Origin: Rhizomicrobium sp.
Lineage (GTDB): Bacteria; Pseudomonadota; Alphaproteobacteria; Micropepsales; Micropepsaceae
Length of the DNA: 64,000 bases
NCBI GenBank assembly: GCA_037200385.1
Contig: JBBCGL010000001.1
Coordinates: 3,797,418 to 3,861,417, forward strand
Direction of reading: 5' to 3'
Shown here: in pieces, positions 1 through 64,000 of the stretch
How positions within the stretch are numbered: position 1 is the stretch's first letter
Layout: every line of letters begins with the position of its first letter
Notes under the pieces: generated by a model
What the model was told of the DNA's origin: nothing
Databases searched by the model: none
What the model saw: the letters and a program-made list of their open reading frames with translations, nothing else
Program-made: the position numbers and the translations under genes

Positions 1-2
1 CG

Positions 3-221
3 GTACCCGGCCTGCGCGGCTTCGTGGAGCGGCCTTTCCATATCCGCTATCGCGGCTTCGATCTGGACGGAAAGCGCATCGAGCGCACCGCCAAGGGCTT
101 CCACGCCCGCGTGGTGCAGCACGAATGCGACCATCTCGACGGCCGGCTCTATCCCGGCCGCATGGCCGATCTCGGCAAGCTCATCTTCGAGAGCGAAGCC
201 AAACACTGGATGTCGCAATGA
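3..221 (+). CDS. def: Peptide deformylase, C-terminal part (5' end outside window)
   Basis: Removes the formyl group from the N-terminal methionine of new proteins in the cytoplasm. Only the last 72 codons are present. They open with [10 protein letters not shown], the family's motif II region around the metal-binding cysteine (the usual preceding residues are cut off), and contain HECDHLDG, motif III, whose two histidines and glutamate bind the metal and catalyse hydrolysis. The TGA stop is complete. The next gene starts 55 bases downstream on the same strand. Identity is firm because both motifs and their spacing fit the family; the class cannot be judged from the fragment. Confidence 0.93.
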
Positions 222-276
222 CTTTTGCCGCCGCGGGGCCGATACTCGCAGCCGCCTCTTCGCCCTAAGGACGCCC

Positions 277-939
277 ATGGCGCCGCGCAAGAAATCCCCC
301 GACGATACGGCGCGCAAGGCCGCGGTGCTCGATGCGGCGCTCGAGCACGCCGTGTTCGACGGCTTCACCGACAAGACCCTGGCGGTGGCGGGCAAGGAGG
401 CCGGCGTGGCGAAGGACACGCTGGCGCGACTCTTTCCCGGCGGCGCGTCGAGCCTGGTCGAGGCCTTCTCGCAGGCCGCCGACGCGGAAATGGAAACGAG
501 CCTCGCCGCGATGGACCTCAAAGCCATGAAGATCCGCGCCCGGATCGCCGCCGCGGTGATGGCCCGCATCACCGCGCTGCGCCCGCACAAGGAAGCCGCG
601 CGCCGTGCCGCCGCCTTCCTGACGCTGCCGCCGCACGCCGCGCTCGGCGCCAGGCTCGTCTGGAACACGGCGGATGCGATGTGGCGCGCCGCCGGCGACA
701 CCGCGACCGATTTCAATTTCTACACCAAGCGGGGGATTCTCGCCGGCGTCTATGCCGCCACGATGATGCGCTGGTTCACCGACCAGAGCGCCGACGAAAG
801 CGAGACCACGGCCTTCCTCGCCGAGCGGATCGAGAACGTGATGACCTTCGAGAAGGCCAAGGCTCAGGCGAAAACCGCCTTCGACCGCTTGCCGCCGCTC
901 GCGGACGTGCTGGCCGCATTCAACGTGCGAAGAGGGTAA
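277..939 (+). CDS. COQ9 family ubiquinone biosynthesis protein
   Basis: A 220-aa protein of the COQ9 family. Family knowledge: COQ9 is a TetR-fold lipid-binding protein that assists the hydroxylation steps of ubiquinone synthesis at the membrane. The N-terminal half looks like a TetR-type helical domain (AVFDGFTDKTLAVAGKEAG near residues 25-43). The C-terminal half carries the characteristic TDFNFYTKRGILAGVY block at about 143-158, followed by MMRWFTD. The ATG is preceded by AAGGA at suitable spacing. It stands alone between def and a bidirectional terminator. ubiX, another ubiquinone gene, lies about 5 kb away but is not linked. Confidence 0.85.
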   Translation: MAPRKKSPDDTARKAAVLDAALEHAVFDGFTDKTLAVAGKEAGVAKDTLARLFPGGASSLVEAFSQAADAEMETSLAAMDLKAMKIRARIAAAVMARITALRPHKEAARRAAAFLTLPPHAALGARLVWNTADAMWRAAGDTATDFNFYTKRGILAGVYAATMMRWFTDQSADESETTAFLAERIENVMTFEKAKAQAKTAFDRLPPLADVLAAFNVRRG

Positions 940-956
940 GAAGGCTGTCGCTGAAC

Positions 957-988
957 TTTTCCTCCCCCGTTGTTACGGGGGAGGAAAA
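957..988. terminator. Bidirectional intrinsic terminator between COQ9 and asd
   Basis: A 14-bp perfect stem (TTTTCCTCCCCCGT / ACGGGGGAGGAAAA) with a TGTT loop. T-rich and A-rich ends flank a G+C core, so it can work for both converging genes. It sits 17 bases after the COQ9 stop and directly against the asd stop. Confidence 0.85.
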
Positions 989-1999
989 TCACAGCAGATG
1001 CTCCGCGATCTGCACCGCGTTCAGCGCCGCGCCCTTGAGCAACTGGTCGGCGGCGACGAACATCGCGATGGAATGGCCGCTGGGATCGCTCAGATCCTTG
1101 CGGATGCGGCCCACCAGCACGTCGCCCTGGCCCGACGCGTCGATCGGCATTGGGAAATAGTTCTTCGCGCGGTCGTCGACGATGCGCACGCCCGGCGCAT
1201 CGGACAGGATCGCACGCACCTCGTCTTCGGTGATCGGGCTCTCGCACTCGAAGGTGATCGACTCGCTATGGGCGCGCAGCACCGGCACACGGATGCAGGT
1301 GACGCCGATCGCGATCCTGTCGTCCTCGAAGATCTTGCGGGTCTCCTGGATCACCTTGGTCTCTTCGTCGTTGTAGCCGGTCGCGGGATCGATCGCCGTG
1401 TTGTGGCTGAAGAGGTTGAAGGCATAGGGATGCGGCAGGACCTTCTGCGCGAAGGGCTTGCCGTCCAGATGGGCGCGGGTCGAATCCTCCAGCTCGCGCA
1501 TCGCGGCGGCGCCCGCGCCGCTCGATGCCTGATAGGTGGACACGATCAGGCGCTTGATGCGATTCTTGCGGTGGATCGGCCAGAGCGGCACCAGCGCGGT
1601 GATCGCCGAGCAGTTCGGATTGGCGATGATGCCCTTGTGGTCCCCGATCCGCCGCGCATTGATTTCGGGGATCACCAGCGGCACGTCCGGATCCATGCGG
1701 AAGGCCGACGAGTTGTCGACCACGACCGCGCCGGCCTTCACCGCCACCGGCGCAAATGTCTTCGAGATCGATCCGCCGGCCGAGAACAGCGCGATGTCGA
1801 CGCCGTCGAAGGACTGTGCGGTGAGCTCTTCGATGACGACGCGCTCGCCGCGGAAGTCGACGGTCTGGCCGGCGGAGCGCGCGCTCGCCAGCGCTTTCAG
1901 CGTACCGACCGGAAACTTGCGCGTGTCGAGGCAGGCGATGAATTCGGCGCCGACCGCGCCGGTCACGCCGACGATCGCTACGGTGGGATTGCTCTTCAT
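989..1999 (-). CDS. asd: Aspartate-semialdehyde dehydrogenase
   Basis: Reduces aspartyl phosphate to aspartate semialdehyde with NADPH, the branch point to lysine/diaminopimelate, threonine and methionine. The 336-aa protein has an N-terminal Rossmann motif (VGVTGAVGAEF) and the ANPNCSAIT active-site block with catalytic Cys130. The start was set at the ATG at 1999 because GGAG lies 8 bases upstream; the reading frame extends seven codons further without a better site. The gene sits 20 bases downstream of a terminator preceded by a Thr-rich mini-ORF, described separately as an attenuator. Transcription could come from purEK read-through or from a promoter inside purK. Confidence 0.95.
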   Translation of the reverse strand: MKSNPTVAIVGVTGAVGAEFIACLDTRKFPVGTLKALASARSAGQTVDFRGERVVIEELTAQSFDGVDIALFSAGGSISKTFAPVAVKAGAVVVDNSSAFRMDPDVPLVIPEINARRIGDHKGIIANPNCSAITALVPLWPIHRKNRIKRLIVSTYQASSGAGAAAMRELEDSTRAHLDGKPFAQKVLPHPYAFNLFSHNTAIDPATGYNDEETKVIQETRKIFEDDRIAIGVTCIRVPVLRAHSESITFECESPITEDEVRAILSDAPGVRIVDDRAKNYFPMPIDASGQGDVLVGRIRKDLSDPSGHSIAMFVAADQLLKGAALNAVQIAEHLL

Positions 2000-2018
2000 G
2001 TCTTCGTCTCCAGGCAAC

Positions 2019-2048
2019 AAAAAAGCCCCGGACCTTGTCGCGGGGCTT
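2019..2048 (-). terminator. Intrinsic terminator in the asd leader
   Basis: An 8-bp stem (AAGCCCCG / CGGGGCTT), a 10-nt loop and TTTTTT, in the minus-strand direction. It ends 20 nt before the asd start codon and follows purK, so it could simply end the purEK transcript. Its left arm can alternatively pair with an upstream segment, which makes it the terminator of the proposed attenuator. Confidence 0.85.
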
Positions 2049-2072
2049 CGGATCGGGCGATGCGTTGGTTTC

Positions 2073-2144
2073 CTACGCGCGCGCGCTCTCCGAAGCCCGG
2101 CCGGGCTTCGTCGTGGTCGTCTTGCGCTTGAAAATCGTCAGCAT
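2073..2144 (-). CDS. Putative Thr-rich leader peptide of asd
   Basis: A 23-codon ORF starting ATG at 2144 and ending TAG at 2073. It begins MLTIFKRK, then has four consecutive Thr codons (ACG ACC ACG ACG), a Lys, and a short R/S/A-rich tail; five Thr and three Lys in all. An AGGG about 9 bases upstream is a modest ribosome site. It starts 22 nt after the purK stop and ends 24 nt before the terminator stem. The run of threonine codons immediately before RNA arm 1 is the feature expected of a leader peptide that senses Thr-tRNA. Too short for any family assignment. Confidence 0.7.
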   Translation of the reverse strand: MLTIFKRKTTTTKPGRASESARA

Positions 2145-2166
2145 CGCGGCGGACCCTATTGTCCGC

Positions 2167-3264
2167 TCAGGGCTTCGTCAACGGCCCGAGCGTGGTGAAG
2201 TGTCCCATCTTGCGTCCCGGCCGCGCCTCGCCCTTGCCGTAGAGATGCAGCGCGCCCGGCCGTGCCGCATAGGTCTGCCAGTCGAGCGCTTCGGTGCCGA
2301 GGATGTTCTCCATCACCGCGTCGGCATGGCGCGTGGGATCACCCAGCGGCCAGCCGGCGACGGCGCGGATATGCTGCTCGAACTGGCTGACGGCGCAGGC
2401 TTCCAGCGTCCAGTGTCCCGAATTGTGCACCCGCGGCGCGATCTCGTTCACCACCAGCGCGCCATCCGCCATCACGAACAGCTCGACGGCGAACACGCCG
2501 ACATAGCCGAGCGCGTCGCCGATCTTGCGCGCGATCGCTTTCGCCGCATCGCATTGCGCCGCTGTCAGCCGCCCCGGCACGGTCGAACGCCGGAGGATGT
2601 GATGCTCATGCGCGTTCTCCGGCGGATCGTAGGCCGCGAAGGCGCCGTCCTGGCCGCGCGCCGCGATCACCGAGGCTTCGAACACGAAATCGACGAAGCT
2701 TTCCAGGATCGCCGGCGCGCCTTTGAAGCGGGTGAAGGCCTCCGCCGCCTCGGCGGCGCTCGCCGGCTTGGCCTGGCCCTTGCCGTCATAGCCCAGGCGC
2801 CGGGTCTTGAGGATCGCGCGGCGGCCGAAGGCCTCGAACAGGGCCGCCGCGTCCGCCGCCGAATCCACCGCGGCGAAGCGCGGCGTCGTCAGCCCGAGCG
2901 ACTGGACGAACGTCTTCTCGTCGAAGCGGTCCTGGGTGCGGCGCAGGGCTTGTGCCGAAGGGTGGACCGGCTTCAGCCGTGCGAGCTGCGCCACGGTCTC
3001 GGCCGGGACGTTCTCGAATTCGAGCGTGATCGCATCGCAGCCTTGCGCAAAGGCGGTGAGCGCCGCCGCATCGTCGAACTTCGCAACGGTGTGCGCGTCG
3101 GCGACCTGCGACGCGGCCGATCCGGGATCGTCGCAGAAGATATGCGCCCTCAACCCCAGCCTTGCGGCGGCGAGCGCCAGCATGCGGCCGAGCTGTCCGC
3201 CGCCGAGAATCCCGATCGTGCCGCCCGGCGCCACGGGCGCGGCCAAGGTCCGCATCTCGCTCAT
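2167..3264 (-). CDS. purK: N5-carboxyaminoimidazole ribonucleotide synthase
   Basis: ATP-grasp enzyme that carboxylates AIR to N5-CAIR in purine synthesis. The 365-aa protein has [17 protein letters not shown] near its N-terminus, ITLEFENVP, the ATP-grasp core around [12 protein letters not shown], and [14 protein letters not shown]. The start at 3264 gives an ATGA overlap with the purE stop, a sign of translational coupling, and matches family length; the frame stays open 16 codons upstream inside purE. It is the second gene of a purE-purK operon. Confidence 0.95.
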
Positions 3265-3758
3265 TTGTCGGACGGCGCTTCCGCGACCGAGTCGGTCTGC
3301 CGGGCGCGCCACGCCGCCAGCCGCCGCGCCAGCGCCTTGTCCGACAGGGCGAGGATCGCCGCCGCATGCAGCGCCGCGTTCTTGGCGCCGCTCTCGCCGA
3401 TGGCGAAGGTCGCGACCGGAACGCCGCCAGGCATCTGCACGATGGAGAGCAGGCTATCCATGCCCTTGAGCGCCTTGGACTCCACCGGCACGCCGAGCAC
3501 GGGCAGAGTGGTGAAGGACGCCGTCATGCCCGGCAGATGCGCCGCGCCGCCGGCGCCCGCGATGAGGACCTTCAGCCCGCGCCCCGCCGCCGCCTTGGCA
3601 TAGTCGCGCATCCGGTCGGGCGTGCGATGCGCCGAGACGATCCGCGCCTCATGCGCGACGCCGAGGCTGTCGAGGAGTTCCGAGGCCGGCTTGAGGGTGG
3701 GCCAGTCCGACTGGCTCCCCATGATCAGGCCGACCAAAGGCTTCGGGTTCGCGGGCAT
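3261..3758 (-). CDS. purE: N5-carboxyaminoimidazole ribonucleotide mutase
   Basis: Converts N5-CAIR to CAIR, the step after PurK. The 165-aa protein carries [12 protein letters not shown] (phosphate-binding segment) and SAHRTPDRM, both hallmarks of class I PurE, plus the [11 protein letters not shown] loop. Strong ribosome site AAGGGAAG before the ATG. First gene of the purE-purK pair, overlapping purK by 4 bases. Confidence 0.96.
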
Positions 3759-3890
3759 GCTTCCCTTTTGGGGGCGAGGAAGGCGGGCAAATCACCCGCC
3801 GGGAAGCGCCGGAGTATAGCCCTGAAATGCCTGCGGAAAAGGGTCTCTTTGCCGCTTGTTTACCAATTGGTTTTCTTCATAAAGGAATTG

Positions 3891-3905
3891 TTAAAGCAAT
3901 CTTAG
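3891..3905. promoter_or_regulatory. Possible CtrA box upstream of the diguanylate cyclase
   Basis: TTAA-N7-TTAG inside a locally A+T-rich stretch 36 bases before the GGDEF gene. It resembles the CtrA consensus TTAA-N7-TTAA(C) with one core mismatch. The site is seen; binding is inferred and weak on its own. Confidence 0.3.
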
Positions 3906-3940
3906 TATTGTTTTTGGCGCCAGAATGGCCGGGGGCGATC

Positions 3941-4666
3941 ATGAAGGTCGAGCGGACGAGTTCAACGCGGGGGACGCGCTCCGTCGGCGTTGCCGCCTAT
4001 GCGCGCCAGGCCGAGGCGGTCGCCGCACCGCTCGCCGCCGCGACGATCGGCGCCACCGCCAGCGTCCTGGGCATTCCGGAGAGCGAATTCACCCCTCGGG
4101 TGCGCGACGCCATCGTCACGCTGATGGGAGAGGTCGACAACCTGCGCCGGGAGCTCGTGGCGACGCGCGAGCGGCTCGACGTGGCGGAGAAGAACGCCGA
4201 CCAGGATCAGCTGCTGCCGCTCCTCAACCGCCGCGCCTTCGTGCGCGAGCTGACGCGCTATATCGGCTTCGCTGGCCGTTACGGCACGCCGTCGAGCCTG
4301 ATCTATTTCGACCTCAACGGGTTCAAGGCGATCAACGATTCCCACGGCCATGCCGGCGGCGACGCGGTGCTGCAGAATTTCGCCGCGGTGCTGTCGGGCA
4401 ATGTGCGCGACAGCGACTGCGTCGGCCGTCTCGGCGGCGACGAGTTCGGCGTGCTGCTCAGCCATGCCGACCAGGACCAAGCGCATAAGAAGGCCGACAT
4501 CCTCGCCGAAAGGCTCCGAGCCGCGCCGGCGCAATGGAAGGGCACCGCAATCCCCGTCAGCTTCGCCTATGGCGCCTTCGAGCTCAAAGCCGGCGACGAC
4601 GCCGATCTCGCCATGGCCCGCGCCGACGAGGCGATGTACGCGAACAAGCGCGGCGGCGGGCGTTGA
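3941..4666 (+). CDS. GGDEF-domain diguanylate cyclase
   Basis: Probably makes cyclic di-GMP from two GTP. The start was taken at ATG 3941 (241 aa); the open frame begins 38 codons earlier in non-conserved A+T-rich sequence. The N-terminal ~90 residues have no membrane segment and end in a probable coiled coil (VDNLRRELVATRERLDVAEK). The GGDEF domain follows, with LIYFDLNGFKAINDSHGHAGGD and GRLGGDEFGVLL (GGDEF at 165-169). An RxxD product-inhibition site, RDSD at 156-159, lies exactly five residues before the motif, so both activity and feedback control look intact. Monocistronic; in an organism with FlbD and CtrA it may serve motility or the cell cycle. Confidence 0.9.
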   Translation: MKVERTSSTRGTRSVGVAAYARQAEAVAAPLAAATIGATASVLGIPESEFTPRVRDAIVTLMGEVDNLRRELVATRERLDVAEKNADQDQLLPLLNRRAFVRELTRYIGFAGRYGTPSSLIYFDLNGFKAINDSHGHAGGDAVLQNFAAVLSGNVRDSDCVGRLGGDEFGVLLSHADQDQAHKKADILAERLRAAPAQWKGTAIPVSFAYGAFELKAGDDADLAMARADEAMYANKRGGGR

Positions 4667-4735
4667 GGACGGGCGGCTCCTGGGATTTTCCACCGGAATC
4701 CCGGAATTCGGCCCTGGGGCGCACGCAATCGCGTA

Positions 4736-4764
4736 TTGAAGGGAAACGGCATCCCGTCTAGATA
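4736..4764 (+). promoter_or_regulatory. Possible sigma-70-type promoter
   Basis: TTGAAG (4736-4741), a 17-bp spacer, and TAGATA (4759-4764). Spacing is ideal but the -10 match is poor. It would start a transcript near 4771 that runs to the strong terminator at 4925-4958. Confidence 0.3.
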
Positions 4765-4770
4765 GTTGTA

Positions 4771-4958
4771 CGGCAGTGCCTTCCGGCATGCCGCGCGCCT
4801 GTCGTAGGGCTTGAATTTTAGGGTTTTGTGCCTATCTTAGGCTGGAAGCCAGGGGTGATCCCCCGAGGAGCACACATGTCGATCTCTACCGAGACCATCT
4901 GAGGTTTTCCTCAGTCCAATTGTAAGAGGCGTGGTGAAGAACCACGCCTCTTTTTTTT
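4771..4958 (+). ncRNA. Candidate small RNA or leader with a tiny ORF
   Basis: This is the 319-base gap between the diguanylate cyclase and the next membrane protein. It holds a possible promoter, then GAGGAG (4866-4870 region) placed correctly before an 8-codon ORF MSISTETI (4876-4902). The stop codon of that ORF lies in the left arm of a hairpin CTGAGG-TTTT-CCTCAG (4899-4914). The CCTC arm could instead pair with the GAGGAG ribosome site. A strong terminator follows at once. This could be a ~190-nt sRNA, or merely the 3' end of the cyclase mRNA. No known RNA family was recognised. Confidence 0.4.
4925..4958 (+). terminator. Strong intrinsic terminator
   Basis: A 10-bp perfect stem (AGAGGCGTGG / CCACGCCTCT) with a 7-nt loop followed by eight T. 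It ends either the diguanylate cyclase transcript or the candidate small RNA, and lies 27 bases before the next start codon. Confidence 0.92.
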
Positions 4959-4985
4959 GACTTCGTCGCATGGGGGCGTGTGCGA

Positions 4986-5888
4986 ATGACGGGCAGAAGA
5001 CTGATTCCCTATTTCCTGGGGCTGGCATCCCTGTTCGGCTGGGTCGAACTCGTCGGTCCGCCCGTCATGGCGCTCTTCAAAGGAACGTCGGCCTGGGTGG
5101 TCTTCGGCGATCTGCTGCAAATCCACAGCCGGTACTATTCCGTGCCGTTGGGCGGCTATTTCTTTCTCCTCACCACATTCGGCGGATTGGTCTTCCTGGT
5201 TTCGCTCGGCCGCTCGGTGGTGATCTATTGGGAGAATGCGACGGTGCCGCTTTCGGTGCTGGAGACCAAGCTGACCTTGGAGTTCTCCGCCGACCTGTCG
5301 CACTCGACGCTCACGCGCGAGCAGATCTATCACGCCAACCGCGCGGGGCAGACCGCCTACCACATCAAGAGCAGCACGGACACCGGAACGATCTCCGACA
5401 ACGGCATCCACATCAAGTCCTGGATCAACAACCGGAAGATCACCAAGAAGCTCGTGATGACGGGCAATCCGAAGAAGAGCGTCCAGATCATGGAGGTGTT
5501 CGACGCGCCCCTGCCGACGAATTTTCTCGCGACGCTACTGCCGGACATGGTGGTCCTCCTGCTCTTCAAGCATGCCAATGTGTTCCGCAGCACGATCGCC
5601 CGGCGCAACGCGACGACGCAGAACGACAACGAATATAACGGCCCGCAGGGCGTGTTCTCCCTCGAATCGCTCCTCTATCCGGTGAGCAATGTCGACGTGA
5701 CCATCAAGTTTCCGGTCAGCCGCATACCGCCGGAGATGGACGTCTACCTGATCAAGCAGAACGCGGTGGAGGAGCTGAATCCGGAACGCAAGGACGAGAA
5801 CGGCTTCGTCTCGTTCCGCATCATCCAGTCGCCCTTCGCCAAGGCGACGTTGCGCTTCCTCTGGCGGAATGCCGCCGCGCCGGGCTAA
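4986..5888 (+). CDS. Orphan two-TM membrane protein of unknown function
   Basis: No family recognised. The 300-aa product has two N-terminal membrane segments (about 6-30 and 51-77), then a polar, probably beta-rich region to the C-terminus. Start at ATG 4986 with GGGGGCG 7 bases upstream; a GTG two codons earlier is possible. The last ~90 residues (ESLLYPVSNVDVTIKF ... FRIIQSPFAKATLRFLWR) resemble in layout the end of another orphan membrane protein at 17054-18106. Base composition is somewhat less G+C-rich than its neighbours. Its stop overlaps by 4 bases the stop of the convergent DUF465 gene. A sensor or anchoring role is possible but only a guess. Confidence 0.8.
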   Translation: MTGRRLIPYFLGLASLFGWVELVGPPVMALFKGTSAWVVFGDLLQIHSRYYSVPLGGYFFLLTTFGGLVFLVSLGRSVVIYWENATVPLSVLETKLTLEFSADLSHSTLTREQIYHANRAGQTAYHIKSSTDTGTISDNGIHIKSWINNRKITKKLVMTGNPKKSVQIMEVFDAPLPTNFLATLLPDMVVLLLFKHANVFRSTIARRNATTQNDNEYNGPQGVFSLESLLYPVSNVDVTIKFPVSRIPPEMDVYLIKQNAVEELNPERKDENGFVSFRIIQSPFAKATLRFLWRNAAAPG

Positions 5889-6103
5889 GCGATGATGTCG
5901 GGCAGCAGCTGGTCGTTGATCTTGGCGATCTCGTCCTTCAGCTGCAGCTTGCGCTTCTTCAGCCGCGTGAGCGAAAGCTGATCGCGCGCGCCGGTGTCGG
6001 TCAGCGCCGCGATCGCATTGTCGAGGTCGCGATGCTCCTGCGTCAGCTCGGCGAGCTTGGCGCGCAGGACGACCTCGTCGGGACGCGTGACCTCGCTGCT
6101 CAT
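5885..6103 (-). CDS. DUF465/YdcH-family small coiled-coil protein
   Basis: A 72-aa helical protein of the DUF465 (YdcH-like) family: LAELTQEHRDLDNAIAAL, then LTRLKKRKLQLKDEIAKI and the typical LLPDIIA end. Function unknown in the family. It overlaps the ubiX stop by four bases (ATGA), so the two are probably translated together. A second DUF465 gene lies on the other side of ubiX on the opposite strand. Confidence 0.88.
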   Translation of the reverse strand: MSSEVTRPDEVVLRAKLAELTQEHRDLDNAIAALTDTGARDQLSLTRLKKRKLQLKDEIAKINDQLLPDIIA

Positions 6104-6699
6104 CTCGGTTTGCGTCCGCCGTCCCAGCGCTTGTGCGCCGGCCAGTCATAGCCGAGCAGGTCGAGCGCGCGCCCGACGATCTGGTCGACGAAATCGGAGA
6201 TCTTGTGCGGCTCGTCATAGAAGGCCGGCACCGGCGGCAGGATCGTCGCGCCCATCTCGGCGAGCTGCGCCAGCGTGCGCAGATGCCCGACATGCAGCGG
6301 CGTCTCGCGGATCATCAGGATCAGCGGCCGGCGCTCCTTCAACGTGACGTCGGCGGCGCGCGTCAGCAGACCCGTCGTCACGCCGGTCGCGATCTCGGAC
6401 CAGCTGCGCACCGAACAGGGCGCGACGATCATGCCTTTGGTCTTGAACGTGCCCGATGCGATCGGCGCCCCGATGTCGCTGGGCGCGTAGGCGCGATGTG
6501 CTTTGGCGGCAACCGCCTTGGGCTTGAGATCGGTCTCGAGCGCGATGGTCATCTCGGCCGCCTTGGTGATCACCAGATGCGACTCAACAGCAAGTTGCAC
6601 GCACGCCTCAAGCAGGCGGATGCCGTAAGCGACGCCGGAGGCACCGCTGATGCCCACGACTAGCCGTTCTTTTTCAAGGAGTTGCGCAACCCTCGCCAT
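6100..6699 (-). CDS. ubiX: Flavin prenyltransferase UbiX
   Basis: Attaches a dimethylallyl group to FMN to make prenylated FMN, the cofactor of UbiD-type decarboxylases in ubiquinone synthesis. The 199-aa protein begins with the FMN-binding GISGASGVAYGIRLLE and has PCSVRSWSEIATG, LILMIRETPLHVGHL and LPPVPAFYDEP, all conserved in UbiX. Length fits. Coupled downstream to a DUF465 gene. No ubiD is seen in the window. Confidence 0.94.
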   Translation of the reverse strand: MARVAQLLEKERLVVGISGASGVAYGIRLLEACVQLAVESHLVITKAAEMTIALETDLKPKAVAAKAHRAYAPSDIGAPIASGTFKTKGMIVAPCSVRSWSEIATGVTTGLLTRAADVTLKERRPLILMIRETPLHVGHLRTLAQLAEMGATILPPVPAFYDEPHKISDFVDQIVGRALDLLGYDWPAHKRWDGGRKPR

Positions 6700-6797
6700 G
6701 ACGGTCCGTTTACAGAATGTTGTCCAAGGGCGGAAGAGGGCGTGACAGGTCCTGGCGACAGTGATCTACTTCCAAGGCCTAAGAGAGAGGTGCAAGC

Positions 6798-6971
6798 ATG
6801 GCACTGCAAGGGCATATCGACGAGTTGTCCGAAAAACACAAGAAGCTTGAAGAGCGCATCCACGACGAGATGGCGCATCCGGACTGGGATGAGACCCAGG
6901 TCGCGGCCCTCAAGAAAGAAAAGCTCCGAATAAAGGACGAGCTGGAACGCCTCCGAGGCAGCATTCACTGA
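6798..6971 (+). CDS. Second DUF465-like small protein
   Basis: A 57-aa ORF starting ATG with GAGAGAGG 8 bases upstream. It has the heptad-like pattern of DUF465/YdcH proteins: HIDELSEKHKKLEERIHDEM and LKKEKLRIKDELERLRG. Predicted to be a short helical hairpin; function unknown. It is divergent from ubiX and shares the DUF465 family with the gene downstream of ubiX. Confidence 0.8.
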   Translation: MALQGHIDELSEKHKKLEERIHDEMAHPDWDETQVAALKKEKLRIKDELERLRGSIH

Positions 6972-6991
6972 ATTAGCCGGTCACGTCTGAT

Positions 6992-8236
6992 CTACGCCGC
7001 AGGCTGCGCCGATATGCGTGGCTGACGGAGGGCGAACAGGCCCAGCGCGCTGAATTCGAGCAGCGCCGCCGCCAGGAAAGACGCGCCCGCGAAGTAGATG
7101 AAGGCATGCCCGCTGGTGAAGTACGAGAACAGGCCCGTCAGCACCAGGGGCGCGATGATGGACGTGATCCCGTCGGCGCTGCCGAGCGCACCCATGAGTT
7201 CGCCCTGCTCATTGGCGGGGACCTGCCTGGACATGATCGCGTTCAGCGCCGGCCCGCCGATCCCGCCCAGCGCCCACACCACCATCCAGGCATAGAGCTG
7301 CCAGGGCGTGGCCGCGAAGGCATAGCCGGCATAACCCAGGCCGGTGAAGAACAAGCCGACATAAACCGCCCGCGTCTCGCCGATCCGCGGCACGATGATC
7401 CGCGGCAGCACGCCGAAGGACACGGCGGTGAGCGCGCCCACCGCAGTGAGCGAATAGCCGACCTGGGCGCTCGTCCAGTGGAATTTGAGCATCACGTAGT
7501 AGCTCCAGGTGGATGGATTGACGTCATGCGCCAGCCGCAAAAGGATCGCGACGCCGAACAGGCTGAGGATCATCGGAAAGCGGTTCAGCACCGCGAGCGA
7601 ACCGATCGGATTGGCGCGCCACAGCTCGAATTTGCGGCGCCGCTCCGGCGGCAGCGATTCCTTCAGCACCAGCAGGCCGAACAGGGCGTTCGCGAGTGCG
7701 AATCCGGCGGCGACGAAGAACGGTGCCCGCGGTCCCCAGAGCTCGCCGATATAGCCGCCCAGGAGCGGTCCGAGCACGAAACCGATGCCGAAGGCCGCTC
7801 CGGTGAGGCCGAAATTCGCCGCCCGCTGCTCTGGCGGCGAGACATCGGCGATATAGGCGTTCGCCGTCGGATAGGAGGCGCCGGCGGCGCCCGACAGGAT
7901 GCGTCCCAGGAACAGCCAGCCGATGGTCGGCGCCCACCCCGTGATGGCGTAGTCGACCGCGAGCATGACGAGGGACAGGATCAGGACCGGCCGGCGGCCA
8001 TAGCGGTCGGAAAGATTGCCGATCACCGGCGCGCTGAAGAACTGCATCAGCGCATAGACGAACAGGAGCCAACCGCCCCAGCTCGCGGCGCCGCCCAGCT
8101 CCTGCCCGGTCAGGTGCTTGATGATTGCCGGCGTGACCGGAATGATGATTCCCAGACCGATCGTGTCGATCAGCATGGTGATGAAGATGAAGGCCAGCGC
8201 CGTACGGCTGGCGGGCGCGGACGCCGGCTCGCTCAC
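6992..8236 (-). CDS. MFS transporter, TetA-like
   Basis: A 414-aa inner-membrane carrier with about 12 hydrophobic segments. Motif A between TM2 and TM3 is present as [14 protein letters not shown], and the [16 protein letters not shown] motif C of drug/proton antiporters is clear. The N-terminus ([19 protein letters not shown]) is typical of the TetA/tetracycline-resistance-like MFS subfamily. Substrate is unknown; many such genes are not resistance genes. GTG start at 8236 with GGGGGA 5 bases upstream. Monocistronic. Confidence 0.9.
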
Positions 8237-8338
8237 ACATTCCCCCGAAGCGGATCGGGCGGCAGCCTAGAGCGCGCCGTTCCGTCCGTCTTGGGGAAAT
8301 TTTCCGGCCTGGCCGGGACTCTGCGGCCTGCGCGGGCC

Positions 8339-8557
8339 CTAGGACGGCCGGCCGGATGGCGCCGCCGCGAGTGGCGCGCCTTCGGCGATTTCCATCAGCC
8401 GCAGCAGGTGCGGGCGCGCGTCCTCGAAGCGGCCCATGGCGTGGAATTCGTAGAGCATGGCCTGGAGGCGCGCGAGCAGGTCGTTGTCGGGGCTGTGCTT
8501 CGTCGCCGGGCGCGGGCGTGCTGTGCCCGTGCCGTGTCGTATAAGCTTCGATGTCAC
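8339..8557 (-). CDS. Small hypothetical protein
   Basis: A 72-aa product, not recognised. GTG start at 8557 chosen because GAGGAA lies 6 bases upstream; the frame is open another 47 codons, but that part looks non-conserved. The C-terminal half is a plausible amphipathic helix pair (NDLLARLQAMLYEFHAMGRF and ARPHLLRLMEIAE), somewhat TPR-like. Confidence is moderate because length is short and no family is evident. Confidence 0.45.
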   Translation of the reverse strand: MTSKLIRHGTGTARPRPATKHSPDNDLLARLQAMLYEFHAMGRFEDARPHLLRLMEIAEGAPLAAAPSGRPS

Positions 8558-8711
8558 CGATGTTCCTCTACCTGCCCAAAGGAACGGAGGATCGTCTTCC
8601 CGCAACACCGCGGCCAACCCCGCTGAATCGGGGGTACCCCACATCGGATACCAAAGTTGCGAAATGCAACTTAAGACACCACGAACATATAGGCGCATTC
8701 CGCAGCCGCGC

Positions 8712-10565
8712 TCACGTCACGTCCTTGGCCATTTCGCGCAGCTTGAACTTCTGGATCTTGCCGGTGGAGGTCTTGGGCAATTCGACGAAGGCGATGAATC
8801 GCGGGCATTTGTAGCGCGCGAGATTCTCGCGGCAATAGGCGATCAGCTCGTCGGCCGTGACGTGGTCGAAGCCGGTCTTCAGTTCGACGAAGGCGCAGGG
8901 CGTTTCGCCCCATTTCTCGTCCTCCTTCGCCACGACGGCGACGAACATCACCGCCGGATGCTTGTTCAGCACGTCCTCGACCTCGATGGAGGAGATGTTC
9001 TCGCCGCCCGAGATGATGATGTCCTTCGAGCGGTCCTTGAGCTGCACATAGCCGTCCGGATACATCACGCCGAGATCGCCGGAATGGAACCAGCCGCCCG
9101 CGAAGGCGTCCTTCGTCGCCTTGGCGTTCTTGAGATAGCCCTTCATCACGACATTGCCGCGGAACATCACCTCGCCCAGCGTCTCGCCGTCGGCCGGCAC
9201 CGGCTCCATGGTCTCCGGATCCATCACGGTGAGCGCGTCGAGCGCATGATAGCGCACGCCCTGCCGCGCCTTCTTCGCCGCGCGCGGCCCTTTCTCCAGC
9301 GCGTCCCAGCTCTCGCTCCATTCATTGACCACGGCGGGCCCATAGGTCTCGGTCAGGCCGTAGACATGCGTGACATTGAAGCCGGCATCGCCCATCGCGG
9401 CCAGCACCGATTCGGGCGGCGGCGCCGCGGCGGTGACGAACTCCACCTGATGGGGCAGCGGCCGGCGTTCTTCCGGGGACGCATTGATGAAGGCCGACAT
9501 GACGATCGGCGCGCCGCACAGATGGGTGACCTTGTGGTCCGCGATGGCATCGTACATCGCCTTGGCCCGCACCCAGCGCAGGCAGACATGCGTGCCCGCG
9601 ACGACCGACAGCGACCAGGGAAAGCACCAGCCGTTGCAATGGAACATCGGCAGCGTCCACAGATAGATCGGATGGTAGGGCATCCGCGCCGCGAGGATGT
9701 TGCCGTAGCCCATCAGCGCCGCGCCGCGATGGTGGAACACCACGCCCTTGGGATTGCCCGTCGTGCCCGACGTGTAGTTCAGCGCGATCGCATCCCATTC
9801 GTCGCCGGGCGGCGCCCAGGCGAAATCCGGATCGCCGCTTTCGAGGAACGCCTCGTAATCGATACTGCCGAGCCGCGCCCCGCTTTGCGGGAATTCCGGA
9901 TCGTCGTAATCGACGACGATCGGCTTCACCTTGGCGAGCTTGAGCGTCTGGGCCATCGTGTCGGAGAACTCCCGGTCGGTGATCAGCAGCTTGGCTTCGC
10001 CATGGTCGAGGATGAAGGCGAGCGCGGCAGGATCGAGGCGGGTGTTCAGCGCATTCAGCACCCCGCCCGTCATCGGCACGCCATAATGGGCTTCCAGCAT
10101 GGGCGGCGTGTTGGCCAGCATCACCGCCACCGTGTCGCCCTTGCGGATTCCGGCCCGGGCGAGCGCCGATGCCAGACGGCGCGCGCGCGCATAATAGTCG
10201 GCATAGCTGAAACGCTGGCCGCCATGGATGATCGCGGTGCGGTCCGGGAAGACCGATGCGGCGCGCTCCAGGAACGTCAGCGGCGTGAGCGGTTGGTAGT
10301 TCGCGGGATTGCGCTCGAGGTCGGCCTCGTATTTGCCGCCGCGCAAGCGCGGCGCCAGGCGCGGCATGGCGCGCATCGCACCCTCCACCGCACGGCGCAC
10401 CAGCGATTTCGTGGCGCGCCGCCGCGAGGCGGACTTGGCCGGGGCCGGCGGCGGCACGCGCACGGGCTTGGCGACGGCCTTCTTCTTCGTCGTCTTTTTG
10501 ACGGATCTTTTGGGCGCCTTGGCCTTGGCGGGCTTGGACGGCTTTTTCTTCTTCGGCTTGGCCAT
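8712..10565 (-). CDS. AMP-dependent acyl-CoA synthetase with basic N-terminal tail
   Basis: Adenylate-forming enzyme that should activate a carboxylic acid to its CoA thioester. In the 617-aa protein the AMP-binding P-loop YTSGTTGNPKG lies near 264-274, followed by YGLTETYGP, the FHSGDLGVMYPDGYVQLKDR hinge block, and the C-terminal lysine in SGKI-like TSTGKIQKFKLRE. The sequence resembles the plant-type/DmdB-like medium-chain ligases. Odd: the first ~55 residues are a Lys/Ala/Pro-rich tail (PKKKKPSKPAKAKAPKRSVK) not found in the core family. Substrate cannot be fixed. Confidence 0.9.
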   Translation of the reverse strand: MAKPKKKKPSKPAKAKAPKRSVKKTTKKKAVAKPVRVPPPAPAKSASRRRATKSLVRRAVEGAMRAMPRLAPRLRGGKYEADLERNPANYQPLTPLTFLERAASVFPDRTAIIHGGQRFSYADYYARARRLASALARAGIRKGDTVAVMLANTPPMLEAHYGVPMTGGVLNALNTRLDPAALAFILDHGEAKLLITDREFSDTMAQTLKLAKVKPIVVDYDDPEFPQSGARLGSIDYEAFLESGDPDFAWAPPGDEWDAIALNYTSGTTGNPKGVVFHHRGAALMGYGNILAARMPYHPIYLWTLPMFHCNGWCFPWSLSVVAGTHVCLRWVRAKAMYDAIADHKVTHLCGAPIVMSAFINASPEERRPLPHQVEFVTAAAPPPESVLAAMGDAGFNVTHVYGLTETYGPAVVNEWSESWDALEKGPRAAKKARQGVRYHALDALTVMDPETMEPVPADGETLGEVMFRGNVVMKGYLKNAKATKDAFAGGWFHSGDLGVMYPDGYVQLKDRSKDIIISGGENISSIEVEDVLNKHPAVMFVAVVAKEDEKWGETPCAFVELKTGFDHVTADELIAYCRENLARYKCPRFIAFVELPKTSTGKIQKFKLREMAKDVT

Positions 10566-10691
10566 GACGGTCTTTGGATAAGCGGTTTCGACAGCGGCCG
10601 AACGCTAAAGAATGCCGCATTAACCAGCAAGGCTCGCGATGGACGGCGCGCAGGCCGGTTGCTAGGAAGATGTGCTCCAGTGGAATGCAAA

Positions 10692-11309
10692 ATGTCCGAA
10701 CAGGTCCAGCCCGCGCCGCGCCGTGGCCTTCTGCGCCGCCTCTACGACTGGATGATGGAGAATGCCCAGGGGCCGCATGCCTGGGCGGGCCTCGCGGCCT
10801 TCGCCTTCGCCGAGGCGTCGTTTTTCCCGATTCCCGCGGATGTGATGCTGGTTCCGATGGTGCTGGCGAATCGCAACCGCGCCTTCGCCCTGGCGGCTTG
10901 GTGCACCTTGTTTTCCGTGCTGGGCGGCGCGCTCGGCTATGCGATCGGGGCGCTGTTCTGGGACACCGCGGGTCTCTGGATCATCCACGCGCTCCACATC
11001 CCGCTGGAAAAGGTCGATGCCCTCCGCCAGGAATACAGCGCGCATGCCTATATGATCCTGGTCCAGGGCCTGACGCCGATCCCGTACAAGCTGGTGACCA
11101 TCTCGGCCGGCCTCGCCAGCGTGCCCTTCGCGCAATTCATGCTGTTCTCGGCGATCACCCGCGGCGTGCGCTACACGCTGGTCTCGGCGCTGTTCTATTT
11201 CTTCGGCGCGCCGGTGCAGGCCGTCCTCGAGAAATACATGGCCCTCGCGCTGACCGCCTTCCTGGCGCTGGTCGTCCTCGGCTTCGTGGCGGTGCGTTAC
11301 CTCTTCTGA
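10692..11309 (+). CDS. YqaA/DedA-type membrane protein
   Basis: A 205-aa membrane protein of the VTT/SNARE-associated (YqaA) family. It has an N-terminal amphipathic segment, FAEASFFPIPADVMLVPMVL, several TM helices, and the re-entrant-loop motif TPIPYKLVTISAGLASV. Relatives in the broader DedA group affect membrane lipid flipping and envelope integrity; the YqaA branch is poorly characterised. ATG at 10692 fits the family start; the reading frame is open far upstream only because of antisense bias. Divergent from the acyl-CoA synthetase. Confidence 0.88.
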   Translation: MSEQVQPAPRRGLLRRLYDWMMENAQGPHAWAGLAAFAFAEASFFPIPADVMLVPMVLANRNRAFALAAWCTLFSVLGGALGYAIGALFWDTAGLWIIHALHIPLEKVDALRQEYSAHAYMILVQGLTPIPYKLVTISAGLASVPFAQFMLFSAITRGVRYTLVSALFYFFGAPVQAVLEKYMALALTAFLALVVLGFVAVRYLF

Positions 11310-11439
11310 AGCCGGCGCGAACCCTCATTCCACGCGCCGATTCGGGCATTGCTGAGGCGAAGCGCCTCCCGCCCGTGCAACGCTGCCCTGCTTTGACTTG
11401 CGCCATGGCGGGCGCCATACCGCTGGCTGCGAGAGGCTG

Positions 11440-12684
11440 ATGCGCAAACAGATACTGGCCGTCGGGGCCATCCTCTTCTCCACCGCGCTCTACATCATGG
11501 GCAACGGCCTGATCGGCGTGCTCATCCCCGTCCGCGCGCATATGGAGGGCTTCTCCAACCTCGCGCTGGGCGTGATCGGCTCGTTCTATTTCGCCGGCTT
11601 CGTGCTCGGCTGCTTCGCCGGTCCGCGCCTGCTCGCCCGGGTCGGGCACAGCCGGACCTTCGGCATCGGCGCCGGCCTCTCCGCCGCGACCATCCTGCTG
11701 CAGTCGATGTTCGTCTCGGTGCCGCTGTGGATCGTGCTGCGCGGCGGCTTCGGCGTCGCGGCGGCCTGCATCTACATGGTGATCGAGAGCTGGCTGAACG
11801 ACCGCGCCACCAACGAGAATCGCGGCCGCATCTTCTCCGCCTATCTCACCGTCAATTTCTCCGCGATCATCGTCGGGCAGATGCTGTTCGGCACCGCCCG
11901 GCCGCAGAGCTTCACGTTGTTCAGCCTGGCGGCGGTGTTCTACGCCCTGTGCCTGATCCCGATGGGCCTGACGCGCCTGCCCCAGCCCCATGCCGCAGCG
12001 GTGCCGGTGCTGCGGCCGCGCTGGCTCTACCGCCTGTCGCCGGTGGGCGTGATGGGCTGCATCGCGGTCGGCTTCGCCAACAGTGCGATATGGTCGCTGA
12101 GTCCGGTCTATGCCCAGGCGCATGGCCTCAACAAGGGCTGGATCGCCGTCTTCATGAGCGTCTTCACGCTGGGCGGCGCGCTCGTGCAGCTGCCGCTGGG
12201 CCGCATCTCCGACCGGATGGACCGGCGCATCATCATCGCGTTCGTCTGCGTCATGGCGGCGGCGCTGGGCGTCGCGCTCGGCGCGTTCGGCGGCGCGCAT
12301 CGCTGGCTGATCCTGCCGCTGATCGGCTGCTTCGGGCTGATGGCGCTGCCGCTCTACGGCTTGTCGGTGGCCCATGCCAATGACCGGATCGCGCGGGACG
12401 AATTCGTCGAGACCTCCGCGACCCTGCTGATGATCAATGCGATGGCGTCGGTCGGCGGACCGACCATCGCCGCGCTGGTGATGAACCGCTTCGGCACGAG
12501 CGCGCTGTTCTTCTACACGGCCGCGATCCATGCCGCGATGGCGGGCTTCGCGATCCTGCGCATCACGCTGAAGGACGCCGCGCCGCTGTCCGGCCGGGAG
12601 TCCTACGAGGCCGTGCCGCCGCAGGGAACGCCGGGCGAAGCCGAACTCGATCCGCGCGGCGCCGACCGGATACGTGCGGCTTAG
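11440..12684 (+). CDS. MFS transporter, YcaD-like
   Basis: A 414-aa carrier with about 12 TM helices. The sequence GSFYFAGFVLGCFAGPRLLARVGHSR contains the first-half loop motif, ESWLNDRATNENRGRIFS is typical of the YcaD-type MFS group, and LPLGRISDRMDRR is the second-half motif A. Substrate unknown. ATG at 11440 preceded by GAGAGG; an earlier in-frame ATG lacks a ribosome site. Its stop lies only 11 bases from the convergent trcR stop. Confidence 0.9.
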   Translation: MRKQILAVGAILFSTALYIMGNGLIGVLIPVRAHMEGFSNLALGVIGSFYFAGFVLGCFAGPRLLARVGHSRTFGIGAGLSAATILLQSMFVSVPLWIVLRGGFGVAAACIYMVIESWLNDRATNENRGRIFSAYLTVNFSAIIVGQMLFGTARPQSFTLFSLAAVFYALCLIPMGLTRLPQPHAAAVPVLRPRWLYRLSPVGVMGCIAVGFANSAIWSLSPVYAQAHGLNKGWIAVFMSVFTLGGALVQLPLGRISDRMDRRIIIAFVCVMAAALGVALGAFGGAHRWLILPLIGCFGLMALPLYGLSVAHANDRIARDEFVETSATLLMINAMASVGGPTIAALVMNRFGTSALFFYTAAIHAAMAGFAILRITLKDAAPLSGRESYEAVPPQGTPGEAELDPRGADRIRAA

Positions 12685-12695
12685 CGACTCCGTGT

Positions 12696-13364
12696 TCAGC
12701 CCGGGCTGTCGTCTTCCTGCGGGAATTCGAGCGGGTCGGGATCGGCCCCGGGCTGCGATTCCGCCGCGGTCGTCTCCGAAACCGGCCGCAGCGTCTCGCC
12801 GCGCTTGACGGCGCGCTGTTCGGCGCGGTCGCGCTTGGCGCCGGCGCGGCTCACCGCAAGATCGAGCTCGAGCTGCGAGCACAGGCCCAGCGTCACCGGA
12901 TCGACCGCTTTGATGTTGGTCGCGTTCCAATGGGAGCGCTCGCGGATCTTCTGGATCGTCGCCTTGGTCGTGCCGATCAGGCGGATGATGTCGGCATCGG
13001 CGAATTCGGGATGGTTGCGCAGGATCCAGTACACGGCATCCGGCTTGTCCTGGCGCTTGGACACGGGCGTATAGCGCGGCGCCTTCTTCTGCCGGACGGC
13101 CGGCATCTTGTGCTTGGGCGGCGCCATCTTGAGCCGCACCTTGGGGTTCTTCTCCGCCGCCTCGATCGCCTCGCGGGTGAGCTGGCCGGAGGACACCGGA
13201 TCCTGGCCCTTGATGCCCTTGGCCACGTCCTCGTCGGCGATGCCCTTCACTTCAAGCGGATGAAGACCACAGAAATCGGCGATCTGCTCGAAGGTCAGCG
13301 AGGTGTTGTCGACCAGCCAGACGGCGGTCGCCTTGGGCATCAGGGGCTTGGTATCAACGGCCAT
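12696..13364 (-). CDS. trcR: DUF1013 protein, cell-cycle regulator TrcR
   Basis: A 222-aa protein of the alphaproteobacterial DUF1013 family. Caulobacter TrcR of this family tracks with RNA polymerase and affects cell-cycle transcription. Visible features are an N-terminal helix-turn-helix-like part (LMPKATAVWLVDNTSLTFEQ, IADFCGLHPLEVKGIADEDV), a basic middle (KHKMPAVRQKKAPRYTPVSK) and a second HTH-like block (IIRLIGTTKATIQKIRERSH). The C-terminus is acidic and variable. Start ATG with GGGAGAAG upstream. Lone gene; rcdA and ctrA follow within 9 kb. Confidence 0.85.
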   Translation of the reverse strand: MAVDTKPLMPKATAVWLVDNTSLTFEQIADFCGLHPLEVKGIADEDVAKGIKGQDPVSSGQLTREAIEAAEKNPKVRLKMAPPKHKMPAVRQKKAPRYTPVSKRQDKPDAVYWILRNHPEFADADIIRLIGTTKATIQKIRERSHWNATNIKAVDPVTLGLCSQLELDLAVSRAGAKRDRAEQRAVKRGETLRPVSETTAAESQPGADPDPLEFPQEDDSPG

Positions 13365-13565
13365 AAATCTTCTCCCTTGCCGGGGGGCCGTTCACCGGTC
13401 CCACCGACCTCTCAAGGCTTGCCTTTCGAGGAATAGCAGGGGTTTTAAGCGAAAGGGCCAAAAAGGGGAAGGATTATCTGCCGGTGGTCTTTCGAGGCTG
13501 GAAAGGCCGGGGAATGCTGGCAAAACCGCGCGAAATCTGCCCGCGCGCAGCGCCGACACCGCCGC

Positions 13566-14540
13566 TCACGGCGTCAGCAGGATTTTCCCGATATGCCCGC
13601 TTCCGGCCATGCGCGTATGTGCCGCCTGCGCATCCGCCAGTGGATAGGTCTGGTCCACCACCGGCTTGACGCGGCCGGCCTCGATCAGCGGCCAGACCTC
13701 GCGCCGCACCGCGTCGCGGATCGCGCCTTTTTCGTCATTGCTGCGTGCCCTGAGGGTCGTCGCGAGCAGCGACAAGCGCTTCATCAGCATCGGCGCGAAA
13801 TTCACGCTCGCCTGCATGCCGCCCTGATAGGCGATGTTGACGATCCGTCCCCATATCGCTGCCGCGCTCATGTTGCGCTGGATGTAGTCGCCGCCGACCA
13901 TGTCGAGGATCACGTCGACGCCGCGTCCGCCGGTCTCGCGCTTCACGATCTCGACGAAGTCCTGCGTCTTGTAGTTGATCGCGTAGCCGCCGAGCGCGGT
14001 GATCGCGGCGCACTTCCCGTCCGATGCCGCGGTCGAGAACACCTTGTGTCCGCGCGCCGCGCAAAGTTGGATCGCCGCGGTGCCGATCCCGCTTGTCCCG
14101 CCATGGATCAGCACGCTCTCGCCCGCCTTGAGCCGCGCCGTGTCGATCAGGTTGGTCCAGACCGTGAAATGCACCTCCGGCAAGGCGGCCGCATGGACGA
14201 GGCTCACGCCCGCCGGTACCGGCAGCAGGCATTTTTCCGATGCCACAGCGTACTCCGCATAGCCGCCGCCGGGTATCAAGGCGCAGACCGCATCGCCCGC
14301 GCGCCATTGTGCGACGCCCGCACCCACCGCGGCGATCGTGCCCGAGACTTCCATGCCGAGCGTCGACGATGCGCCGGGCGGCGGCGGATAGCCGCCCATG
14401 GCCTGGGCAAGATCGGCGCGGTTGAGGCCGGCGGCGGCGACTTCAATCAGCACTTCGCCGGCGCCCGGCGTCGGCGTGGCGAGTTCCGCAAGCTCGAGCC
14501 GATAGCCCTGTCCCGGATTGGCGACTTCGATGGCCTTCAT
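13566..14540 (-). CDS. NAD(P)H-quinone oxidoreductase, PIG3-like MDR family
   Basis: A 324-aa zinc-free medium-chain dehydrogenase. N-terminal GroES-like domain with GLNRADLAQAMGGYPPPPGA, then the nucleotide-binding fold with LIHGGTSGIGTAAIQLCAA near 142-160. AINYKTQDFVEIVKRETGGR and DMVGGDYIQRN are typical of the TP53I3/QOR-like group. Reduces quinones with NADPH in related enzymes. Start ATG with GGAGACG just upstream. Divergent from the DUF1192 gene. Confidence 0.9.
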   Translation of the reverse strand: MKAIEVANPGQGYRLELAELATPTPGAGEVLIEVAAAGLNRADLAQAMGGYPPPPGASSTLGMEVSGTIAAVGAGVAQWRAGDAVCALIPGGGYAEYAVASEKCLLPVPAGVSLVHAAALPEVHFTVWTNLIDTARLKAGESVLIHGGTSGIGTAAIQLCAARGHKVFSTAASDGKCAAITALGGYAINYKTQDFVEIVKRETGGRGVDVILDMVGGDYIQRNMSAAAIWGRIVNIAYQGGMQASVNFAPMLMKRLSLLATTLRARSNDEKGAIRDAVRREVWPLIEAGRVKPVVDQTYPLADAQAAHTRMAGSGHIGKILLTP

Positions 14541-14609
14541 GACGTCTCCTTGCGCTTGCGCGCCGATGTACCGCTAACGAAGATAGCGCAGGAACGAACG
14601 GAGGCGGAA

Positions 14610-14807
14610 ATGCCGATCGACCCCGAGGAACTGCAGCCGCGCAAGAAGCGGCCGGACATCGCGCTGGGCGAAGACATCTCGGCCCTCTCCGCGCATGAGC
14701 TCGAAGCACGGATCGCCGCGCTCGAATCCGAGATCGCACGCTGCCGCGAAGCGATCCTGGTGCGCAACGCGACGAAATCGGCGGCCGATGCCGTGTTTAA
14801 GCGTTAA
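14610..14807 (+). CDS. DUF1192 small protein
   Basis: A 65-aa protein of the alphaproteobacterial DUF1192 family: an acidic N-terminus, then DISALSAHELEARIAALESE and IARCREAILVRNATKSAAD. Predicted helical; function unknown. GAGGCGG ribosome site directly upstream fixes the start. It lies immediately before rcdA, as it often does in this class. Confidence 0.82.
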   Translation: MPIDPEELQPRKKRPDIALGEDISALSAHELEARIAALESEIARCREAILVRNATKSAADAVFKR

Positions 14808-14971
14808 CTGCGGCGACGACGCCTCTCATCAAGATTAATACGCACAGCCGAACGTTGCCCTCGCGCAACCATTCGTTTGGTTTATGCGTAACACGACGGC
14901 GATTGCGGCTTGCGCCGGGCGCGGCAGTTGATAGCGTGCGGTTCTCTCGACATGGACAGCGGCGAACGCAG

Positions 14972-15487
14972 ATGAGCAACAGTGCAGCCGACGACGACGC
15001 GCTTCGCGGCGTCACCATCCAGAGCTTCACCGGCTCGGCCCTGTTCGACCGCACCTTCGAGGAAGGCATGTCGCTGGTCGAGGAGACCGCGAAATATCTC
15101 GACGGCCGCGGCCGCCAGGAATCGCGCGACCTGCCGCGCAAGGCGGCGCTGCTCTATGCCGGCGAAAGCATGCGGGTGACCACGCGTCTGATGCAGGCGG
15201 CGAGCTGGCTGCTGGTCCAGCGCGCGGTGCATGAAGGCGACATGGAGGCACGGGACGCCCAGGAAGAGCGCTATCGCCTGGGCTCGAAGGAGATCTGCCT
15301 CGGCGGCGGGACGGAAGGCGTCGAGCTGCTGCCCGCCACGCTGCGCGATCTGCTGGAACGCAGCGACAATCTCTATCGCCGCATCGCGCGGCTCGATGAC
15401 GTGCTGTTCGCCGACGGCCTGAAGGCGCACTCGGCGGTGCATGCGCAATTCAACCGTCTTGAAAAGGCCTTCGGCAGCGACGCCTGA
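14972..15487 (+). CDS. rcdA: Regulator of CtrA degradation (DUF1465)
   Basis: A 171-aa protein of the DUF1465 family. In Caulobacter, RcdA is an adaptor that, with CpdR and PopA, delivers CtrA to ClpXP. Recognisable blocks are FDRTFEEGMSLVEETAKYLD, DLPRKAALLYAGESMRVTTR, LMQAASWLLVQRAVHEG and the C-terminal LLPATLRDLLERSDNLYRR. Start ATG 14972; the frame is open 39 codons upstream but that part is not family-like. ctrA is about 6 kb away on the other strand, and CtrA here ends in Ala-Ala, as a ClpXP substrate should. Confidence 0.9.
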   Translation: MSNSAADDDALRGVTIQSFTGSALFDRTFEEGMSLVEETAKYLDGRGRQESRDLPRKAALLYAGESMRVTTRLMQAASWLLVQRAVHEGDMEARDAQEERYRLGSKEICLGGGTEGVELLPATLRDLLERSDNLYRRIARLDDVLFADGLKAHSAVHAQFNRLEKAFGSDA

Positions 15488-15635
15488 GCGCCTCTGCCTT
15501 GCAGTCGGGCAAGTCCGCTCGCATACTCCGGACATCGACGGAGCCTTCCGATGCGTAAGAATAATTCATAGCGCGACGCCGCTGACCGACCCTTGAGGGG
15601 CCGGTTCCCTCCCGCACGCTCCGTCGGAATTCCCC

Positions 15636-15851
15636 GTGTCCCTTCCACGGCCCACGGCATTCGTGGGCAATGCCGCGATCAATCGCGTCAATCTGCATTC
15701 CGCCATCCAGGCCTTCGCCCAAGGCGTGGGGCAGGTGTTCATTCTCGCTTTGCTCCTGCGCGCCGGCGTCTCGGTGCCGGACACGCCGGCCGCCGAAGCG
15801 GCGATCCGTTACTGCGAAGGAGAGCGTCATGTCCGTGCCCAGGCTGCATGA
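15636..15851 (+). pseudogene. MFS transporter stub (first ~50 residues only)
   Basis: From a GTG start the frame reads SLPRPTAFVGNAAINRVNLH, then SAIQAFAQGVGQVFILALLL and RAGVSVP. This is the typical first transmembrane helix of an MFS carrier. It stops matching after residue ~48 and ends in 23 unrelated codons that overlap the start of the next gene in another frame. The rest of a carrier (about 350 residues) is missing. The 5' end was presumably left by a deletion. Alternatively it is an unusual small one-TM protein, since the start and frame are intact. Confidence 0.55.
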
Positions 15852-16740
15852 CGGCGAGATCGCCAGCGACGCCGCGCTGGTCCACCGCCTGCTCGCCGCG
15901 CAATTCCCGCATTGGGCGGAGCTTCCCGTTGCGCGCGTCCCCTCGGGAGGTACGGACAATGCGATGTACCGGCTGGGCGCGGACATGTCGGTGCGCCTGC
16001 CGCGCATCGCCTGGGCCGTGGCCGCGGTGGAAAAGGAGTGGCGGTGGCTGCCACGCCTGGCGCAGCATCTGCCGCTGCCCGTGCCGCTGCCGCTCGCCCG
16101 CGGCGTGCCCGGCGAGGGCTATCCCTGGAGCTGGTCGATCTGCCGCTGGCTCGAGGGCGAAAATCCGCTGCCCGACCGATTGCCCGATCCGAACCGCGTG
16201 GCAACCGATCTCGCGCAATTCCTTCTCGCCCTGCAGCGCATCGATCCGGCGGAGGGACCGCCGCCCGGGGCGCACAATTTCGGCCGCGGCATGGCGTTGG
16301 CCGCGCGCGACCGGATCACCCGCAAGGCCATCGCGCAATCGGAAGGCTTGCTGGATATCGCCGCGGCAACGGCCGCCTGGGAGAAGGACCTGCGCGCCGC
16401 GCCGCCATCCGCCGCGCCGGTCTGGATCCATGGCGACCTGAACGCGGGCAATCTGCTGCTGCGCGGCGGACGGCTCGGCGCCGTGCTCGATTTCGAAGGC
16501 CTTGCGGTCGGCGATCCTGCCGTCGACCTGATCCTTGCCTGGAGTCTATTTTCCGGCGAAGCGCGCGAAATCTTCCGCCGGGCCATGGGTGTCGACGATG
16601 CCACCTGGGCACGTGGCCGCGGCTGGGCCCTATCGGTCGCGCTGATGGCCTTGCCCTACTACAGGACGAGCAATCCGCCGCTGGCGAAGTACGCCGCGCG
16701 CACGATCGCCGCGGTGCTCGCGGAGCACGGCTTGGGATAG
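15829..16740 (+). CDS. Aminoglycoside phosphotransferase-like kinase
   Basis: A 303-aa protein of the APH/choline-kinase fold. The catalytic loop is WIHGDLNAGNLLL (His201, Asp203) and the metal-binding AVLDFEGLAVGDPAVDL follows at about 218-234. The N-terminal lobe has VPSGGTDNAMYRLG and VRLPR in place of the nucleotide loop. Homologues are common in soil bacteria; the natural substrate is usually unknown, so a resistance role is not assumed. GAAGGAGAG 6 bases before the ATG fixes the start. Convergent with rpmE. Confidence 0.88.
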   Translation: MSVPRLHDGEIASDAALVHRLLAAQFPHWAELPVARVPSGGTDNAMYRLGADMSVRLPRIAWAVAAVEKEWRWLPRLAQHLPLPVPLPLARGVPGEGYPWSWSICRWLEGENPLPDRLPDPNRVATDLAQFLLALQRIDPAEGPPPGAHNFGRGMALAARDRITRKAIAQSEGLLDIAAATAAWEKDLRAAPPSAAPVWIHGDLNAGNLLLRGGRLGAVLDFEGLAVGDPAVDLILAWSLFSGEAREIFRRAMGVDDATWARGRGWALSVALMALPYYRTSNPPLAKYAARTIAAVLAEHGLG

Positions 16741-16760
16741 GGATGACGAGAACCGAAGTC

Positions 16761-16985
16761 CTACGACTTCACGAAACCGGCGAACTTCTTGTTGAAGCGC
16801 GTCAGGCGGCCGCCGCGGTCCATCAGCTGCTGCTGCCCGCCGGTCCAGGCGGGGTGCGTGGTCGGGTCGATGTCGAGGGTCAGCTGCTGGCCGGCCTCAC
16901 CCCAGGTCGTGCGGGTCTTGTAGGTCGAGCCGTCGTTAAGACGAACCTCGACGAAATGGTAGTTGGGGTGGATGCCCTTTTTCAT
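16761..16985 (-). CDS. rpmE: 50S ribosomal protein L31
   Basis: A 74-aa protein with [20 protein letters not shown] and [20 protein letters not shown], diagnostic for bacterial L31. It lacks the CxxC zinc-ribbon cysteines, so it is the zinc-independent form. The ATG at 16985 was chosen from the family start; the upstream 20 in-frame codons have no conservation. The upstream A+T-rich orphan gene ends 68 bases before it. Confidence 0.96.
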
Positions 16986-17053
16986 GGCCGAAAACTCGCA
17001 TTGGCGCTCGGAGGCGCGCTTATAGGCGAGCACTTCCCCGCACACAAGAGTAG

Positions 17054-18106
17054 TTATTCAAACGCCTCTCGCATGGACGCCGCCGGGACAGGGCCAACGG
17101 GAATATTCCTCGCCGGCCTCCACCAAAGCGTCATTCCTTGGTAAGGCAACAAAGTGTCGATTGGAGTGAACCTGAATCGCCCACTTCGTTTTGGTGCAGA
17201 ATCCGGATCGACATCGAAAACCTCGTTCAGCGGATCGTAGGCTGGCCGAAACTGGCCCATACACCTCGCATCCAACCCCCATTCTACATCATTGCACTGA
17301 ATATCAACAGTCACTTCCAAATTCTCAGTCGGAAGAAGGCTTGTCCAGACTTCGTTGTCGGATATTTCCTTAAGTAGCTGATAGTTAAAGGCTACTCTTA
17401 TTGTCTCCATCGGAGCGATACGCCTCGACCACTCGTATCTCTTCTCATACGCAGTATCGGGAATCGCCTCTGAACCCTGTCGAATCAATGCTTCGGAGAG
17501 CTTCTCCGAGCCGATGCTTCCGGACCTCAGTCCGACCAAGTGGTTCAGCGTGCTGTCGATTATCGGGACAAAAAGCCTAATTGGATGGTCTATTGCAGTA
17601 GCACTGACATTCGTCATCTCAGAATCGGACTGCATTTGCAGTATTCGAAATTTACCCTTTGGTATTCCGTGCTTTATCTCTACTTCTTCTGGAATATCCA
17701 GGAGTATGAACGTCACCTTCATCCTGCTTCTGATTATTTTGGAAGATAATACAGAGTAAATGACGTTGTTTACGATCCTATTTGGGATTTGCAGTCCAAA
17801 GGTGGCGGCAATCACGTTCTTGCTGATTTTCTGCAAATCGGAATTCGTACGCTCCTGCTGCTCTATTCTGGCAGTCCTTTCAACAAGTGTACTTACAACC
17901 AGTGCTATTATTGCTGCGAACCCAGTTTCTCTTAAGAGTTCGACAAGTACGAATGGATTTCGGTACCACAGCGTACTTTCATTCACATGCCCGTCCAGCA
18001 ATAATCCTTGGTCAAGGATCACCGAAAGAAGAAGGAACAGAACTCCAATTCCGCCAAGAAGCCATGACTGCGAGAAGAATTTCTTCCACGCGTTTATCTC
18101 ATACAT
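17054..18106 (-). CDS. A+T-rich orphan membrane protein, unknown function
   Basis: No family recognised. The 350-aa product has two membrane segments (about 12-34 and 46-72), a Gln/Glu/Arg-rich helical stretch ([20 protein letters not shown]), and a cytoplasmic or periplasmic region ending [23 protein letters not shown] at 18106 follows GAGGGGCC. The gene is much richer in A+T than everything around it and uses codons that are rare in its neighbours, which points to recent acquisition. The topology and C-terminal pattern resemble the orphan protein at 4986-5888. No partner gene, phage gene or IS lies beside it. A defence or stress-sensor role is only a guess. Confidence 0.82.
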
Positions 18107-18261
18107 CGGCCCCTCGCTGATGAGAATGTTCCGTCCCCACGGATTATTGCTGTAATATTCTGAGATATCCGGCAATCGCACAAGCGCGGCGAAGGGTCTC
18201 TTAGGTCGCTGCCGAAGCGTCCTATATACCACCCGGAACCAGAGCAAACCGGGCGAGAGTC

Positions 18262-20082
18262 GTGGCGCAGAACGGGGAAGAATACGCGGAGCAGGTGGAA
18301 TTCGCCGCCGCCGCCCGGCCAAAGGCCCGGTCGCTGCGCCCCTTGCGCCAGCTCGTCCCCTTCCTGAAGCCCTATCGCGCGGCCATCGCCATCGCGACCC
18401 TGGCTCTGATCTGCTCCTCGACCGCCAGCCTCCTGATCCCGCCCGCGCTGGGCCAGCTGGTGCAGCACGGCTTCAGCGAGGCCCTCGCGGCGCATATCGA
18501 CGCCTATTTCTTTCCCCTGATCGGGATCGCGCTGGCGCTCGCCGTGGCGACCGCGATCCGCTTCTACTTCGTCACCTGGCTGGGCGAGCGGGTGATCGCG
18601 GACATCCGCAAGGCGGTGTTCGATCACGTGATCGGCCTGACCCCGGCCTTCTTCGAAGTGACCCGCACCGGCGAAGTGCTGTCGCGGCTGACCGCCGACA
18701 CCACGCTGATCCAGACGGTGATCGGCTCCTCGGCTTCGGTCGCGGCGCGCAACCTCGTGATGCTGGTCGGCGCACTGGTCCTCCTCTTCATCACGTCGAT
18801 CAAGCTCACCGGCCTGGTGATGGGCATCGTGGTGCTGGTGCTGATCCCGCTGCTGCTGTTCGGCCGCTGGGTGCGCACGCTGAGCCGCAAGAGCCAGGAC
18901 AGGATCGCCGACACCAGCGCCCGCGCCAGCGAGACGCTCAATGCGGTGCAGACCGTCCAGGCCTTTACCCGCGAGGCTGCCGAGCGGCAGCTGTTCGGTG
19001 CCGCGGTGGAGTCCTCCTTCACCGTCGCGATCCTGCGCACCCGCGCCCGCGCGGTGATGACCGCGGTCGTGATGGCGGCGGTGACCTGCTGCGTGGTCGG
19101 CGTGTTCTGGGTCGGCGCGCATGACGTGGTCGCCGAGCGCATGAGCATCGGCACGCTCACCCAGTTCGCGGGCTATGCCATCATCTTCGTCAGCGGCATG
19201 GGCGCGATGAGCGAGACCTGGGGCGATCTGCAGCGCGCCGCCGGCGCGTCCGAGCGCTTGATGGAATTGCTGCACACCGTGCCGCAGATCGCCGCGCCGC
19301 TGCATCCGCGCGCCATCGCCAAGCCGGTCAAGGGCGCGGTCTCGTTCAAGGACGTCACCTTCCACTACCCCTCGCGCCCGAACTTCAAGGCACTGAACGG
19401 CTTCACGCTCGACATCGCGCCGGGCGAGGCGGTGGCGCTGGTCGGGCCCTCCGGCGCCGGCAAGTCGACGGTGTTCCAGCTCCTGCTGCGCTTCTTCGCG
19501 CCCCAGGCCGGCGCGGTGACCTTCGACGGCATCGATCTCGCCGATCTCGACCCCACCGATCTGCGCGGCAACATGGCGGTGGTGTCTCAGGACAGCGTGG
19601 TCTTCTCCGGCTCGCTGGCCGACAACATCCGCTACGGCCGGCCCGATGCGAGCGACGCCGACGTCCGCCGCGCCGCCGAGGCCGCCGCCGCGGCCGAATT
19701 CATCGAGCGCCTGCCGAACGGCTACGACACGCTGGTGGGCGAGCGCGGCGTCACGCTCTCCGGCGGCCAGCGCCAGCGCGTCGCGATCGCCCGCGCCATC
19801 CTGCGCGATGCGCCGCTGCTGCTGCTCGACGAAGCGACCAGCGCGCTGGACGCCGAGAATGAACGCCTGGTGCAGATCGGGCTCGACAACCTCATGGCCG
19901 GCCGCACCACGATCGTGATCGCGCACCGCCTCGCGACCATCCAGCGCCTCAAGCGCATCGTGGTGATGGATCAGGGCCGCGTGGTGGGCGAAGGCAGCCA
20001 TGCCGAGCTCGTCGCCGGCGGCGGCCTCTATGCCCATCTCGCCGATCTGCAATTCACCGGCGCCCTGGCGCTGGCAAGCTGA
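18262..20082 (+). CDS. ABC exporter, fused permease and ATPase (ABCB/MsbA-like)
   Basis: A 606-aa half-transporter. Six TM helices (about 35-330) precede the nucleotide-binding domain with Walker A GPSGAGKST at 395-403, signature LSGGQRQRVAIARAIL from 499, Walker B LLLLDEATSALD and the IVIAHRLAT H-loop. FFEVTRTGEVLSRLTADTTL is the coupling-helix region typical of the MsbA/ABCB group. It should act as a homodimer exporting a lipid or drug-like compound. GTG start. Its stop overlaps the next start (TGATG), so it forms an operon with the paraoxonase-like gene. Confidence 0.92.
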   Translation: MAQNGEEYAEQVEFAAAARPKARSLRPLRQLVPFLKPYRAAIAIATLALICSSTASLLIPPALGQLVQHGFSEALAAHIDAYFFPLIGIALALAVATAIRFYFVTWLGERVIADIRKAVFDHVIGLTPAFFEVTRTGEVLSRLTADTTLIQTVIGSSASVAARNLVMLVGALVLLFITSIKLTGLVMGIVVLVLIPLLLFGRWVRTLSRKSQDRIADTSARASETLNAVQTVQAFTREAAERQLFGAAVESSFTVAILRTRARAVMTAVVMAAVTCCVVGVFWVGAHDVVAERMSIGTLTQFAGYAIIFVSGMGAMSETWGDLQRAAGASERLMELLHTVPQIAAPLHPRAIAKPVKGAVSFKDVTFHYPSRPNFKALNGFTLDIAPGEAVALVGPSGAGKSTVFQLLLRFFAPQAGAVTFDGIDLADLDPTDLRGNMAVVSQDSVVFSGSLADNIRYGRPDASDADVRRAAEAAAAAEFIERLPNGYDTLVGERGVTLSGGQRQRVAIARAILRDAPLLLLDEATSALDAENERLVQIGLDNLMAGRTTIVIAHRLATIQRLKRIVVMDQGRVVGEGSHAELVAGGGLYAHLADLQFTGALALAS

Positions 20083-21161
20083 TGCGGCCCGCGACGCGCG
20101 CCGCGCTCACCGCCGGGTCCGTCATCCTGGTCGGGGCCTTGGCGCTCGCCGCCCGCACCTTGTCGGCCTATGGCGTCTTCACAGACGTGACGCCGGGTTT
20201 TTCCGGCATCTGCACCGCCGTGCCGACGGCGAACGGTCCCGGCGACATCGCGATCGACGAGACGACGGGCCTCGCCTTCATCTCCACCCTCGATCGCCGC
20301 GCCAAGGCGGCCGGGCATCCATCGAAGACCGACGGCCTTTATGCGATCTCCCTGCGCGACGGTGCGCTGCACCCCCGCAAGCTCGCGGGCGCGCCGTCCG
20401 ATTTCCACCCCCACGGCATCGGTCTTTACCGCGCGCCGGACGGCAGCCTTACCCTGATGGCGATCAACCATCGCAGCGACGGCACCCACAGCGTCGATAT
20501 GTTCGCGGTACTGGGCCATGGCGCGGCGACGGCGCTCCATGAGACCGGCAGCATCCAGAGCGACGCGCTGGTCAGCCCCAACGCCATCGCCGCGGCGGAT
20601 GGCAGCCGGTTCTACGTCACCAACGATCACGCGAGCCGGACGCATTTCGGCCGCCAGCTCGACGACCTCTTCATCCTGCCGCGCGCCAATGTCCTGTATT
20701 ACGATGGCACCGTGTTCCGGCCGGTTGCCGACCGCCTGGCGTACCCCAACGGGATCGCGCTCTCGCCGGACGGCCGGTTCGTCTATGTGGCGGAGGCCTA
20801 TGGCCGGCGGCTGGTCGCCTATAACCGCAATCCCTTCTCGGGCGGACTGGAAGAAGCCGCGACGCTGCCGCTCTCCACCAATCTCGACAATCTGCGCTTC
20901 GACGCATCGGGCCGCTTGTGGGTGGGCAGCCATCCCAAGGTCTTCGCGATGAACGCCTTCCGCCACGACCCGGCGAAGCCGGCGCCGTCGGAGATCTTCA
21001 AGGTGACGCTCGCGAACGGACTGCCGCAGAGCGCAAATCTCGTCTACGCGGACACCGGCGCCCAGATCGGCGGCGCCAGCGTCGCGGCGGTCAGCGGCAA
21101 CCGGATGCTGATCGGCTCGCCGCTGGACAATCACATCCTCGATTGCCGGCTGGCGCCTTGA
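20082..21161 (+). CDS. Paraoxonase/arylesterase-like beta-propeller protein
   Basis: A 359-aa protein with an N-terminal signal/anchor helix (about 8-28). The rest reads as a six-bladed propeller of the paraoxonase/SMP-30 superfamily: FHPHGIGLYR, FYVTNDHASR, YPNGIALSPDGRFVYVAEAY and NLRFDASGRLWVGSHPK. The Asn, Asp and His residues in these blocks are those that bind calcium in PON1-type lactonases. Likely a lactonase or esterase outside the cytoplasm; substrate unknown. Translationally coupled to the ABC exporter. Confidence 0.85.
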   Translation: MRPATRAALTAGSVILVGALALAARTLSAYGVFTDVTPGFSGICTAVPTANGPGDIAIDETTGLAFISTLDRRAKAAGHPSKTDGLYAISLRDGALHPRKLAGAPSDFHPHGIGLYRAPDGSLTLMAINHRSDGTHSVDMFAVLGHGAATALHETGSIQSDALVSPNAIAAADGSRFYVTNDHASRTHFGRQLDDLFILPRANVLYYDGTVFRPVADRLAYPNGIALSPDGRFVYVAEAYGRRLVAYNRNPFSGGLEEAATLPLSTNLDNLRFDASGRLWVGSHPKVFAMNAFRHDPAKPAPSEIFKVTLANGLPQSANLVYADTGAQIGGASVAAVSGNRMLIGSPLDNHILDCRLAP

Positions 21162-21165
21162 AACG

Positions 21166-21192
21166 AAAAGAGCGCCGTCGCGGCGCTCTTTT
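21166..21192. terminator. Bidirectional intrinsic terminator
   Basis: An 11-bp perfect stem (AAAAGAGCGCC / GGCGCTCTTTT) with a GTCGC loop between the convergent paraoxonase-like gene and ctrA. A-rich and T-rich flanks make it usable from both sides. Confidence 0.88.
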
Positions 21193-21215
21193 CCAATCGC
21201 ATCGTATGGCGCGTC

Positions 21216-21914
21216 TTACGCCGCCACGATTTCCTCGCCTTGCGGATCGCGCAGCACATAGCCGCGGCCCCAGACGGTCTCGATATAGTTGTCGCCATTG
21301 GTCGCCGCCGCGAGCTTCTTGCGCAGCTTGCAGATGAAGACGTCGATGATCTTGAGCTCCGGCTCGTCCATGCCGCCATAAAGATGGTTGAGGAACATCT
21401 CCTTGGTCAGCGTCGTGCCCTTGCGCAGCGAGAGCAGCTCGAGCATCTGATATTCCTTGCCCGTCAGGTGCACGCGGCTGCCGTCGACCTCGACCGTCTT
21501 GGCGTCGAGGTTCACGATCAGCTTGCCGGTCGTGATGACCGACTGGCTGTGGCCCTTGGAGCGGCGGACCACGGCCTGGATGCGCGCGACCAGCTCGTCC
21601 TTGTGGAACGGCTTGGTCATGTAGTCGTCGGCGCCGAAGCCCAGCGCCTTGACCTTTGCTTCGACGATCGCGTTGCCCGAGAGGATCAGCACCGGCGTCT
21701 GCACCTTGGCGACGCGCAGGGCCTTCAAGACCTCGAAGCCGCTCATGTCGGGCAGCTGCAGATCGAGCACGATGATGTCGTAATCGTAGAGCTTGCCGAG
21801 GTCGATGCCCTCTTCGCCCAAATCCGTGGTGTAGACGTTCAGGCCCTCGCTGCGGAGCATCAATTCAATGCTTCGCGCCATGGCGCTGTCGTCTTCGATC
21901 AGGAGAACACGCAT
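21216..21914 (-). CDS. ctrA: Cell-cycle master response regulator CtrA
   Basis: OmpR-family regulator that controls replication, division and flagellar genes in alphaproteobacteria. The 232-aa protein has a receiver with acidic pocket EDD (7-9), phospho-acceptor Asp51 in [12 protein letters not shown], and the winged-helix domain with [20 protein letters not shown] and [15 protein letters not shown], which is CtrA-specific. It ends EEIVAA; a terminal Ala-Ala is the ClpXP degron in Caulobacter CtrA. The upstream region contains several TTAA(C) half-sites and a GATTC, suggesting autoregulation and CcrM control. rcdA, sciP and trcR are nearby. Confidence 0.97.
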
Positions 21915-21952
21915 ATCAAAGAACCCCTCTTCAGGCAGGCTGCGGTCGTTGA

Positions 21953-22000
21953 TTAACCGACCCTATGCTTAACTGGTTAACATCCCGTTGCATTGATTAA
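21953..22000. promoter_or_regulatory. Cluster of TTAA(C) half-sites in the ctrA promoter region
   Basis: TTAAC at 21953, 21969 and 21977, and TTAA at 21997, lie 39-86 bases upstream of ctrA. CtrA and related regulators bind TTAA-N7-TTAA(C); none of these pairs has exact N7 spacing, but the density fits an autoregulated promoter. A CcrM-type GATTC (GANTC) is at 22064-22068. Confidence 0.4.
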
Positions 22001-22079
22001 TGCCCGATCAGCTTCCGCGAACCCCGGCTTAAGAAACCGTTCCCGGCCCGGGGTCATCCCCTTGATTCGCATTGTTAAG

Positions 22080-22094
22080 TTTACCGCCACTTAA
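22080..22094. promoter_or_regulatory. CtrA-box-like site before fliI
   Basis: TTTA-N7-TTAA on the plus strand; on the minus strand it reads TTAA-GTGGCGG-TAAAC, one mismatch from TTAA-N7-TTAAC. It lies 54 bases before fliI. Early flagellar operons are CtrA targets in Caulobacter, so the location fits. Confidence 0.4.
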
Positions 22095-22148
22095 AACCTT
22101 CGCGGCATTATCGGGGCTTCGCGGGGCAGAACGCCCCCAAAGGGCCCC

Positions 22149-23489
22149 ATGCACGCTTTATTGAGAGACATCGCCGCCATCGCGCCGGTCCGCCGTTTCG
22201 GACGGGTGGCCCGGATCGAGGGCTTGCTGGTCGAGGTCACCGGCGCCGCCGGGGCCGTCAGCCTGGGCGGTCAGGTACGCCTAACCTCAAGTTCCGGCAA
22301 GACAATTCCGTGCGAGGTGGTCGGTTTCCGGGACGGACGGGCGCAAGTCATGCCGCTCGGCAGCCTCGACGGCATGACGCTCGGGGCACGGGCCGATTTC
22401 GACGACCGGCCGGCGGTGATCTTCCCCAGCGAAGCCTGGCTCGGCCGGGTGCTCGACGGTTTCGGCAATCCCACCGACGGCAAGGGGCCGCTCCCCACCG
22501 GTCCGGAACCCTATCCGCTCAAGGCCAATCCGCCGCCGGCCGGCCATCGGGCACGGGTCGGCGGCAAGCTCGACCTCGGCGTGCGGGCGATGAATGCGTT
22601 CACGACCTGCTGCCGGGGACAGCGCATGGGCATCTTCTCCGGCTCGGGCGTCGGCAAATCGACCCTGCTGGCGATGCTCGCGCGCAATTCCGACGCCGAC
22701 GCGATCGTCATCGCGCTGGTCGGCGAGCGCGGCCGCGAGGTGAAGGAATTCGTCGAGGACGACCTGGGCGAGGAAGGCCTCCGGCGTTCCATCGTCGTCG
22801 CGGCCACCTCGGATGAGCCGCCGCTGGTCCGCCGCCAGGCCGCCTATGTCGGCATGGCGATCGCCGAGCAGCTGCGCGACCGGGGCCTGCATGTCCTGCT
22901 GCTGATGGACTCGGTCACGCGATTCGCGATGGCGCAACGCGAGGTCGGTCTTTCCGCCGGCGAGCCGCCGGCGAGCAAGGGCTATACCCCCACCGTGTTC
23001 GCCGAGCTGCCGCGGCTTCTGGAACGCGCCGGCCCGGGCCTGCAGGGGAAAGGCGGCTCGATCACCGGCCTGTTCACCGTCCTCGTGGAGGGCGACGATC
23101 ATAATGAGCCAGTCGCCGACGCGGTGCGCGGCATCCTGGACGGCCATATTGTGCTGGAACGGAACATCGCCGAGCGCGGCCGCTTTCCGGCGATCAACAT
23201 CCTCAAATCGGTCTCGCGCGCCATGCCGGGCTGCAATACCAAGGAGGAACAAGTGCTTGTGCAGCGGGCCCGCGCGCCGCTCGCGGTTTACGACGACATG
23301 GCAGAGCTGATCCGGCTCGGCGCCTACAAATCTGGCACGAATGCTGAAGTGGATCTGGCCGTAAAGGTTTATCCGCAACTCGAAGCCTTCCTGTCTCAGA
23401 AGAAGGACGAGTGCTCGTCGTTTACCGAATGCTATGCCGCTCTTGAGAAGATCGTCGGCACGGCACCGGGGAAAGGTAATGGAGCATGA
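22149..23489 (+). CDS. fliI: Flagellar export ATPase FliI
   Basis: F1-beta-like hexameric ATPase that energises flagellar type III export. The 446-aa protein has Walker A GSGVGKST at about 165-172, VIALVGERGREVKEF, Walker B LLLMDSVTRFAMAQREVGL, and the C-terminal GYTPTVFAELPRLLERAGPG. Length is normal. It overlaps fliJ by 4 bases. Divergent from ctrA, an arrangement that would suit direct CtrA control. Confidence 0.96.
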   Translation: MHALLRDIAAIAPVRRFGRVARIEGLLVEVTGAAGAVSLGGQVRLTSSSGKTIPCEVVGFRDGRAQVMPLGSLDGMTLGARADFDDRPAVIFPSEAWLGRVLDGFGNPTDGKGPLPTGPEPYPLKANPPPAGHRARVGGKLDLGVRAMNAFTTCCRGQRMGIFSGSGVGKSTLLAMLARNSDADAIVIALVGERGREVKEFVEDDLGEEGLRRSIVVAATSDEPPLVRRQAAYVGMAIAEQLRDRGLHVLLLMDSVTRFAMAQREVGLSAGEPPASKGYTPTVFAELPRLLERAGPGLQGKGGSITGLFTVLVEGDDHNEPVADAVRGILDGHIVLERNIAERGRFPAINILKSVSRAMPGCNTKEEQVLVQRARAPLAVYDDMAELIRLGAYKSGTNAEVDLAVKVYPQLEAFLSQKKDECSSFTECYAALEKIVGTAPGKGNGA

Positions 23490-23914
23490 AGCGTGGGGAT
23501 ACGTTGATCCGCTTGCGGCGCTTCCGCGTCGACGAGATGAAGCGCCGGATGGCGACGCTCGACGGCATGAAGTCCGATGCGGAGCGCAAGCTTGCCGATC
23601 TCGAGGAGAGCGTGGCGCGTGAGCGCCAGCGGGCCGGCGATTCCGACATCGGGCGCCTGGCCTTCCCGTCCTTCCTGCGCTCCATCGAGACGCGGCGCGA
23701 GAATCTGCGCGCCACGCTGAAGGACATCGAGCGCGAGCGCATCACCGCCCAGACCGACCTGAACACCGCGTTCCAGGATCTCAAGAGCCTCGAATTCGCC
23801 ACGGAGCAGCAGGCCAAGCGCACCGCCGAGATCGAGTCCCGCCGCGCCCAGTCCCGCCTCGACGAGATGGCGCTGGTCCGCCATCTGCGGAAGCATGCGA
23901 TGCGCGGCGCTTGA
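23486..23914 (+). CDS. fliJ: Flagellar export chaperone FliJ
   Basis: A 142-aa all-helical protein directly after fliI with ATGA overlap. It starts LIRLRRFRVDEMKRRMATLD and stays heavily charged and coiled-coil throughout (AERKLADLEESVARERQRAG), as FliJ proteins do. FliJ links FliI to the FlhA gate and escorts chaperones. Sequence conservation in the family is low, so position carries part of the call. Confidence 0.88.
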   Translation: MKRGDTLIRLRRFRVDEMKRRMATLDGMKSDAERKLADLEESVARERQRAGDSDIGRLAFPSFLRSIETRRENLRATLKDIERERITAQTDLNTAFQDLKSLEFATEQQAKRTAEIESRRAQSRLDEMALVRHLRKHAMRGA

Positions 23915-23918
23915 TCCG

Positions 23919-24563
23919 TCAGCCGCGATAGGTCGGATGGTCGGGATTGACCGGATAGTGCAGTCCCGACAGCCCGGCCGCGAAGACGAAGAGCTGGTCC
24001 AGGGCCTGCGCGACGTCCTCGTCGAACACGCCGCCGCAATAGTCGTACAGGACCATGCGATAGCGCCCGTCGACCACCGCCTCCAGCGCGGTGGCCACGC
24101 CGTCGACGCAGAAGCCTTCGATGCGGTTGTAGACGGTCCGGCGGGAGAAGGCCGACTTCGCCAACGCGGCTTCGAAATCCGGAAGCTCGCCCGGCCTCAG
24201 CCGATAGGGCCGCCTGCGCCACGGCGTCTGCAAGGTGCGCGTTCCGTCCGGCGCGATGATGAGCACGATGCTGCCATCATGCATCGGCGACGCGAACGGT
24301 CCCATCCAGCTTTCGCGATAGACCCTCGATCCCGCGGGCGCCTGCAGCGCCTTCGCGCCCACATCGTCGAGGAATTTGCAGTCGTACTGCATCTCCGGGC
24401 TTCCGTCCCCGGGACAAGCCTGCGAGGCGGAAAATTGCGGGATGACGGCCGGATCGCCCGCGTCCGCAGTATGCGAAAACAGGCAGGCCGCGCCGGCCAT
24501 GACCGCGAGCAGGAGGCGCCTCGCCGCCGCGCGACCCGCGATCGCGTTGGACATTTCCGCCAT
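23919..24563 (-). CDS. Secreted protein of unknown function
   Basis: A 214-aa protein with a Sec signal peptide (RRLLLAVMAGAACLFSHTADA, cleavage near residue 36). The mature part has four well-separated cysteines (QACPGD, YDCKF, GFCVDG, YDYCGGVFDE) that could form two disulphides in the periplasm. Family not recognised. GGAGGG 6 bases before ATG 24563 fixes the start. Convergent with fliJ with a 4-base gap, so linkage to flagella is not implied. Confidence 0.8.
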   Translation of the reverse strand: MAEMSNAIAGRAAARRLLLAVMAGAACLFSHTADAGDPAVIPQFSASQACPGDGSPEMQYDCKFLDDVGAKALQAPAGSRVYRESWMGPFASPMHDGSIVLIIAPDGTRTLQTPWRRRPYRLRPGELPDFEAALAKSAFSRRTVYNRIEGFCVDGVATALEAVVDGRYRMVLYDYCGGVFDEDVAQALDQLFVFAAGLSGLHYPVNPDHPTYRG

Positions 24564-24622
24564 ATCCGTCCCTCCGCGGGCCTGCGCTAGAATAGCACGG
24601 CTGATTCGTCCAGGCGCGGCAA

Positions 24623-25042
24623 ATGTCCTTTTCCGAATACATCTCGCCGCTGGTCGGCCGCCTGATCCTCGCCTGGTTCTTCCTCGGCGAGGCCCTCGCC
24701 TATGCCAATCAATGGGACGGCACGATCCAGCTCATGGCGCTCAAGGGCATTCCGGCGGCGCCGGTCCTGCTCGCCTTGGCGCTGATCGTGATGACGCTGG
24801 GCGGCCTGTCGCTGGTCTTCGGCTTCCAGACCCGGCACGGCGCGATGCTGCTGTTTGGCTTCACCATCGTGGTCTCGATCGCGATGCATGATTTCTGGCT
24901 GATCGGCACGGCGATCGATCGCGCCGCGGATTACGCGATCTTCGCGCGCAACATGGCCATCGCGGGCGGCTTGCTCCTGCTCGTGGGGATGGGGCCGGGC
25001 CCGGTCGCGATCGACAGCATCAAGCCCAAGCCGCGGCGCTGA
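24623..25042 (+). CDS. DoxX-family membrane protein
   Basis: A 139-aa four-TM protein with the DoxX pattern: ISPLVGRLILAWFFLGEALA, then VLLALALIVMTLGGLSLVFG and ARNMAIAGGLLLLVGMGPGP. DoxX-like proteins are inner-membrane, often near redox enzymes, function unclear. Monocistronic, convergent with the DUF2207 gene that ends 2 bases later. Confidence 0.82.
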   Translation: MSFSEYISPLVGRLILAWFFLGEALAYANQWDGTIQLMALKGIPAAPVLLALALIVMTLGGLSLVFGFQTRHGAMLLFGFTIVVSIAMHDFWLIGTAIDRAADYAIFARNMAIAGGLLLLVGMGPGPVAIDSIKPKPRR

Positions 25043-25043
25043 A

Positions 25044-27011
25044 CTACCAGCCGCCGCCGCCGCCGCCACCACCGCCCCCGCCCGAGAAGCCGCCGCCGCC
25101 CGAACCGCCGCCTGGCGCGACGGAAGCCGCCGCAACGGCGCCGCCCAGCGACAGGCCGATGGAGGACGCAAAGCCTGCAGTGCCGAGCTGGCCGAACGCG
25201 TCGCCCTGGTACCACATGGGCACATAGAAGTGGTGATCGGCAGCCGCAGCGCCCTCGCCGGCCGCCGCCATCGCGGCTTCGAATTTGCGGCTCCACTGCG
25301 TCTCGCAATCGAGCGCGATGGCATAGGGAAGGAATTTCTCGAACAGCGCCGGCGTCACTTGCGGCGGCGCTGCCGCCTCGAGCCGCGGCTGCTCGGCGGT
25401 CCTGAGGTAGAGCGTGAAGCCGTCGATCTCGTCGCGCAGCCTGGCGCCCAGCAAGGTCGGCGCGCGCAGCAGGACATAGAACGCCGCGGCGACCACGCCT
25501 TCCGCAGCGAGGATGGCGATGGTGACCGGCTGGAGCGCGTCTTCGATGAAGAAGGTCACGCCGATCCAGGTCGCCGCGAAAGGCAGCGCCGCCAGCGTGC
25601 GGAGCAGCGCGATGCCGAGATGCACGGCCCGCGCACCGGGACCTGCGAACACGGCCTGCCAGGCGCGGAAGGCATAGAAGCCGAAGAGGCTCGTCGCGAC
25701 ACCGAACAGCCCGCTCCACAGATAGGTGAGGAACGCGCCGCCCAGATCGTCGGAGAATACCGCGGCGCCCAGCGCGCTCAACGCGATGAGGCCGAGCCCG
25801 GGCCAGAACCAAGCGTGGTTCTGGCGGAAATAGACCGTCTCGTACGCGTCGCCGAGATCCTTCTTCAGCGTCGCGACGGCGGCGGCGATGCGCGAACGGT
25901 TCGCCTGGGTCAGTTCGACCGGCTCGCTGTCCCAGCCCAGCAGGTTCTCCGCCACGCCGGCTTCGGCCTTGGGCAGCGTCACCTCCGCCGCGCCGGTCCG
26001 CGTCACCGCATAGGTCGGTCCCAGGACATGCTTGGTCTCACCGATCGTCAGCACGCCTTTGACCGCCAGGTCCACCAGCGTCGCCGCGAACGCCTTGCGG
26101 TCGAAATGCATGTGCCGGATGAAGCGCATCGCGGCCGGAGACAGGTCGTGCGGCGGGGCATAGAGCGGGATCACGTTGCCGCGCGCCGGATCGCGCCCGA
26201 CCAGCAGCCACACCGCACTGAAATAGAGCAGCAGGACGATCAATCCCGCCAACGCCGCGAACGGCCCGCGATTGTCGCGCAGCAGGTAGTTGCGCGCCGG
26301 CGCCGTCACCGCGCCCTTGGCGAAACGCACATCGACGGTCAGGCCGTCATTGGGATCGAGCGTCTCGGTCGTCTCGAACGCGATCGTGTTGCCGGCCAGC
26401 TTTTCGGCCCTCGCGGCTCTGCCGTGCGCGCCTTGCGGCCCGGTGAAAAAGTCCCAGCCCATAAGCCTGCCGTTCGCGGGCAGATGGACGACGGCACGCA
26501 CATGATCGATCGCGAAATCCCAGCCATTGCCCGTGACGTTCCAATAGAGCTCGTCGTGGTCCTTGCCGAACGCGATCTGGCGGTCGGTCGCGAAGTGCAG
26601 CGTGAAGACGTGCCGGCCATGGCTGAGCGTCGTGTCGCTGTCGCCGATCCGCACCCGCTTTCCGTTCGCGATGTCGAGCACCGCGTAAGGCGCGTCCACG
26701 CCGTCGAGCGTCACATGCGAGACCTCGAACGCAACATGGACGCGGCCCGGATAGATCGTCGGGAAATCGCGGTAGATGCCGTGGACGATGGAATCGCCCT
26801 GGGCGTTGACCGTGATGGTCTCGGTCGCATCGATCCGGCTGTCCGGCGCGACCGTCACGTCCTGGCGGTAATCGGTCACGCGCTCGATGTCGTCGGCTGT
26901 CGCGGCGGTCGGGGCCGCCGCCGCGATCAGACATGCGAAGAGGCGCGCCAGGCGTCCGCATGCGCGGCCGGCCCGTGAACGCCGCGTGCTACCAGCCGCC
27001 GCCGCCGCCAC
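25044..27011 (-). CDS. DUF2207 membrane protein, second copy (start uncertain)
   Basis: About 655 aa. After a signal peptide (RLARLFACLIAAAAPTAATA) comes the DUF2207 domain (VTDYRQDVTVAPDSRIDATE, IVHGIYRDFPTIYPGR, YWNVTGNGWDFAIDHVRA), then TM segments, and a C-terminal tail of a dozen glycines ending in Trp. Odd start: no ATG, GTG or TTG lies in frame between the stop of the upstream paralogue and the signal peptide. The nearest is GTG 27011, inside the Gly-codon tract of the upstream gene (another GTG at 27026). Either the genes overlap by ~23 bases or a non-standard start or small frameshift is involved. Part of a lemA-DUF2207-DUF2207 operon. Confidence 0.82.
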   Translation of the reverse strand: MAAAAAGSTRRSRAGRACGRLARLFACLIAAAAPTAATADDIERVTDYRQDVTVAPDSRIDATETITVNAQGDSIVHGIYRDFPTIYPGRVHVAFEVSHVTLDGVDAPYAVLDIANGKRVRIGDSDTTLSHGRHVFTLHFATDRQIAFGKDHDELYWNVTGNGWDFAIDHVRAVVHLPANGRLMGWDFFTGPQGAHGRAARAEKLAGNTIAFETTETLDPNDGLTVDVRFAKGAVTAPARNYLLRDNRGPFAALAGLIVLLLYFSAVWLLVGRDPARGNVIPLYAPPHDLSPAAMRFIRHMHFDRKAFAATLVDLAVKGVLTIGETKHVLGPTYAVTRTGAAEVTLPKAEAGVAENLLGWDSEPVELTQANRSRIAAAVATLKKDLGDAYETVYFRQNHAWFWPGLGLIALSALGAAVFSDDLGGAFLTYLWSGLFGVATSLFGFYAFRAWQAVFAGPGARAVHLGIALLRTLAALPFAATWIGVTFFIEDALQPVTIAILAAEGVVAAAFYVLLRAPTLLGARLRDEIDGFTLYLRTAEQPRLEAAAPPQVTPALFEKFLPYAIALDCETQWSRKFEAAMAAAGEGAAAADHHFYVPMWYQGDAFGQLGTAGFASSIGLSLGGAVAAASVAPGGGSGGGGFSGGGGGGGGGGGW

Positions 27012-29010
27012 CGCCGCCGCCCCCACCGGAGAATCCGCCGCCGCCGCTGCCCGAGCTCGATCCGGGCGCGACCGACGCGGACGCCGCCGCGCTGCCGAGC
27101 GACGAGCCGATGGAGGAGACGAGCCCCGCCGTCCCCAGTTGGCCGAAATTCGAGCCCACATACCAGAGCGGCACATAGCCGTAATTCTGATCCGAACCGA
27201 GGCCCGCGGCCGCGGCTTCCGCCTCGAACTTCCGGCTCCACTGGTTCTCGCAGTCGAGCGCGATGGCATAGGGCAGGAATTTCTCGAACACCGCCGGCGT
27301 GACCTGCGGCGGGTTCAGGATCTCCAGCCGGTCCTTCTCCGCGGTTTCGAGGAACAGCTTGAAGCCGTCGATCTGGTCCATGATCGCGGCGCCCGACACG
27401 GTCGGCGCCTTCAGCAGGTAATAGAACACATAGGCGAGGACGCCGCCGGTCAGCAGCGCGGCGAAGGCCGGCCACGGCACCTCCTTCAGGAAGAACAGCG
27501 CGGCGATCAGCAATCCTGCGACCGGCACGGCGAAGACGCTCGCCAGCAGCGCAACGAAGAAATGCGTGACGCGCGAGCCGTGATCGACGAACAGGCTGAC
27601 CCAGTTGCGCCATGCCGCATGCAGCAGATAGCTCGCGCCGGCCGCCCAGAGCGCGACGATGCCCAGCATCACGGCGGTGGTCTGCGCGTCGTCGCTCAGC
27701 AGCGCCGCAGCGCCGCCGGTCAGCGCCAGGATGCCCAGCCCGCCCCAGAACCAGCCGCTGTTGGTGACGAAATAATGCCGTTCGCACTCGCGGCTCAGCG
27801 CGATCTTCAGTGCGCTGATCGCGCTCTGGACGGCGCTGTGATTGGTCTGCTTGAGCTCGATCGAATCCTCGGGTCCGTCGAACAGCTCCTTGCCCATCGC
27901 GCTTTCGCTGGCCGAGAGCTGCGCCGCGGCCTCGCTCTTGCCGGTGCGCGTCAGCGTATAGGTGCCGCCGGCCTCGGCGATGGTCAGATAGCCCTTCACC
28001 GCCATGTTGATGAGCGCCGCGGCGAACGCCTTGCGGTCATAGGCCATGTTGTGGATGTAGCGCACCGCTTCGGGCGACAGCCCGGCGGGCGGCGCGAACA
28101 GCGGGATCACGGTGCCGCGCTTGGGATCCCGGCCATAATGCCACCACGCGGCGAGATAGAAGATCGCCAGCGCCAGCACGCCCAGCACCGCGACGATCGC
28201 GCTCGCATTGTCGATGATGAAATCGCGCTTCAGTTCGGCATCCGACGGCGGCACCACCGCGCCCTTCGCGAAGCCGACCGCGACGGTCAGGCCTTCATGC
28301 GATCCCAGGGGCTCCGTCGTGACGAAGCGGATCGTGTCGCCGGAGAGCGGCTCGGCGCTGCCATTATGCGCCGACGATCCCTGCGGCCCCGTATAGACCG
28401 CGGATTGCAGGATCTTCGCGCCCTTGGGCAGGTGGATCGTCGCCGCGGCCTTGTCGATCGGGAAGATCCAGCCCACGCCTGTGACGTTCCAGTAGAGCTC
28501 GTCGTACTTGTCGAAGAACCCGATCTGCCGCGCCGTGATGTAGCTCAGCGCATAGATGTGCCGCCCGGGCGACACCATGCTGTCCTTGTCGCCGATCTTG
28601 ACCCGCACGCCGTTGCTGATCGATTCGGTGTCGTAGGGCGCCGGCGCGCCGTCCAGCGTCACCCCCATCACGTCGAAGCGCACCCGCACCCGGACGCCGT
28701 GCGGATCGGTGTAGAGGGTGGGGAAATCGCGATAGATGCCGTGGCGGATCTGCTCGCCCGTCGCGTTGACCGCGATGCTTTCGGTGACGGTCAGCGTGCC
28801 GTTCTTCGCGACCGTGATGTCGCTGTCGAAATCCGTGATGCGCTCTTCGTCGGGCCGCAGGTCGGCGGCCGCGTCGCCGGCCGGGGCCTCGGCTGCTGCG
28901 GCCGGCGGCGAGCCCTGGTGCCGGGCTTCGCTGCTCTGCTCGTCCTGCGCGGCGGACGGCATGACGGCAAGCGCCAGCACCGTGACCAGCGCGAGAACGC
29001 CGCGCAGCAT
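26989..29010 (-). CDS. DUF2207 membrane protein, first copy
   Basis: A 673-aa protein paralogous to the next gene: signal peptide (LALVTVLALAVMPSAAQ), a DUF2207 domain (ITDFDSDITVAKNGTLTVTE, IRHGIYRDFPTLYTD), TM segments after ~residue 270, cytoplasmic-like middle (YIHNMAYDRKAFAAALINMA), and a Gly-rich tail ending in Trp. Function of DUF2207 is unknown, but it is often encoded beside lemA in bacteria. ATGA overlap with lemA. The tail is coded by a pure GGC/GGT tract that may be prone to slippage. Confidence 0.9.
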   Translation of the reverse strand: MLRGVLALVTVLALAVMPSAAQDEQSSEARHQGSPPAAAAEAPAGDAAADLRPDEERITDFDSDITVAKNGTLTVTESIAVNATGEQIRHGIYRDFPTLYTDPHGVRVRVRFDVMGVTLDGAPAPYDTESISNGVRVKIGDKDSMVSPGRHIYALSYITARQIGFFDKYDELYWNVTGVGWIFPIDKAAATIHLPKGAKILQSAVYTGPQGSSAHNGSAEPLSGDTIRFVTTEPLGSHEGLTVAVGFAKGAVVPPSDAELKRDFIIDNASAIVAVLGVLALAIFYLAAWWHYGRDPKRGTVIPLFAPPAGLSPEAVRYIHNMAYDRKAFAAALINMAVKGYLTIAEAGGTYTLTRTGKSEAAAQLSASESAMGKELFDGPEDSIELKQTNHSAVQSAISALKIALSRECERHYFVTNSGWFWGGLGILALTGGAAALLSDDAQTTAVMLGIVALWAAGASYLLHAAWRNWVSLFVDHGSRVTHFFVALLASVFAVPVAGLLIAALFFLKEVPWPAFAALLTGGVLAYVFYYLLKAPTVSGAAIMDQIDGFKLFLETAEKDRLEILNPPQVTPAVFEKFLPYAIALDCENQWSRKFEAEAAAAGLGSDQNYGYVPLWYVGSNFGQLGTAGLVSSIGSSLGSAAASASVAPGSSSGSGGGGFSGGGGGGGGGGGW

Positions 29011-29564
29011 CAGCTGAACGAGACCTTCGGCGCGTTGCGGTCCGCGGCGTTGTCGAGCTGGAAGAACTGCGCCGTCGTGAAGCCCGTCGCACCCGCCACG
29101 AGATTGGAGGGGAATTGCTGCACGCTGACGTTATAATTGCGCACCGCGCCATTGTAGTAGCGGCGGGCGAGCTGGATCTGGTCCTCGAGATTCTCGAGAT
29201 CGGTCTGGAGCTGCTGGAAATTCGCCGAAGCCTTGAGCTCGGGATAGGCTTCCGCCACCGCCATCACCTTGCCGATCGCCGCGGTGATCGCGGTCTCGGC
29301 CGCGGCGCGCTGGGCCGGGTCCTGGCTGACGCCGGCGGTCGAGCGCAGCCGCGCCAGCTCGTCGAACGTCGTGCGCTCATGCGTGGCATAGCCCTTCACG
29401 GTCTCGACCAGGTTGGGGATCAGGTCGGCGCGGCGCTTGAGCTGCGCGTCGATGCCGCTCCACCCCTCCGCGACCATGGCGCGGCGGCTGACGAGCCCAT
29501 TGTAGGTCATGATGCCCCAAAGGACGATCAGGACGACGACGGCGATGACGATGTAAAGCACCAT
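29010..29564 (-). CDS. LemA family protein
   Basis: A 184-aa protein with one N-terminal membrane helix (VLYIVIAVVVLIVLWGIM) and the LemA core: YNGLVSRRAMVAEGWSGIDA, QLKRRADLIPNLVETVKGYA and a long helix pair to QIQLARRYYNGAVRNYNV. LemA proteins project a helical bundle from the membrane; their role is poorly understood. First gene of the lemA-DUF2207-DUF2207 operon. Confidence 0.94.
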   Translation of the reverse strand: MVLYIVIAVVVLIVLWGIMTYNGLVSRRAMVAEGWSGIDAQLKRRADLIPNLVETVKGYATHERTTFDELARLRSTAGVSQDPAQRAAAETAITAAIGKVMAVAEAYPELKASANFQQLQTDLENLEDQIQLARRYYNGAVRNYNVSVQQFPSNLVAGATGFTTAQFFQLDNAADRNAPKVSFS

Positions 29565-29616
29565 GCCGCGAAGCTAGCCGCTTCGCCGCACGGCGTCTAT
29601 CCCGCCGGCGCGGGAC

Positions 29617-29958
29617 TTAGCGGTCGAGGATCAGCGTCCGCGCGGTATGCGCCACCGCGATCGCCACCCCGAACACCACGCCATAGGCGAGCAGGGTCAG
29701 CATGTGCAGGTTCTGGAAGGCCTGCCAGTCGGCGGAGGCATAGGCCGACGGGTTCTGCTTGCCGACGGTGACCGCGACCGCATATTCGACCAGCGCAAAG
29801 GCGACCAGCGCGACGACCGTCGTCGAGATCACCGAGCCGAAGCTCTGCATCAGATAGCCCGCGCCGAGCGCGATCACGGCCATGATGGCCAAGGTCACCC
29901 AGTTTGCCGACAGCACCACATCGTGGATGGCGTGCCAGATATCCATGAGAATAGGCAT
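29617..29958 (-). CDS. Small three-TM membrane protein
   Basis: A 113-aa hydrophobic protein with about three TM helices (VTLAIMAVIALGAGYLM, TTVVALVAFALVEYAVAVTV and LLAYGVVFGVAIAVAHTA). Family not recognised. ATG at 29958 follows GGGGGA. It lies 52 bases before lemA on the same strand and downstream of flhG, but no shared role is evident. Confidence 0.75.
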   Translation of the reverse strand: MPILMDIWHAIHDVVLSANWVTLAIMAVIALGAGYLMQSFGSVISTTVVALVAFALVEYAVAVTVGKQNPSAYASADWQAFQNLHMLTLLAYGVVFGVAIAVAHTARTLILDR

Positions 29959-30095
29959 AAGTCCCCCAGTTTTCGACAGACGCTTCCCGCGCGGCGCGGA
30001 TAGGCATCTGCGCCGCTTATTAAGAAAGCATACACCAGTTCCATGCTGCCGAGAATTCGGGCAGCGGGGAAACGCGCGGCAATGACGATCTAGGG

Positions 30096-30875
30096 TTAAC
30101 GCAGGCCCGTCGCGGCAAACGGCGCAGGTGCCTCGCCATGCAGGCGGCGCGCGATGTTCTCGATCGCCACGGCGGCCGGTGCTTGCGGGAACAGGGTGAG
30201 GAGCGGGCTCTGCCGGCGCACCGCGTCCGCTACGCGCGCGTCGCAGGGGACAAAGCCCAGATAATCGGGACTGCGCTTGAGGAAGGCGTTGGCCGACGCG
30301 ATCAGTGCTTCGGCGACGCGGCGTCCTTCGGTGGCGTTGAGCGCTTGATTCACCAGGATCTGTGGCACACGGCTGGTGGTGCGCCGCAACAAAAGCTTCG
30401 CAAATGCGTAAGCGTCGGTGAGCGAGGCCGGATCGGGCGTCACGATCAGAAGGACGTCGTCGGCATGGGCCGCGAAGCTCATGACGGCGGCGTCGACCCC
30501 GGCGCCCAGGTCGATCAGCACGCGGTCGTATTGCGCCGCCCGCGCCAGGATCGAAACGAGCGCTTCCACCGCCGCTTCGCTCGCATTGGCGAACGCGCCG
30601 GAACCGGACGGCGCCGCGAGAAGATCGAAACTCACATGCGGCCCGCTGGCGACGCGCACCACGGCGTCCTTCAGCATCTTGCGGCCTGCGATCAGTCCGG
30701 CGAGATCGCCGGTCTCGCTCAAACCCAGATGCACGCCGGCATTGGACAGCCCCAGATCGGCGTCGCACAGCAACACGCGCTCGCCCTGATGCGCGAAGGC
30801 ATGCGCCAGGCTGACCGCGATCAGCGTCTTGCCGGTTCCGCCCTTGCCCGAGCCGATGGCGGTGAGATGGGTCAT
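30096..30875 (-). CDS. flhG: FlhG/FleN-like MinD-type ATPase
   Basis: A 259-aa deviant-Walker P-loop ATPase that in other bacteria limits flagellar number with FlhF. It shows AIGSGKGGTGKTLIAVSLAH, CDADLGLSNAGVHLGL (Walker A' Asp) and VLIDLGAGVD. Oddly it begins only about seven residues before the P-loop, so the N-terminal DQAxxLR activator helix that stimulates FlhF in typical FlhG is absent. ATGA overlap with flhF shows coupling. Many alphaproteobacteria lack this pair, so its presence says something about flagellar placement. Confidence 0.87.
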   Translation of the reverse strand: MTHLTAIGSGKGGTGKTLIAVSLAHAFAHQGERVLLCDADLGLSNAGVHLGLSETGDLAGLIAGRKMLKDAVVRVASGPHVSFDLLAAPSGSGAFANASEAAVEALVSILARAAQYDRVLIDLGAGVDAAVMSFAAHADDVLLIVTPDPASLTDAYAFAKLLLRRTTSRVPQILVNQALNATEGRRVAEALIASANAFLKRSPDYLGFVPCDARVADAVRRQSPLLTLFPQAPAAVAIENIARRLHGEAPAPFAATGLR

Positions 30876-31903
30876 TGCGCGCTCCGGGGTTGGTCGAGCA
30901 GAAGCCTCGCCAGCGAGAGCGAGGACGGCGTATCGAGTCCGCCGGCGATGAACGGCGAGCGGGTGACATGGGCGAGGGGGACGACCTGCGTCGCCGCCGC
31001 GGTCAGCGCGCCGGCCCGCCGCGCGAGATCCAGGCCGGTGACGACCAGCCGTCCGGCACCCAGCGCCGACAGGGCCTCGACGATCTCGGAGATCTCCTCG
31101 GCGTCGTTGAGCGCGGAGACGACGCCGACGGTTTCCAGCTTCGCGATCCGCGCCAGCGCCGCGAAGGCGGTGCGCGCCCGCGCGTCGCGCGGATCGAAAC
31201 CGGCGGTGTCGACGATGACGAAGGTCTTCTTGGCGACGCATTCGCCCACCAGCACGCTCAGCTCGGCCGCGCTGTCCGTGGTCGTGACCGCGCAGTCCAG
31301 ATGCTTGGCGAAGGTTTCCAGCCGCGCCACCGCGCCGGCGCCGGCGGAGTCCGATGCCACCAGCGTGGTGCGCCGGTTCGCCAGCCGCGCATGCGCTGCG
31401 ATCTTCGCCGCCACAGCGGTCTTGCCCGCGCCGTTCGGCCCGACCAGCAGCAGCGCCGCGACCGTCTCCATGTCGATCGGCGCGGTCTTCAATCTCTTGT
31501 CGAGCGCCGAGGCGAGCGCCAGCGTCATGTCGGTGAGCTGGGCCTTCGCCGCACTTTCCGCCAGCGCGTGCGCGAGGCCGTCGGGCAGGCGCTGCCGGTT
31601 GAGCGCCGCCAGCAGCTCGGTGCGGTCGAAGCCGATCCGCTTGGCCGTCTCGCCGCCGGCATGGCGCAGCCGGCGCAGCAAGCCGTCGCGATAATGCGTT
31701 TCGAAATCCGCGACCGGTGTCGTCTCCGGCGCGGGCTCGGCGATGTCGTCCGCCGCGTCCGGCCCGTCGAGCGCCGCGCGCACGATGACGCCGCCGCTCT
31801 TGGCCTTCTCCGACGCGATGATGACGGCGTCAGGGCCCATGTCGGCGCGCACATGCGCGAGCGCCTCTCTCATATCCTTGGCCAGGAAGGTGCGAAGCTG
31901 CAT
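30872..31903 (-). CDS. flhF: Flagellar SRP-like GTPase FlhF
   Basis: A 343-aa SRP-type GTPase that sets the site of flagellum assembly in polar flagellates. The N-terminus MQLRTFLAKDMREALAHVRA is typical. The GTPase has G1 GPNGAGKTAVAAKIA near 152, G3 IVDTAGFDPRD and G4 as TGLDLARR, where TKLD is usual. It is 4 bases after flhA and coupled to flhG downstream. Sequence is on the divergent side of the family but the architecture is complete. Confidence 0.9.
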   Translation of the reverse strand: MQLRTFLAKDMREALAHVRADMGPDAVIIASEKAKSGGVIVRAALDGPDAADDIAEPAPETTPVADFETHYRDGLLRRLRHAGGETAKRIGFDRTELLAALNRQRLPDGLAHALAESAAKAQLTDMTLALASALDKRLKTAPIDMETVAALLLVGPNGAGKTAVAAKIAAHARLANRRTTLVASDSAGAGAVARLETFAKHLDCAVTTTDSAAELSVLVGECVAKKTFVIVDTAGFDPRDARARTAFAALARIAKLETVGVVSALNDAEEISEIVEALSALGAGRLVVTGLDLARRAGALTAAATQVVPLAHVTRSPFIAGGLDTPSSLSLARLLLDQPRSAQ

Positions 31904-31907
31904 GACG

Positions 31908-34022
31908 CTATACCTGTCCCATGGTGCGCAGCTTCACCGAAGCATGGATCTCGCTCTGCGACATCACAACGGTCTGCGACCGGAAGCGCTCCACGATGGA
32001 GCGCACAAAGGGCCGGATCTGCGGGCTGGTCAGCAGCACGGGCACCTCGCCCTTGCCGCTCGCCTCGTCGAAGCGGTCGCGCACCGACTGGATGAAAGCC
32101 TGGAGCTGCGACGGCGCCATGGCGAGCTGGCGGTCTTCGCCCTGTCCGACGATGGATTCGGCAAATGCCTGCTCCCAGGCTGGCGACAGCGCGATCAGCG
32201 GCAGATAGCCGCCGGGCGCGAGGTTCGCGTGGCAGAGCTGGCGCGCCAGCCGGGCGCGGACATGCTCGGTGATGTACATGGCGTTCTTGGTGTGGCCGAC
32301 CGCCTCGGCAATGCCTTCCAGGACCGCGGGCAAGTCCCGAATCGAGACACGTTCGTTGAGCAGGGTCTGCAGCACGCGCTGCACGCCGGTGACCGAGATC
32401 TGCGACGGGATCAGCTCGTCGACCAGCTTCTTGTTCTCGGGCGGCAGGTCGTCCAGCAGCTTCTTGGTTTCGGCATAGGACAGCAGCTCCGCCATGTGCG
32501 ACTTGAGCACCTCGGTCAGATGCGTGGTCAGCACGGTGCCGGGATCGACCACGGTGAGGCCCTTGAAGCTCGCCTCCTCGCGCAGCGCGGCGTTGATCCA
32601 GGTCGCGGGCAGGCCGAAGGCCGGCTCGGTGGTGTGCGTGCCGGGCAGGTCGATCGGAAGGCCGCGCGGATCCATGACCAGGAGCGAGCCGGGATAGAGG
32701 TCGCCGCGTCCCGCATCCACTTCCTTGACGCGGATGCGATACTCGTTGGCGCCCAACTGCATGTTGTCGAGGATGCGCACCGCCGGCATCACGAAGCCCA
32801 TCTCGGTGGCGAGCTGGCGGCGCAACGCCTTGATCTGGTCGGTGATGCGATGGCCCTTCACGTCGTTGATCAGCGGCAGCAGGCCATAGCCCAGCTCGAC
32901 GCGCAGCAGGTCGAGCGCCAGCGCGGTCGAGATCGGCTCCTCCTTGGCCTTGTCTTCGCCGTTGGCCTTCGCCTCCTCGGCGCGCGCCTGGAATTCGGTT
33001 GCGTCCTTCTTCTTGTAGGCGAAATAGGCGAGGCTGCCGGCGCCGGCGGCGAGGCCCATGAACACGAAGGTCGGCATGCCGGGCAGTACGCCGATGATGC
33101 CCATCACCGCGGCGGCCATGCCGAGCGCCTGGGGGTAGAAGGAGAGCTGCGCCATCAGCGCCTTGTCGGTGGCGCCTTCGACGCCCGCCTTGGAGACCAT
33201 CAGGCCCGCCGCGGTCGAGACGATCAGCGCCGGCATCTGGCTGACCAGGCCGTCGCCCACCGTCAGCAGCGTGAAGGTCTGCGAGGCATCGACGAAGCTC
33301 ATGCCCTTCTGCGCCACCGCGATGATGATGCCGCCGATCACGTTGATCGCGACGATCATCAGGCCGGCGATCGCATCGCCGCGCACGAACTTGCTGGCGC
33401 CGTCCATCGCGCCGAAGAAATTGCTCTCGGCCTCCAGGTCCTTGCGGCGGCGCTTGGCCTCCTTCTCATCGATCAGGCCGGCCGACAGGTCGGCGTCGAC
33501 CGCCATCTGCTTGCCGGGCATCGCGTCGAGGCTGAAGCGCGCCGCGACTTCCGCGATGCGCCCCGAACCCTTGGTGATGACGACGAAGTTCACCAGCACC
33601 AGGATCGCGAAGACGATCAGGCCGATGATGAAATTGCCGCCCATGATGAGCTTGCCGAAGGCCTGGATGACATAGCCGGAGGCGGCAGTGCCTTCCGAGC
33701 CGTGCCCGAGGATCAGCCGCGTCGAGGCGAGGTTGAGCGCCAGCCGCATCATCGTGGTGATCAGCAGGATGGTGGGGAACGAGCTGAACTCGAGCGGCTT
33801 GCGGATGAACACCGCCGTCATGAGGATCAGGATCGAGAACGACAGCGACAGCGCCAGGCAGATGTCGAGCAGCCAGGGCGGCAGCGGCAGCAGCAGCACG
33901 ACGAGGATCGCCATGATCCCGATGGCGAGCGCCAGGTCGGAGCGCTTGAGGATGTCGGCGAGCGTCGCGAGATTCAGCCCGAAGCCGGAGGCGGGCGATG
34001 CGGCGGTGGTGACGTCAGCCAT
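31908..34022 (-). CDS. flhA: Flagellar export gate protein FlhA
   Basis: A 704-aa inner-membrane component of the flagellar type III export gate. About eight TM helices (DLALAIGIMAILVVLLLPLP onward), the FHIPEP region with PTILLITTMMRLALNLASTR, and a cytoplasmic domain with DPGTVLTTHLTEVLKSHMAE. The ATG at 34022 was preferred to a TTG two codons upstream. Transcribed after the fliF-flbD operon, with a 122-bp palindromic repeat between flbD and flhA, and followed by flhF and flhG. Confidence 0.96.
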   Translation of the reverse strand: MADVTTAASPASGFGLNLATLADILKRSDLALAIGIMAILVVLLLPLPPWLLDICLALSLSFSILILMTAVFIRKPLEFSSFPTILLITTMMRLALNLASTRLILGHGSEGTAASGYVIQAFGKLIMGGNFIIGLIVFAILVLVNFVVITKGSGRIAEVAARFSLDAMPGKQMAVDADLSAGLIDEKEAKRRRKDLEAESNFFGAMDGASKFVRGDAIAGLMIVAINVIGGIIIAVAQKGMSFVDASQTFTLLTVGDGLVSQMPALIVSTAAGLMVSKAGVEGATDKALMAQLSFYPQALGMAAAVMGIIGVLPGMPTFVFMGLAAGAGSLAYFAYKKKDATEFQARAEEAKANGEDKAKEEPISTALALDLLRVELGYGLLPLINDVKGHRITDQIKALRRQLATEMGFVMPAVRILDNMQLGANEYRIRVKEVDAGRGDLYPGSLLVMDPRGLPIDLPGTHTTEPAFGLPATWINAALREEASFKGLTVVDPGTVLTTHLTEVLKSHMAELLSYAETKKLLDDLPPENKKLVDELIPSQISVTGVQRVLQTLLNERVSIRDLPAVLEGIAEAVGHTKNAMYITEHVRARLARQLCHANLAPGGYLPLIALSPAWEQAFAESIVGQGEDRQLAMAPSQLQAFIQSVRDRFDEASGKGEVPVLLTSPQIRPFVRSIVERFRSQTVVMSQSEIHASVKLRTMGQV

Positions 34023-34045
34023 GTCCAATTGCCACCAAAATAAAA

Positions 34046-34167
34046 GTTGTCATCCCCGGCGAGCGCCGCGAAGCGGTGTGAGGGAAGGGGACCCAGGTCG
34101 GAAAAACCGTGACGGTTTCGACGCCTGGGTCCCCTTCCCCTCGCTTCGCTCGGCCGGGGATGACAAC
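34046..34167. repeat. Palindromic intergenic repeat, long type
   Basis: A 122-bp element bounded by perfect 15-bp inverted ends (GTTGTCATCCCCGGC / GCCGGGGATGACAAC). Inside, AAGGGGACCCAGG (34085-34097) is mirrored by CCTGGGTCCCCTT (34124-34136). It fills the flbD-flhA gap. A second copy with the same ends and core is at 60188-60366. Confidence 0.85.
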
Positions 34168-34180
34168 GGAGTTCATGTGT

Positions 34181-35557
34181 TCACCCGTTCACCACGCGCT
34201 GCTCGCCATGGCTCGGGATCGCCAGGCCGGACTGCGAATATTCCCGCAGCTTGTTGCGCAGCGTGCGGATCGAGATGCCCAGGATGTTCGCGGCATGCGT
34301 CCGGTTGCCCAGGCAATGGTCCAGCGTGTCGAGGATCAGGTCGCGCTCGACGTCGGCCACCGTGCGGCCGACCAGGCCGCGCGTCACCGCCACCGCGTTG
34401 CTCACCGCCGCCTGCACCGGCGCCGGCAGGTCGCCGGGGCGGCCATGGGCCACCTGCGTGCCGTCCGGCAGGCGGATCGCCTCGGGCTGGATGTCGGGCC
34501 CGCTCGCCAGCAGCACGGCGCGATGGATGGTGTTCTCGAGTTCGCGGACATTGCCGCGCCAGGGATGTCCGGCCAGCAGGCGCTCGGTCACCGGCGCGAT
34601 CGGGCGATAGGCGACGCCGTTGGCCTGGGCGTATTTGTGCGCGAAGTGCCGCGCCAGCGCCTGGATGTCCTTCGGCCGCTCACGCAGGGCGGGCAGCCGC
34701 AGGTTCACGACGTTCAGGCGATAGAACAGGTCCTCGCGGAAGATGCCGTGCTTCACCGCATCGGCGAGGTCGCGGTTGGAGGTCGCGATGATCCGGATGT
34801 CGACCTTGACCGGCTTGGTGCCGCCGACGCGGTCGATCTCGCGCTCCTGGATCGCGCGCAGCAGCTTGGCCTGCAGCCGGGCATCCATCTCGCTGATTTC
34901 GTCCAGCAGCAGCGTGCCGCCATTGGCTTCTTCGAACTTGCCGATGCGCCGGGCGATGGCGCCGGTGAAAGCGCCCTTCTCATGGCCGAACAATTCGGAT
35001 TCGAGGAGGTTTTCGGGGATCGCGGCGCAGTTGACCGAGATGAAGGCCCTGTCGGCGCGCTGCGACTTGCGGTGGATGTAGCGTGCCATCACCTCCTTGC
35101 CGGTGCCGCTCTCGCCCGTGATCAGGATAGAGGCTTCCGACGGCGCGACCTGGTCGGCGAGGGAGATCACCGCCTCCATCGCCTCGTCCTCGAAGATCAT
35201 CTGGTGGCTTTCGTCCGCCACGGCGGCGAGGACGGCGGCGATCAGCTCGGGATCGGGCGGCAGCGGCAGGTATTCCTTGGCGCCGGCGCGGATCGCATCG
35301 ACCGCGCTGCGCGCGTCGGTGTTGATGCCGCAGGCGACGACCGGGGTGCAGATGCGCTCCGTCGACAGCCCGCGCACCAGGAGCGCGATGTCGCATTTGA
35401 CGTCGCAGAGCACGAGGTCGGCGCCCTTGCCGCCGCGCAGGCTGGCAAGGGCCTGCTCGATATCGATGGCGTGCGTGACCTTGGCGCCGCGATCCATCGC
35501 GATCTTGGTGGCGGTGCTGAGCTGCCCTTGGAGCTGGCCGACGATGAGTAGACGCAT
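34181..35557 (-). CDS. flbD: Sigma-54-dependent flagellar regulator FlbD
   Basis: A 458-aa enhancer-binding protein. The N-terminal receiver-like domain is degenerate, as in Caulobacter FlbD, which is controlled by FliX rather than by a kinase. The AAA+ domain has Walker A GESGTGKE near 147, [13 protein letters not shown] (sigma-54 contact loop at about 195-200) and [13 protein letters not shown]. The C-terminal Fis-type HTH is [20 protein letters not shown]. It should activate late genes from -24/-12 promoters; two such promoters are visible at fliK/flgK. Last gene of the fliF operon. Confidence 0.94.
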
Positions 35558-35581
35558 GGCTTGTTTCCTTCTCGCCGCCGC

Positions 35582-35935
35582 TTACGACTGACCGGCTTTG
35601 ATGATTTCCGTCATGGTGACGCCCAGCCGGTCCTCGACGAGGACGACCTCGCCGCGCGCGACCAGCCGGTCGTTGACATAGATGTCGATCGCCTCGCCGA
35701 CCTTGCGGTCCAGCTCGACCACGGTGCCCTTGCCGAGCTTGAGAAGCTGGCTGACTTCCATCGACGACTTGCCGAGCACCGCGGACACCGTGACCGGAAC
35801 GTCGAACACCGCTTCGAGGTCCTGCGCCGTGCGCTTGATCTCGGCGTCCTGCGAGCTGTCGCCGGTCAGCAGGGCGGCGCTGGCGCCGCGCCCTTCATGT
35901 CCCAGATCGGGCAGGTCGACATCATTGGGGGCCAT
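35582..35935 (-). CDS. fliN: Flagellar motor switch protein FliN
   Basis: A 117-aa C-ring protein. The SpoA domain is complete: VFDVPVTVSAVLGKSSMEVS, LLKLGKGTVVELDRKVGEAI, VNDRLVARGEVVLVEDRLGV and TEIIK. The N-terminal ~35 residues are variable. It follows fliH by 3 bases in the Caulobacter gene order fliF-fliG-flbE-fliN-flbD. Confidence 0.95.
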   Translation of the reverse strand: MAPNDVDLPDLGHEGRGASAALLTGDSSQDAEIKRTAQDLEAVFDVPVTVSAVLGKSSMEVSQLLKLGKGTVVELDRKVGEAIDIYVNDRLVARGEVVLVEDRLGVTMTEIIKAGQS

Positions 35936-35938
35936 GGT

Positions 35939-36562
35939 TCAGTCCTCCGACGCGGGATGGGAAAAGCGGCGCGCGATCAATTCGGCGATGGCGGTTTCGA
36001 TGGCGGCGCCGGCGCGCTCGGTTCCGCCGCCACGCCATTCGATGCGGCAATCGGCGCCGTTCATCGCGGGATCGCTCGAGACGACGATGCGGCCTTCGAA
36101 ACCTTCCTCCTGGGCGATCTCGGCCAGCCGGGAGCGCAGGAGCTCCGCGACGGCGGCGCTGGCGTGCAGGACGACGCGCGGTTCGCCCAACGCCTGGTGC
36201 AGCGCCTGGCGCAGCGTCTCCTCGACATCGGCGACGGGCAGCGCGTCGACCGCGGCGGCGGCGAGGCGGCGGGCGGCGGCGAGCCCGATCATCGCGGCTT
36301 CCCGGCGGACCTCCTCCGTCGCCTTGGCGGAGCGGGTGACGACCGCACGCAGGGATTCGACCAGCCGCGCCATCTCCTGCGCCTGGGCCTCGGCGGCGCG
36401 CACCTGGCCGGCCTTCAGGCCCTGTTCGCGGGCCCGGGCCGAGAGCTGGTCGATCTCGTCCGTCGTGTACGCCTTCTTCTGGCGCGCCCGCGCGGCATTG
36501 GAGACGAGATCGCCCTCGGGGCGGAACTCGGTGTCGAAGGTGTATTTCGCCGACATGCCCAT
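35939..36562 (-). CDS. fliH: FliH-like flagellar export protein (FlbE)
   Basis: A 207-aa protein at the position of Caulobacter flbE, the FliH equivalent, which holds FliI at the export gate. It has an extended charged N-terminus, a helical coiled-coil middle (ARAREQGLKAGQVRAAEAQA, LVESLRAVVTRSAKATEEV) and a C-terminal domain of FliH/V-ATPase-E type (ALGEPRVVLHASAAVAELLR, CRIEWRGGGTERAGAAIETA). ATG 36562 overlaps the fliG stop; ATG 36556 is equally possible. Low sequence conservation makes the neighbourhood important for the call. Confidence 0.85.
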   Translation of the reverse strand: MGMSAKYTFDTEFRPEGDLVSNAARARQKKAYTTDEIDQLSARAREQGLKAGQVRAAEAQAQEMARLVESLRAVVTRSAKATEEVRREAAMIGLAAARRLAAAAVDALPVADVEETLRQALHQALGEPRVVLHASAAVAELLRSRLAEIAQEEGFEGRIVVSSDPAMNGADCRIEWRGGGTERAGAAIETAIAELIARRFSHPASED

Positions 36563-37596
36563 CAATACACCAGCTCGTCTTCGGCATTGCCGTTGGCGAT
36601 CATGATCTCGCCCTTGTTGGCGAGGTCCTTGGCGACGTTGACCATGCGCATCTGCGCCTCGTCGACGTCCTTGAGGCGCACCGGCCCCATCGCTTCCATG
36701 TCCTCGCGCAGGATCTTGCCGGCGCGCTCGCTCATGTTGGAGAAGAAGACGTCGCGCAGCGTGTCGGTCGAGCCCTTGAGCGCGAGGCCCAGCTTGTCCT
36801 TCTCGACATGGCGCAGCAGCGTCTGGATCGAGCCGGGATCGAGCTTGCCGAGGTCCTCGAAGGTGAACATCAGCGCCTTGATGCGCTCGGCCGAATCGCG
36901 GCTGCGCTCTTCCAGCGCGGTGACGAAGCGGCTTTCGGTCTGGCGGTCGAAATTGTTGAAGATCTCCGCCATGTGCTCATGGCTGTCGCGCCGCGCGGTG
37001 CGCGCGAGGTTCGACATGAACTCGACGCGCAGGGTCTGCTCGACCTTGTCGAGGATGTCCTTGGGCACCGATTCCATGCGCAGCATGCGCTGCACGACCT
37101 CCAGCGCGAATTCCTCGGGCAGGGCGCCGAGCACCCGCGCCGCATGTTCCGGCTTGATCTTCGAGAGCACGACCGAAACAGTCTGCGGATATTCGTTCTT
37201 CAGGTAGTTCGCGAGGACCGTCTCGTTCACGTTTGCGAGCTTGTCCCACATGGTGCGCCCGGCGGGGCCGCGGATCTCCTCCATGATCTGCCCGACCTTC
37301 TCCTCGGGCATCATGCGCGACAGCAGGCGCTCGGTGGATTCGTAGGAGCCCATCAGCGAGCCGGTGCCCGACATCTGCGACACGAAGTCGACCAGCAGTT
37401 TCTCGACCAGGCCCGACGACACCGTGCCGAGCGTCGACATGACCTGGGAGACTTCCTTGACCTCCTCCTCGTCCATCATCTGCCAGAGCTTGGCGGAATG
37501 CTCCTCGCCCAGCGACAGCATGATGATCGCCGAGCGCTCGGCGCCGGTGAGCTGGCGGATGTCTTCCTTGACGGTCGGTTTGCTGCGCGGTGCCAT
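36562..37596 (-). CDS. fliG: Flagellar motor switch protein FliG
   Basis: A 344-aa C-ring protein linking the MS ring to the stator. N-terminal [20 protein letters not shown], middle EHPQ-like region [20 protein letters not shown], and C-terminal charged torque helix [20 protein letters not shown] are all conserved. Starts 6 bases after fliF. Confidence 0.96.
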
Positions 37597-37602
37597 GGTC
37601 GC

Positions 37603-39237
37603 TTATGCCGGTTCGTGGAGCCAGGTGCGGATGATCGCGAGCGCTTCCTCGGGATGCGTCTGCACGACCTCGCCGACCTTCTTGATGGAGGATTCGCGGA
37701 CCTGGCCCTCGAATTGCGAGATGTCGATCGACGGGCGCGACGGCGCGGAGATCGCAACCGGCTGGCCGGATGCGTCGAGCTGCGGCGTCGCCGATGCGGG
37801 GACCGGGGAGGGCGGCGACAGCTGGCCCGCCACGACGCCGCCCGGTGCCTGCGGGGCGAGCGCGTAATTGTTCGGGGCGAACATCCGGCTGATCAGCGGG
37901 CGGGCGACGAAGAAGCCGATCAGCAGCGCGGTGACGGAGAAGATCGCCACCTCGATGATCTTGAACCAGTCCTGGCCGTCGAGGCCGAGCAGCGGCGCGG
38001 GTGCCGGCGTGCCGTCCGGCACGTCCATGCGCGCGAAAGGCATGTTGTCGACAGCCACGATGTCGCCGCGCTTGGCGTCGTAGCCGATGGCGGACTTCAC
38101 CAGCGCGTCGATCTGCTTCATCTCGGCCGGGCTGCGGGGCTTGTAGGCGGCGGCCGTCGCGCCCGGCGTGCCGTCGACGACGACCGCGACCGACAGCTTG
38201 TTCACCGTGCCGCCGTCGACCGCGCTGGTCGTGGTGGTGTGGTCGATCTCGTAGTTGGTCGTCTCTTCGGTGCGGGCGGCGTCGGACTTGGAGCCGTCCG
38301 CGCCCGGCGCGGTGCCGCCGCCGGGAAGCGCGCTGGCCACCGAGACCGCCGCGGCGCCGGCGCCATTGGTGTCGGTGTTGTTGGATTCGACGGTCTGGGT
38401 CGAACGCACCACCTTGCTGTCGGGGTCGAAATGCTCGGCGACGGTGTTCTCGTGCTTGTAGTTCATGTCGGCCGTCACCTGGACGCGGACATGGCCGGGG
38501 CCGACGACGCTGGCGACGATGGACTCGATGCGCTGGCGCAGCCGGTCCTCGAATTCGGTCGTCTGGTTGTCCTCGCCGATCGATGCGGCGTTGGGTCCGT
38601 TCTTGTCGTCGCCCCCGGCCAGCAGGTCGCCCTTGTCGTCGACCACGGCGACGCGCTCGGCGGTCAGCCCGGCGACGGCGGCGGCGACGAGGTGCTGGAC
38701 GGCCTGCACCTGGCCGCGGCCCAGCACGCCGCGCGTCTTGAGCACGACCGAGGCGGTCGGCGACTGGTCGTCATGGCTGAAGATCTGGCGCTCGGGGATG
38801 ACGAGGTGCACGCGCACGCCGTCGACGCCCTGGATGGTCTGGATGGAACGCGCCAGCTCGCCTTCCAGGGCGCGCAGGCGGTTGATGTTCTGGACGAAGG
38901 CGGTGGCGCCGAACGCATCCGACTTGTCGAAGATCTCGTAGCCGACGCCGGCCGCCGGCAGGTTGTCCTGCGCCAATTCCATGCGCAGCTTGGTGACGTC
39001 GTCGGCGGGGACGAGGATGGTGCCGCCGTCGCCCTTGGCTTCGTATTTGACGTTGAGCGAGTCGAGCTTGGCGGTGACCGAAGCGGCGTCGCGCGCCTCG
39101 AGGCCGGAGAACAGGATGGCCTTCGGCGGCTCGGTCAGTGCGCCCGCGACATAGAGGAAGAACGCGGTCAGCGCCGCGGCCACGCCCGCCATGACGCCGA
39201 ACCGCGCCGCCCCGATTGCTTTGACGAACTCCGGCAA
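37603..39237 (-). CDS. fliF: Flagellar MS-ring protein FliF
   Basis: A 544-aa MS-ring subunit with an N-terminal TM (about 16-34) and a second TM near 415-436 (IIEVAIFSVTALLIGFFVAR). The YscJ/FliF domain shows ILFSGLEARDAASVTAKLDS, YEIFDKSDAFGATAFVQNIN and RVHLVIPERQIFS. The C-terminal FliG-binding tail includes QVRESSIKKVGEVVQTHPEE and ends IRTWLHE. First gene of the operon; a CtrA-box-like site lies about 70 bases upstream. Confidence 0.96.
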   Translation of the reverse strand: MPEFVKAIGAARFGVMAGVAAALTAFFLYVAGALTEPPKAILFSGLEARDAASVTAKLDSLNVKYEAKGDGGTILVPADDVTKLRMELAQDNLPAAGVGYEIFDKSDAFGATAFVQNINRLRALEGELARSIQTIQGVDGVRVHLVIPERQIFSHDDQSPTASVVLKTRGVLGRGQVQAVQHLVAAAVAGLTAERVAVVDDKGDLLAGGDDKNGPNAASIGEDNQTTEFEDRLRQRIESIVASVVGPGHVRVQVTADMNYKHENTVAEHFDPDSKVVRSTQTVESNNTDTNGAGAAAVSVASALPGGGTAPGADGSKSDAARTEETTNYEIDHTTTTSAVDGGTVNKLSVAVVVDGTPGATAAAYKPRSPAEMKQIDALVKSAIGYDAKRGDIVAVDNMPFARMDVPDGTPAPAPLLGLDGQDWFKIIEVAIFSVTALLIGFFVARPLISRMFAPNNYALAPQAPGGVVAGQLSPPSPVPASATPQLDASGQPVAISAPSRPSIDISQFEGQVRESSIKKVGEVVQTHPEEALAIIRTWLHEPA

Positions 39238-39304
39238 TGTGCCCTCCGCTCTCGAACGCGAAGAGGTCTCGCGCCGTGCTAGGCAAACATTGCCGTGTCG
39301 TTGG

Positions 39305-39320
39305 TAAAGGCGCGCTTAAC
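39305..39320. promoter_or_regulatory. CtrA-box-like site before fliF
   Basis: TAAA-GGCGCGC-TTAAC on the plus strand, one mismatch from TTAA-N7-TTAAC. It lies 68-83 bases upstream of the fliF start, between fliF and sciP. In Caulobacter the fliF operon is a direct CtrA target and SciP acts at CtrA promoters. Confidence 0.45.
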
Positions 39321-39393
39321 GATGAGAGGGGAGTAGCGAGTAGGGATTGGGTAACCTTTGCGCCTCGGCTCTCCCTGTTCGCTACTTGCTCGC

Positions 39394-39669
39394 TCAGTTG
39401 CGATACTGCTGCACCCGCGTCGCGCGCAGGCCCGGCATGCCGAATCGGTCGATCGCGCGCTGCCAGGCGAGGAATTCCTCCACCGTCAGCGTATAGCGCT
39501 TGCAGGCGTCGTCCAGGCTCAGGAGGCCGCCGCGCACCGCGGCGACGACTTCGGCCTTGCGCCGGATGACCCAGCGCCGTGTTCCCGGCGGCGGAAGATC
39601 GGCAAGCGTCAGCGGGCTGCCATCCGGCCCGATGACGTAGCTCACGCGTCCTTTTCTCTCTTCGCCCAT
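39394..39669 (-). CDS. sciP: Small CtrA-inhibitory protein SciP (DUF1153)
   Basis: A 91-aa protein of the DUF1153 family. Caulobacter SciP binds CtrA and blocks transcription from CtrA promoters. The highly conserved blocks are present: GRVSYVIGPDGSPLTLADLP, RWVIRRKAEVVAAVRGGLLS and the HTH-like DACKRYTLTVEEFLAWQRAI, ending LRATRVQQYR. Located between flgE and fliF, close to flagellar genes as in Caulobacter. Confidence 0.94.
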   Translation of the reverse strand: MGEERKGRVSYVIGPDGSPLTLADLPPPGTRRWVIRRKAEVVAAVRGGLLSLDDACKRYTLTVEEFLAWQRAIDRFGMPGLRATRVQQYRN

Positions 39670-39787
39670 TTATCTGGACTCCCAACCTCATTACTCACGC
39701 GCAACCTAGTCCTGCCGGCTTTAAAATTTGGCTGAGGGGCGTGGTAAACGAACCGTCATGATTTCCGCTCCAACTGGACACATCTCG

Positions 39788-39827
39788 GGAACTTCCGCGC
39801 CGCGCCCTCGCACGGCGCGGAAGTTCC
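39788..39827. terminator. Strong hairpin after flgE, no U-tract
   Basis: A 15-bp perfect stem (GGAACTTCCGCGCCG / CGGCGCGGAAGTTCC) with a 10-nt loop, 11 bases beyond the flgE stop. No T run follows in the flgE direction, so it may stabilise the 3' end rather than terminate by itself. Confidence 0.55.
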
Positions 39828-39837
39828 GCGCGCTGCG

Positions 39838-41163
39838 TTACTGGATCTGTTCCAGCGTCTGCAGCATTTGATCGGCCGTGGTGACGATGCGGGCCGATGC
39901 CGAATAGGCCCGCTGGGTGGTGATGAGGTTGGTGAACTCGTTGGCGAGGTCGACCGTCGAGCCTTCTAGCGCCTTGGACTGGATGACGCCCGCACCGCCC
40001 AGATTCGCCTCGCCGATGGTCGGCGAGCCCGATGCGTTGGACGCGACATAGGCGTTGCCCGACACCGCCGAGAGGCCGTCGGGGTTCGCGAAGGTCGCGA
40101 CCGGGATCTTGAACACCTTCTGCGACAGGCCGTTGGAGAACTGCGCCGTGACGAAACCGTCGGAGTCGATCGAGATGCCGGACAGCGAGCCGAACAGCGC
40201 CCCGTCGACCGTGGACGACACGAGCGCGGAGGGATTGTCGGCCTGGGTGATGCCGTCGGAGCCGCCGACCGAACCCATGTCGATGCTGATGGTCTGTGGA
40301 TTGAGGCCGGAGGCCGAGGGCGCCCAGGGGATGGTGACGCTGATGTCGCCGGTGGGCGACGCGGCCGAGGTGTCGGCGGTCTTCAGCGTGCCGTCGGCAT
40401 TGAACGACATCGTGCCGGTCTTCAGCACGTTGTTGGTCGGGCTGCCGATATTGGCGCCCGCGCCCTGGTAGGTCACTTCATAGGACCAGGTGTTGGCGCC
40501 GGTCTTGACGTAGGAGACCTGTAGCGGCTGCGTGCCGCCCTGGCTGTCATAGACGTTGATGGTGCGCTGGAAGTCGGCCTTCACATTGCCGGCCGCCATG
40601 TCGCCCGGCGTATAGGTGGAGGTGATGTCCGTCGAGGCCTGCAGGTTGGCCTTGATCGACATCGAGGTCGTCGCCTCCGCCTTGCCGGCGAGATCGTTGA
40701 CGTTGATGTTGGTCAGGTCGTTGCGGTCGGTCGGCACCGAGCCGTCGGCGGAGAGCGGCCAGCCCATCAGGTAGAAGCCCGAGGCGTTCTGCAGGTTGCC
40801 GTTGGAGTCCGGCGTGAAATTGCCGGCGCGGGTATAGCAGAGCGACTGGCTGGTGCCGTTGGTCGCGGCGAGATTGGGGCTCACCACGAAGAAGCCGTTG
40901 CCCGAGATCGCCAGGTCGGTCGGCGACTGGGTCGAGGTGATGCCGCCCTGCTCGGTGATGTTCTGCGCCTGGTTGGCGACCACGCCGGCCGAGGACACGT
41001 CGCCGGAGCCGACCGCCGAGGCGAGCAGCGTGGCGAAGGCGTTGCCGGACGCCTTGTAGCCGATGGTGTTGACGTTCGCGATGTTGGACGATGCAACGCT
41101 CAGGGCCCGGCTGTTGGCGTCGAGGCCCGAGACGCCGATCATCATTGCGCCATAGATGCTCAT
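39838..41163 (-). CDS. flgE: Flagellar hook protein FlgE
   Basis: A 441-aa hook subunit. N-terminal MSIYGAMMIGVSGLDANSRA and SSNIANVNTIGYKASGNAFA are the FlgE D0 helix and rod-hook motif; SGNGFFVVSPN follows; the C-terminus LANEFTNLITTQRAYSASAR and ADQMLQTLEQI is the family end. It follows flgD by 86 bases on the same strand. Secreted by the flagellar apparatus, hence no signal peptide. Confidence 0.96.
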   Translation of the reverse strand: MSIYGAMMIGVSGLDANSRALSVASSNIANVNTIGYKASGNAFATLLASAVGSGDVSSAGVVANQAQNITEQGGITSTQSPTDLAISGNGFFVVSPNLAATNGTSQSLCYTRAGNFTPDSNGNLQNASGFYLMGWPLSADGSVPTDRNDLTNINVNDLAGKAEATTSMSIKANLQASTDITSTYTPGDMAAGNVKADFQRTINVYDSQGGTQPLQVSYVKTGANTWSYEVTYQGAGANIGSPTNNVLKTGTMSFNADGTLKTADTSAASPTGDISVTIPWAPSASGLNPQTISIDMGSVGGSDGITQADNPSALVSSTVDGALFGSLSGISIDSDGFVTAQFSNGLSQKVFKIPVATFANPDGLSAVSGNAYVASNASGSPTIGEANLGGAGVIQSKALEGSTVDLANEFTNLITTQRAYSASARIVTTADQMLQTLEQIQ

Positions 41164-41249
41164 TGTCTGTCTTTCCTTGGGGGCTCGCGCGGCTTCTGGC
41201 CTGCCGCGAGCGGATCTCGAGCGCCCGTTTCTCGGGCGCGGGTTTCACA

Positions 41250-41909
41250 TCAAAGTGTTTCGACTCCCGCGACGTCCGCGAGGTTCACCGACATCGGCCC
41301 GACCATCAGGACGGGCGAGGCGCCGGTCATGTCGACTTCGCTGACCACGCCGGTGGAGGTGACGCTGTTGGTGACGGCCGTGCCGTCCGAGGCCGCGGCC
41401 GTCACGGTCAGCTTGTAGGTGCCGTCGGGCAGCTGTGTGCCGTCGGTCTTCTGGCCGTTCCAGTTGAACAGATGCGCGCCCGCACCGGTCTCGCCGGCGC
41501 CGCTATAGACGACGTTGCCATTGGCGTCGGTGACGCTCAGCTGCGTCGTGGCGGCTGCGGCATTCAGGTTGTAGGCCCAGATTGCCTGGCCGTTGGCGAG
41601 CGGCGCCTGGCCGTTCGCCACGGTGACCGCCTTGCCGAGATAGGACACGGCATAGGACCCGGTCTGGCTCGAGCCCTGGGTGATCAGGGTGTTGAGGTTG
41701 GTGTTGGTGTCGATCTGCTGCTCGACCTGGCTGTACTCGACGAGCTGCTGGGTGAACTGGTTGGAGTCCATCGGGCTCAGCGGATCCTGGTTCTGCAGCT
41801 GTGTGGTGAGCAGCGTGAGGAAGGTGCTGAAATTGCTGCTCAGCTGCTGCTGCGCGGCGTTGGGCTGCGGCGTGGTCGGCGTGTTGGTGGTGCTGGGAAC
41901 GGTTGTCAT
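41250..41909 (-). CDS. flgD: Flagellar hook cap protein FlgD
   Basis: A 219-aa hook-assembly cap. The N-terminal FLTLLTTQLQNQDPLSPMDS plus NQFTQQLVEYSQVEQQ is diagnostic. The middle has the FlgD Ig-like domain (FNWNGQKTDGTQLPDGTYKL). It lies between fliK and flgE, 8 bases after fliK, so the three are probably one sigma-54 operon. Confidence 0.95.
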   Translation of the reverse strand: MTTVPSTTNTPTTPQPNAAQQQLSSNFSTFLTLLTTQLQNQDPLSPMDSNQFTQQLVEYSQVEQQIDTNTNLNTLITQGSSQTGSYAVSYLGKAVTVANGQAPLANGQAIWAYNLNAAAATTQLSVTDANGNVVYSGAGETGAGAHLFNWNGQKTDGTQLPDGTYKLTVTAAASDGTAVTNSVTSTGVVSEVDMTGASPVLMVGPMSVNLADVAGVETL

Positions 41910-41917
41910 GTTGACCT

Positions 41918-43450
41918 CTAGACCCGGATGTCGAGCCGGGTGTCGCTTGCGCGCACATGGCCCAGGGAAACTGTGGACGCGGCACTGTCGACGGCCGCGA
42001 CGGCGCGGGCGGCGAACCCGCGGCCGCGCGGCGTGGCATTGCCGCCATTGTTGCTCTGTTGCTGCTGCTGGCCCTTGAGCGAGAAGCTGAGGCCGTTCTG
42101 CGTCAGGTCGAGGCCGGCGTCTTTCAGCGCGCGCTCGAGATGCCCCTGGTCCTTCTGCAGCAGTTCCAGCGTCTGCGGCTTCTCGACGGTGAGCGAAGCC
42201 TGCGCCTTGCCGGCATCGTCGACCGTCAGGCGGACATCGACGCGGCCCAGCTCCGCCGGATCGAGGCGGATATCGAAATGCTTGGTCCCGCCGTCCGACT
42301 TCGAGGCGATATTGAACGCCAGCGCGTTGATGTCGGGCTCCGCGGACGGATGCGAGATCTGCAGCTGCGCCGAGACCCGCGTCGCTGCGGCGGTGCCCGC
42401 CGGGCCGGCGGTTGGTGCGAGGCCAGCGGCCTGCAGGCTCGCGGTCACCCGCGCATCCGGTGCCGGCGTCGCGCCGGCCAGCTCTGTCAGGTCGTCGGTC
42501 GGCACGCGCGTGCGCGTCTCGGCCGGGGGCGCGGTCGCCGTGTCGGGCCGATCCTGTTGTGCGGGACGCGCATCGGCCGGCTGCGAACCGTTCTTCGGCA
42601 CGTCCAGCGCGCCATGCAGCGGAATCGCCGGCGCGGCCGCCGTCTTGGAATCGGTGAAACTGCGCGTCGCCGTGGTGCCGGCATCGGCCAGCGTTGCGGC
42701 CGCGCTGTTGCGACTTTGCGCCTTGCCGTCATCGCCGGCGGCTTTGGCATCGCCGGGCTTGCCCGGTTTGACGACCGTGCCCTTGGGCTGGATCGCTGCC
42801 GCTGCGACATCGGTCGCGGGCGCTGCGGCCGCTTGTGCGATCGGCGCGGTCGTTTCGGCTTCGCCATCACGATCCGCTGGCGCCGCGGGCACGACGATGG
42901 CCGGCGGGACAAGCGCAACTGCGCCGGCCACTGCCGGTTGCGGCGGCGGTGCAGCCTGCACTGCGTTCGGATCGTCCGGTGTGTCGGCGGTATCGCTGCG
43001 CAGGCGGGCCGGATCCGATGTCCGGCCGTCGCGCATCCGCGTGTCTGCGCCGCGGGCCGTGGTCGCCATCGGCGTCGCGGCGGGCGGGTCGTTCGGCGGC
43101 GTGTCGCTGTCGGTATCGAGCCCCGCCATCGGGCGCAGGGCCGGATCGTCGTCGCTCGGTTTGGCGGCTGCCTGATCCGCCCGCGGCGGCGGAACGGAAG
43201 GGTCGGATGCCGGTGGCGTCGAAAGTGGCTGCGCCGGATCGCGCGCGTCGTCCGTCTTGCCGGTATCCTTGGACGGTTTCGCGGTCGGGCCGCTCGTCGT
43301 GTCAACAGGCTTTGCCGTCGCGCCGCCCTGCACGGCATCGTCCAGCATCGCGGAAAACGTATCGCCGTCCGCGGACGCAGTCGCGGCGGCACCGGCGGTC
43401 GCGCCGATGCTCTGTCCGTTCGTCACAGGGTTGGCGGCGATCGATGTCAC
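41918..43450 (-). CDS. fliK: Flagellar hook-length control protein FliK
   Basis: About 510 aa. The long middle is Ala/Pro/Asp/Thr-rich and disordered, as in FliK molecular rulers. The C-terminal Flg_hook domain is clear: HFDIRLDPAELGRVDVRLTV, LTVEKPQTLELLQKDQGHLE and RALKDAGLDLTQNGLSFSLK. GTG 43450 was chosen because a -24/-12 promoter ends at 43484, which would put the transcript start about 22 bases before it; the open frame continues far upstream across the promoter. flgD follows at once. Confidence 0.9.
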   Translation of the reverse strand: MTSIAANPVTNGQSIGATAGAAATASADGDTFSAMLDDAVQGGATAKPVDTTSGPTAKPSKDTGKTDDARDPAQPLSTPPASDPSVPPPRADQAAAKPSDDDPALRPMAGLDTDSDTPPNDPPAATPMATTARGADTRMRDGRTSDPARLRSDTADTPDDPNAVQAAPPPQPAVAGAVALVPPAIVVPAAPADRDGEAETTAPIAQAAAAPATDVAAAAIQPKGTVVKPGKPGDAKAAGDDGKAQSRNSAAATLADAGTTATRSFTDSKTAAAPAIPLHGALDVPKNGSQPADARPAQQDRPDTATAPPAETRTRVPTDDLTELAGATPAPDARVTASLQAAGLAPTAGPAGTAAATRVSAQLQISHPSAEPDINALAFNIASKSDGGTKHFDIRLDPAELGRVDVRLTVDDAGKAQASLTVEKPQTLELLQKDQGHLERALKDAGLDLTQNGLSFSLKGQQQQQSNNGGNATPRGRGFAARAVAAVDSAASTVSLGHVRASDTRLDIRV

Positions 43451-43483
43451 GAGCAGGCCCGCAGGTTTCCGTCGCCCGTCGTA

Positions 43484-43498
43484 GCAAGCCCCGGACCA
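43484..43498 (-). promoter_or_regulatory. Sigma-54 (-24/-12) promoter of fliK-flgD-flgE
   Basis: On the minus strand TGGTCC-GGGGC-TTGC, with GG and GC exactly ten bases apart. It matches TGGCAC-N5-TTGC at the invariant positions and lies 34 bases before the chosen fliK start. Confidence 0.6.
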
Positions 43499-43581
43499 GA
43501 TTTTTTTTAAGATGTTTTCGCGCCTTCCCTGTGGAAACGGAATTTTGCGGCGGCCCGGGACGGGCACGAACTGCAGCCGCG

Positions 43582-43596
43582 CGGCAAACTCTGCCG
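43582..43596. promoter_or_regulatory. Candidate FlbD enhancer palindrome
   Basis: CGGCA-AACTC-TGCCG, a perfect 5-bp inverted repeat midway between the two divergent -24/-12 promoters, 64 bases from the flgK promoter and 84 from the fliK one. FlbD of Caulobacter binds palindromic CGGCA-type ftr sites; the match is inferred. Confidence 0.5.
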
Positions 43597-43659
43597 GTCG
43601 CCACGGCGCGGATTGCCCTGTGCCGCCGCCGATATCGCGGGGAAACCGCCGCTTTCGCA

Positions 43660-43674
43660 TGGCACGGCGCTTGC
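43660..43674 (+). promoter_or_regulatory. Sigma-54 (-24/-12) promoter of flgK-flgL
   Basis: TGGCAC-GGCGC-TTGC, a full match to the sigma-54 consensus TGGCAC-N5-TTGC. It lies 42 bases before the flgK GTG, giving a transcript start near 43686. Confidence 0.85.
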
Positions 43675-43715
43675 GAACTCCTGCTCGGCACAAAAGCATC
43701 TGCGGACCCACTCGC

Positions 43716-45854
43716 GTGAGCCTGAACGGAATCGCATCGGTGGCGCTCAGCGCCCTCCAGACCAACTCCACCGCGTTGCGGGTGGTCTCCAACAACGTTG
43801 CGAACCTCAACACGCAGGGCTATGCCCGCCGCGTCGTCAACGAACAGACGGTGAGCTCCGGCGGCGCCCTCAGCGGCGTCAGCGTCGGCGACATCCAGCG
43901 GGTCACCGATCAGTTCCTCGGCGCCGAGGCGCTCTCGGCCGGCTCGTCGGCCGCGCGCTACGACACCCAGGCGACGGTGTTCGACCAGTTGAACGGCCTC
44001 CTCGGCCAGCCCGGCGACAATACGAGCCTGACCTCCCAGCTCACCAACATCTCGACCGCGCTCGGCCAGGCGGCGCTCAGCCCCTCGACCACCGCCAGTC
44101 AGATCGGCACGCTGAACGGCTTGCAGAACCTCGCCTCGACGCTCTCGAACCTGTCGTCGCAGATTTCCAGCCTCGGCAACCAGGTCGACCAGCAGGTCTC
44201 CACCTCCGTCAGCAGCGTCAACACGCTGGTCAAGCAGATCTACGATCTCAACACGCAGATCAGGACCTCGCAGATCGGTGGCGACGATTCGAGCGCCCTC
44301 CTCGACCAGCGCGACGTCGCACTCGGCAGTCTCGCGCAGCAGGTCGGCATCCGCACGGTCGACCAGCCCGACGGCAGCGTGAACGTGATGACGGAGGACG
44401 GCGTCGGCCTCGTCGGCAGCTCCTATGCGCAGCTCGCCTACACGCCCGGCGCCAACAACGGCACCTATGGCGCGATCTCCATCCAGAACGTCAATCCCTC
44501 GTCCGGCGCCGCGATCGGCCCGGCGCAGAATTTCGATTCCCATCTCGCCTCGGGCACGATCAAGGGCCTGATCGACATGCGCGACGGCACGCTGGCCGAT
44601 CTCGGCCAGGAGGTCGGCAATCTGGCGCGCACCACCGCCAATGCCTACAACGCCGTGAGCAATACCAACGCCGCCTTCCCGCCGCCGGCCTCCCTGAGCG
44701 GCCGCAACACCGGCCTCGGCGCCGCGGACGCGCTCAACTTCTCCGGCAAGACGACCATCGCAGTCGCCGATTCCAGCGGCGCGCTGGTGCAGCGTATCGA
44801 CGTCGACTTCTCCGCCGGCACGCTGTCGGTCAACGGCGGTGCCGCGACATCGTTCAGCGGCACGGTCGGCGGCTTCACCGCCGCGTTGAACGGCGCGCTC
44901 GGTAGCAATGGCTCGGCGAGTTTCGCCAATGGCGTCCTGACGCTGTCGGCCAATGGCGGCAACGGCATCGTCACCCAGGACGACGCGACCACGCCGGCCA
45001 GCCGCGGCGGCTCGGGCTTCTCGCAGTTTTTCGGGCTGAACGATCTCTTCCGCTCGGCGACGCCTTCGATCCTCGCGACCGGTCTTTCGGCCGGCGATGC
45101 CGGCGGGTTCGCCGCCGGCAGCCAGATCAGCCTGCAGCTGAAGGGACCGGACGGCGACGTCGCGCGCTCCGCCACCGTCACGCTGACCGCCGGCATGACG
45201 ATCGGCGACGTGGTCGGCGCGCTGAACACCGCCATGGGCGGCTCCGCCGTCTTCAGCCTCAACGCCGACGGCTCGATCAGCCAGACCCAGTCGACCCCGC
45301 TGGCGGGCTATGCGCTCAACGTCACCGCCGACACGACGCAGCGCGGCACGACCGGCATGAGCTTCACGCAGCTTTTCGGCATCGGCGACAACCAGATTGC
45401 GCAACAGGCCACCAGCTTCGCGGTCAACCCGCAGGTCGCGTCGTCGCCGCAGCGCCTCGCCTTCGCCAAGCCGCAGATCACCGCGACCAGCACGGTCGGC
45501 GATTCCATCGTCACCCATGGCGACAATTCCGGCGCCCTGGCGCTGCAGAACGTCGCCTCCGCGACCCAGAGCTTCGCCAAGGCCGGCGGCATGGCGGCCG
45601 AAACCGCATCGCTCAGCGACTACGCCGCGGCCTTCTATCAGGACGTCGCGACGCGCGGCTCGACCGCCACGGCCAACCAGACCACGCAGGACGATCGCCT
45701 GCAGGAGGCGCAGACGCGCCTGTCGTCGAACTCCGGCGTCAACCTCGACGAGGAACTGACGCATATGATGAGCTACCAGCAGGCCTACAGCGCCGGCGCC
45801 CGCATGCTGTCGGTCGTCCAGCAGCTCTGGGACACGCTGCTGCAGATCCAATAG
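43716..45854 (+). CDS. flgK: Flagellar hook-filament junction protein FlgK
   Basis: A 712-aa hook-associated protein 1. The start GTG 43716 opens with SLNGIASVALSALQTNSTAL and RVVSNNVANLNTQGYARRVV, the FlgK D0 motif, and the C-terminus SGVNLDEELTHMMSYQQAYS plus ARMLSVVQQLWDTLLQI is typical. The frame is open 68 codons upstream across the sigma-54 promoter, which supports the internal start. Followed 9 bases later by flgL. Confidence 0.95.
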   Translation: MSLNGIASVALSALQTNSTALRVVSNNVANLNTQGYARRVVNEQTVSSGGALSGVSVGDIQRVTDQFLGAEALSAGSSAARYDTQATVFDQLNGLLGQPGDNTSLTSQLTNISTALGQAALSPSTTASQIGTLNGLQNLASTLSNLSSQISSLGNQVDQQVSTSVSSVNTLVKQIYDLNTQIRTSQIGGDDSSALLDQRDVALGSLAQQVGIRTVDQPDGSVNVMTEDGVGLVGSSYAQLAYTPGANNGTYGAISIQNVNPSSGAAIGPAQNFDSHLASGTIKGLIDMRDGTLADLGQEVGNLARTTANAYNAVSNTNAAFPPPASLSGRNTGLGAADALNFSGKTTIAVADSSGALVQRIDVDFSAGTLSVNGGAATSFSGTVGGFTAALNGALGSNGSASFANGVLTLSANGGNGIVTQDDATTPASRGGSGFSQFFGLNDLFRSATPSILATGLSAGDAGGFAAGSQISLQLKGPDGDVARSATVTLTAGMTIGDVVGALNTAMGGSAVFSLNADGSISQTQSTPLAGYALNVTADTTQRGTTGMSFTQLFGIGDNQIAQQATSFAVNPQVASSPQRLAFAKPQITATSTVGDSIVTHGDNSGALALQNVASATQSFAKAGGMAAETASLSDYAAAFYQDVATRGSTATANQTTQDDRLQEAQTRLSSNSGVNLDEELTHMMSYQQAYSAGARMLSVVQQLWDTLLQIQ

Positions 45855-45863
45855 GGCTGACCC

Positions 45864-46811
45864 ATGACCATCGAACGCACATCCTCCGCCGGCCAGTCGC
45901 AGTTCCTGCTGACCCAGGTCCAGGCCGCCGCCAGCCAGCTCGACAAGACCCAGGCGCAGGTCGCCAGCGGCAAGGTCTCGACCGACTATGCCGGCCTCGG
46001 CGACAAGGTCGCGGTGCTGGAGGCGGCGCGGACCGCGGCGAACAAGGCGACCGCCTATCAGACCAACACAACCGCCGCGGTGAACCAGGCCGACCTGCAG
46101 GATTCGCAGTTGAGCTCGCTGTCCGATCTTGCCGGCCAGCTGCGCCAAGCGCTCACCACATCCATCGCGAATGGCGACGGCTCGACGCTGATGGCGACGG
46201 CGCAGGGCATCTTCGACCAGGCGAGCCAGATCCTGAACACCAAGGACGCCAACGGCAACTACCTCTATGGCGGCGACAAGGACAACGTACCGCCGCTCAA
46301 CGTCTCGTCGCTGAGCCAGCTTGCGGCGCTGCCCTCCGCCGCCGGCGCCTTCTCCAACGGCACGCAGCAGAAGTCGGTGATGGTGGCGGACGGCCAGAGC
46401 GTCCAGGTCGGCGTGCTCGCCTCCGATATCGGCGGCGACCTGATGCAGACGCTGCAGGACATCGCGCAATTCGACGCCGGCTCGTCGGGCAATTTCGCCG
46501 GCAGCACCAATCTGACGCAGGCGCAGAGCACCTTCCTGAGCAACGAACTGCCGAGCGCCATCACCGCCGCGACCAATGTGAACGCGGCGGCGGCGTCGAA
46601 CGGCTTCGTCTACAACCAGCTCAAGGACGCGTCCGACAACCAGTCGTCGCTCGCCACGATGTATCAGGGCTTCGTCTCCAACATCGAAGACGTCGACATG
46701 CCGACTGCGATCACCCAGCTCAACCAGAACCAGGTCGCGCTCCAGGCCGCCGTCCAGGTGACGGCCCAGCTCAACCAGGTTTCGCTGCTGAATTACCTGC
46801 CGCAAAGCTGA
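45864..46811 (+). CDS. flgL: Flagellar hook-filament junction protein FlgL
   Basis: A 315-aa flagellin-like junction protein. Helical N-terminus [20 protein letters not shown] with [20 protein letters not shown], a variable middle, and helical C-terminus [20 protein letters not shown]. In operon with flgK behind the sigma-54 promoter. Confidence 0.93.
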
Positions 46812-46851
46812 AACCTTGCGGCGGCGCCGGGGCGGGCTTATAGGGCCGCGC

Positions 46852-47961
46852 ATGGACCTCGGCCTGCCCTCCGGAACCCGCGTCGTCGCCGCCATGTCGG
46901 GCGGCGTGGATTCCTCCGTCGCCGCCGCGCTCGCCAAGCGCGCGGGCTATGACGTCGTGGGCGTGACGCTGCAGCTCTACGATGCGGGCGCCGCCAGGCG
47001 CAAAGGCGCCTGCTGCGCCGGCCAGGACATCTACGACGCGCGCCGGGTCGCCGAACAACTCGGTTTTCCCCATTACGTGCTCGACTACGAGCAGCGCTTC
47101 AAGGAGCGGGTGATCGCCGATTTCGCCGCCTCTTACGGGCGCGGCGAGACGCCGATTCCCTGCGTCCGCTGCAACGAGCGGGTGAAGTTCGCCGACCTGC
47201 TCGACACCGCGCGCGCGCTTGGCGCCGAGGCACTCATCACCGGCCACTATGTCCGGCGGCTCGACGGTCCGCAGGGGCCCGAGCTGCATCGCGCCGTCGA
47301 TCCTGTTCGCGACCAGAGCTATTTCCTGTTCGCGACCACGCCGGCGCAGCTTTCCTATCTGCGCTTTCCCCTCGGCGGCCTGCCGAAGCCGGAGGTTCGC
47401 GCCCTTGCGGCCGAGCTCGGCCTGGGCGTGGCGGCGAAGCCGGACAGCCAGGACATCTGCTTCGTGCCCGACGGCAAATACGCCGACATCGTCGCAAAGC
47501 TGCAGCCGGAGTCGGTGCGTCCCGGCGAGGTCGTCGATCTCTCCGGCGCGGTGGTCGGCCGCCACGACGGCGTCGTCCATTTCACGGTGGGTCAGCGCAA
47601 GGGGCTCGGCCTCTCCGGCAATGTCGAGCCGCTCTTCGTGGTCGCGCTCGATGCCGCGAATGCGCGCGTCGTGGTCGGTCCGCGCGCCGCGCTCGCGACC
47701 CGCACCGTGGCATTGCGCGACGTGAACTGGCTCGTGCCCGCCGCCGCACCCTTCGATTGCGCCGTGAAGGTGCGCTCCATGCGTCCGCCCGTGCCGGCGC
47801 GCGTCACGCCGCTCCACGACGGCGGCGCGCGCGTCGAGCTGCTCGCGCCCGAAGACAGCATCGCGCCGGGCCAGGCTTGCGTGTTCTACGACCGCGACGG
47901 CTCGCGCGTGCGCGGCGGCGGCTGGATCGCGAAGACGCAAATGGCCTCCGCCGCCGCCTGA
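46852..47961 (+). CDS. mnmA: tRNA-specific 2-thiouridylase MnmA
   Basis: Thiolates U34 of Lys, Glu and Gln tRNAs using ATP and a persulphide donor. The 369-aa protein has the PP-loop [14 protein letters not shown], first catalytic cysteine in [13 protein letters not shown], and the second in [13 protein letters not shown]. The C-terminal beta domains [13 protein letters not shown] and [13 protein letters not shown] are complete. ATG 46852 matches the family start. It is 40 bases after flgL but unrelated in function. Confidence 0.96.
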
Positions 47962-48067
47962 CGTCATTGGCATTTGGGGCCGTTCCTGTTATGTTTCCGG
48001 AATGAGCGGCGAGCCCGACAACAAAACCTGCCTCGACCTGATCGAGGCCTGACGGACGCTCAAGCGC

Positions 48068-48604
48068 GTGACGACGTTCCAACATTCCCTGATCGTCGGC
48101 GGCTCCGGAATGCTCGCCGGTCTTTGCCGCTCCCTCTGCGACGGCGGTGGGCGCGTCTCGGTCCTGGCGCGCAACGAACGTCGCATCCGCGCCATCGCAC
48201 CCGAGATCGTTCCCGTTGCCTGCGACTACAACAACGGCGTCGCCCTGGCCGAGACGCTGGGCGCGCTCGATCCGCCGGATCTCGTCATCGCCTGGATCCA
48301 TGGCCGCGCGCCGCATGCCCGCCGTGCGTTGGCGGAGTGCGTGGCGGCGGAGGGCCGCTTCCTGCAAGTCCTGGGCAGCGCCCATGGCGATCCCGCTCAT
48401 CCCGAACGTCTTGCCGAGATGGCCGAGGCGGCCGACGATCTGCCGATCGACTACCAGGCCGTGGTGCTCGGCTTCGTCGTGGAGGGCGGCCGGTCGCGCT
48501 GGCTGCGCAACGAGGAGATTTCCGCCGGCGTGCTGGCCGCTATCCGGTCGGCCGCGCCGCTCTCGATCGTGGGAACCGTGGAGCCCTGGAGCGCCAAACC
48601 GTAG
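48068..48604 (+). CDS. Rossmann-fold, SDR-like protein
   Basis: A 178-aa protein with an N-terminal nucleotide-binding motif (SLIVGGSGMLAGLCRSLCDG) followed by VSVLARNERRIRAI and PDLVIAWIHGRAPHARRAL. It resembles truncated SDR-type proteins: the YxxxK catalytic pair is not visible, so it may bind NAD(P) without standard SDR chemistry. GTG start. Just upstream is a 16-codon ORF (48002-48052) whose 3' end forms a small hairpin, probably chance. Confidence 0.7.
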   Translation: MTTFQHSLIVGGSGMLAGLCRSLCDGGGRVSVLARNERRIRAIAPEIVPVACDYNNGVALAETLGALDPPDLVIAWIHGRAPHARRALAECVAAEGRFLQVLGSAHGDPAHPERLAEMAEAADDLPIDYQAVVLGFVVEGGRSRWLRNEEISAGVLAAIRSAAPLSIVGTVEPWSAKP

Positions 48605-48644
48605 CCACCGGTGAACCCAAGCGCGGCTCATGCGTTCTGCCCCC

Positions 48645-48968
48645 ATGGCGACGCGCGCGAAGAAGACATCCGTCCGGAAGACAGCCACGAAGAAGACCGG
48701 CGGCAAGCGCTGGTCGGCGCGGGTGACGCGCACGAGCCATGCGCTGTCGCTGCAGCAGGACGTTTTCACGCTGCCCGATCCGAAGGCGATCGCGCGCTCG
48801 CTGAAGCGCTCGGCGGAGGCCAGTACGGCCCGCAAATCCTCGCCCTACCGCTCGGCCGCCTCGATGCTGACCTTCTATATCAACCGCGCCGGCAAGAACC
48901 TGCCCGCGAGCCGCCGCAGGATTCTCGAGCGCGCCAAGACCGAATTGAAGGCGCTCTACGACCGCTGA
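48645..48968 (+). CDS. DUF3175 protein
   Basis: A 107-aa basic protein of the DUF3175 family: RWSARVTRTSHALSLQQDVF, DPKAIARSLKRSAEASTARK, SPYRSAASMLTFYINRAGKN and LERAKTELKALY. The first ~20 residues are Lys/Thr-rich. Function unknown; relatives are often called arginine/lysine-rich proteins of stress regulons. An ATG five codons upstream is possible. Overlaps the 3' end of the convergent MmcQ-type gene by 13 bases. Confidence 0.82.
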   Translation: MATRAKKTSVRKTATKKTGGKRWSARVTRTSHALSLQQDVFTLPDPKAIARSLKRSAEASTARKSSPYRSAASMLTFYINRAGKNLPASRRRILERAKTELKALYDR

Positions 48969-49312
48969 GCCGCCTGCAATTTCTTCGGCGCGGTGTAGCG
49001 CCACGCGGCCTCGACATAGCCGCGCAACTCCCCGGCGCCGAGCTTCGTCACATCGACATAGGCCCAGAGCAGCGCCCCGCTCCGCATCGGCGAGAAGGTC
49101 TCCGGCGCCGCCTCCACCAGCATCGTCACTTGCTCTTTTGGCAGGCGCAGGATCCACCGGTCCGACCGCATCCCATGCAGAGCGAAGGTCTTGCTCCCGA
49201 TATTGAACCAGGTCCCGTGGCGATCCTGGATCTCCTGCGTGCCGGGCAGGGCGAGCGCGAGCCGCTGCATCAGGGCGTATTTGGGCGGCTTTTTGCTGCG
49301 GGGAGCGGTCAT
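48956..49312 (-). CDS. MmcQ/YjbR-family protein
   Basis: A 118-aa protein with the double-wing fold pattern of the MmcQ/YjbR (DUF419) family: LALALPGTQEIQDRHGTWFN, GSKTFALHGMRSDRWILRLP and GALLWAYVDVTKLGAGELRG, ending in EAAWRYTAPKKL. Role uncertain; described as DNA-binding-like from structure. ATG 49312 preceded by GGGGAGCG. Confidence 0.8.
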   Translation of the reverse strand: MTAPRSKKPPKYALMQRLALALPGTQEIQDRHGTWFNIGSKTFALHGMRSDRWILRLPKEQVTMLVEAAPETFSPMRSGALLWAYVDVTKLGAGELRGYVEAAWRYTAPKKLQAAQRS

Positions 49313-49414
49313 GGCAGGCCACATTATGCCACGGCGCCCGCGCCAGGCCATGTCGGCGGCTCTCGCTTGACAGGCTTCGACCCCCTCCCTTACATGCCCG
49401 CCCGCGATGGCTTT

Positions 49415-49489
49415 GGCAGCGTAGCTCAGTGGTAGAGCAGGGGAATCATAATCCCTTGGTCGGGGGTTCAAATCCCTCCGCTGCTACCA
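49415..49489 (+). tRNA. tRNA-Met (CAT), elongator type
   Basis: A full cloverleaf: acceptor GGCAGCG / CGCTGCT (one G-T pair at the end), D-arm GCTC...GAGC, anticodon stem GGGGA / TCCCT around loop ATCATAA with anticodon CAT, T-arm GGGGG TTCAAAT CCCTC, and encoded CCA. The overall pattern matches elongator tRNA-Met of alphaproteobacteria; a lysidine-modified tRNA-Ile (CAT) is the alternative. The ilvA start lies 22 bases downstream. Confidence 0.93.
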
Positions 49490-49511
49490 ATCCGTTCGAT
49501 GAGGTGACGCG

Positions 49512-50750
49512 TTGACCACAACCCCCGCCTCCGCAGCCCTTCCCGTGACCATCGACGACATCCGCGCCGCGGCGCGCGCCATCCACGGCGCCGTCGAGCG
49601 CACCCCGACCCGCCATTCCGACACGCTCTCGCGCATGACCGGCGCCGAGGTGCACCTGAAATTCGAGAATCTGCAATACACCGCCTCCTTCAAGGAGCGC
49701 GGCGCGCTCAACAAACTGCTCTCCCTGAGCGAAGACCAGCGCAAGCGCGGCGTCGCCGCCATGTCGGCCGGCAACCATGCCCAGGGCGTCGCCTATCACG
49801 CCGGCCGCCTCGGCATCCCCGCGACGATCGTGATGCCCGAAGGCACACCCTTCACCAAGGTCAAGCACACCAAGGATTTCGGCGCCCGCGTGATCCTCGA
49901 AGGCGCCATGCTGAGCGAATCCTACGCCCGTGCGCTGCAGATCGCGGGCGACGAAGGCCTCACCTTCGTCCATCCTTACGACGATCCCGCGGTGATCGCG
50001 GGCCAAGGCACCGTCGCGCTGGAGATGCTGGCCGACGCGGAGGAGCCGCTCGACACGCTGGTCGTGCCGATCGGCGGCGGCGGCCTGATCTCCGGCATCG
50101 CGATCGCCGCCAAGGCGATCAATCCTGCGATCCAGATTTACGGCGTCCAGACCCGCGCCTATCCCTCGATGTACGACAGCTACAAGGGGGCCAATCTGCC
50201 CTCCGCCGGCCAGACCATCGCCGAAGGCATCGCGGTCAAGGATCCGGGCAAGATCACCCGCGAGATCGTGCGCGCCCATGTCCACGACATCCTGCTGGTC
50301 GACGAGCCGCAGATCGAACAGGCGCTCGCCGCGCTGCTGGAGATCGAGAAGACCGTGGTCGAAGGCGCCGCCGCCGCGGCCTTCGCCGCCGTGCTGGAGA
50401 ACAAGCAGCTCTTCCACGGCCGCAAGATCGGCATCGTGCTGTCGGGCGGCAATATCGACATGCGCCTGCTCTCGAACGTGATCCTGCGCGAGCTGTCGCG
50501 CGAGGGCCGGCTCATGTCGCTGGAGATCGAGATCGAGGACCGCCCCGGCCTGCTGGCGCGCGTCGCCACGCTGGTCGGCGATGCCGGCGGCAATATCCTC
50601 GAAGTCAGCCACAACCGGATGATGACCGACATGCCGGTGAAATCGGCGACGCTCGGCATGGTGGTCGAAGCACGCGACAGCAGCCATGCCGACGAAATCC
50701 GCGGCGCGCTGACCGGCGCAGGCTTCACGCTGCGGCCGTCGAGCTTTTAA
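49512..50750 (+). CDS. ilvA: Threonine dehydratase with ACT domain
   Basis: PLP enzyme that deaminates threonine to 2-oxobutyrate, feeding isoleucine synthesis or threonine catabolism. The 412-aa protein has the PLP lysine in TASFKERGALNKL (Lys61), the Gly-rich loop VVPIGGGGLISGIAIA, SGGNIDM near 315, and a single C-terminal ACT domain (LEIEIEDRPGLLARVATLVG, NILEVSHNRMMTDMP). One ACT domain and this length fit the TdcB/IlvA short form. TTG start with GAGGTG 6 bases upstream. Directly after tRNA-Met. Confidence 0.93.
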   Translation: MTTTPASAALPVTIDDIRAAARAIHGAVERTPTRHSDTLSRMTGAEVHLKFENLQYTASFKERGALNKLLSLSEDQRKRGVAAMSAGNHAQGVAYHAGRLGIPATIVMPEGTPFTKVKHTKDFGARVILEGAMLSESYARALQIAGDEGLTFVHPYDDPAVIAGQGTVALEMLADAEEPLDTLVVPIGGGGLISGIAIAAKAINPAIQIYGVQTRAYPSMYDSYKGANLPSAGQTIAEGIAVKDPGKITREIVRAHVHDILLVDEPQIEQALAALLEIEKTVVEGAAAAAFAAVLENKQLFHGRKIGIVLSGGNIDMRLLSNVILRELSREGRLMSLEIEIEDRPGLLARVATLVGDAGGNILEVSHNRMMTDMPVKSATLGMVVEARDSSHADEIRGALTGAGFTLRPSSF

Positions 50751-50756
50751 TCCCCC

Positions 50757-50862
50757 TTGTCATGGCCCGCGAATGCGGGCCACCCAGGCGGCGCAGCCTC
50801 TTCCGTTGACGATTGTGCTCCATGCCCAACTGGGTGGCCCGCACTCCGGCGGGCCATGACAA
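50757..50862. repeat. Palindromic intergenic repeat
   Basis: A 106-bp element with TTGTCATGGCCCGC at the left and GCGGGCCATGACAA at the right, each end containing its own small hairpin, and GCCACCCAGG mirrored by CTGGGTGGC inside. It fills the gap between the ilvA stop and the convergent Lrp gene. Shares GTCAT...ATGAC ends with four other repeats in the window. Confidence 0.82.
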
Positions 50863-50875
50863 CTGAGCGTAATTT

Positions 50876-51307
50876 CTACCGCGAAAACTTCTCGCTCAGC
50901 ACGATCGACGACACCGTCCGCGCCACCCCCGCGCTCCTCCCGATCCGGTCGAGCAGCGCATCGATCCGCGCCGGTGTCTCGGCCTCCACCGTCGCGATCA
51001 GATCGAAAGTCCCGGCGACCGCTGCAAGCGAGCGCACCTCCGGCATCTTCTTGAGTTCGGCGGCGACGCGGTCGGCGCGCTTGGGATCGGTCTCGATCAT
51101 CACCACCGCGCGCAGCTTGGCCGCGTCGACCGCGTCCGACAGCCGCACCGTATAGCCCCTGATCGTGCCTTCGCGCTCCAGCCGCGCGATGCGTTCCTGC
51201 ACCGTGGAACGCGCGAGGCCCAGCTTGCGCGCCAGCGACGCGGTCGGCTCCCGCGCATTGGCGCGCAGCAGGGTGAGAAGCGGGGCATCGCCGTCACGTA
51301 CCGTCAT
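50876..51307 (-). CDS. Lrp/AsnC-family transcriptional regulator
   Basis: A 143-aa regulator with an N-terminal winged HTH (LLTLLRANAREPTASLARKL, GLARSTVQERIARLEREG) and a C-terminal RAM ligand domain (VVMIETDPKRADRVAAELKK, SLAAVAGTFDLIATVEAET). Such proteins sense amino acids. It is divergent from the saccharopine dehydrogenase-family gene and convergent with ilvA, so either could be its target; lysine is the likelier ligand by context. Confidence 0.9.
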   Translation of the reverse strand: MTVRDGDAPLLTLLRANAREPTASLARKLGLARSTVQERIARLEREGTIRGYTVRLSDAVDAAKLRAVVMIETDPKRADRVAAELKKMPEVRSLAAVAGTFDLIATVEAETPARIDALLDRIGRSAGVARTVSSIVLSEKFSR

Positions 51308-51397
51308 TCCGCCGGTTCCCCCTGCGATTCGCCGGAGCTTTCTACACCGTCCGGCGCTTCGCCGCCTGCGAAAAGCACGTTTCTTCCCCCAAACTCG

Positions 51398-51471
51398 TCA
51401 TCGCCCGGCTTGTCCGGGCGACCCGTTTTTGCTGGGACAAATTGGATCGCCCGCAGGCGCGGGCGATGACG
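51398..51471. repeat. Palindromic intergenic repeat
   Basis: A 74-bp element with GTCATCGCCCGGC at one end and GCGGGCGATGAC at the other, each end forming a small stem (CGCCCGG CTTGT CCGGGCG on the left). It lies in the 181-base gap between the Lrp gene and the saccharopine dehydrogenase-family gene, close to their promoters. Confidence 0.78.
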
Positions 51472-51488
51472 GTCGGGAAGGAAACGAA

Positions 51489-52559
51489 ATGAAGAACGTC
51501 ATGCTCGTCGGCGGCGGCAAGATCGGCATCGCCATCACCGAACTGCTCGGCGCCACCGGCGATTATCGCGTGACGGTGGTCGACCGCGACGCCGCCTCGC
51601 TCGCCCGCATGCCCAAACATAATGTCGAGACCCGCACCGTCGAGATCGCGGATCCCGAAAGCTTCGCGCGCGAGGTGCAGGGCCACGATATCGTGCTCTC
51701 CGCCACGCCCTTCCACCTGACCGCCACGGTCGCCGCGGCGGCCAAGCGGGCCGGGGCGCACTATCTCGACCTGACCGAGGACGTCGAATCGACCCGCGTC
51801 ATCAAGCAGCTCGCGCAGGGCGCCGATACCGCTTTCATCCCGCAATGCGGCCTCGCCCCCGGCTTCATCTCGATCGTCGCCTATGATCTGGCGAAGAAAT
51901 TCGACACGCTGCGCGACGTGCAGATGCGCGTCGGCGCCCTGCCGGTGTTCCCGCACAATGCGCTCAAATACAATCTGACCTGGTCGACCGACGGGCTGAT
52001 CAACGAGTACTGCAACCCGTGCGAAGCGGTGCGCGACGGCCGCCGTGTCGAGGTGCCTTCGCTGGAGGAACTCGAGCATTTCGACCTCGACGGCGTGCAG
52101 TACGAGGCCTTCAACACCTCGGGCGGCCTCGGCACGCTGTGCGACACGCTCGAGGGCAAGGTCGACAACCTGAACTACAAGACCGCGCGCTATCCCGGCC
52201 ATCGCGACATCGTCAAGATGCTGGTGCGCGACCTGCATCTCGGGACCCGCCGCGACATCTTCAAGGATGTGCTGGAGGCGGCGATCCCGATCACTTACCA
52301 GGACGTGGTGCTGATCTTCGTCACCGTCTCGGGCCTGCGCGACGGAAGGCTGACGCAGGAAAGCTACGCCAAGAAGATCTACGCCCAGACCGTCGGCGGC
52401 CGCCTGATGAGCGCGATCCAGATCACCACCGCCGCCGGAATCTGCGCCATGTGCGACATGCTCGCCGCCGGCAAGCTGCCGCAGAAGGGCTTCGTGCGGC
52501 AGGAGGAAGCGGCGCTCCCCGACTTCCTCGCCAACCGTTTCGGGCGCTACTATGCGTGA
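51489..52559 (+). CDS. Saccharopine dehydrogenase family protein
   Basis: A 356-aa NAD(P)-dependent enzyme of the LYS9/saccharopine dehydrogenase family: VMLVGGGKIGIAITELLGAT, VVDRDAASLARMPKHN, GAHYLDLTEDVESTRVIKQL, IPQCGLAPGFISIVAYDLAK and a C-terminal domain with TARYPGHRDIVKMLVRDL. Probable reaction: oxidation of saccharopine to glutamate and aminoadipate semialdehyde in lysine breakdown. The ALDH7-type gene 2.8 kb downstream would take the semialdehyde. No lysine-ketoglutarate reductase is seen here, so carboxynorspermidine synthase or another activity remains possible. Confidence 0.85.
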   Translation: MKNVMLVGGGKIGIAITELLGATGDYRVTVVDRDAASLARMPKHNVETRTVEIADPESFAREVQGHDIVLSATPFHLTATVAAAAKRAGAHYLDLTEDVESTRVIKQLAQGADTAFIPQCGLAPGFISIVAYDLAKKFDTLRDVQMRVGALPVFPHNALKYNLTWSTDGLINEYCNPCEAVRDGRRVEVPSLEELEHFDLDGVQYEAFNTSGGLGTLCDTLEGKVDNLNYKTARYPGHRDIVKMLVRDLHLGTRRDIFKDVLEAAIPITYQDVVLIFVTVSGLRDGRLTQESYAKKIYAQTVGGRLMSAIQITTAAGICAMCDMLAAGKLPQKGFVRQEEAALPDFLANRFGRYYA

Positions 52560-52584
52560 CGGCGCCTGACCGCACGATGCTCCG

Positions 52585-54828
52585 CTATTCGCGCAGCTTG
52601 GCGGTGATCGCGTCCAGGATGGCGGAGTAGTCGTCGGTCCACACCCGCGTTCCGTCGCCGCGCACGATCCGCCAGTCCGGGCCCAGCTTGAGCGCGGCCA
52701 TGTCCGCCGCGTCGCGCGCGACCACGGCGATCTCCGCCTGCATGTGAAGCTTGGCGCGATCGGTCTTCTGCGGGTCGCGCTTTACCGCCGTGACCATGCC
52801 GTTCGCCTCCGCCGACGCCGCCACGACCTCGGCCAGCCGCAGATGCTGGTTGGAGATGTTGATCGCGATCGTGCCATGCGGCGCCAGCCGCGCCTTGTAG
52901 AGCGCGAAGGCCTCGCGCGTCAGCATATGGGTCGGCACCGCGTCGGACGAGAACACGTCGAGGATCAGAAGTTCGACGCCCGGCCGGGCGTCGCGCAGCG
53001 TGAGCCTGCCGTCGCCGAGCACGACCGGCGCGGCCGGCGCACAGGCCGACACGGAGCGGAACAGCGCCGTGTCATGCGCGATCGCGACGCTGAGCGGATC
53101 GAGTTCGTAGAGCGTCCAGCGCTCGCCCGGCCGCGCATCGCAAGTCAGCGCTCCCATGCCGAGGCCGACCAGCGTCACGTCGTGCAGCGTGCCCCCCATG
53201 CGCGCGCGCTGCGCCTGGATCGCGCTCGAAAACGGGCCGCCGCGATAATAATAGGTGAGCGGATCGGGCCGTCCCGTCGTGGGCGAGCCGTCATCGTTGC
53301 GCAGCCGCTCGCCGCCATGCGCGGTCGTGCCCTGGAACAGCACCCGGAAGCGGCCGCCATCGATGTCGACCGCCTTGTAGACGCCATAGAACGAGCGGCC
53401 GCGATAGACGATGCTCTGCGACGGGTCGTAGAAATGGCTCGCCGCCAGCAGCAGCGCGGCCAGCGGCAGGAAGCGCGCCGGCGACGTCCCCGACAGCGCC
53501 AGCAGTGCCGCCAGCGCCATGATGCCCACGGCGAACAGCGCCACCGGCTTGCCCAGCAGGAAGAACGCGGCCGCCAGCGCGCCCGCGATGCCGAGCGCGA
53601 AGATGCCGTCCTTCAGCCAAGCCGCGCGCGGCGTGGTCCACACGTCGCGCCGCAGCAGCAGCGCCGCGAAGGCCAGCAACGGATATTCGGCCACGCTATG
53701 GAATATCTGCGGTGCGACCAGCGCGGCGAAGATTCCCCCCAGCACGCCGCCCAGCGACATCCAGACATAGAACTGGGTGAGCTCCGCCGCATCCGGACGC
53801 CGCGCATAGAGCCGGGCATGGCACACCATCGCCGCGACGAAGAACGCCGCCAGGTGGCCAAGCAGCGCCAGCCCCCACGGCACATGCGTGGTCCACAGGA
53901 ACAGCAGCACGAGGCCCGCCACCGTGGCCGGCTGGAGCGCGAGCATCGCGCGCGGCCCGATGGTCGGCTTGTCGGTGAACACGAAGACGAAGGTCAGCAG
54001 GTAGAGCGCCAAGGGCACGATCCACAGGAACGGTGCCGAGGCGACGTCCGTGGCGATATGTGCGGTGACCGCCACCAGCAGGCCGGACGGCACAAAGGCG
54101 AACGCCATCCAGGCGATGCGGTCGCGCCAGCGTATCGCCGCGGCCGATACGGGCGCCGCCGCAGCAGCGAAAGTCGCCGGCAGCCGCCAGACCAGCACGC
54201 CGCATGCGGCGACCGCCACGGCCAAAAGCAGGTAGCCGATGCTCCACAGCCGCGACTGGCCGGCCAGCCCGATATTGGGCTCGATCGCGAAGGGATAGCT
54301 GAGCAGGATCGCGAAGGAGCCGAGATTGGAGGCGCGATACAGGAAATACGCCTTCGTCGACTCCGCCGCGCCGCGCCGCGCGAACCACGCCTGCAGCAGC
54401 GGCGCATTGGCCGACAGCGCGAAGCAGGGCAGCCCCACCGAGGCAAGGAACAGGCCGATCAGCCAGAGCGAGACGCCTTGCGCGGGCGGCGCGCCGAAGC
54501 CGCTCTGCACCGCGATCGGGAGGCTGAGCAATCCCGCGGCGAGCACGCCGGCATGCACGATCGCGGCCAGGCGGACCGGCAGGGTGCGGGTGAGCAGATA
54601 GGCATACAGATAGCCCGCCAGCAGCAGGCCCTGGAACACGACCATCGCCACCGACCATACGGCCGACGAGCCGCCCAGCAGCGGCAGCGCCATCTTCGAG
54701 AACATCGGCTCCAGGAAGAACAGCAGCCCCGCCGACAGGAATACGGTCGCGGCATAGACGACGGCTGGAACCAGCCGTCCGGGCGCGGCGGCGCGCGGCG
54801 AAACGGCTGGCAGGTCCAAAGCAGTCAT
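52585..54828 (-). CDS. Fused membrane/spermidine-synthase-like protein
   Basis: A 747-aa protein. The N-terminal ~450 residues hold about a dozen TM helices of an MFS-like fold (VVYAATVFLSAGLLFFLEPM, LLGGSSAVWSVAMVVFQGLL). The C-terminal ~270 residues are a spermidine-synthase-like methyltransferase fold (DVTLVGLGMGALTCDARPGE, WTLYELDPLSVAIAHD, LLILDVFSSDAVPTHMLTRE). This fusion is widespread and uncharacterised; the GxGxG-like loop and acidic residue suggest it binds a nucleoside substrate. Divergent from the next small membrane gene. Confidence 0.88.
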   Translation of the reverse strand: MTALDLPAVSPRAAAPGRLVPAVVYAATVFLSAGLLFFLEPMFSKMALPLLGGSSAVWSVAMVVFQGLLLAGYLYAYLLTRTLPVRLAAIVHAGVLAAGLLSLPIAVQSGFGAPPAQGVSLWLIGLFLASVGLPCFALSANAPLLQAWFARRGAAESTKAYFLYRASNLGSFAILLSYPFAIEPNIGLAGQSRLWSIGYLLLAVAVAACGVLVWRLPATFAAAAAPVSAAAIRWRDRIAWMAFAFVPSGLLVAVTAHIATDVASAPFLWIVPLALYLLTFVFVFTDKPTIGPRAMLALQPATVAGLVLLFLWTTHVPWGLALLGHLAAFFVAAMVCHARLYARRPDAAELTQFYVWMSLGGVLGGIFAALVAPQIFHSVAEYPLLAFAALLLRRDVWTTPRAAWLKDGIFALGIAGALAAAFFLLGKPVALFAVGIMALAALLALSGTSPARFLPLAALLLAASHFYDPSQSIVYRGRSFYGVYKAVDIDGGRFRVLFQGTTAHGGERLRNDDGSPTTGRPDPLTYYYRGGPFSSAIQAQRARMGGTLHDVTLVGLGMGALTCDARPGERWTLYELDPLSVAIAHDTALFRSVSACAPAAPVVLGDGRLTLRDARPGVELLILDVFSSDAVPTHMLTREAFALYKARLAPHGTIAINISNQHLRLAEVVAASAEANGMVTAVKRDPQKTDRAKLHMQAEIAVVARDAADMAALKLGPDWRIVRGDGTRVWTDDYSAILDAITAKLRE

Positions 54829-54940
54829 GGCGGATCCGGGCGCGGCGAGCGCGAAGCCTAGCCGTGCAGGGTTAAGCAGGTCTTATTTCCGCTATAATGC
54901 CCGCCCCAATAATGCCCCAGCGGCCGGGGAGGGAACGGGG

Positions 54941-55321
54941 ATGGGATTTGTGGCGCGGCATTGGCGCGGCGGCTATTCGCTGGCGCGATCCTTCTGGGTG
55001 AACGGGGTCGTCCTGTTCATCCCGGCCCTGGCGCTGCAGCTCGCGGCCCTGCTGCTGGTGCGCAAGCTGGGACTTTCCGGCGGCGCCGATTTCGTCCGCG
55101 CCCTGATCGTGGTGTCGATGGTCGGGTTCCTCTTCGCGTTCTGGCAACTAGTCGGGATCTGGAACAGCGCCAGCCGGACCTGGCGCGCCGGCGCCCGGTT
55201 CTGGCCGCTTGTCACCTATGCCGTCGTGCTGCTTATCGTGGCGCTCAACGTCTGGTATGTCGCCGCCAAGGCCGTCCCCGACATGCGGCGCCTCGCGTCG
55301 GGGTACCATACCGTGCGCTGA
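54941..55321 (+). CDS. Small membrane protein
   Basis: A 126-aa protein with three TM helices and a conserved-looking N-terminus RHWRGGYSLARSFWVNGVVL of a type that recurs in alphaproteobacterial membrane proteins. Function unknown. ATG 54941 follows GGGAACGGGG. It precedes the ALDH7 gene by 16 bases, so the two are probably cotranscribed. Confidence 0.75.
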   Translation: MGFVARHWRGGYSLARSFWVNGVVLFIPALALQLAALLLVRKLGLSGGADFVRALIVVSMVGFLFAFWQLVGIWNSASRTWRAGARFWPLVTYAVVLLIVALNVWYVAAKAVPDMRRLASGYHTVR

Positions 55322-55337
55322 AGACAGGAATCCGCCC

Positions 55338-56828
55338 ATGACCGTGACCGATCTCCTCGAGACGCTCGGCGTCTCCGCCGCTGCCGGCGACCATATCGTC
55401 CGCTCGCCCATCGACGGCGCGCAGATCGGCCGTGTCTCCTACGATGCGCCTCCGGCCATCGAAGCGAAGATCGCCGCCGCCGCCGCCGCCTTCCGCGCCT
55501 GGCGCGACGTGCCGGCGCCGCGCCGCGGCGAGCTGGTGCGCCTGTTCGGCGAGGAGCTGCGCGCCAGCAAGGACGCGCTCGGCCGCCTGGTGACGCTCGA
55601 GGCCGGCAAGATCGTGCAGGAAGGCCTCGGCGAAGTGCAGGAGATGATCGACATCTGCGACTTCGCGGTCGGCCTCTCGCGTCAACTCTACGGCCTCACC
55701 ATCGCCTCGGAGCGGCCGGGCCATCGCATGATGGAGACCTGGCACCCGGCCGGCCCCGTCGCGGTGATCTCCGCTTTCAACTTTCCCGTCGCGGTCTGGG
55801 CATGGAACGCCGCCTTGGCGCTGGTCTGCGGCGACAGCGTGATCTGGAAGCCGAGCGAGAAGACCCCGCTCACCGCGCTCGCCTGCCAGGCGCTGTTCGC
55901 GCGCGCGGCGCAGCGCTTCGGCGACGCGCCGGCCGATCTCTCGCAGGTGATCCTCGGCCTGCGCGATGCGGGCGAAGCGCTGGCGAAGGACGCGCGCATT
56001 CCCGTGGTCTCCGCCACCGGCTCGACCCGCATGGGCCGCGAGCTCGCGCCGGTCGTCGCGGCCCGCTTCGGCAAGTCGATCCTCGAGCTCGGCGGCAACA
56101 ATGCGATGATCGTGGCGCCGTCGGCCAAGCTCGACCTCGCGGTCCGCGCCATCCTGTTCGCGGCGGTCGGCACGGCGGGCCAGCGCTGCACCACGCTGCG
56201 CCGCCTCTTCGTGCATGACAGCATCTACGACACGCTCGTGCCGGCGCTGAAAGCCGCCTATGCGAAACTGCCCATCGGCGATCCGCTGACACCGGGGACG
56301 CTGGTCGGACCGCTGATCGACAAGGCGGCGTTCGACGCCATGCAGCGCGCGCTCGCGGCCGCGAAGGACGACGGCGGCGCGGTCACCGGCGGCGGCCGGG
56401 CGCTGGGCGAGACCTTCGCGGGCGCGTTCTACGCCCATCCCGCGATCGTCGAGATGCCGGCGCAGACGCCGACCGTCTGCCGCGAGACCTTCGCGCCCAT
56501 TCTGTATGTGATGCGCTATGCGGCGCTCGACGACGCGCTGGCGCTGCACAACGCCGTGCCGCAGGGGCTGTCCTCCTGCATCTTCACCCTCGACATGCAG
56601 GAGGCCGAGCGCTTTATCGCCGCCTCGGGCAGCGATTGCGGCATCGCCAATGTGAATATCGGCCCCAGCGGCGCCGAGATCGGCGGTGCCTTCGGCGGCG
56701 AGAAGGAGACCGGCGGCGGCCGCGAATCCGGCTCCGACGCGTGGAAGGCCTATATGCGCCGTCAGACCGCGACCATCAATTATTCCAATGCCCTGCCGCT
56801 GGCCCAGGGGATCGAATTCGGGGTGTGA
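55338..56828 (+). CDS. Aldehyde dehydrogenase, ALDH7/AmaB type
   Basis: A 496-aa NAD-dependent aldehyde dehydrogenase of the antiquitin (ALDH7) group, which oxidises aminoadipate semialdehyde to aminoadipate. Diagnostic blocks are GHRMMETWHPAGPVAVISAF and NFPVAVWAWNAALALVCGD, Glu250 in ILELGGNNAM and catalytic Cys284 in GTAGQRCTTLRRLF; IGGAFGGEKETGGGRESGSD near the end is also typical. Together with the saccharopine dehydrogenase homologue it outlines lysine catabolism. Confidence 0.92.
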   Translation: MTVTDLLETLGVSAAAGDHIVRSPIDGAQIGRVSYDAPPAIEAKIAAAAAAFRAWRDVPAPRRGELVRLFGEELRASKDALGRLVTLEAGKIVQEGLGEVQEMIDICDFAVGLSRQLYGLTIASERPGHRMMETWHPAGPVAVISAFNFPVAVWAWNAALALVCGDSVIWKPSEKTPLTALACQALFARAAQRFGDAPADLSQVILGLRDAGEALAKDARIPVVSATGSTRMGRELAPVVAARFGKSILELGGNNAMIVAPSAKLDLAVRAILFAAVGTAGQRCTTLRRLFVHDSIYDTLVPALKAAYAKLPIGDPLTPGTLVGPLIDKAAFDAMQRALAAAKDDGGAVTGGGRALGETFAGAFYAHPAIVEMPAQTPTVCRETFAPILYVMRYAALDDALALHNAVPQGLSSCIFTLDMQEAERFIAASGSDCGIANVNIGPSGAEIGGAFGGEKETGGGRESGSDAWKAYMRRQTATINYSNALPLAQGIEFGV

Positions 56829-56864
56829 GGGCGCCGCGCTTTGTCTGAGCCAAACAAAAAGATC

Positions 56865-56961
56865 GTCATTCGCCCGCTTTATGCGGGCGACACATTTTTC
56901 TTCATGCGATGAAATTGGGTTGCCCGGACAGGCCTAGCGACAGCGTGGGCCGGGCAATGAC
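56865..56961. repeat. Palindromic intergenic repeat
   Basis: A 97-bp element with GTCATTCGCCCGC at one end and GGCCGGGCAATGAC at the other, each with a local stem. It occupies part of the 223-base gap between the ALDH7 gene and the SHOCT gene; nothing else is seen in that gap. Confidence 0.72.
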
Positions 56962-57051
56962 GGGTTTTGGGGATAGGTTCAATCCAGCTCGCTCTGGAAT
57001 CCTAAGCCACACACACCATATCGGAGGGGTCAGCCTGGAAGGGCCCCGTCG

Positions 57052-57303
57052 ATGCTGCATGCGATCCTGTTCTGGCCGTTCTTCATCTGGTCGCCGTTCC
57101 ACGGGCTGTTCAGCCTGCTTTTTCTGGTGCTGATCCTGGGCCTGATCTTCGGCCGCCGGCGCTACTATTACTATCATCACCCCTGGGGCTGGCGCGACAC
57201 GCCCGGCCGCTCCGGTGCGCTCGCGACGCTGGAAGAGCGCTACGCCCGCGGCGAGATCCAGCGCGAGGAATATCTCCAGAAGAAGCAGGATCTCGGCGGC
57301 TGA
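57052..57303 (+). CDS. SHOCT-domain membrane protein
   Basis: An 83-aa protein with one hydrophobic stretch (FHGLFSLLFLVLILGLIFG), a Tyr/His-rich turn, and a C-terminal SHOCT domain (LATLEERYARGEIQREEYLQ). SHOCT domains are short helical oligomerisation modules of unknown role. Lone gene. Confidence 0.85.
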   Translation: MLHAILFWPFFIWSPFHGLFSLLFLVLILGLIFGRRRYYYYHHPWGWRDTPGRSGALATLEERYARGEIQREEYLQKKQDLGG

Positions 57304-57387
57304 CGCGTTAACGCTTCCTTCACCACGTCCTTTCGCGGCCCGCACCCATGTCTTAGCGTCCATGCGTTCTTCCAGGGACGTTTGGGG

Positions 57388-57558
57388 ATGCCGAAAAGCG
57401 TGGCGCAATTCACCGGGATCGTGGTCACGTCGATCATCGTGTTCGGCACGGACATGGACGTCTACTGCGCCATGCCGCTGGGCATCCTGGCCGGCGCCCT
57501 CGCGACTTTCTTCGTCGCACTGGCCGATCAGCTCGAAACGGTGAAGGCGCGTTCCTAG
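57388..57558 (+). CDS. Small one/two-TM hypothetical protein
   Basis: A 56-aa ORF starting ATG after TTGGGG: FTGIVVTSIIVFGTDMDVYC and MPLGILAGALATFFVALADQ are hydrophobic segments. Not recognised. Its stop overlaps the 3' end of the convergent motA by 4 bases. Codon use and TM pattern suggest a real gene but no homology is apparent. Confidence 0.55.
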   Translation: MPKSVAQFTGIVVTSIIVFGTDMDVYCAMPLGILAGALATFFVALADQLETVKARS

Positions 57559-58427
57559 CCGTTGTCCGGCGGGATGTTGTTGAGCGCGGTCTCCAGCTCC
57601 GCGAAGGACGGCTGCGCCTCGCTCGGCACGCTGCCGCGGCCGATCTCGACCGAGACCTGCGCCGCATTGCCGTGCAGATGCGCCACCAGGATGTCGCGGA
57701 TCACGTGATAGAACTGCGCGTCCTCGTCGACGATCGATTTGAGGCGCGCGCCCATCGGGCCGACGATGCCATAGGCGAGGAACACGCCGAGGAAGGTGCC
57801 GACCAGCGCCGAGCCGATCATCCCGCCCAGCACTTCCGGCGGCTCGCTGATCGCGCCCATGGTCTTGATCACGCCCAGCACCGCCGCGACGATGCCCAGC
57901 GCCGGCAAGCCGTCCGACATGGTGGTCAGCGCATTGGCGCCGACCAGCGCCTCGTGATGATGCTTATCGAGCTGCTTCTCCATCGCGGTCTCGACCTGGT
58001 GCGGATCTTCCAGGCTCATGGTCATCATCCGCAGCGTGTCGCAGATGAAGTCGAGCGCGAAATGGTCCTTCATGATCTTCGGGTAGCGCCTGAAGATCGG
58101 CGAATCCTCGGGCTTCTCGATATGCGCCTCGAGCGCGATGAGGCCCTTGGACTTCATCGTCTTGGTGAGCAGGAACAGCAGGCAGAGCAGGTCGCGGTAG
58201 TCGCCCGGCTTCCATTGCGGGCCGGAGATCACCTTGCCGAGCGAGCCGGCGACCTTCTTGATCGAATACATCGAGCCGGCGATCAGCATGGCGGCGATCG
58301 CGGCGCCGAAGATGGTGAGCATCTCGTGCGGCAACGCCTCGAACACGACGCCCAGCGAGCCGCCGGTCATCAGATAGCCGCCGAACACGCAAGCGAAGAG
58401 AACTACGATGCCGCCGATCTGAAGCAT
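57555..58427 (-). CDS. motA: Flagellar stator protein MotA
   Basis: A 290-aa stator subunit with four TM helices. Start ATG 58427 gives MLQIGGIVVLFACVFGGYLM, the usual MotA N-terminus; an ATG 11 codons upstream is less family-like. Conserved are GLIALEAHIEKPEDSPIFRR (charged cytoplasmic loop), DGLPALGIVAAVLGVIKTMG and MIGSALVGTFLGVFLAYGIV. Its partner motB is not in the window. It is 11 kb from the main flagellar block. Confidence 0.94.
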   Translation of the reverse strand: MLQIGGIVVLFACVFGGYLMTGGSLGVVFEALPHEMLTIFGAAIAAMLIAGSMYSIKKVAGSLGKVISGPQWKPGDYRDLLCLLFLLTKTMKSKGLIALEAHIEKPEDSPIFRRYPKIMKDHFALDFICDTLRMMTMSLEDPHQVETAMEKQLDKHHHEALVGANALTTMSDGLPALGIVAAVLGVIKTMGAISEPPEVLGGMIGSALVGTFLGVFLAYGIVGPMGARLKSIVDEDAQFYHVIRDILVAHLHGNAAQVSVEIGRGSVPSEAQPSFAELETALNNIPPDNG

Positions 58428-58752
58428 GGCCCGCCCGAAAGGATAACGAGCGGACATCATTAACGAGAGGGCTTAAGAAGCGCTGAAGGGCAAGGCGCAG
58501 GCCCTTGCCGAATCCTTAATCGCGTCGTCCGGCGTCCGCGCCGCACAGAGCGGGGCGTCCAGATCGGCCGTCACCGCGAGGCTCGGCGGACCGCCATGGC
58601 GGGCGCCTTCCCGAAGCCGTCCGCCGCTGCGAACACGGCACTCGGCCGAAAAGACGTATCCAGCAACGTCACGATTGGCTTCGCTCTGCTGGACGGGGCA
58701 CGCTAGAAGAAGCCCGTTATAAGACGGTTTCACAAAGTCCAAGGGTACCGAG
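58428..58752. other. 325-base gap between motA and the Nudix gene
   Basis: Divergent intergenic region. A weak minus-strand ORF crosses it (58473-58862) but shows no family motif and overlaps the Nudix gene, so it was not called. No clear promoter, CtrA box with N7 spacing, or repeat was recognised. Confidence 0.5.
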
Positions 58753-59229
58753 ATGCTTTCATGGATTCGCCGAGAGGTGGGACAATTCGCCTTCGGCTCC
58801 CTTGCGATGGGCGCAAAGGCGTTGCTCGCGCCGGTCGCGTTCGGGGCGCATGCGATGCTCATCGACGGCGAGGGCCGGGTCGGCCTCGCGCGCCATTCCT
58901 ACCGCGGTGGCTTGTCTTTTCCGGGCGGCGGCGTGAAACGGGGCGAGCCGCCCGAGCATGCCGTGCTCCGGGAGCTTTCGGAGGAGCTCGGCGCCGTCCG
59001 CAGCGATCCGCCCGTGCTTTTCGGCCTTTATACGCGGCCGTCGGGCTGGGCGACCAACCTGATCGCGCTTTATCTTCTCAAGAATGTCCAGGTCGCGTTC
59101 CGTCCCAGCCTGGAAGTGCGCGATCTCGTGTTCGTCGATCCCGCCGCGCCGCCGCCATCCGCCTCTTTCGGAACGCTGCGGCGCCTGGCCGAATATGTCG
59201 GCCACACGCCACCCACCCCATTTTGGTGA
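58753..59229 (+). CDS. Nudix hydrolase
   Basis: A 158-aa protein with a complete Nudix box GX5EX7REUXEEXGU, seen as GGGVKRGEPPEHAVLREL followed by SEELG, at about residues 58-80. It should hydrolyse a nucleoside-diphosphate-linked compound. The N-terminal ~25 residues may be amphipathic. Convergent with an SDR gene. Confidence 0.9.
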   Translation: MLSWIRREVGQFAFGSLAMGAKALLAPVAFGAHAMLIDGEGRVGLARHSYRGGLSFPGGGVKRGEPPEHAVLRELSEELGAVRSDPPVLFGLYTRPSGWATNLIALYLLKNVQVAFRPSLEVRDLVFVDPAAPPPSASFGTLRRLAEYVGHTPPTPFW

Positions 59230-59232
59230 CCC

Positions 59233-60156
59233 TCAGCCTACCTTGGCCTCAGGCTGTGGCGAGGTCGCCGAGCGCGAGACCGGGAAGAATTTCTCTTTCA
59301 TCTGACCGAACGCCTCGGTGGCGATGCCTTCCGGCGTCCAGCCGCCCTCCTTGGTGAGGTTCACGATCGGCCGCGGCTGGCTGTAGAGCTCGATCGTGTC
59401 GCCGCGCGCGCCGAAGATCTGGCCGGAGACCTCCTTCGCCAGGTCGCTGACCAGCGCCACCGCGAGCTTCGCCGGCTGGTCGGGCCGGATCGCCTGCGCC
59501 ATCTGCTCGCGGCGCTTGGCTTGCGCCTCGTCGCGGATCGGCACCGACTGCGTCAGGCGCGTCCACGCCACCGGCGCGATGATGTTGGAGCGCACATTGT
59601 ACTTCGCGCCCTCCATCGCCAGCACGCGCGACAGCCCCATGATGCCCAGCTTCGCCGCGGCATAATTCGACTGCCCGATATTGCCGATCAGCCCCGAGGT
59701 CGAGGTGAACAGCGCATAGGAGCCGTCCTGCTGCTCGCGGAAATGCTCGATGGTCGCGCGGCAGACATTGAAGTGGCCCTTGAGGTGCACCTCGATGATC
59801 TTGTCCCAGTCGGCTTCGGTCATCTTGTGGAACATCGCGTCGCGCAGGATGCCCGCCGGGTTCATCACGCCATGCAGCCCGCCGAATTCCTTCAGCGTCC
59901 GGTCGCGCAACGCCTCCATCGCCGTCAGCGAGGTCACGCTGTCCGAGTTCGAGATCGCCTTGCCGCCGCCGGCGCGGATTTCGCGCGCGACCCGCTCCGC
60001 CGGCCCGGCCGAGCCCTCGTCGTCGCCATGGATGCCGCCGCCCAGGTCGTTGACCACGACCGCCGCGCCTTCCTTGGCCGCGATCAGCGCGCAATCCTTG
60101 CCGATCCCGTTGCCGGCGCCCGTCACCCAGACGACCTTGCCTTCGAGAATGCCCAT
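59233..60156 (-). CDS. Short-chain dehydrogenase/reductase
   Basis: A 307-aa SDR with VTGAGNGIGKDCALIAAKEG (NAD binding), NPAGILRDAMFHKMTEADWD, and catalytic FTSTSGLIGNIGQSNYAAAK (Ser, Tyr, Lys). The NDLGG and long acidic insert GGIHGDDEGSAGPAERVARE are typical of the MFE-2/HSD17B4-like SDRs that act on acyl-CoA or steroid-type substrates. A close paralogue lies upstream, separated by a palindromic repeat. Confidence 0.9.
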   Translation of the reverse strand: MGILEGKVVWVTGAGNGIGKDCALIAAKEGAAVVVNDLGGGIHGDDEGSAGPAERVAREIRAGGGKAISNSDSVTSLTAMEALRDRTLKEFGGLHGVMNPAGILRDAMFHKMTEADWDKIIEVHLKGHFNVCRATIEHFREQQDGSYALFTSTSGLIGNIGQSNYAAAKLGIMGLSRVLAMEGAKYNVRSNIIAPVAWTRLTQSVPIRDEAQAKRREQMAQAIRPDQPAKLAVALVSDLAKEVSGQIFGARGDTIELYSQPRPIVNLTKEGGWTPEGIATEAFGQMKEKFFPVSRSATSPQPEAKVG

Positions 60157-60187
60157 TGTTTCCTCCGTTGCTGTTTTTCAAACTCCC

Positions 60188-60366
60188 CTGTCATCCCCGG
60201 CGCTCATCGCGAAGCGATGAGCGGAAAGGGGACCCAGGTCGCGACATATCCGCGGTCTTGCCGCTGTCGCGAGATATCGTGTTTTTTCTTCGTCACCGTC
60301 TTTCTGTCACCGCCTGGGTCCCCTTCTCCTCGCGCCGCTCACGCGGCGCTCGGCCGGGGATGACAG
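60188..60366. repeat. Palindromic intergenic repeat, long type
   Basis: A 179-bp element with CTGTCATCCCCGGC and GCCGGGGATGACAG ends. It contains AAGGGGACCCAGG and its mirror CCTGGGTCCCCTT, plus extra hairpins near both ends. Same ends and core as the repeat at 34046-34167, with a longer and different centre. It separates the two SDR genes. Confidence 0.85.
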
Positions 60367-60376
60367 CGGTGTGTGA

Positions 60377-61294
60377 TCACACCGGATCCCACCCGAACGT
60401 GCCCGTCGTCGGCAGCAGATCGGTGAAGCTCGGCTTCATCGCGCTCATGCAGTGCTCGGCGATGGTGGCCGGCGTCCAGCCCTCGAGCTTCGCCATGCCG
60501 CGCACCGGCCGGGGCTGGCTCATCAGGAACACCTCGTTGCCGCGCGCCACGAAGATCTGCCCGTTGACGTCCTTGCAGGCCGGCGAGGCGAGGCTCACCG
60601 CAAGCTGCGCCACCTGGTCGGCGCGCATGAAGTTCTTCATCCGGTCGACGCGCTTGGCCGACGCCTCGTCCTTCACGGGAATGGTCGCGATCATCCGCGA
60701 CCAGGCGAAGGGCGCGATGGTGTTGGAGCGCACGTTCTTCGCCGCGCCTTCCATCGCGATGATGCGCGACAGGCCCACCACGCCCATCTTCACCGCGGCA
60801 TAGTTCGCCTGCCCGATATTGCCGATCAGCCCCGAGGTCGAGGTGAACAGCACATAGGAGCCTTCGCCCTGCTCGCGGAAATGGTTGATGGTCTGGCGCG
60901 TCACGTTGTAGGCGCCGTTGAGGTGGACGTTCACCACCATGTCCCAGTCGGCGTCCGTCATCTTGTGGAACATGGAGTCGCGCAGGATGCCGGCGGGATT
61001 GATCACCGCGTGCAGGCCTTTGAACGCATCCATCGCGTTCTCGATCATATGCCCGACGCCCTTGCGGTCGCTCACGCTGTCGGAGTTCGCCACGGCGCGT
61101 CCGCCGCTGTTGCGGATCTCCTGCGCCACCTGCTCGGCCGGCCCGGCGGAGCCTTCGTCGCCGCCCGCCACCGCGCCGCCCAGGTCGTTCACCACCACCG
61201 CCGCGCCTTCCCGGGCGGCCAGCAGCGCGCACTCCTTGCCGATGCCATTGGCACCGCCCGTCACCAGAACGACCTTGCCATCAAGCACGCCCAT
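60377..61294 (-). CDS. Short-chain dehydrogenase/reductase, paralogue
   Basis: A 305-aa SDR very similar in layout to the downstream SDR: VTGGANGIGKECALLAAREG, NPAGILRDSMFHKMTDADWD, and FTSTSGLIGNIGQANYAAVK. The same MFE-2/HSD17B4-like insert GGAVAGGDEGSAGPAEQVAQ is present. The ATG at 61294 starts MGVLDGKVVLVTGG, matching its partner. A tandem duplication with different substrates is likely. Confidence 0.9.
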   Translation of the reverse strand: MGVLDGKVVLVTGGANGIGKECALLAAREGAAVVVNDLGGAVAGGDEGSAGPAEQVAQEIRNSGGRAVANSDSVSDRKGVGHMIENAMDAFKGLHAVINPAGILRDSMFHKMTDADWDMVVNVHLNGAYNVTRQTINHFREQGEGSYVLFTSTSGLIGNIGQANYAAVKMGVVGLSRIIAMEGAAKNVRSNTIAPFAWSRMIATIPVKDEASAKRVDRMKNFMRADQVAQLAVSLASPACKDVNGQIFVARGNEVFLMSQPRPVRGMAKLEGWTPATIAEHCMSAMKPSFTDLLPTTGTFGWDPV

Positions 61295-61342
61295 ATGTTT
61301 CCTCCATCGCGTTTGTCTGTTCTTGAGATTATCGAGCCCCTG

Positions 61343-61903
61343 TTGAGCGACGCAAGCGAACCCGGCTGGACCATCCGGCCCGAGCGCCCCGAAGACGCAC
61401 CTTTGGTGGACGCGCTGAACGCGGCCGCCTTCGGTCCGGGGCGTTTCGCGAAATCCGCCTATCGCCTGCGCGAAGGCGTATCGCAGGTGGGTGCGCTCGC
61501 CTTCGTGGCGATCGAGACGGCGCAGCTCAAGGGTTCCGTGCGCTTCTGGCCGGTGATGATCGGCGCCCATGCGGCGCTGATGCTGGGACCGCTCGCCGTG
61601 GTGCAGGCGCAGCGCGGCCGCGGCATCGGCGTCGCGTTGATGGAGCGTGCCTTAGGGGAAGCCCAGGCGCGCGGCCACGAAGCGGTGATCCTTGTCGGCG
61701 ACGAGCCCTATTATGCCCGCGTCGGCTTCTCGAAGCTGCCGCCGGGCCGCATCCGCTTCCCCGGCCCGGTCGATCCGTCGCGCGTCCTGGGATTGTCGCT
61801 CAAGCCGGGCGCGCTGCTCGCGCTCAACGGCAACATCCGCCGCGCCCCCTTGAGCGAGAGCGTCTGCGCCGACGGCGCGCCGCTGGCGCCGGTTCTGGCG
61901 TAG
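61343..61903 (+). CDS. GNAT-family N-acetyltransferase
   Basis: About 186 aa. WTIRPERPEDAPLVDALNAA at the start and LMLGPLAVVQAQRGRGIGVA, the acetyl-CoA-binding Q/RxxGxG/A motif, define a GNAT domain; EAVILVGDEPYYARVGFSKL follows. Substrate unknown. The start is uncertain: no ATG is in frame near the N-terminus, so TTG 61343 is proposed. Divergent from the SDR. Confidence 0.83.
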   Translation: MSDASEPGWTIRPERPEDAPLVDALNAAAFGPGRFAKSAYRLREGVSQVGALAFVAIETAQLKGSVRFWPVMIGAHAALMLGPLAVVQAQRGRGIGVALMERALGEAQARGHEAVILVGDEPYYARVGFSKLPPGRIRFPGPVDPSRVLGLSLKPGALLALNGNIRRAPLSESVCADGAPLAPVLA

Positions 61904-61911
61904 AGCGCGCT

Positions 61912-61950
61912 AGAGCGGATCACCGTTTCACGGAAGCGGTGATCCGCTCT
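61912..61950. repeat. Hairpin repeat AGAGCGGATCACCG
   Basis: A 14-bp perfect stem (AGAGCGGATCACCG / CGGTGATCCGCTCT) with an 11-nt loop, 8 bases after the GNAT stop. No T run, so it is more likely a small dispersed repeat or mRNA-end hairpin than an intrinsic terminator. Confidence 0.65.
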
Positions 61951-62011
61951 AAGGTATTGGTTGGTCGCAATTCCCGGCGGAAAACCGCTTCGCACTTTTC
62001 CTGGAATTGCT

Positions 62012-62521
62012 CTATGCCGCCGCGAGCTTCCTGGGCCTGCCGCGTTCGCGCCGCGCGACGGGACGGTAATGTGCGGCAAAGACCGTCGGATCGCTGTCGA
62101 GTGCTCGCAGGGCGATGGCAACCGGCTCGGGCAATGCATGGGCGCCGCGGTAGCTCCGCACGGTACGCTCCGCCACATCCAGTAGCGCGGCGGTTTCGGC
62201 CGTGTTCAGACCATGTCGCGCCTCGAACGCGGTAAGATGCTTGCCTGACAATGTCCGCTGCTGCTCCGCAAGAATCCTGAGCGTCATGGCGCTGTAGTCC
62301 AGCCCGTTGTCCCATCCGATGCCCGTGCCATGGCCCACAGGCTTTACCCGCCGGAACGCGACGGCATCGTCGGCGAAGACCTTGAAATGCCGCGAACTGT
62401 GCACGAGTCCCGTCAGGTCGACGCGAGACTTCGTTCCGTCCACCCACACGATATTGAGTGACAACGGCGCCTTGGCGGCCTCGACGGACTTCACACGGGG
62501 TAAAGAATGGCTTGGCTGCAT
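62012..62521 (-). CDS. DUF2442 + helix-turn-helix protein
   Basis: A 169-aa protein. The N-terminal part LPRVKSVEAAKAPLSLNIVW and SRVDLTGLVHSSRHFKVFAD is DUF2442-like; the C-terminal part has an HTH (HGLNTAETAALLDVAERTVR) followed by a basic tail (ARRERGRPRKL). The start at ATG 62521 overlaps the stop of the preceding DUF4160 gene (TGATG). DUF4160-DUF2442 pairs are common small two-gene modules with unproven toxin-antitoxin-like roles; the HTH would suit an autorepressor. Confidence 0.78.
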   Translation of the reverse strand: MQPSHSLPRVKSVEAAKAPLSLNIVWVDGTKSRVDLTGLVHSSRHFKVFADDAVAFRRVKPVGHGTGIGWDNGLDYSAMTLRILAEQQRTLSGKHLTAFEARHGLNTAETAALLDVAERTVRSYRGAHALPEPVAIALRALDSDPTVFAAHYRPVARRERGRPRKLAAA

Positions 62522-62745
62522 CAGTGATATGCGTCCCATCTCGTCAAAAGCATGGCGCGATTATTCGCGATCCATTTCGCGCCGATCCGCCGCGCCCGGG
62601 CAGGCCCCTCGCCGGCCAGGACGGCGCCGTCACGGATCGCCAACAGCACTTCGAAGTCCCGCCCCACCACATGAACGTGCGGCGGGTTGTGGTCTTCGAA
62701 GTACATCGCGATCTCGAAACCGGCGAAGCGCGCAAGCGTCGGCAT
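62521..62745 (-). CDS. DUF4160 protein
   Basis: A 74-aa protein of the DUF4160 family: MPTLARFAGFEIAMYFEDHN and PPHVHVVGRDFEVLLAIRDG with conserved His residues, ending AKWIANNRAMLLTRWDAYH. ATG 62745 chosen; the frame is open 13 codons upstream. Followed directly by the DUF2442-HTH gene with overlapping stop and start. Function unknown. Confidence 0.85.
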   Translation of the reverse strand: MPTLARFAGFEIAMYFEDHNPPHVHVVGRDFEVLLAIRDGAVLAGEGPARARRIGAKWIANNRAMLLTRWDAYH

Positions 62746-62809
62746 TCCAGACCAGATTATACGGCACATTCTGCCGCGTTTCAAGAAAAGGCGGCCAATT
62801 TCGCCGCTA

Positions 62810-64000
62810 TTATCGCCCCTCGACGCGCCACGCGATCAGCAGCGTGCCCAGCAGCAGAAGCAGCGCCGCCCAGGCCGGCAACAAGGGGCGCTGTTCGACG
62901 CTGGTCACGCGATAGGCGCCGTTGCTGCGCAGGCCGATCCAGTTGCCGCCCGCCGCATTGCCGCCTTCGCCCACCCGGCGCACGTCCGGCACGCCGTCCG
63001 CCAGCCAGTGCACCGAGCCGCCGCTCGCATCGGCGATCGGCGCCAGCACCGCCTCCGTCGCGCGCATATCGGCGACCTCCTTCGGATTCAGCGGCCCGGC
63101 CGCCGCCACCGCGGTCAGCGTCCCGTCGGTCAGGCGGTAGAGCCCGAGCTCGTCGGCCTTCGCGCTCGCGCGCCAGATGCCCGGCTCGATCTTCTTCATG
63201 TCCAGCGTCGCATGCTTGCCCGACGGATAGGTCAGCACCACCGGCTTGGCGGCGTCCGCCATGGTGCGGCGCTCGACGGTGATCAGCCCTTCGGCGATGT
63301 TCGCCGACAACCGCTCCTCTTCCAGTTCCGGCTCCTTCATCAGCCAGTGCGCCAAGCGGCGCAGCAGCTCCATTTGCGGCCCGCCGCCCTCGAAACCGCG
63401 CGCCCACAGCCACGCCTGGTCGGAGAGCAGCTCCGCGACGCGCCCCTTCTTGACGCTGTCGAGCACCAGCAGCGGCCGGTCGCCCGGACCGCTCATCACC
63501 GTCTCGCCCGCGATCTTGGTCGCGCCGATGATGCGCAGCCAGCGGCCCCAGCTCGGCGGTGCCGTCGCGGTGTTCGCGCCGGGCAGGTCGCGCGTCACCG
63601 GGTGCGCCAGGCCCTGCGGCGTCACCATCGGCTTGTAGCCCTGCGCGAGGATCTCGCCGGTCGGCTGCGCCGGCAGCACCGAGGCGAGCGGCGTGCGCGA
63701 GATGCTCATGCCTTGCGCGAATTCCGGCCCCGACGCGACCAGCAGCGCGCCGCCATTCTCGACATAGTTGGCGAGGTTCTCGAAATAGAGCAGGGGCAGG
63801 ATGCCGCGCTCGCTGTAGCGGTCGAAGATCACGAGGTCGAAGCTGTCGAGCTTCTCGCTGAACAGCTCGCGGGTCGGAAAGGCGATCAGCGACAGCTCGT
63901 TGACCGGCGTCGAATCCTGCTTGGACGGCGGCCGCAGGATGGTGAAGTGGACGAGATCAACCGCGGGATCGGATTTGAGCAGGTTGCGCCACACCCGCTC
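62810..64000 (-). CDS. Large membrane protein, C-terminal part (5' end outside window)
   Basis: 396 codons of a longer gene. It starts in frame with RVWRNLLKSDPAVDLVHFTI and reads FDLVIFDRYSERGILPLLYF, LASVLPAQPTGEILAQGYKP, then a beta-rich region (LTYPSGKHATLDMKKIEPGI) and one C-terminal TM (PAWAALLLLLGTLLIAWRVE). This is the end of an alphaproteobacterial inner-membrane protein with a glutamine-amidotransferase-like (Rossmann) periplasmic domain, often encoded in clusters with MoxR and DUF58 genes. Those would lie outside this window on the right. Confidence 0.8.
   Translation of the reverse strand, partial: ERVWRNLLKSDPAVDLVHFTILRPPSKQDSTPVNELSLIAFPTRELFSEKLDSFDLVIFDRYSERGILPLLYFENLANYVENGGALLVASGPEFAQGMSISRTPLASVLPAQPTGEILAQGYKPMVTPQGLAHPVTRDLPGANTATAPPSWGRWLRIIGATKIAGETVMSGPGDRPLLVLDSVKKGRVAELLSDQAWLWARGFEGGGPQMELLRRLAHWLMKEPELEEERLSANIAEGLITVERRTMADAAKPVVLTYPSGKHATLDMKKIEPGIWRASAKADELGLYRLTDGTLTAVAAAGPLNPKEVADMRATEAVLAPIADASGGSVHWLADGVPDVRRVGEGGNAAGGNWIGLRSNGAYRVTSVEQRPLLPAWAALLLLLGTLLIAWRVEGR

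Follow-up and report, generated by a model that had tools for sequence, protein, structure and literature searches.

A putative ribosome-mediated attenuator with a threonine- and lysine-rich leader peptide before a second asd gene in Alphaproteobacteria

Results

The window analysed here, a stretch of 64,000 nucleotides from a Rhizomicrobium genome, carries on its minus strand a purK-like gene, a short open reading frame (ORF), a series of complementary RNA arms, a run of T residues and the gene for aspartate-semialdehyde dehydrogenase, asd (Table 1). A sequence-only reading had described this ORF as the leader of an attenuator, and the leader ORF, arms 1–4, the T-run ending at 2019 and the asd ATG at 1999 are all present in the minus-strand sequence, so that an intrinsic terminator (hairpin and six T) precedes the structural gene. 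Besides the four consecutive Thr codons the leader has Thr at codon 3 and Lys at codons 6, 8 and 13; Lys6 and Lys8 lie just 5′ of Thr9–Thr12, and Lys13 just 3′.

Table 1. Features of the asd leader region in the window
Feature	Positions	Strand	Basis or remark
purK-like gene 5′ of leader	2167..3261 (ORF 2167-3312)	minus	name from the sequence-only reading; its end carries the -35 box
-35 box TTGACG	2176..2181	minus	inside the last purK codons
-10 box TAGGGT	2153..2158	minus	by eye; 17-nt spacer; ends 8 nt before leader ATG
Leader ORF MLTIFKRKTTTTKPGRASESARA	2073..2144	minus	23 codons, ATG 2144-2142, TAG 2075-2073; conserved in relatives
Putative stall codons Thr9-Thr12, ACG ACC ACG ACG	2109..2120	minus	read from sequence
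Arm 1 CGAAGCCC	2103..2110	minus	1:2 covariation
Arm 2 GGGCTTCGG, anti-terminator 5′ arm	2090..2098	minus	2:3 covariation and arm-swap test
Arm 3 CCGAAGCCC	2043..2051	minus	2:3 and 3:4 covariation
Arm 4 CGGGGCTT, terminator 3′ arm	2023..2030	minus	3:4 pairing
T-run (six T) of intrinsic terminator	2019..2024	minus	sequence
Shine-Dalgarno GGAGA of asd	2007..2011	minus	picked by eye
asd (aspartate-semialdehyde dehydrogenase), second copy of the genome	989..1999 (ATG 1999-1997)	minus	Pfam PF01118 and PF02774

The window holds 584 ORFs of 14–32 codons (both strands, ATG or GTG starts, nested starts tallied apart), of which 43 have at least three Thr in some eight codons and 6 have four; only the leader ORF combines at least three Thr in eight codons with a stable hairpin and a T-run no more than 110 nt away. 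For the 127-nt stretch the folding energy is −53 kcal/mol (z −2.36), a value matched by 2 of 200 shuffles. An Rfam scan of the leader gave no family at gathering score, and what it listed up to E 5 was no better than chance. One such weak match, Atu_C8 (RF02502; 16.7 bits, E 1.3, the gathering score being 50 bits), was found in 5 of 289 genomes of the class, one of them (L132) above the cut-off; L132 lies before an MFS-transporter-like gene (by eye) without a Thr-rich leader, and the Atu_C8 lead was dropped.

Regions upstream of asd were collected from 130 loci (L001 and L003–L131, some being one organism from two collections), and leaders were called by a heuristic score that rewards Thr and Lys. 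A Thr/Lys-rich leader precedes asd in 113 of the 130 loci, 107 of them distinct (114 were called, with L076 a chance call). A score of 9 was reached by 107 of the 130 native upstream regions versus 0 of 1300 dinucleotide shuffles, and a score of 7 by 111 versus 11. No leader was called in 17 of the 130 loci (L057, L065, L071, L074, L075, L076, L080–L082, L084, L117–L122 and L131); seven of these (L065, L071, L075, L076 and L080–L082) are titled as other classes or phyla, and L117 and the five copies of genus label g6 (L118–L122) have no Thr/Lys leader before asd. L068, titled Marinimicrobia, nonetheless has one. Within the window's genus the leader is present at 36 of the 36 second-copy asd loci read, a count that includes L084 and leaves out the cut copies of G008, G018 and G037. 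At L084 promoter, leader and terminator are intact, and a transposase-like stretch (by eye) parts the leader from the second asd, a natural case of asd severed from its own putative attenuator by insertion.

Codons 2–15 of the 107 distinct leaders are 43% Thr and 19% Lys, values biased upward by the selection. The third base of the Thr codons varies across leaders (ACG 246, ACC 378, ACT 21, ACA 3), Lys codons are present in 107 of 107, and two loci, L069 and L072, retain the scaffold although their leaders have a single Thr. Examples of the peptides are MTAELKRTTTTTKPFGALVRAR (L085), MFTTTKRTTKTTTAFGARGGVRA (several Bradyrhizobium), MLRFATKTTTTTKTTTFGGPARTCA (L059, Reyranella), MSKRTMKTKTPLSRAALDSARQA (L124) and MFATPIIIKRITKTTAPAGRPSVLAR (L079, with Ile). 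In addition to Thr and Lys, the leaders of L079 and L124–L128 have codons for other products of the aspartate pathway, either Ile (III..ITKTT) or Met (KRTMKTKT, at L124, L126 and L128). The placement before asd, which the sequence-only reading called unusual, is not confined to this genome: ten or more family labels of Alphaproteobacteria show it.

For covariation we aligned 49 diverse sequences of the 107 distinct ones, thinned at 0.90 similarity and required to have a clear 3:4 match. Against 500 shuffles, which ignore kinship, the covariation score was 0.250 for 1:2 (shuffle mean 0.114, reached by 0 of 500), 0.173 for 2:3 (0.106, 0 of 500) and 0.117 for 3:4 (0.080, 1 of 500), and 3:4 was paired in 96.7% of cells across the 49 sequences. 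On a weaker measure, pairs changed on both sides, the native values for 1:2, 2:3 and 3:4 were reached by 17, 489 and 229 of the 500 shuffles, the 2:3 count of 4 being not above them; on a further weak measure, that of further pair types, they were reached by 21, 23 and 229. The arm-2/arm-3 duplex of 85 distinct sequences averaged −25.06 kcal/mol, versus −23.23 kcal/mol when arms were permuted (0 of 5000 permutations, z −6.5, kinship again ignored), and a foreign arm 3 beat the own arm 3 in 35.5% of cross pairs on average. Thr-codon conservation and covariation of 1:2, 2:3 and 3:4 thus support the layout of ribosome-mediated attenuation claimed by the sequence-only reading. The pattern that it had named as contrary, a terminator kept with the Thr codons or arms 1 and 2 lost, is not what the relatives display, since at least three Thr remain in 105 of the 107 distinct leaders and all three pairings covary. 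Judged by sequence comparison, mutually exclusive 2:3 and 3:4 pairings together with 1:2 constitute the predicted architecture of an attenuator.

The dependence of pairing on ribosome position was modelled in 94 leaders, with the ribosome footprint held open, all other RNA free, and the stall placed at the middle Thr of the densest stretch. The median probability of the terminator pairing, P(3:4), was 1.0 for free RNA, 0.050 with the ribosome stalled and 0.9998 with the ribosome at the stop codon; the terminator is predicted to be rare under stalling and near certain at the stop. P(3:4) was lower when stalled than at the stop in 91 of 94 leaders and higher in 3; it fell below 0.2 when stalled and exceeded 0.8 at the stop in 51 of 94, and stayed above 0.5 when stalled in 33 of 94 (35%). 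For the window the values were 0.11 stalled, 1.0 at the stop and 0.17 without a ribosome. Without a ribosome the window's alternative folds are thus close to degenerate, although the minimum-energy structure, computed for a stretch that differs slightly, contains 1:2 and 3:4. A cruder model that drops the RNA 5′ of the ribosome gave a median P(3:4) of 0.048 stalled and 1.0 at the stop, the latter largely by construction because that RNA is left out, with a switch in 53 of 94 leaders, stalled values above 0.5 in 30 of 94 (32%) and, for the window, 0.064 stalled and 1.0 at the stop. When the segment from the stalled ribosome to arm 3 was shuffled, the mean P(3:4) rose to 0.91, compared with 0.35 for native RNA, which was the lower in 79 of 94. 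From the position of the Thr codons and from these models, a stalled ribosome is predicted to cover arm 1 and free arm 2, although roughly one relative in three does not show this outcome.

Of 104 leaders, 91 have a −35-like hexamer (TTGACN, TTTACN or TTGCAN) in the 45 nt upstream. The hexamer begins 37 nt ahead of the start codon of the leader in 60 of the 91, and 35–39 nt ahead of it in 87; in 44 of the 91, 8 nt separate the best −10 from that codon. This spacing predicts transcription initiation at the leader AUG or directly beside it; for the window, the sequence predicts a leaderless ORF whose RNA begins with the A of the ATG or a nucleotide adjoining it. Among the 13 leaders lacking a −35-like hexamer are loci whose leader start codon adjoins or overlaps the stop of the gene before it. 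At L088, L090, L091, L094, L096 and L111 the leader is separated from purK by an additional ORF, with its stop overlapping or abutting the leader start (GTGA/ATGA), and the leader there may therefore be translationally coupled and not leaderless.

The genome holds two asd genes, the other copy (G000:C1:3545382-3546362) being 47% identical to that of the window. An asd match at E 1e-60 or less was found in 133 of 147 related genomes, many of the window's genus having one copy per type, and of 26 genomes, mostly picked for carrying the leader, 22 had two asd at E 1e-40 or less and 4 had one (G378, G125, G131 and G090). By eye, no Thr-rich leader lies upstream of the first copy in the window's own genome (L002). 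Of 38 usable upstream regions of first-type asd, 35 were readable (L149, L163 and L165 gave no motif), and in 32 of the 35 no small ORF had more than three Thr in any ten codons; these 32 include 10 of the window's genus (L166–L173, L176 and L177), where the leader was found at 0 of the 10 copies read, and L174 from another genus of its family. The other three (L138, L153 and L158, from three families) have the first-type asd after a different, longer upstream ORF that ends in a Thr/Lys cluster with five Thr in ten codons. Because the first copy shows no such leader, the attenuated asd probably encodes an isozyme kept in reserve, to be induced when amino acids of the aspartate family are scarce.

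A covariance model of the leader (R1) matched the window at 110.3 bits (E 4.7e-28), the next match in the same genome scoring 37.9 bits. The latter (L179, G000:C1:380415-380532) has a small ORF, MNSNRLSSRRRTTLRWGG, arms and a T-run before a GNAT acetyltransferase gene; it may be an attenuator of the arginine type or may simply have the terminator in common. A search of the class gave matches at E 0.01 or less in 159 of 385 genomes, many of them surely chance. Among the best 29 loci, which were opened (L186–L214), 15 lie before asd, spanning ten family labels (f1, f171, f93, f87, f66, f122, f128, f145, f51 and f39), 10 before a short thrS, encoding a truncated threonyl-tRNA synthetase (L191, L197, L199, L200, L202, L204, L207, L208, L211 and L212), and 4 before neither (L203, L205, L213 and L214). 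L213 precedes a gene of the dihydrodipicolinate-synthetase family (PF00701), and its leader, MILNRRHNAQVKWAPMPGPEDRRAR, has no Thr or Lys run.

A Thr-rich leader accompanies 9 of the 10 short-thrS matches (that of L191 was not seen), and five of the short synthetases have, by Pfam, the catalytic core and anticodon domains only (the L202 query was cut at 400 residues). Two thrS were listed in 2 of 190 genomes (G254 and G125), in which the full-length thrS has no such leader. A thrS match was found in 175 genomes, and of 30 loci opened, 2 were short with a leader of four Thr in eight codons; the 28 long thrS loci had at most three Thr in eight codons in any small upstream ORF. With the leader at short and not at long thrS, the scaffold therefore appears on second copies of two threonine-related genes.

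In some relatives of the window element the T-run is weak or absent. At L059, L062, L066, L079, L126, L192, L195 and L206 a hairpin, e.g. GTCTCC/GGAGAC, hides the Shine-Dalgarno sequence (SD) of asd and the U-run is weak or missing; the SD-hiding stems differ between lineages yet stay paired. We compared 26 weak-U-run loci, listed loosely by eye and including some that do have a T run (L061, L100 and L189 among them), with the others: with the ribosome at the stop, the SD was buried (P unpaired below 0.3) in 21 of 26 versus 28 of 73, and with shuffled spacers it was more open than native in 24 of 26 versus 43 of 59. Only 7 of the 26, versus 8 of 73, had the SD opened by more than 0.2 when the ribosome was stalled. 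In these models the SD-hiding hairpin looks to be under selection, and a translational output coupled to the leader is at most a possibility at the weak-U-run loci.

Discussion

Taking comparative sequence analysis and fold models together, we consider it very probable that the window element is a ribosome-mediated transcription attenuator of the second asd. Its anatomy, the conservation of that anatomy, the covariation of the alternative pairings and the prediction that pairing changes as the ribosome moves come directly from the sequence and its comparison among relatives; where transcription starts, that it actually terminates, and that it responds to Thr and to Lys is what we infer from them. 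RNA polymerase would start at or next to the leader AUG, followed by a ribosome translating the leaderless 23-codon ORF. When charged tRNA-Thr (and tRNA-Lys) is plentiful, the ribosome would reach the stop codon, and arm 2 would be kept off arm 3, partly by the ribosome or by re-forming of 1:2; arm 3 would then be free for the 3:4 terminator, and transcription would end near 2019. When tRNA-Thr or tRNA-Lys is uncharged, the ribosome would stall in K-R-K-T-T-T-T and cover arm 1, allowing 2:3 to pair, so that no terminator would form and asd would be made.

Sensing of Lys besides Thr by the asd leader seems somewhat more probable than not, and is favoured because at least two Lys occur in 101 of 104 asd leaders versus 1 of 8 thrS leaders that share the scaffold (for one Lys or more, 104 of 104 versus 4 of 8), with the reservation that the rows are related and the asd leaders were selected by a score counting Lys. 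In a sub-case of the attenuator to which we give appreciable but lesser weight, only the Thr codons would sense, and the Lys codons would serve RNA pairing or codon context. Lys13-Pro14 is indeed spelled by the arm-1 letters AAGCCC, which places Lys13 in arm 1, and leaders average 6.2 Thr versus 2.7 Lys; however, 103 of the 104 asd leaders keep a Lys neither adjacent to nor one residue from Pro, and pairing or codon context fits poorly with the difference in Lys from the thrS leaders.

A different possibility, which we regard as unlikely, is that the leader acts mainly in trans as a small RNA and/or small protein, with control of asd secondary, like rnTrpL/peTrpL of Sinorhizobium meliloti. The accessible text of PMC7298713 describes trpL as leaderless, with products that act in trans, and a leaderless ORF with a terminator is predicted here too; what the peptides keep, however, is mainly a composition rich in Thr and Lys together with residues encoded by the arms, as expected of a stall cassette. 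A plain terminator after purEK, joined to a chance ORF and without regulation, has next to no probability left. The sequence-only reading had put the element behind purEK, and it does lie directly 3′ of purK in the window genome and in many of its genus, but it has its own predicted promoter in the 3′ end of purK, and leader and arms are kept where purK was not found nearby (checked at Bradyrhizobium and Reyranella loci). We take the plain-terminator reading as refuted because the element is conserved apart from purK; the covariation of 1:2 and 2:3 and the absence of score 9 from the 1300 shuffles speak against it as well. A riboswitch or T-box in place of a leader peptide, for which we found no point in favour, is the least credible of all, given the lack of an Rfam family at gathering score in the leader and the recurrence of the Thr/Lys-rich ORF in most of the asd loci.

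The attenuator at asd may be one instance of a wider arrangement, which we put forward tentatively and with a little less than even confidence: one scaffold would serve in Alphaproteobacteria as a threonine-starvation switch on reserve enzyme copies, namely the second asd, with Lys codons added so that both aspartate-family branches are sensed, and the truncated second thrS, mostly with Thr alone, leaving the first copies free; in lineages with a poor U-run it may instead act translationally, via the conserved SD hairpin. If the attenuator is real, it would place a charging-sensitive switch at the lysine/threonine/methionine branch point, on a duplicated gene, across a large part of the class including plant symbionts such as Bradyrhizobium. 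It makes testable why cells keep two asd genes and whether a single leader can integrate two amino acids. For annotation, about a hundred leader peptides are gained, along with a covariance model that finds such leaders.

Attenuation of enteric thrABC by thrL relies on a Thr-rich leader peptide, 1:2/2:3/3:4 arms and an intrinsic terminator, and the enteric threonine leader is an Rfam family. The window element shares the Thr-rich leader, the arms and the intrinsic terminator with thrL, and differs in its target, asd and not thrABC, in having Lys and not Ile codons beside Thr, in its predicted leaderless ORF and in matching no Rfam family. The ilvB leader, an amino-acid leader peptide from the same bacterial class as the window, concerns branched-chain amino acids and stands before a different gene. 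The key comparative study, Vitreschak et al. 2004, may touch on an asd attenuator. An ilvB leader peptide of Alphaproteobacteria is mentioned in the accessible text of PMC1273637. In Caulobacter crescentus, trpS is preceded by a leader ORF (PMC4117421, in part), which, like the thrS leaders here, stands before an aminoacyl-tRNA synthetase gene; the synthetase is a different one, and the window target is biosynthetic.

In a literature search thin on subscription papers, we found no asd attenuator in Alphaproteobacteria apart from the SEP5 suggestion discussed below. The accessible portions of a premature terminator survey (PMC2965389), a study of alphaproteobacterial RNA motifs (PMC1273637), a Caulobacter map (PMC4117421), an S. 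meliloti sRNA survey (PMC2873474), Gluconobacter RNA-seq (PMC5756330) and a paper on S. meliloti attenuation (PMC12218461) contain none. The mechanism itself is established; for the family and its targets we found no description in the literature searched.

In S. meliloti, trpL/rnTrpL is a ribosome-dependent attenuator of trpE(G) with its leader ORF at the RNA 5′ end (PMC7298713 and PMC10117765, in the parts available). Like the putative attenuator of the window it comes from an alphaproteobacterium, and the promoter spacing at the window leader would fit a leaderless ORF as well; the trpL codons are Trp and the target is trp, and trans action of RNA and peptide is reported for it. Of the accounts that we found, the one nearest to the window element concerns the S. 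meliloti small ORF SEP5. It has six Thr and three Lys codons, has been suggested to be a leader peptide, sits in the 5′-UTR of a gene that its authors call aspartate dehydrogenase, and is described as conserved only in Sinorhizobium (PMC10117765, in part). Compared by description, SEP5 has its Thr/Lys cluster towards the 3′ end, as do the ORFs of L138, L153 and L158, whose ends, e.g. ...TTKTATKTAGKTTGV, resemble it; the cluster of the window leader is placed differently. The accessible part of the SEP5 account gives no arms or terminator (PMC10117765), whereas the window element has both.
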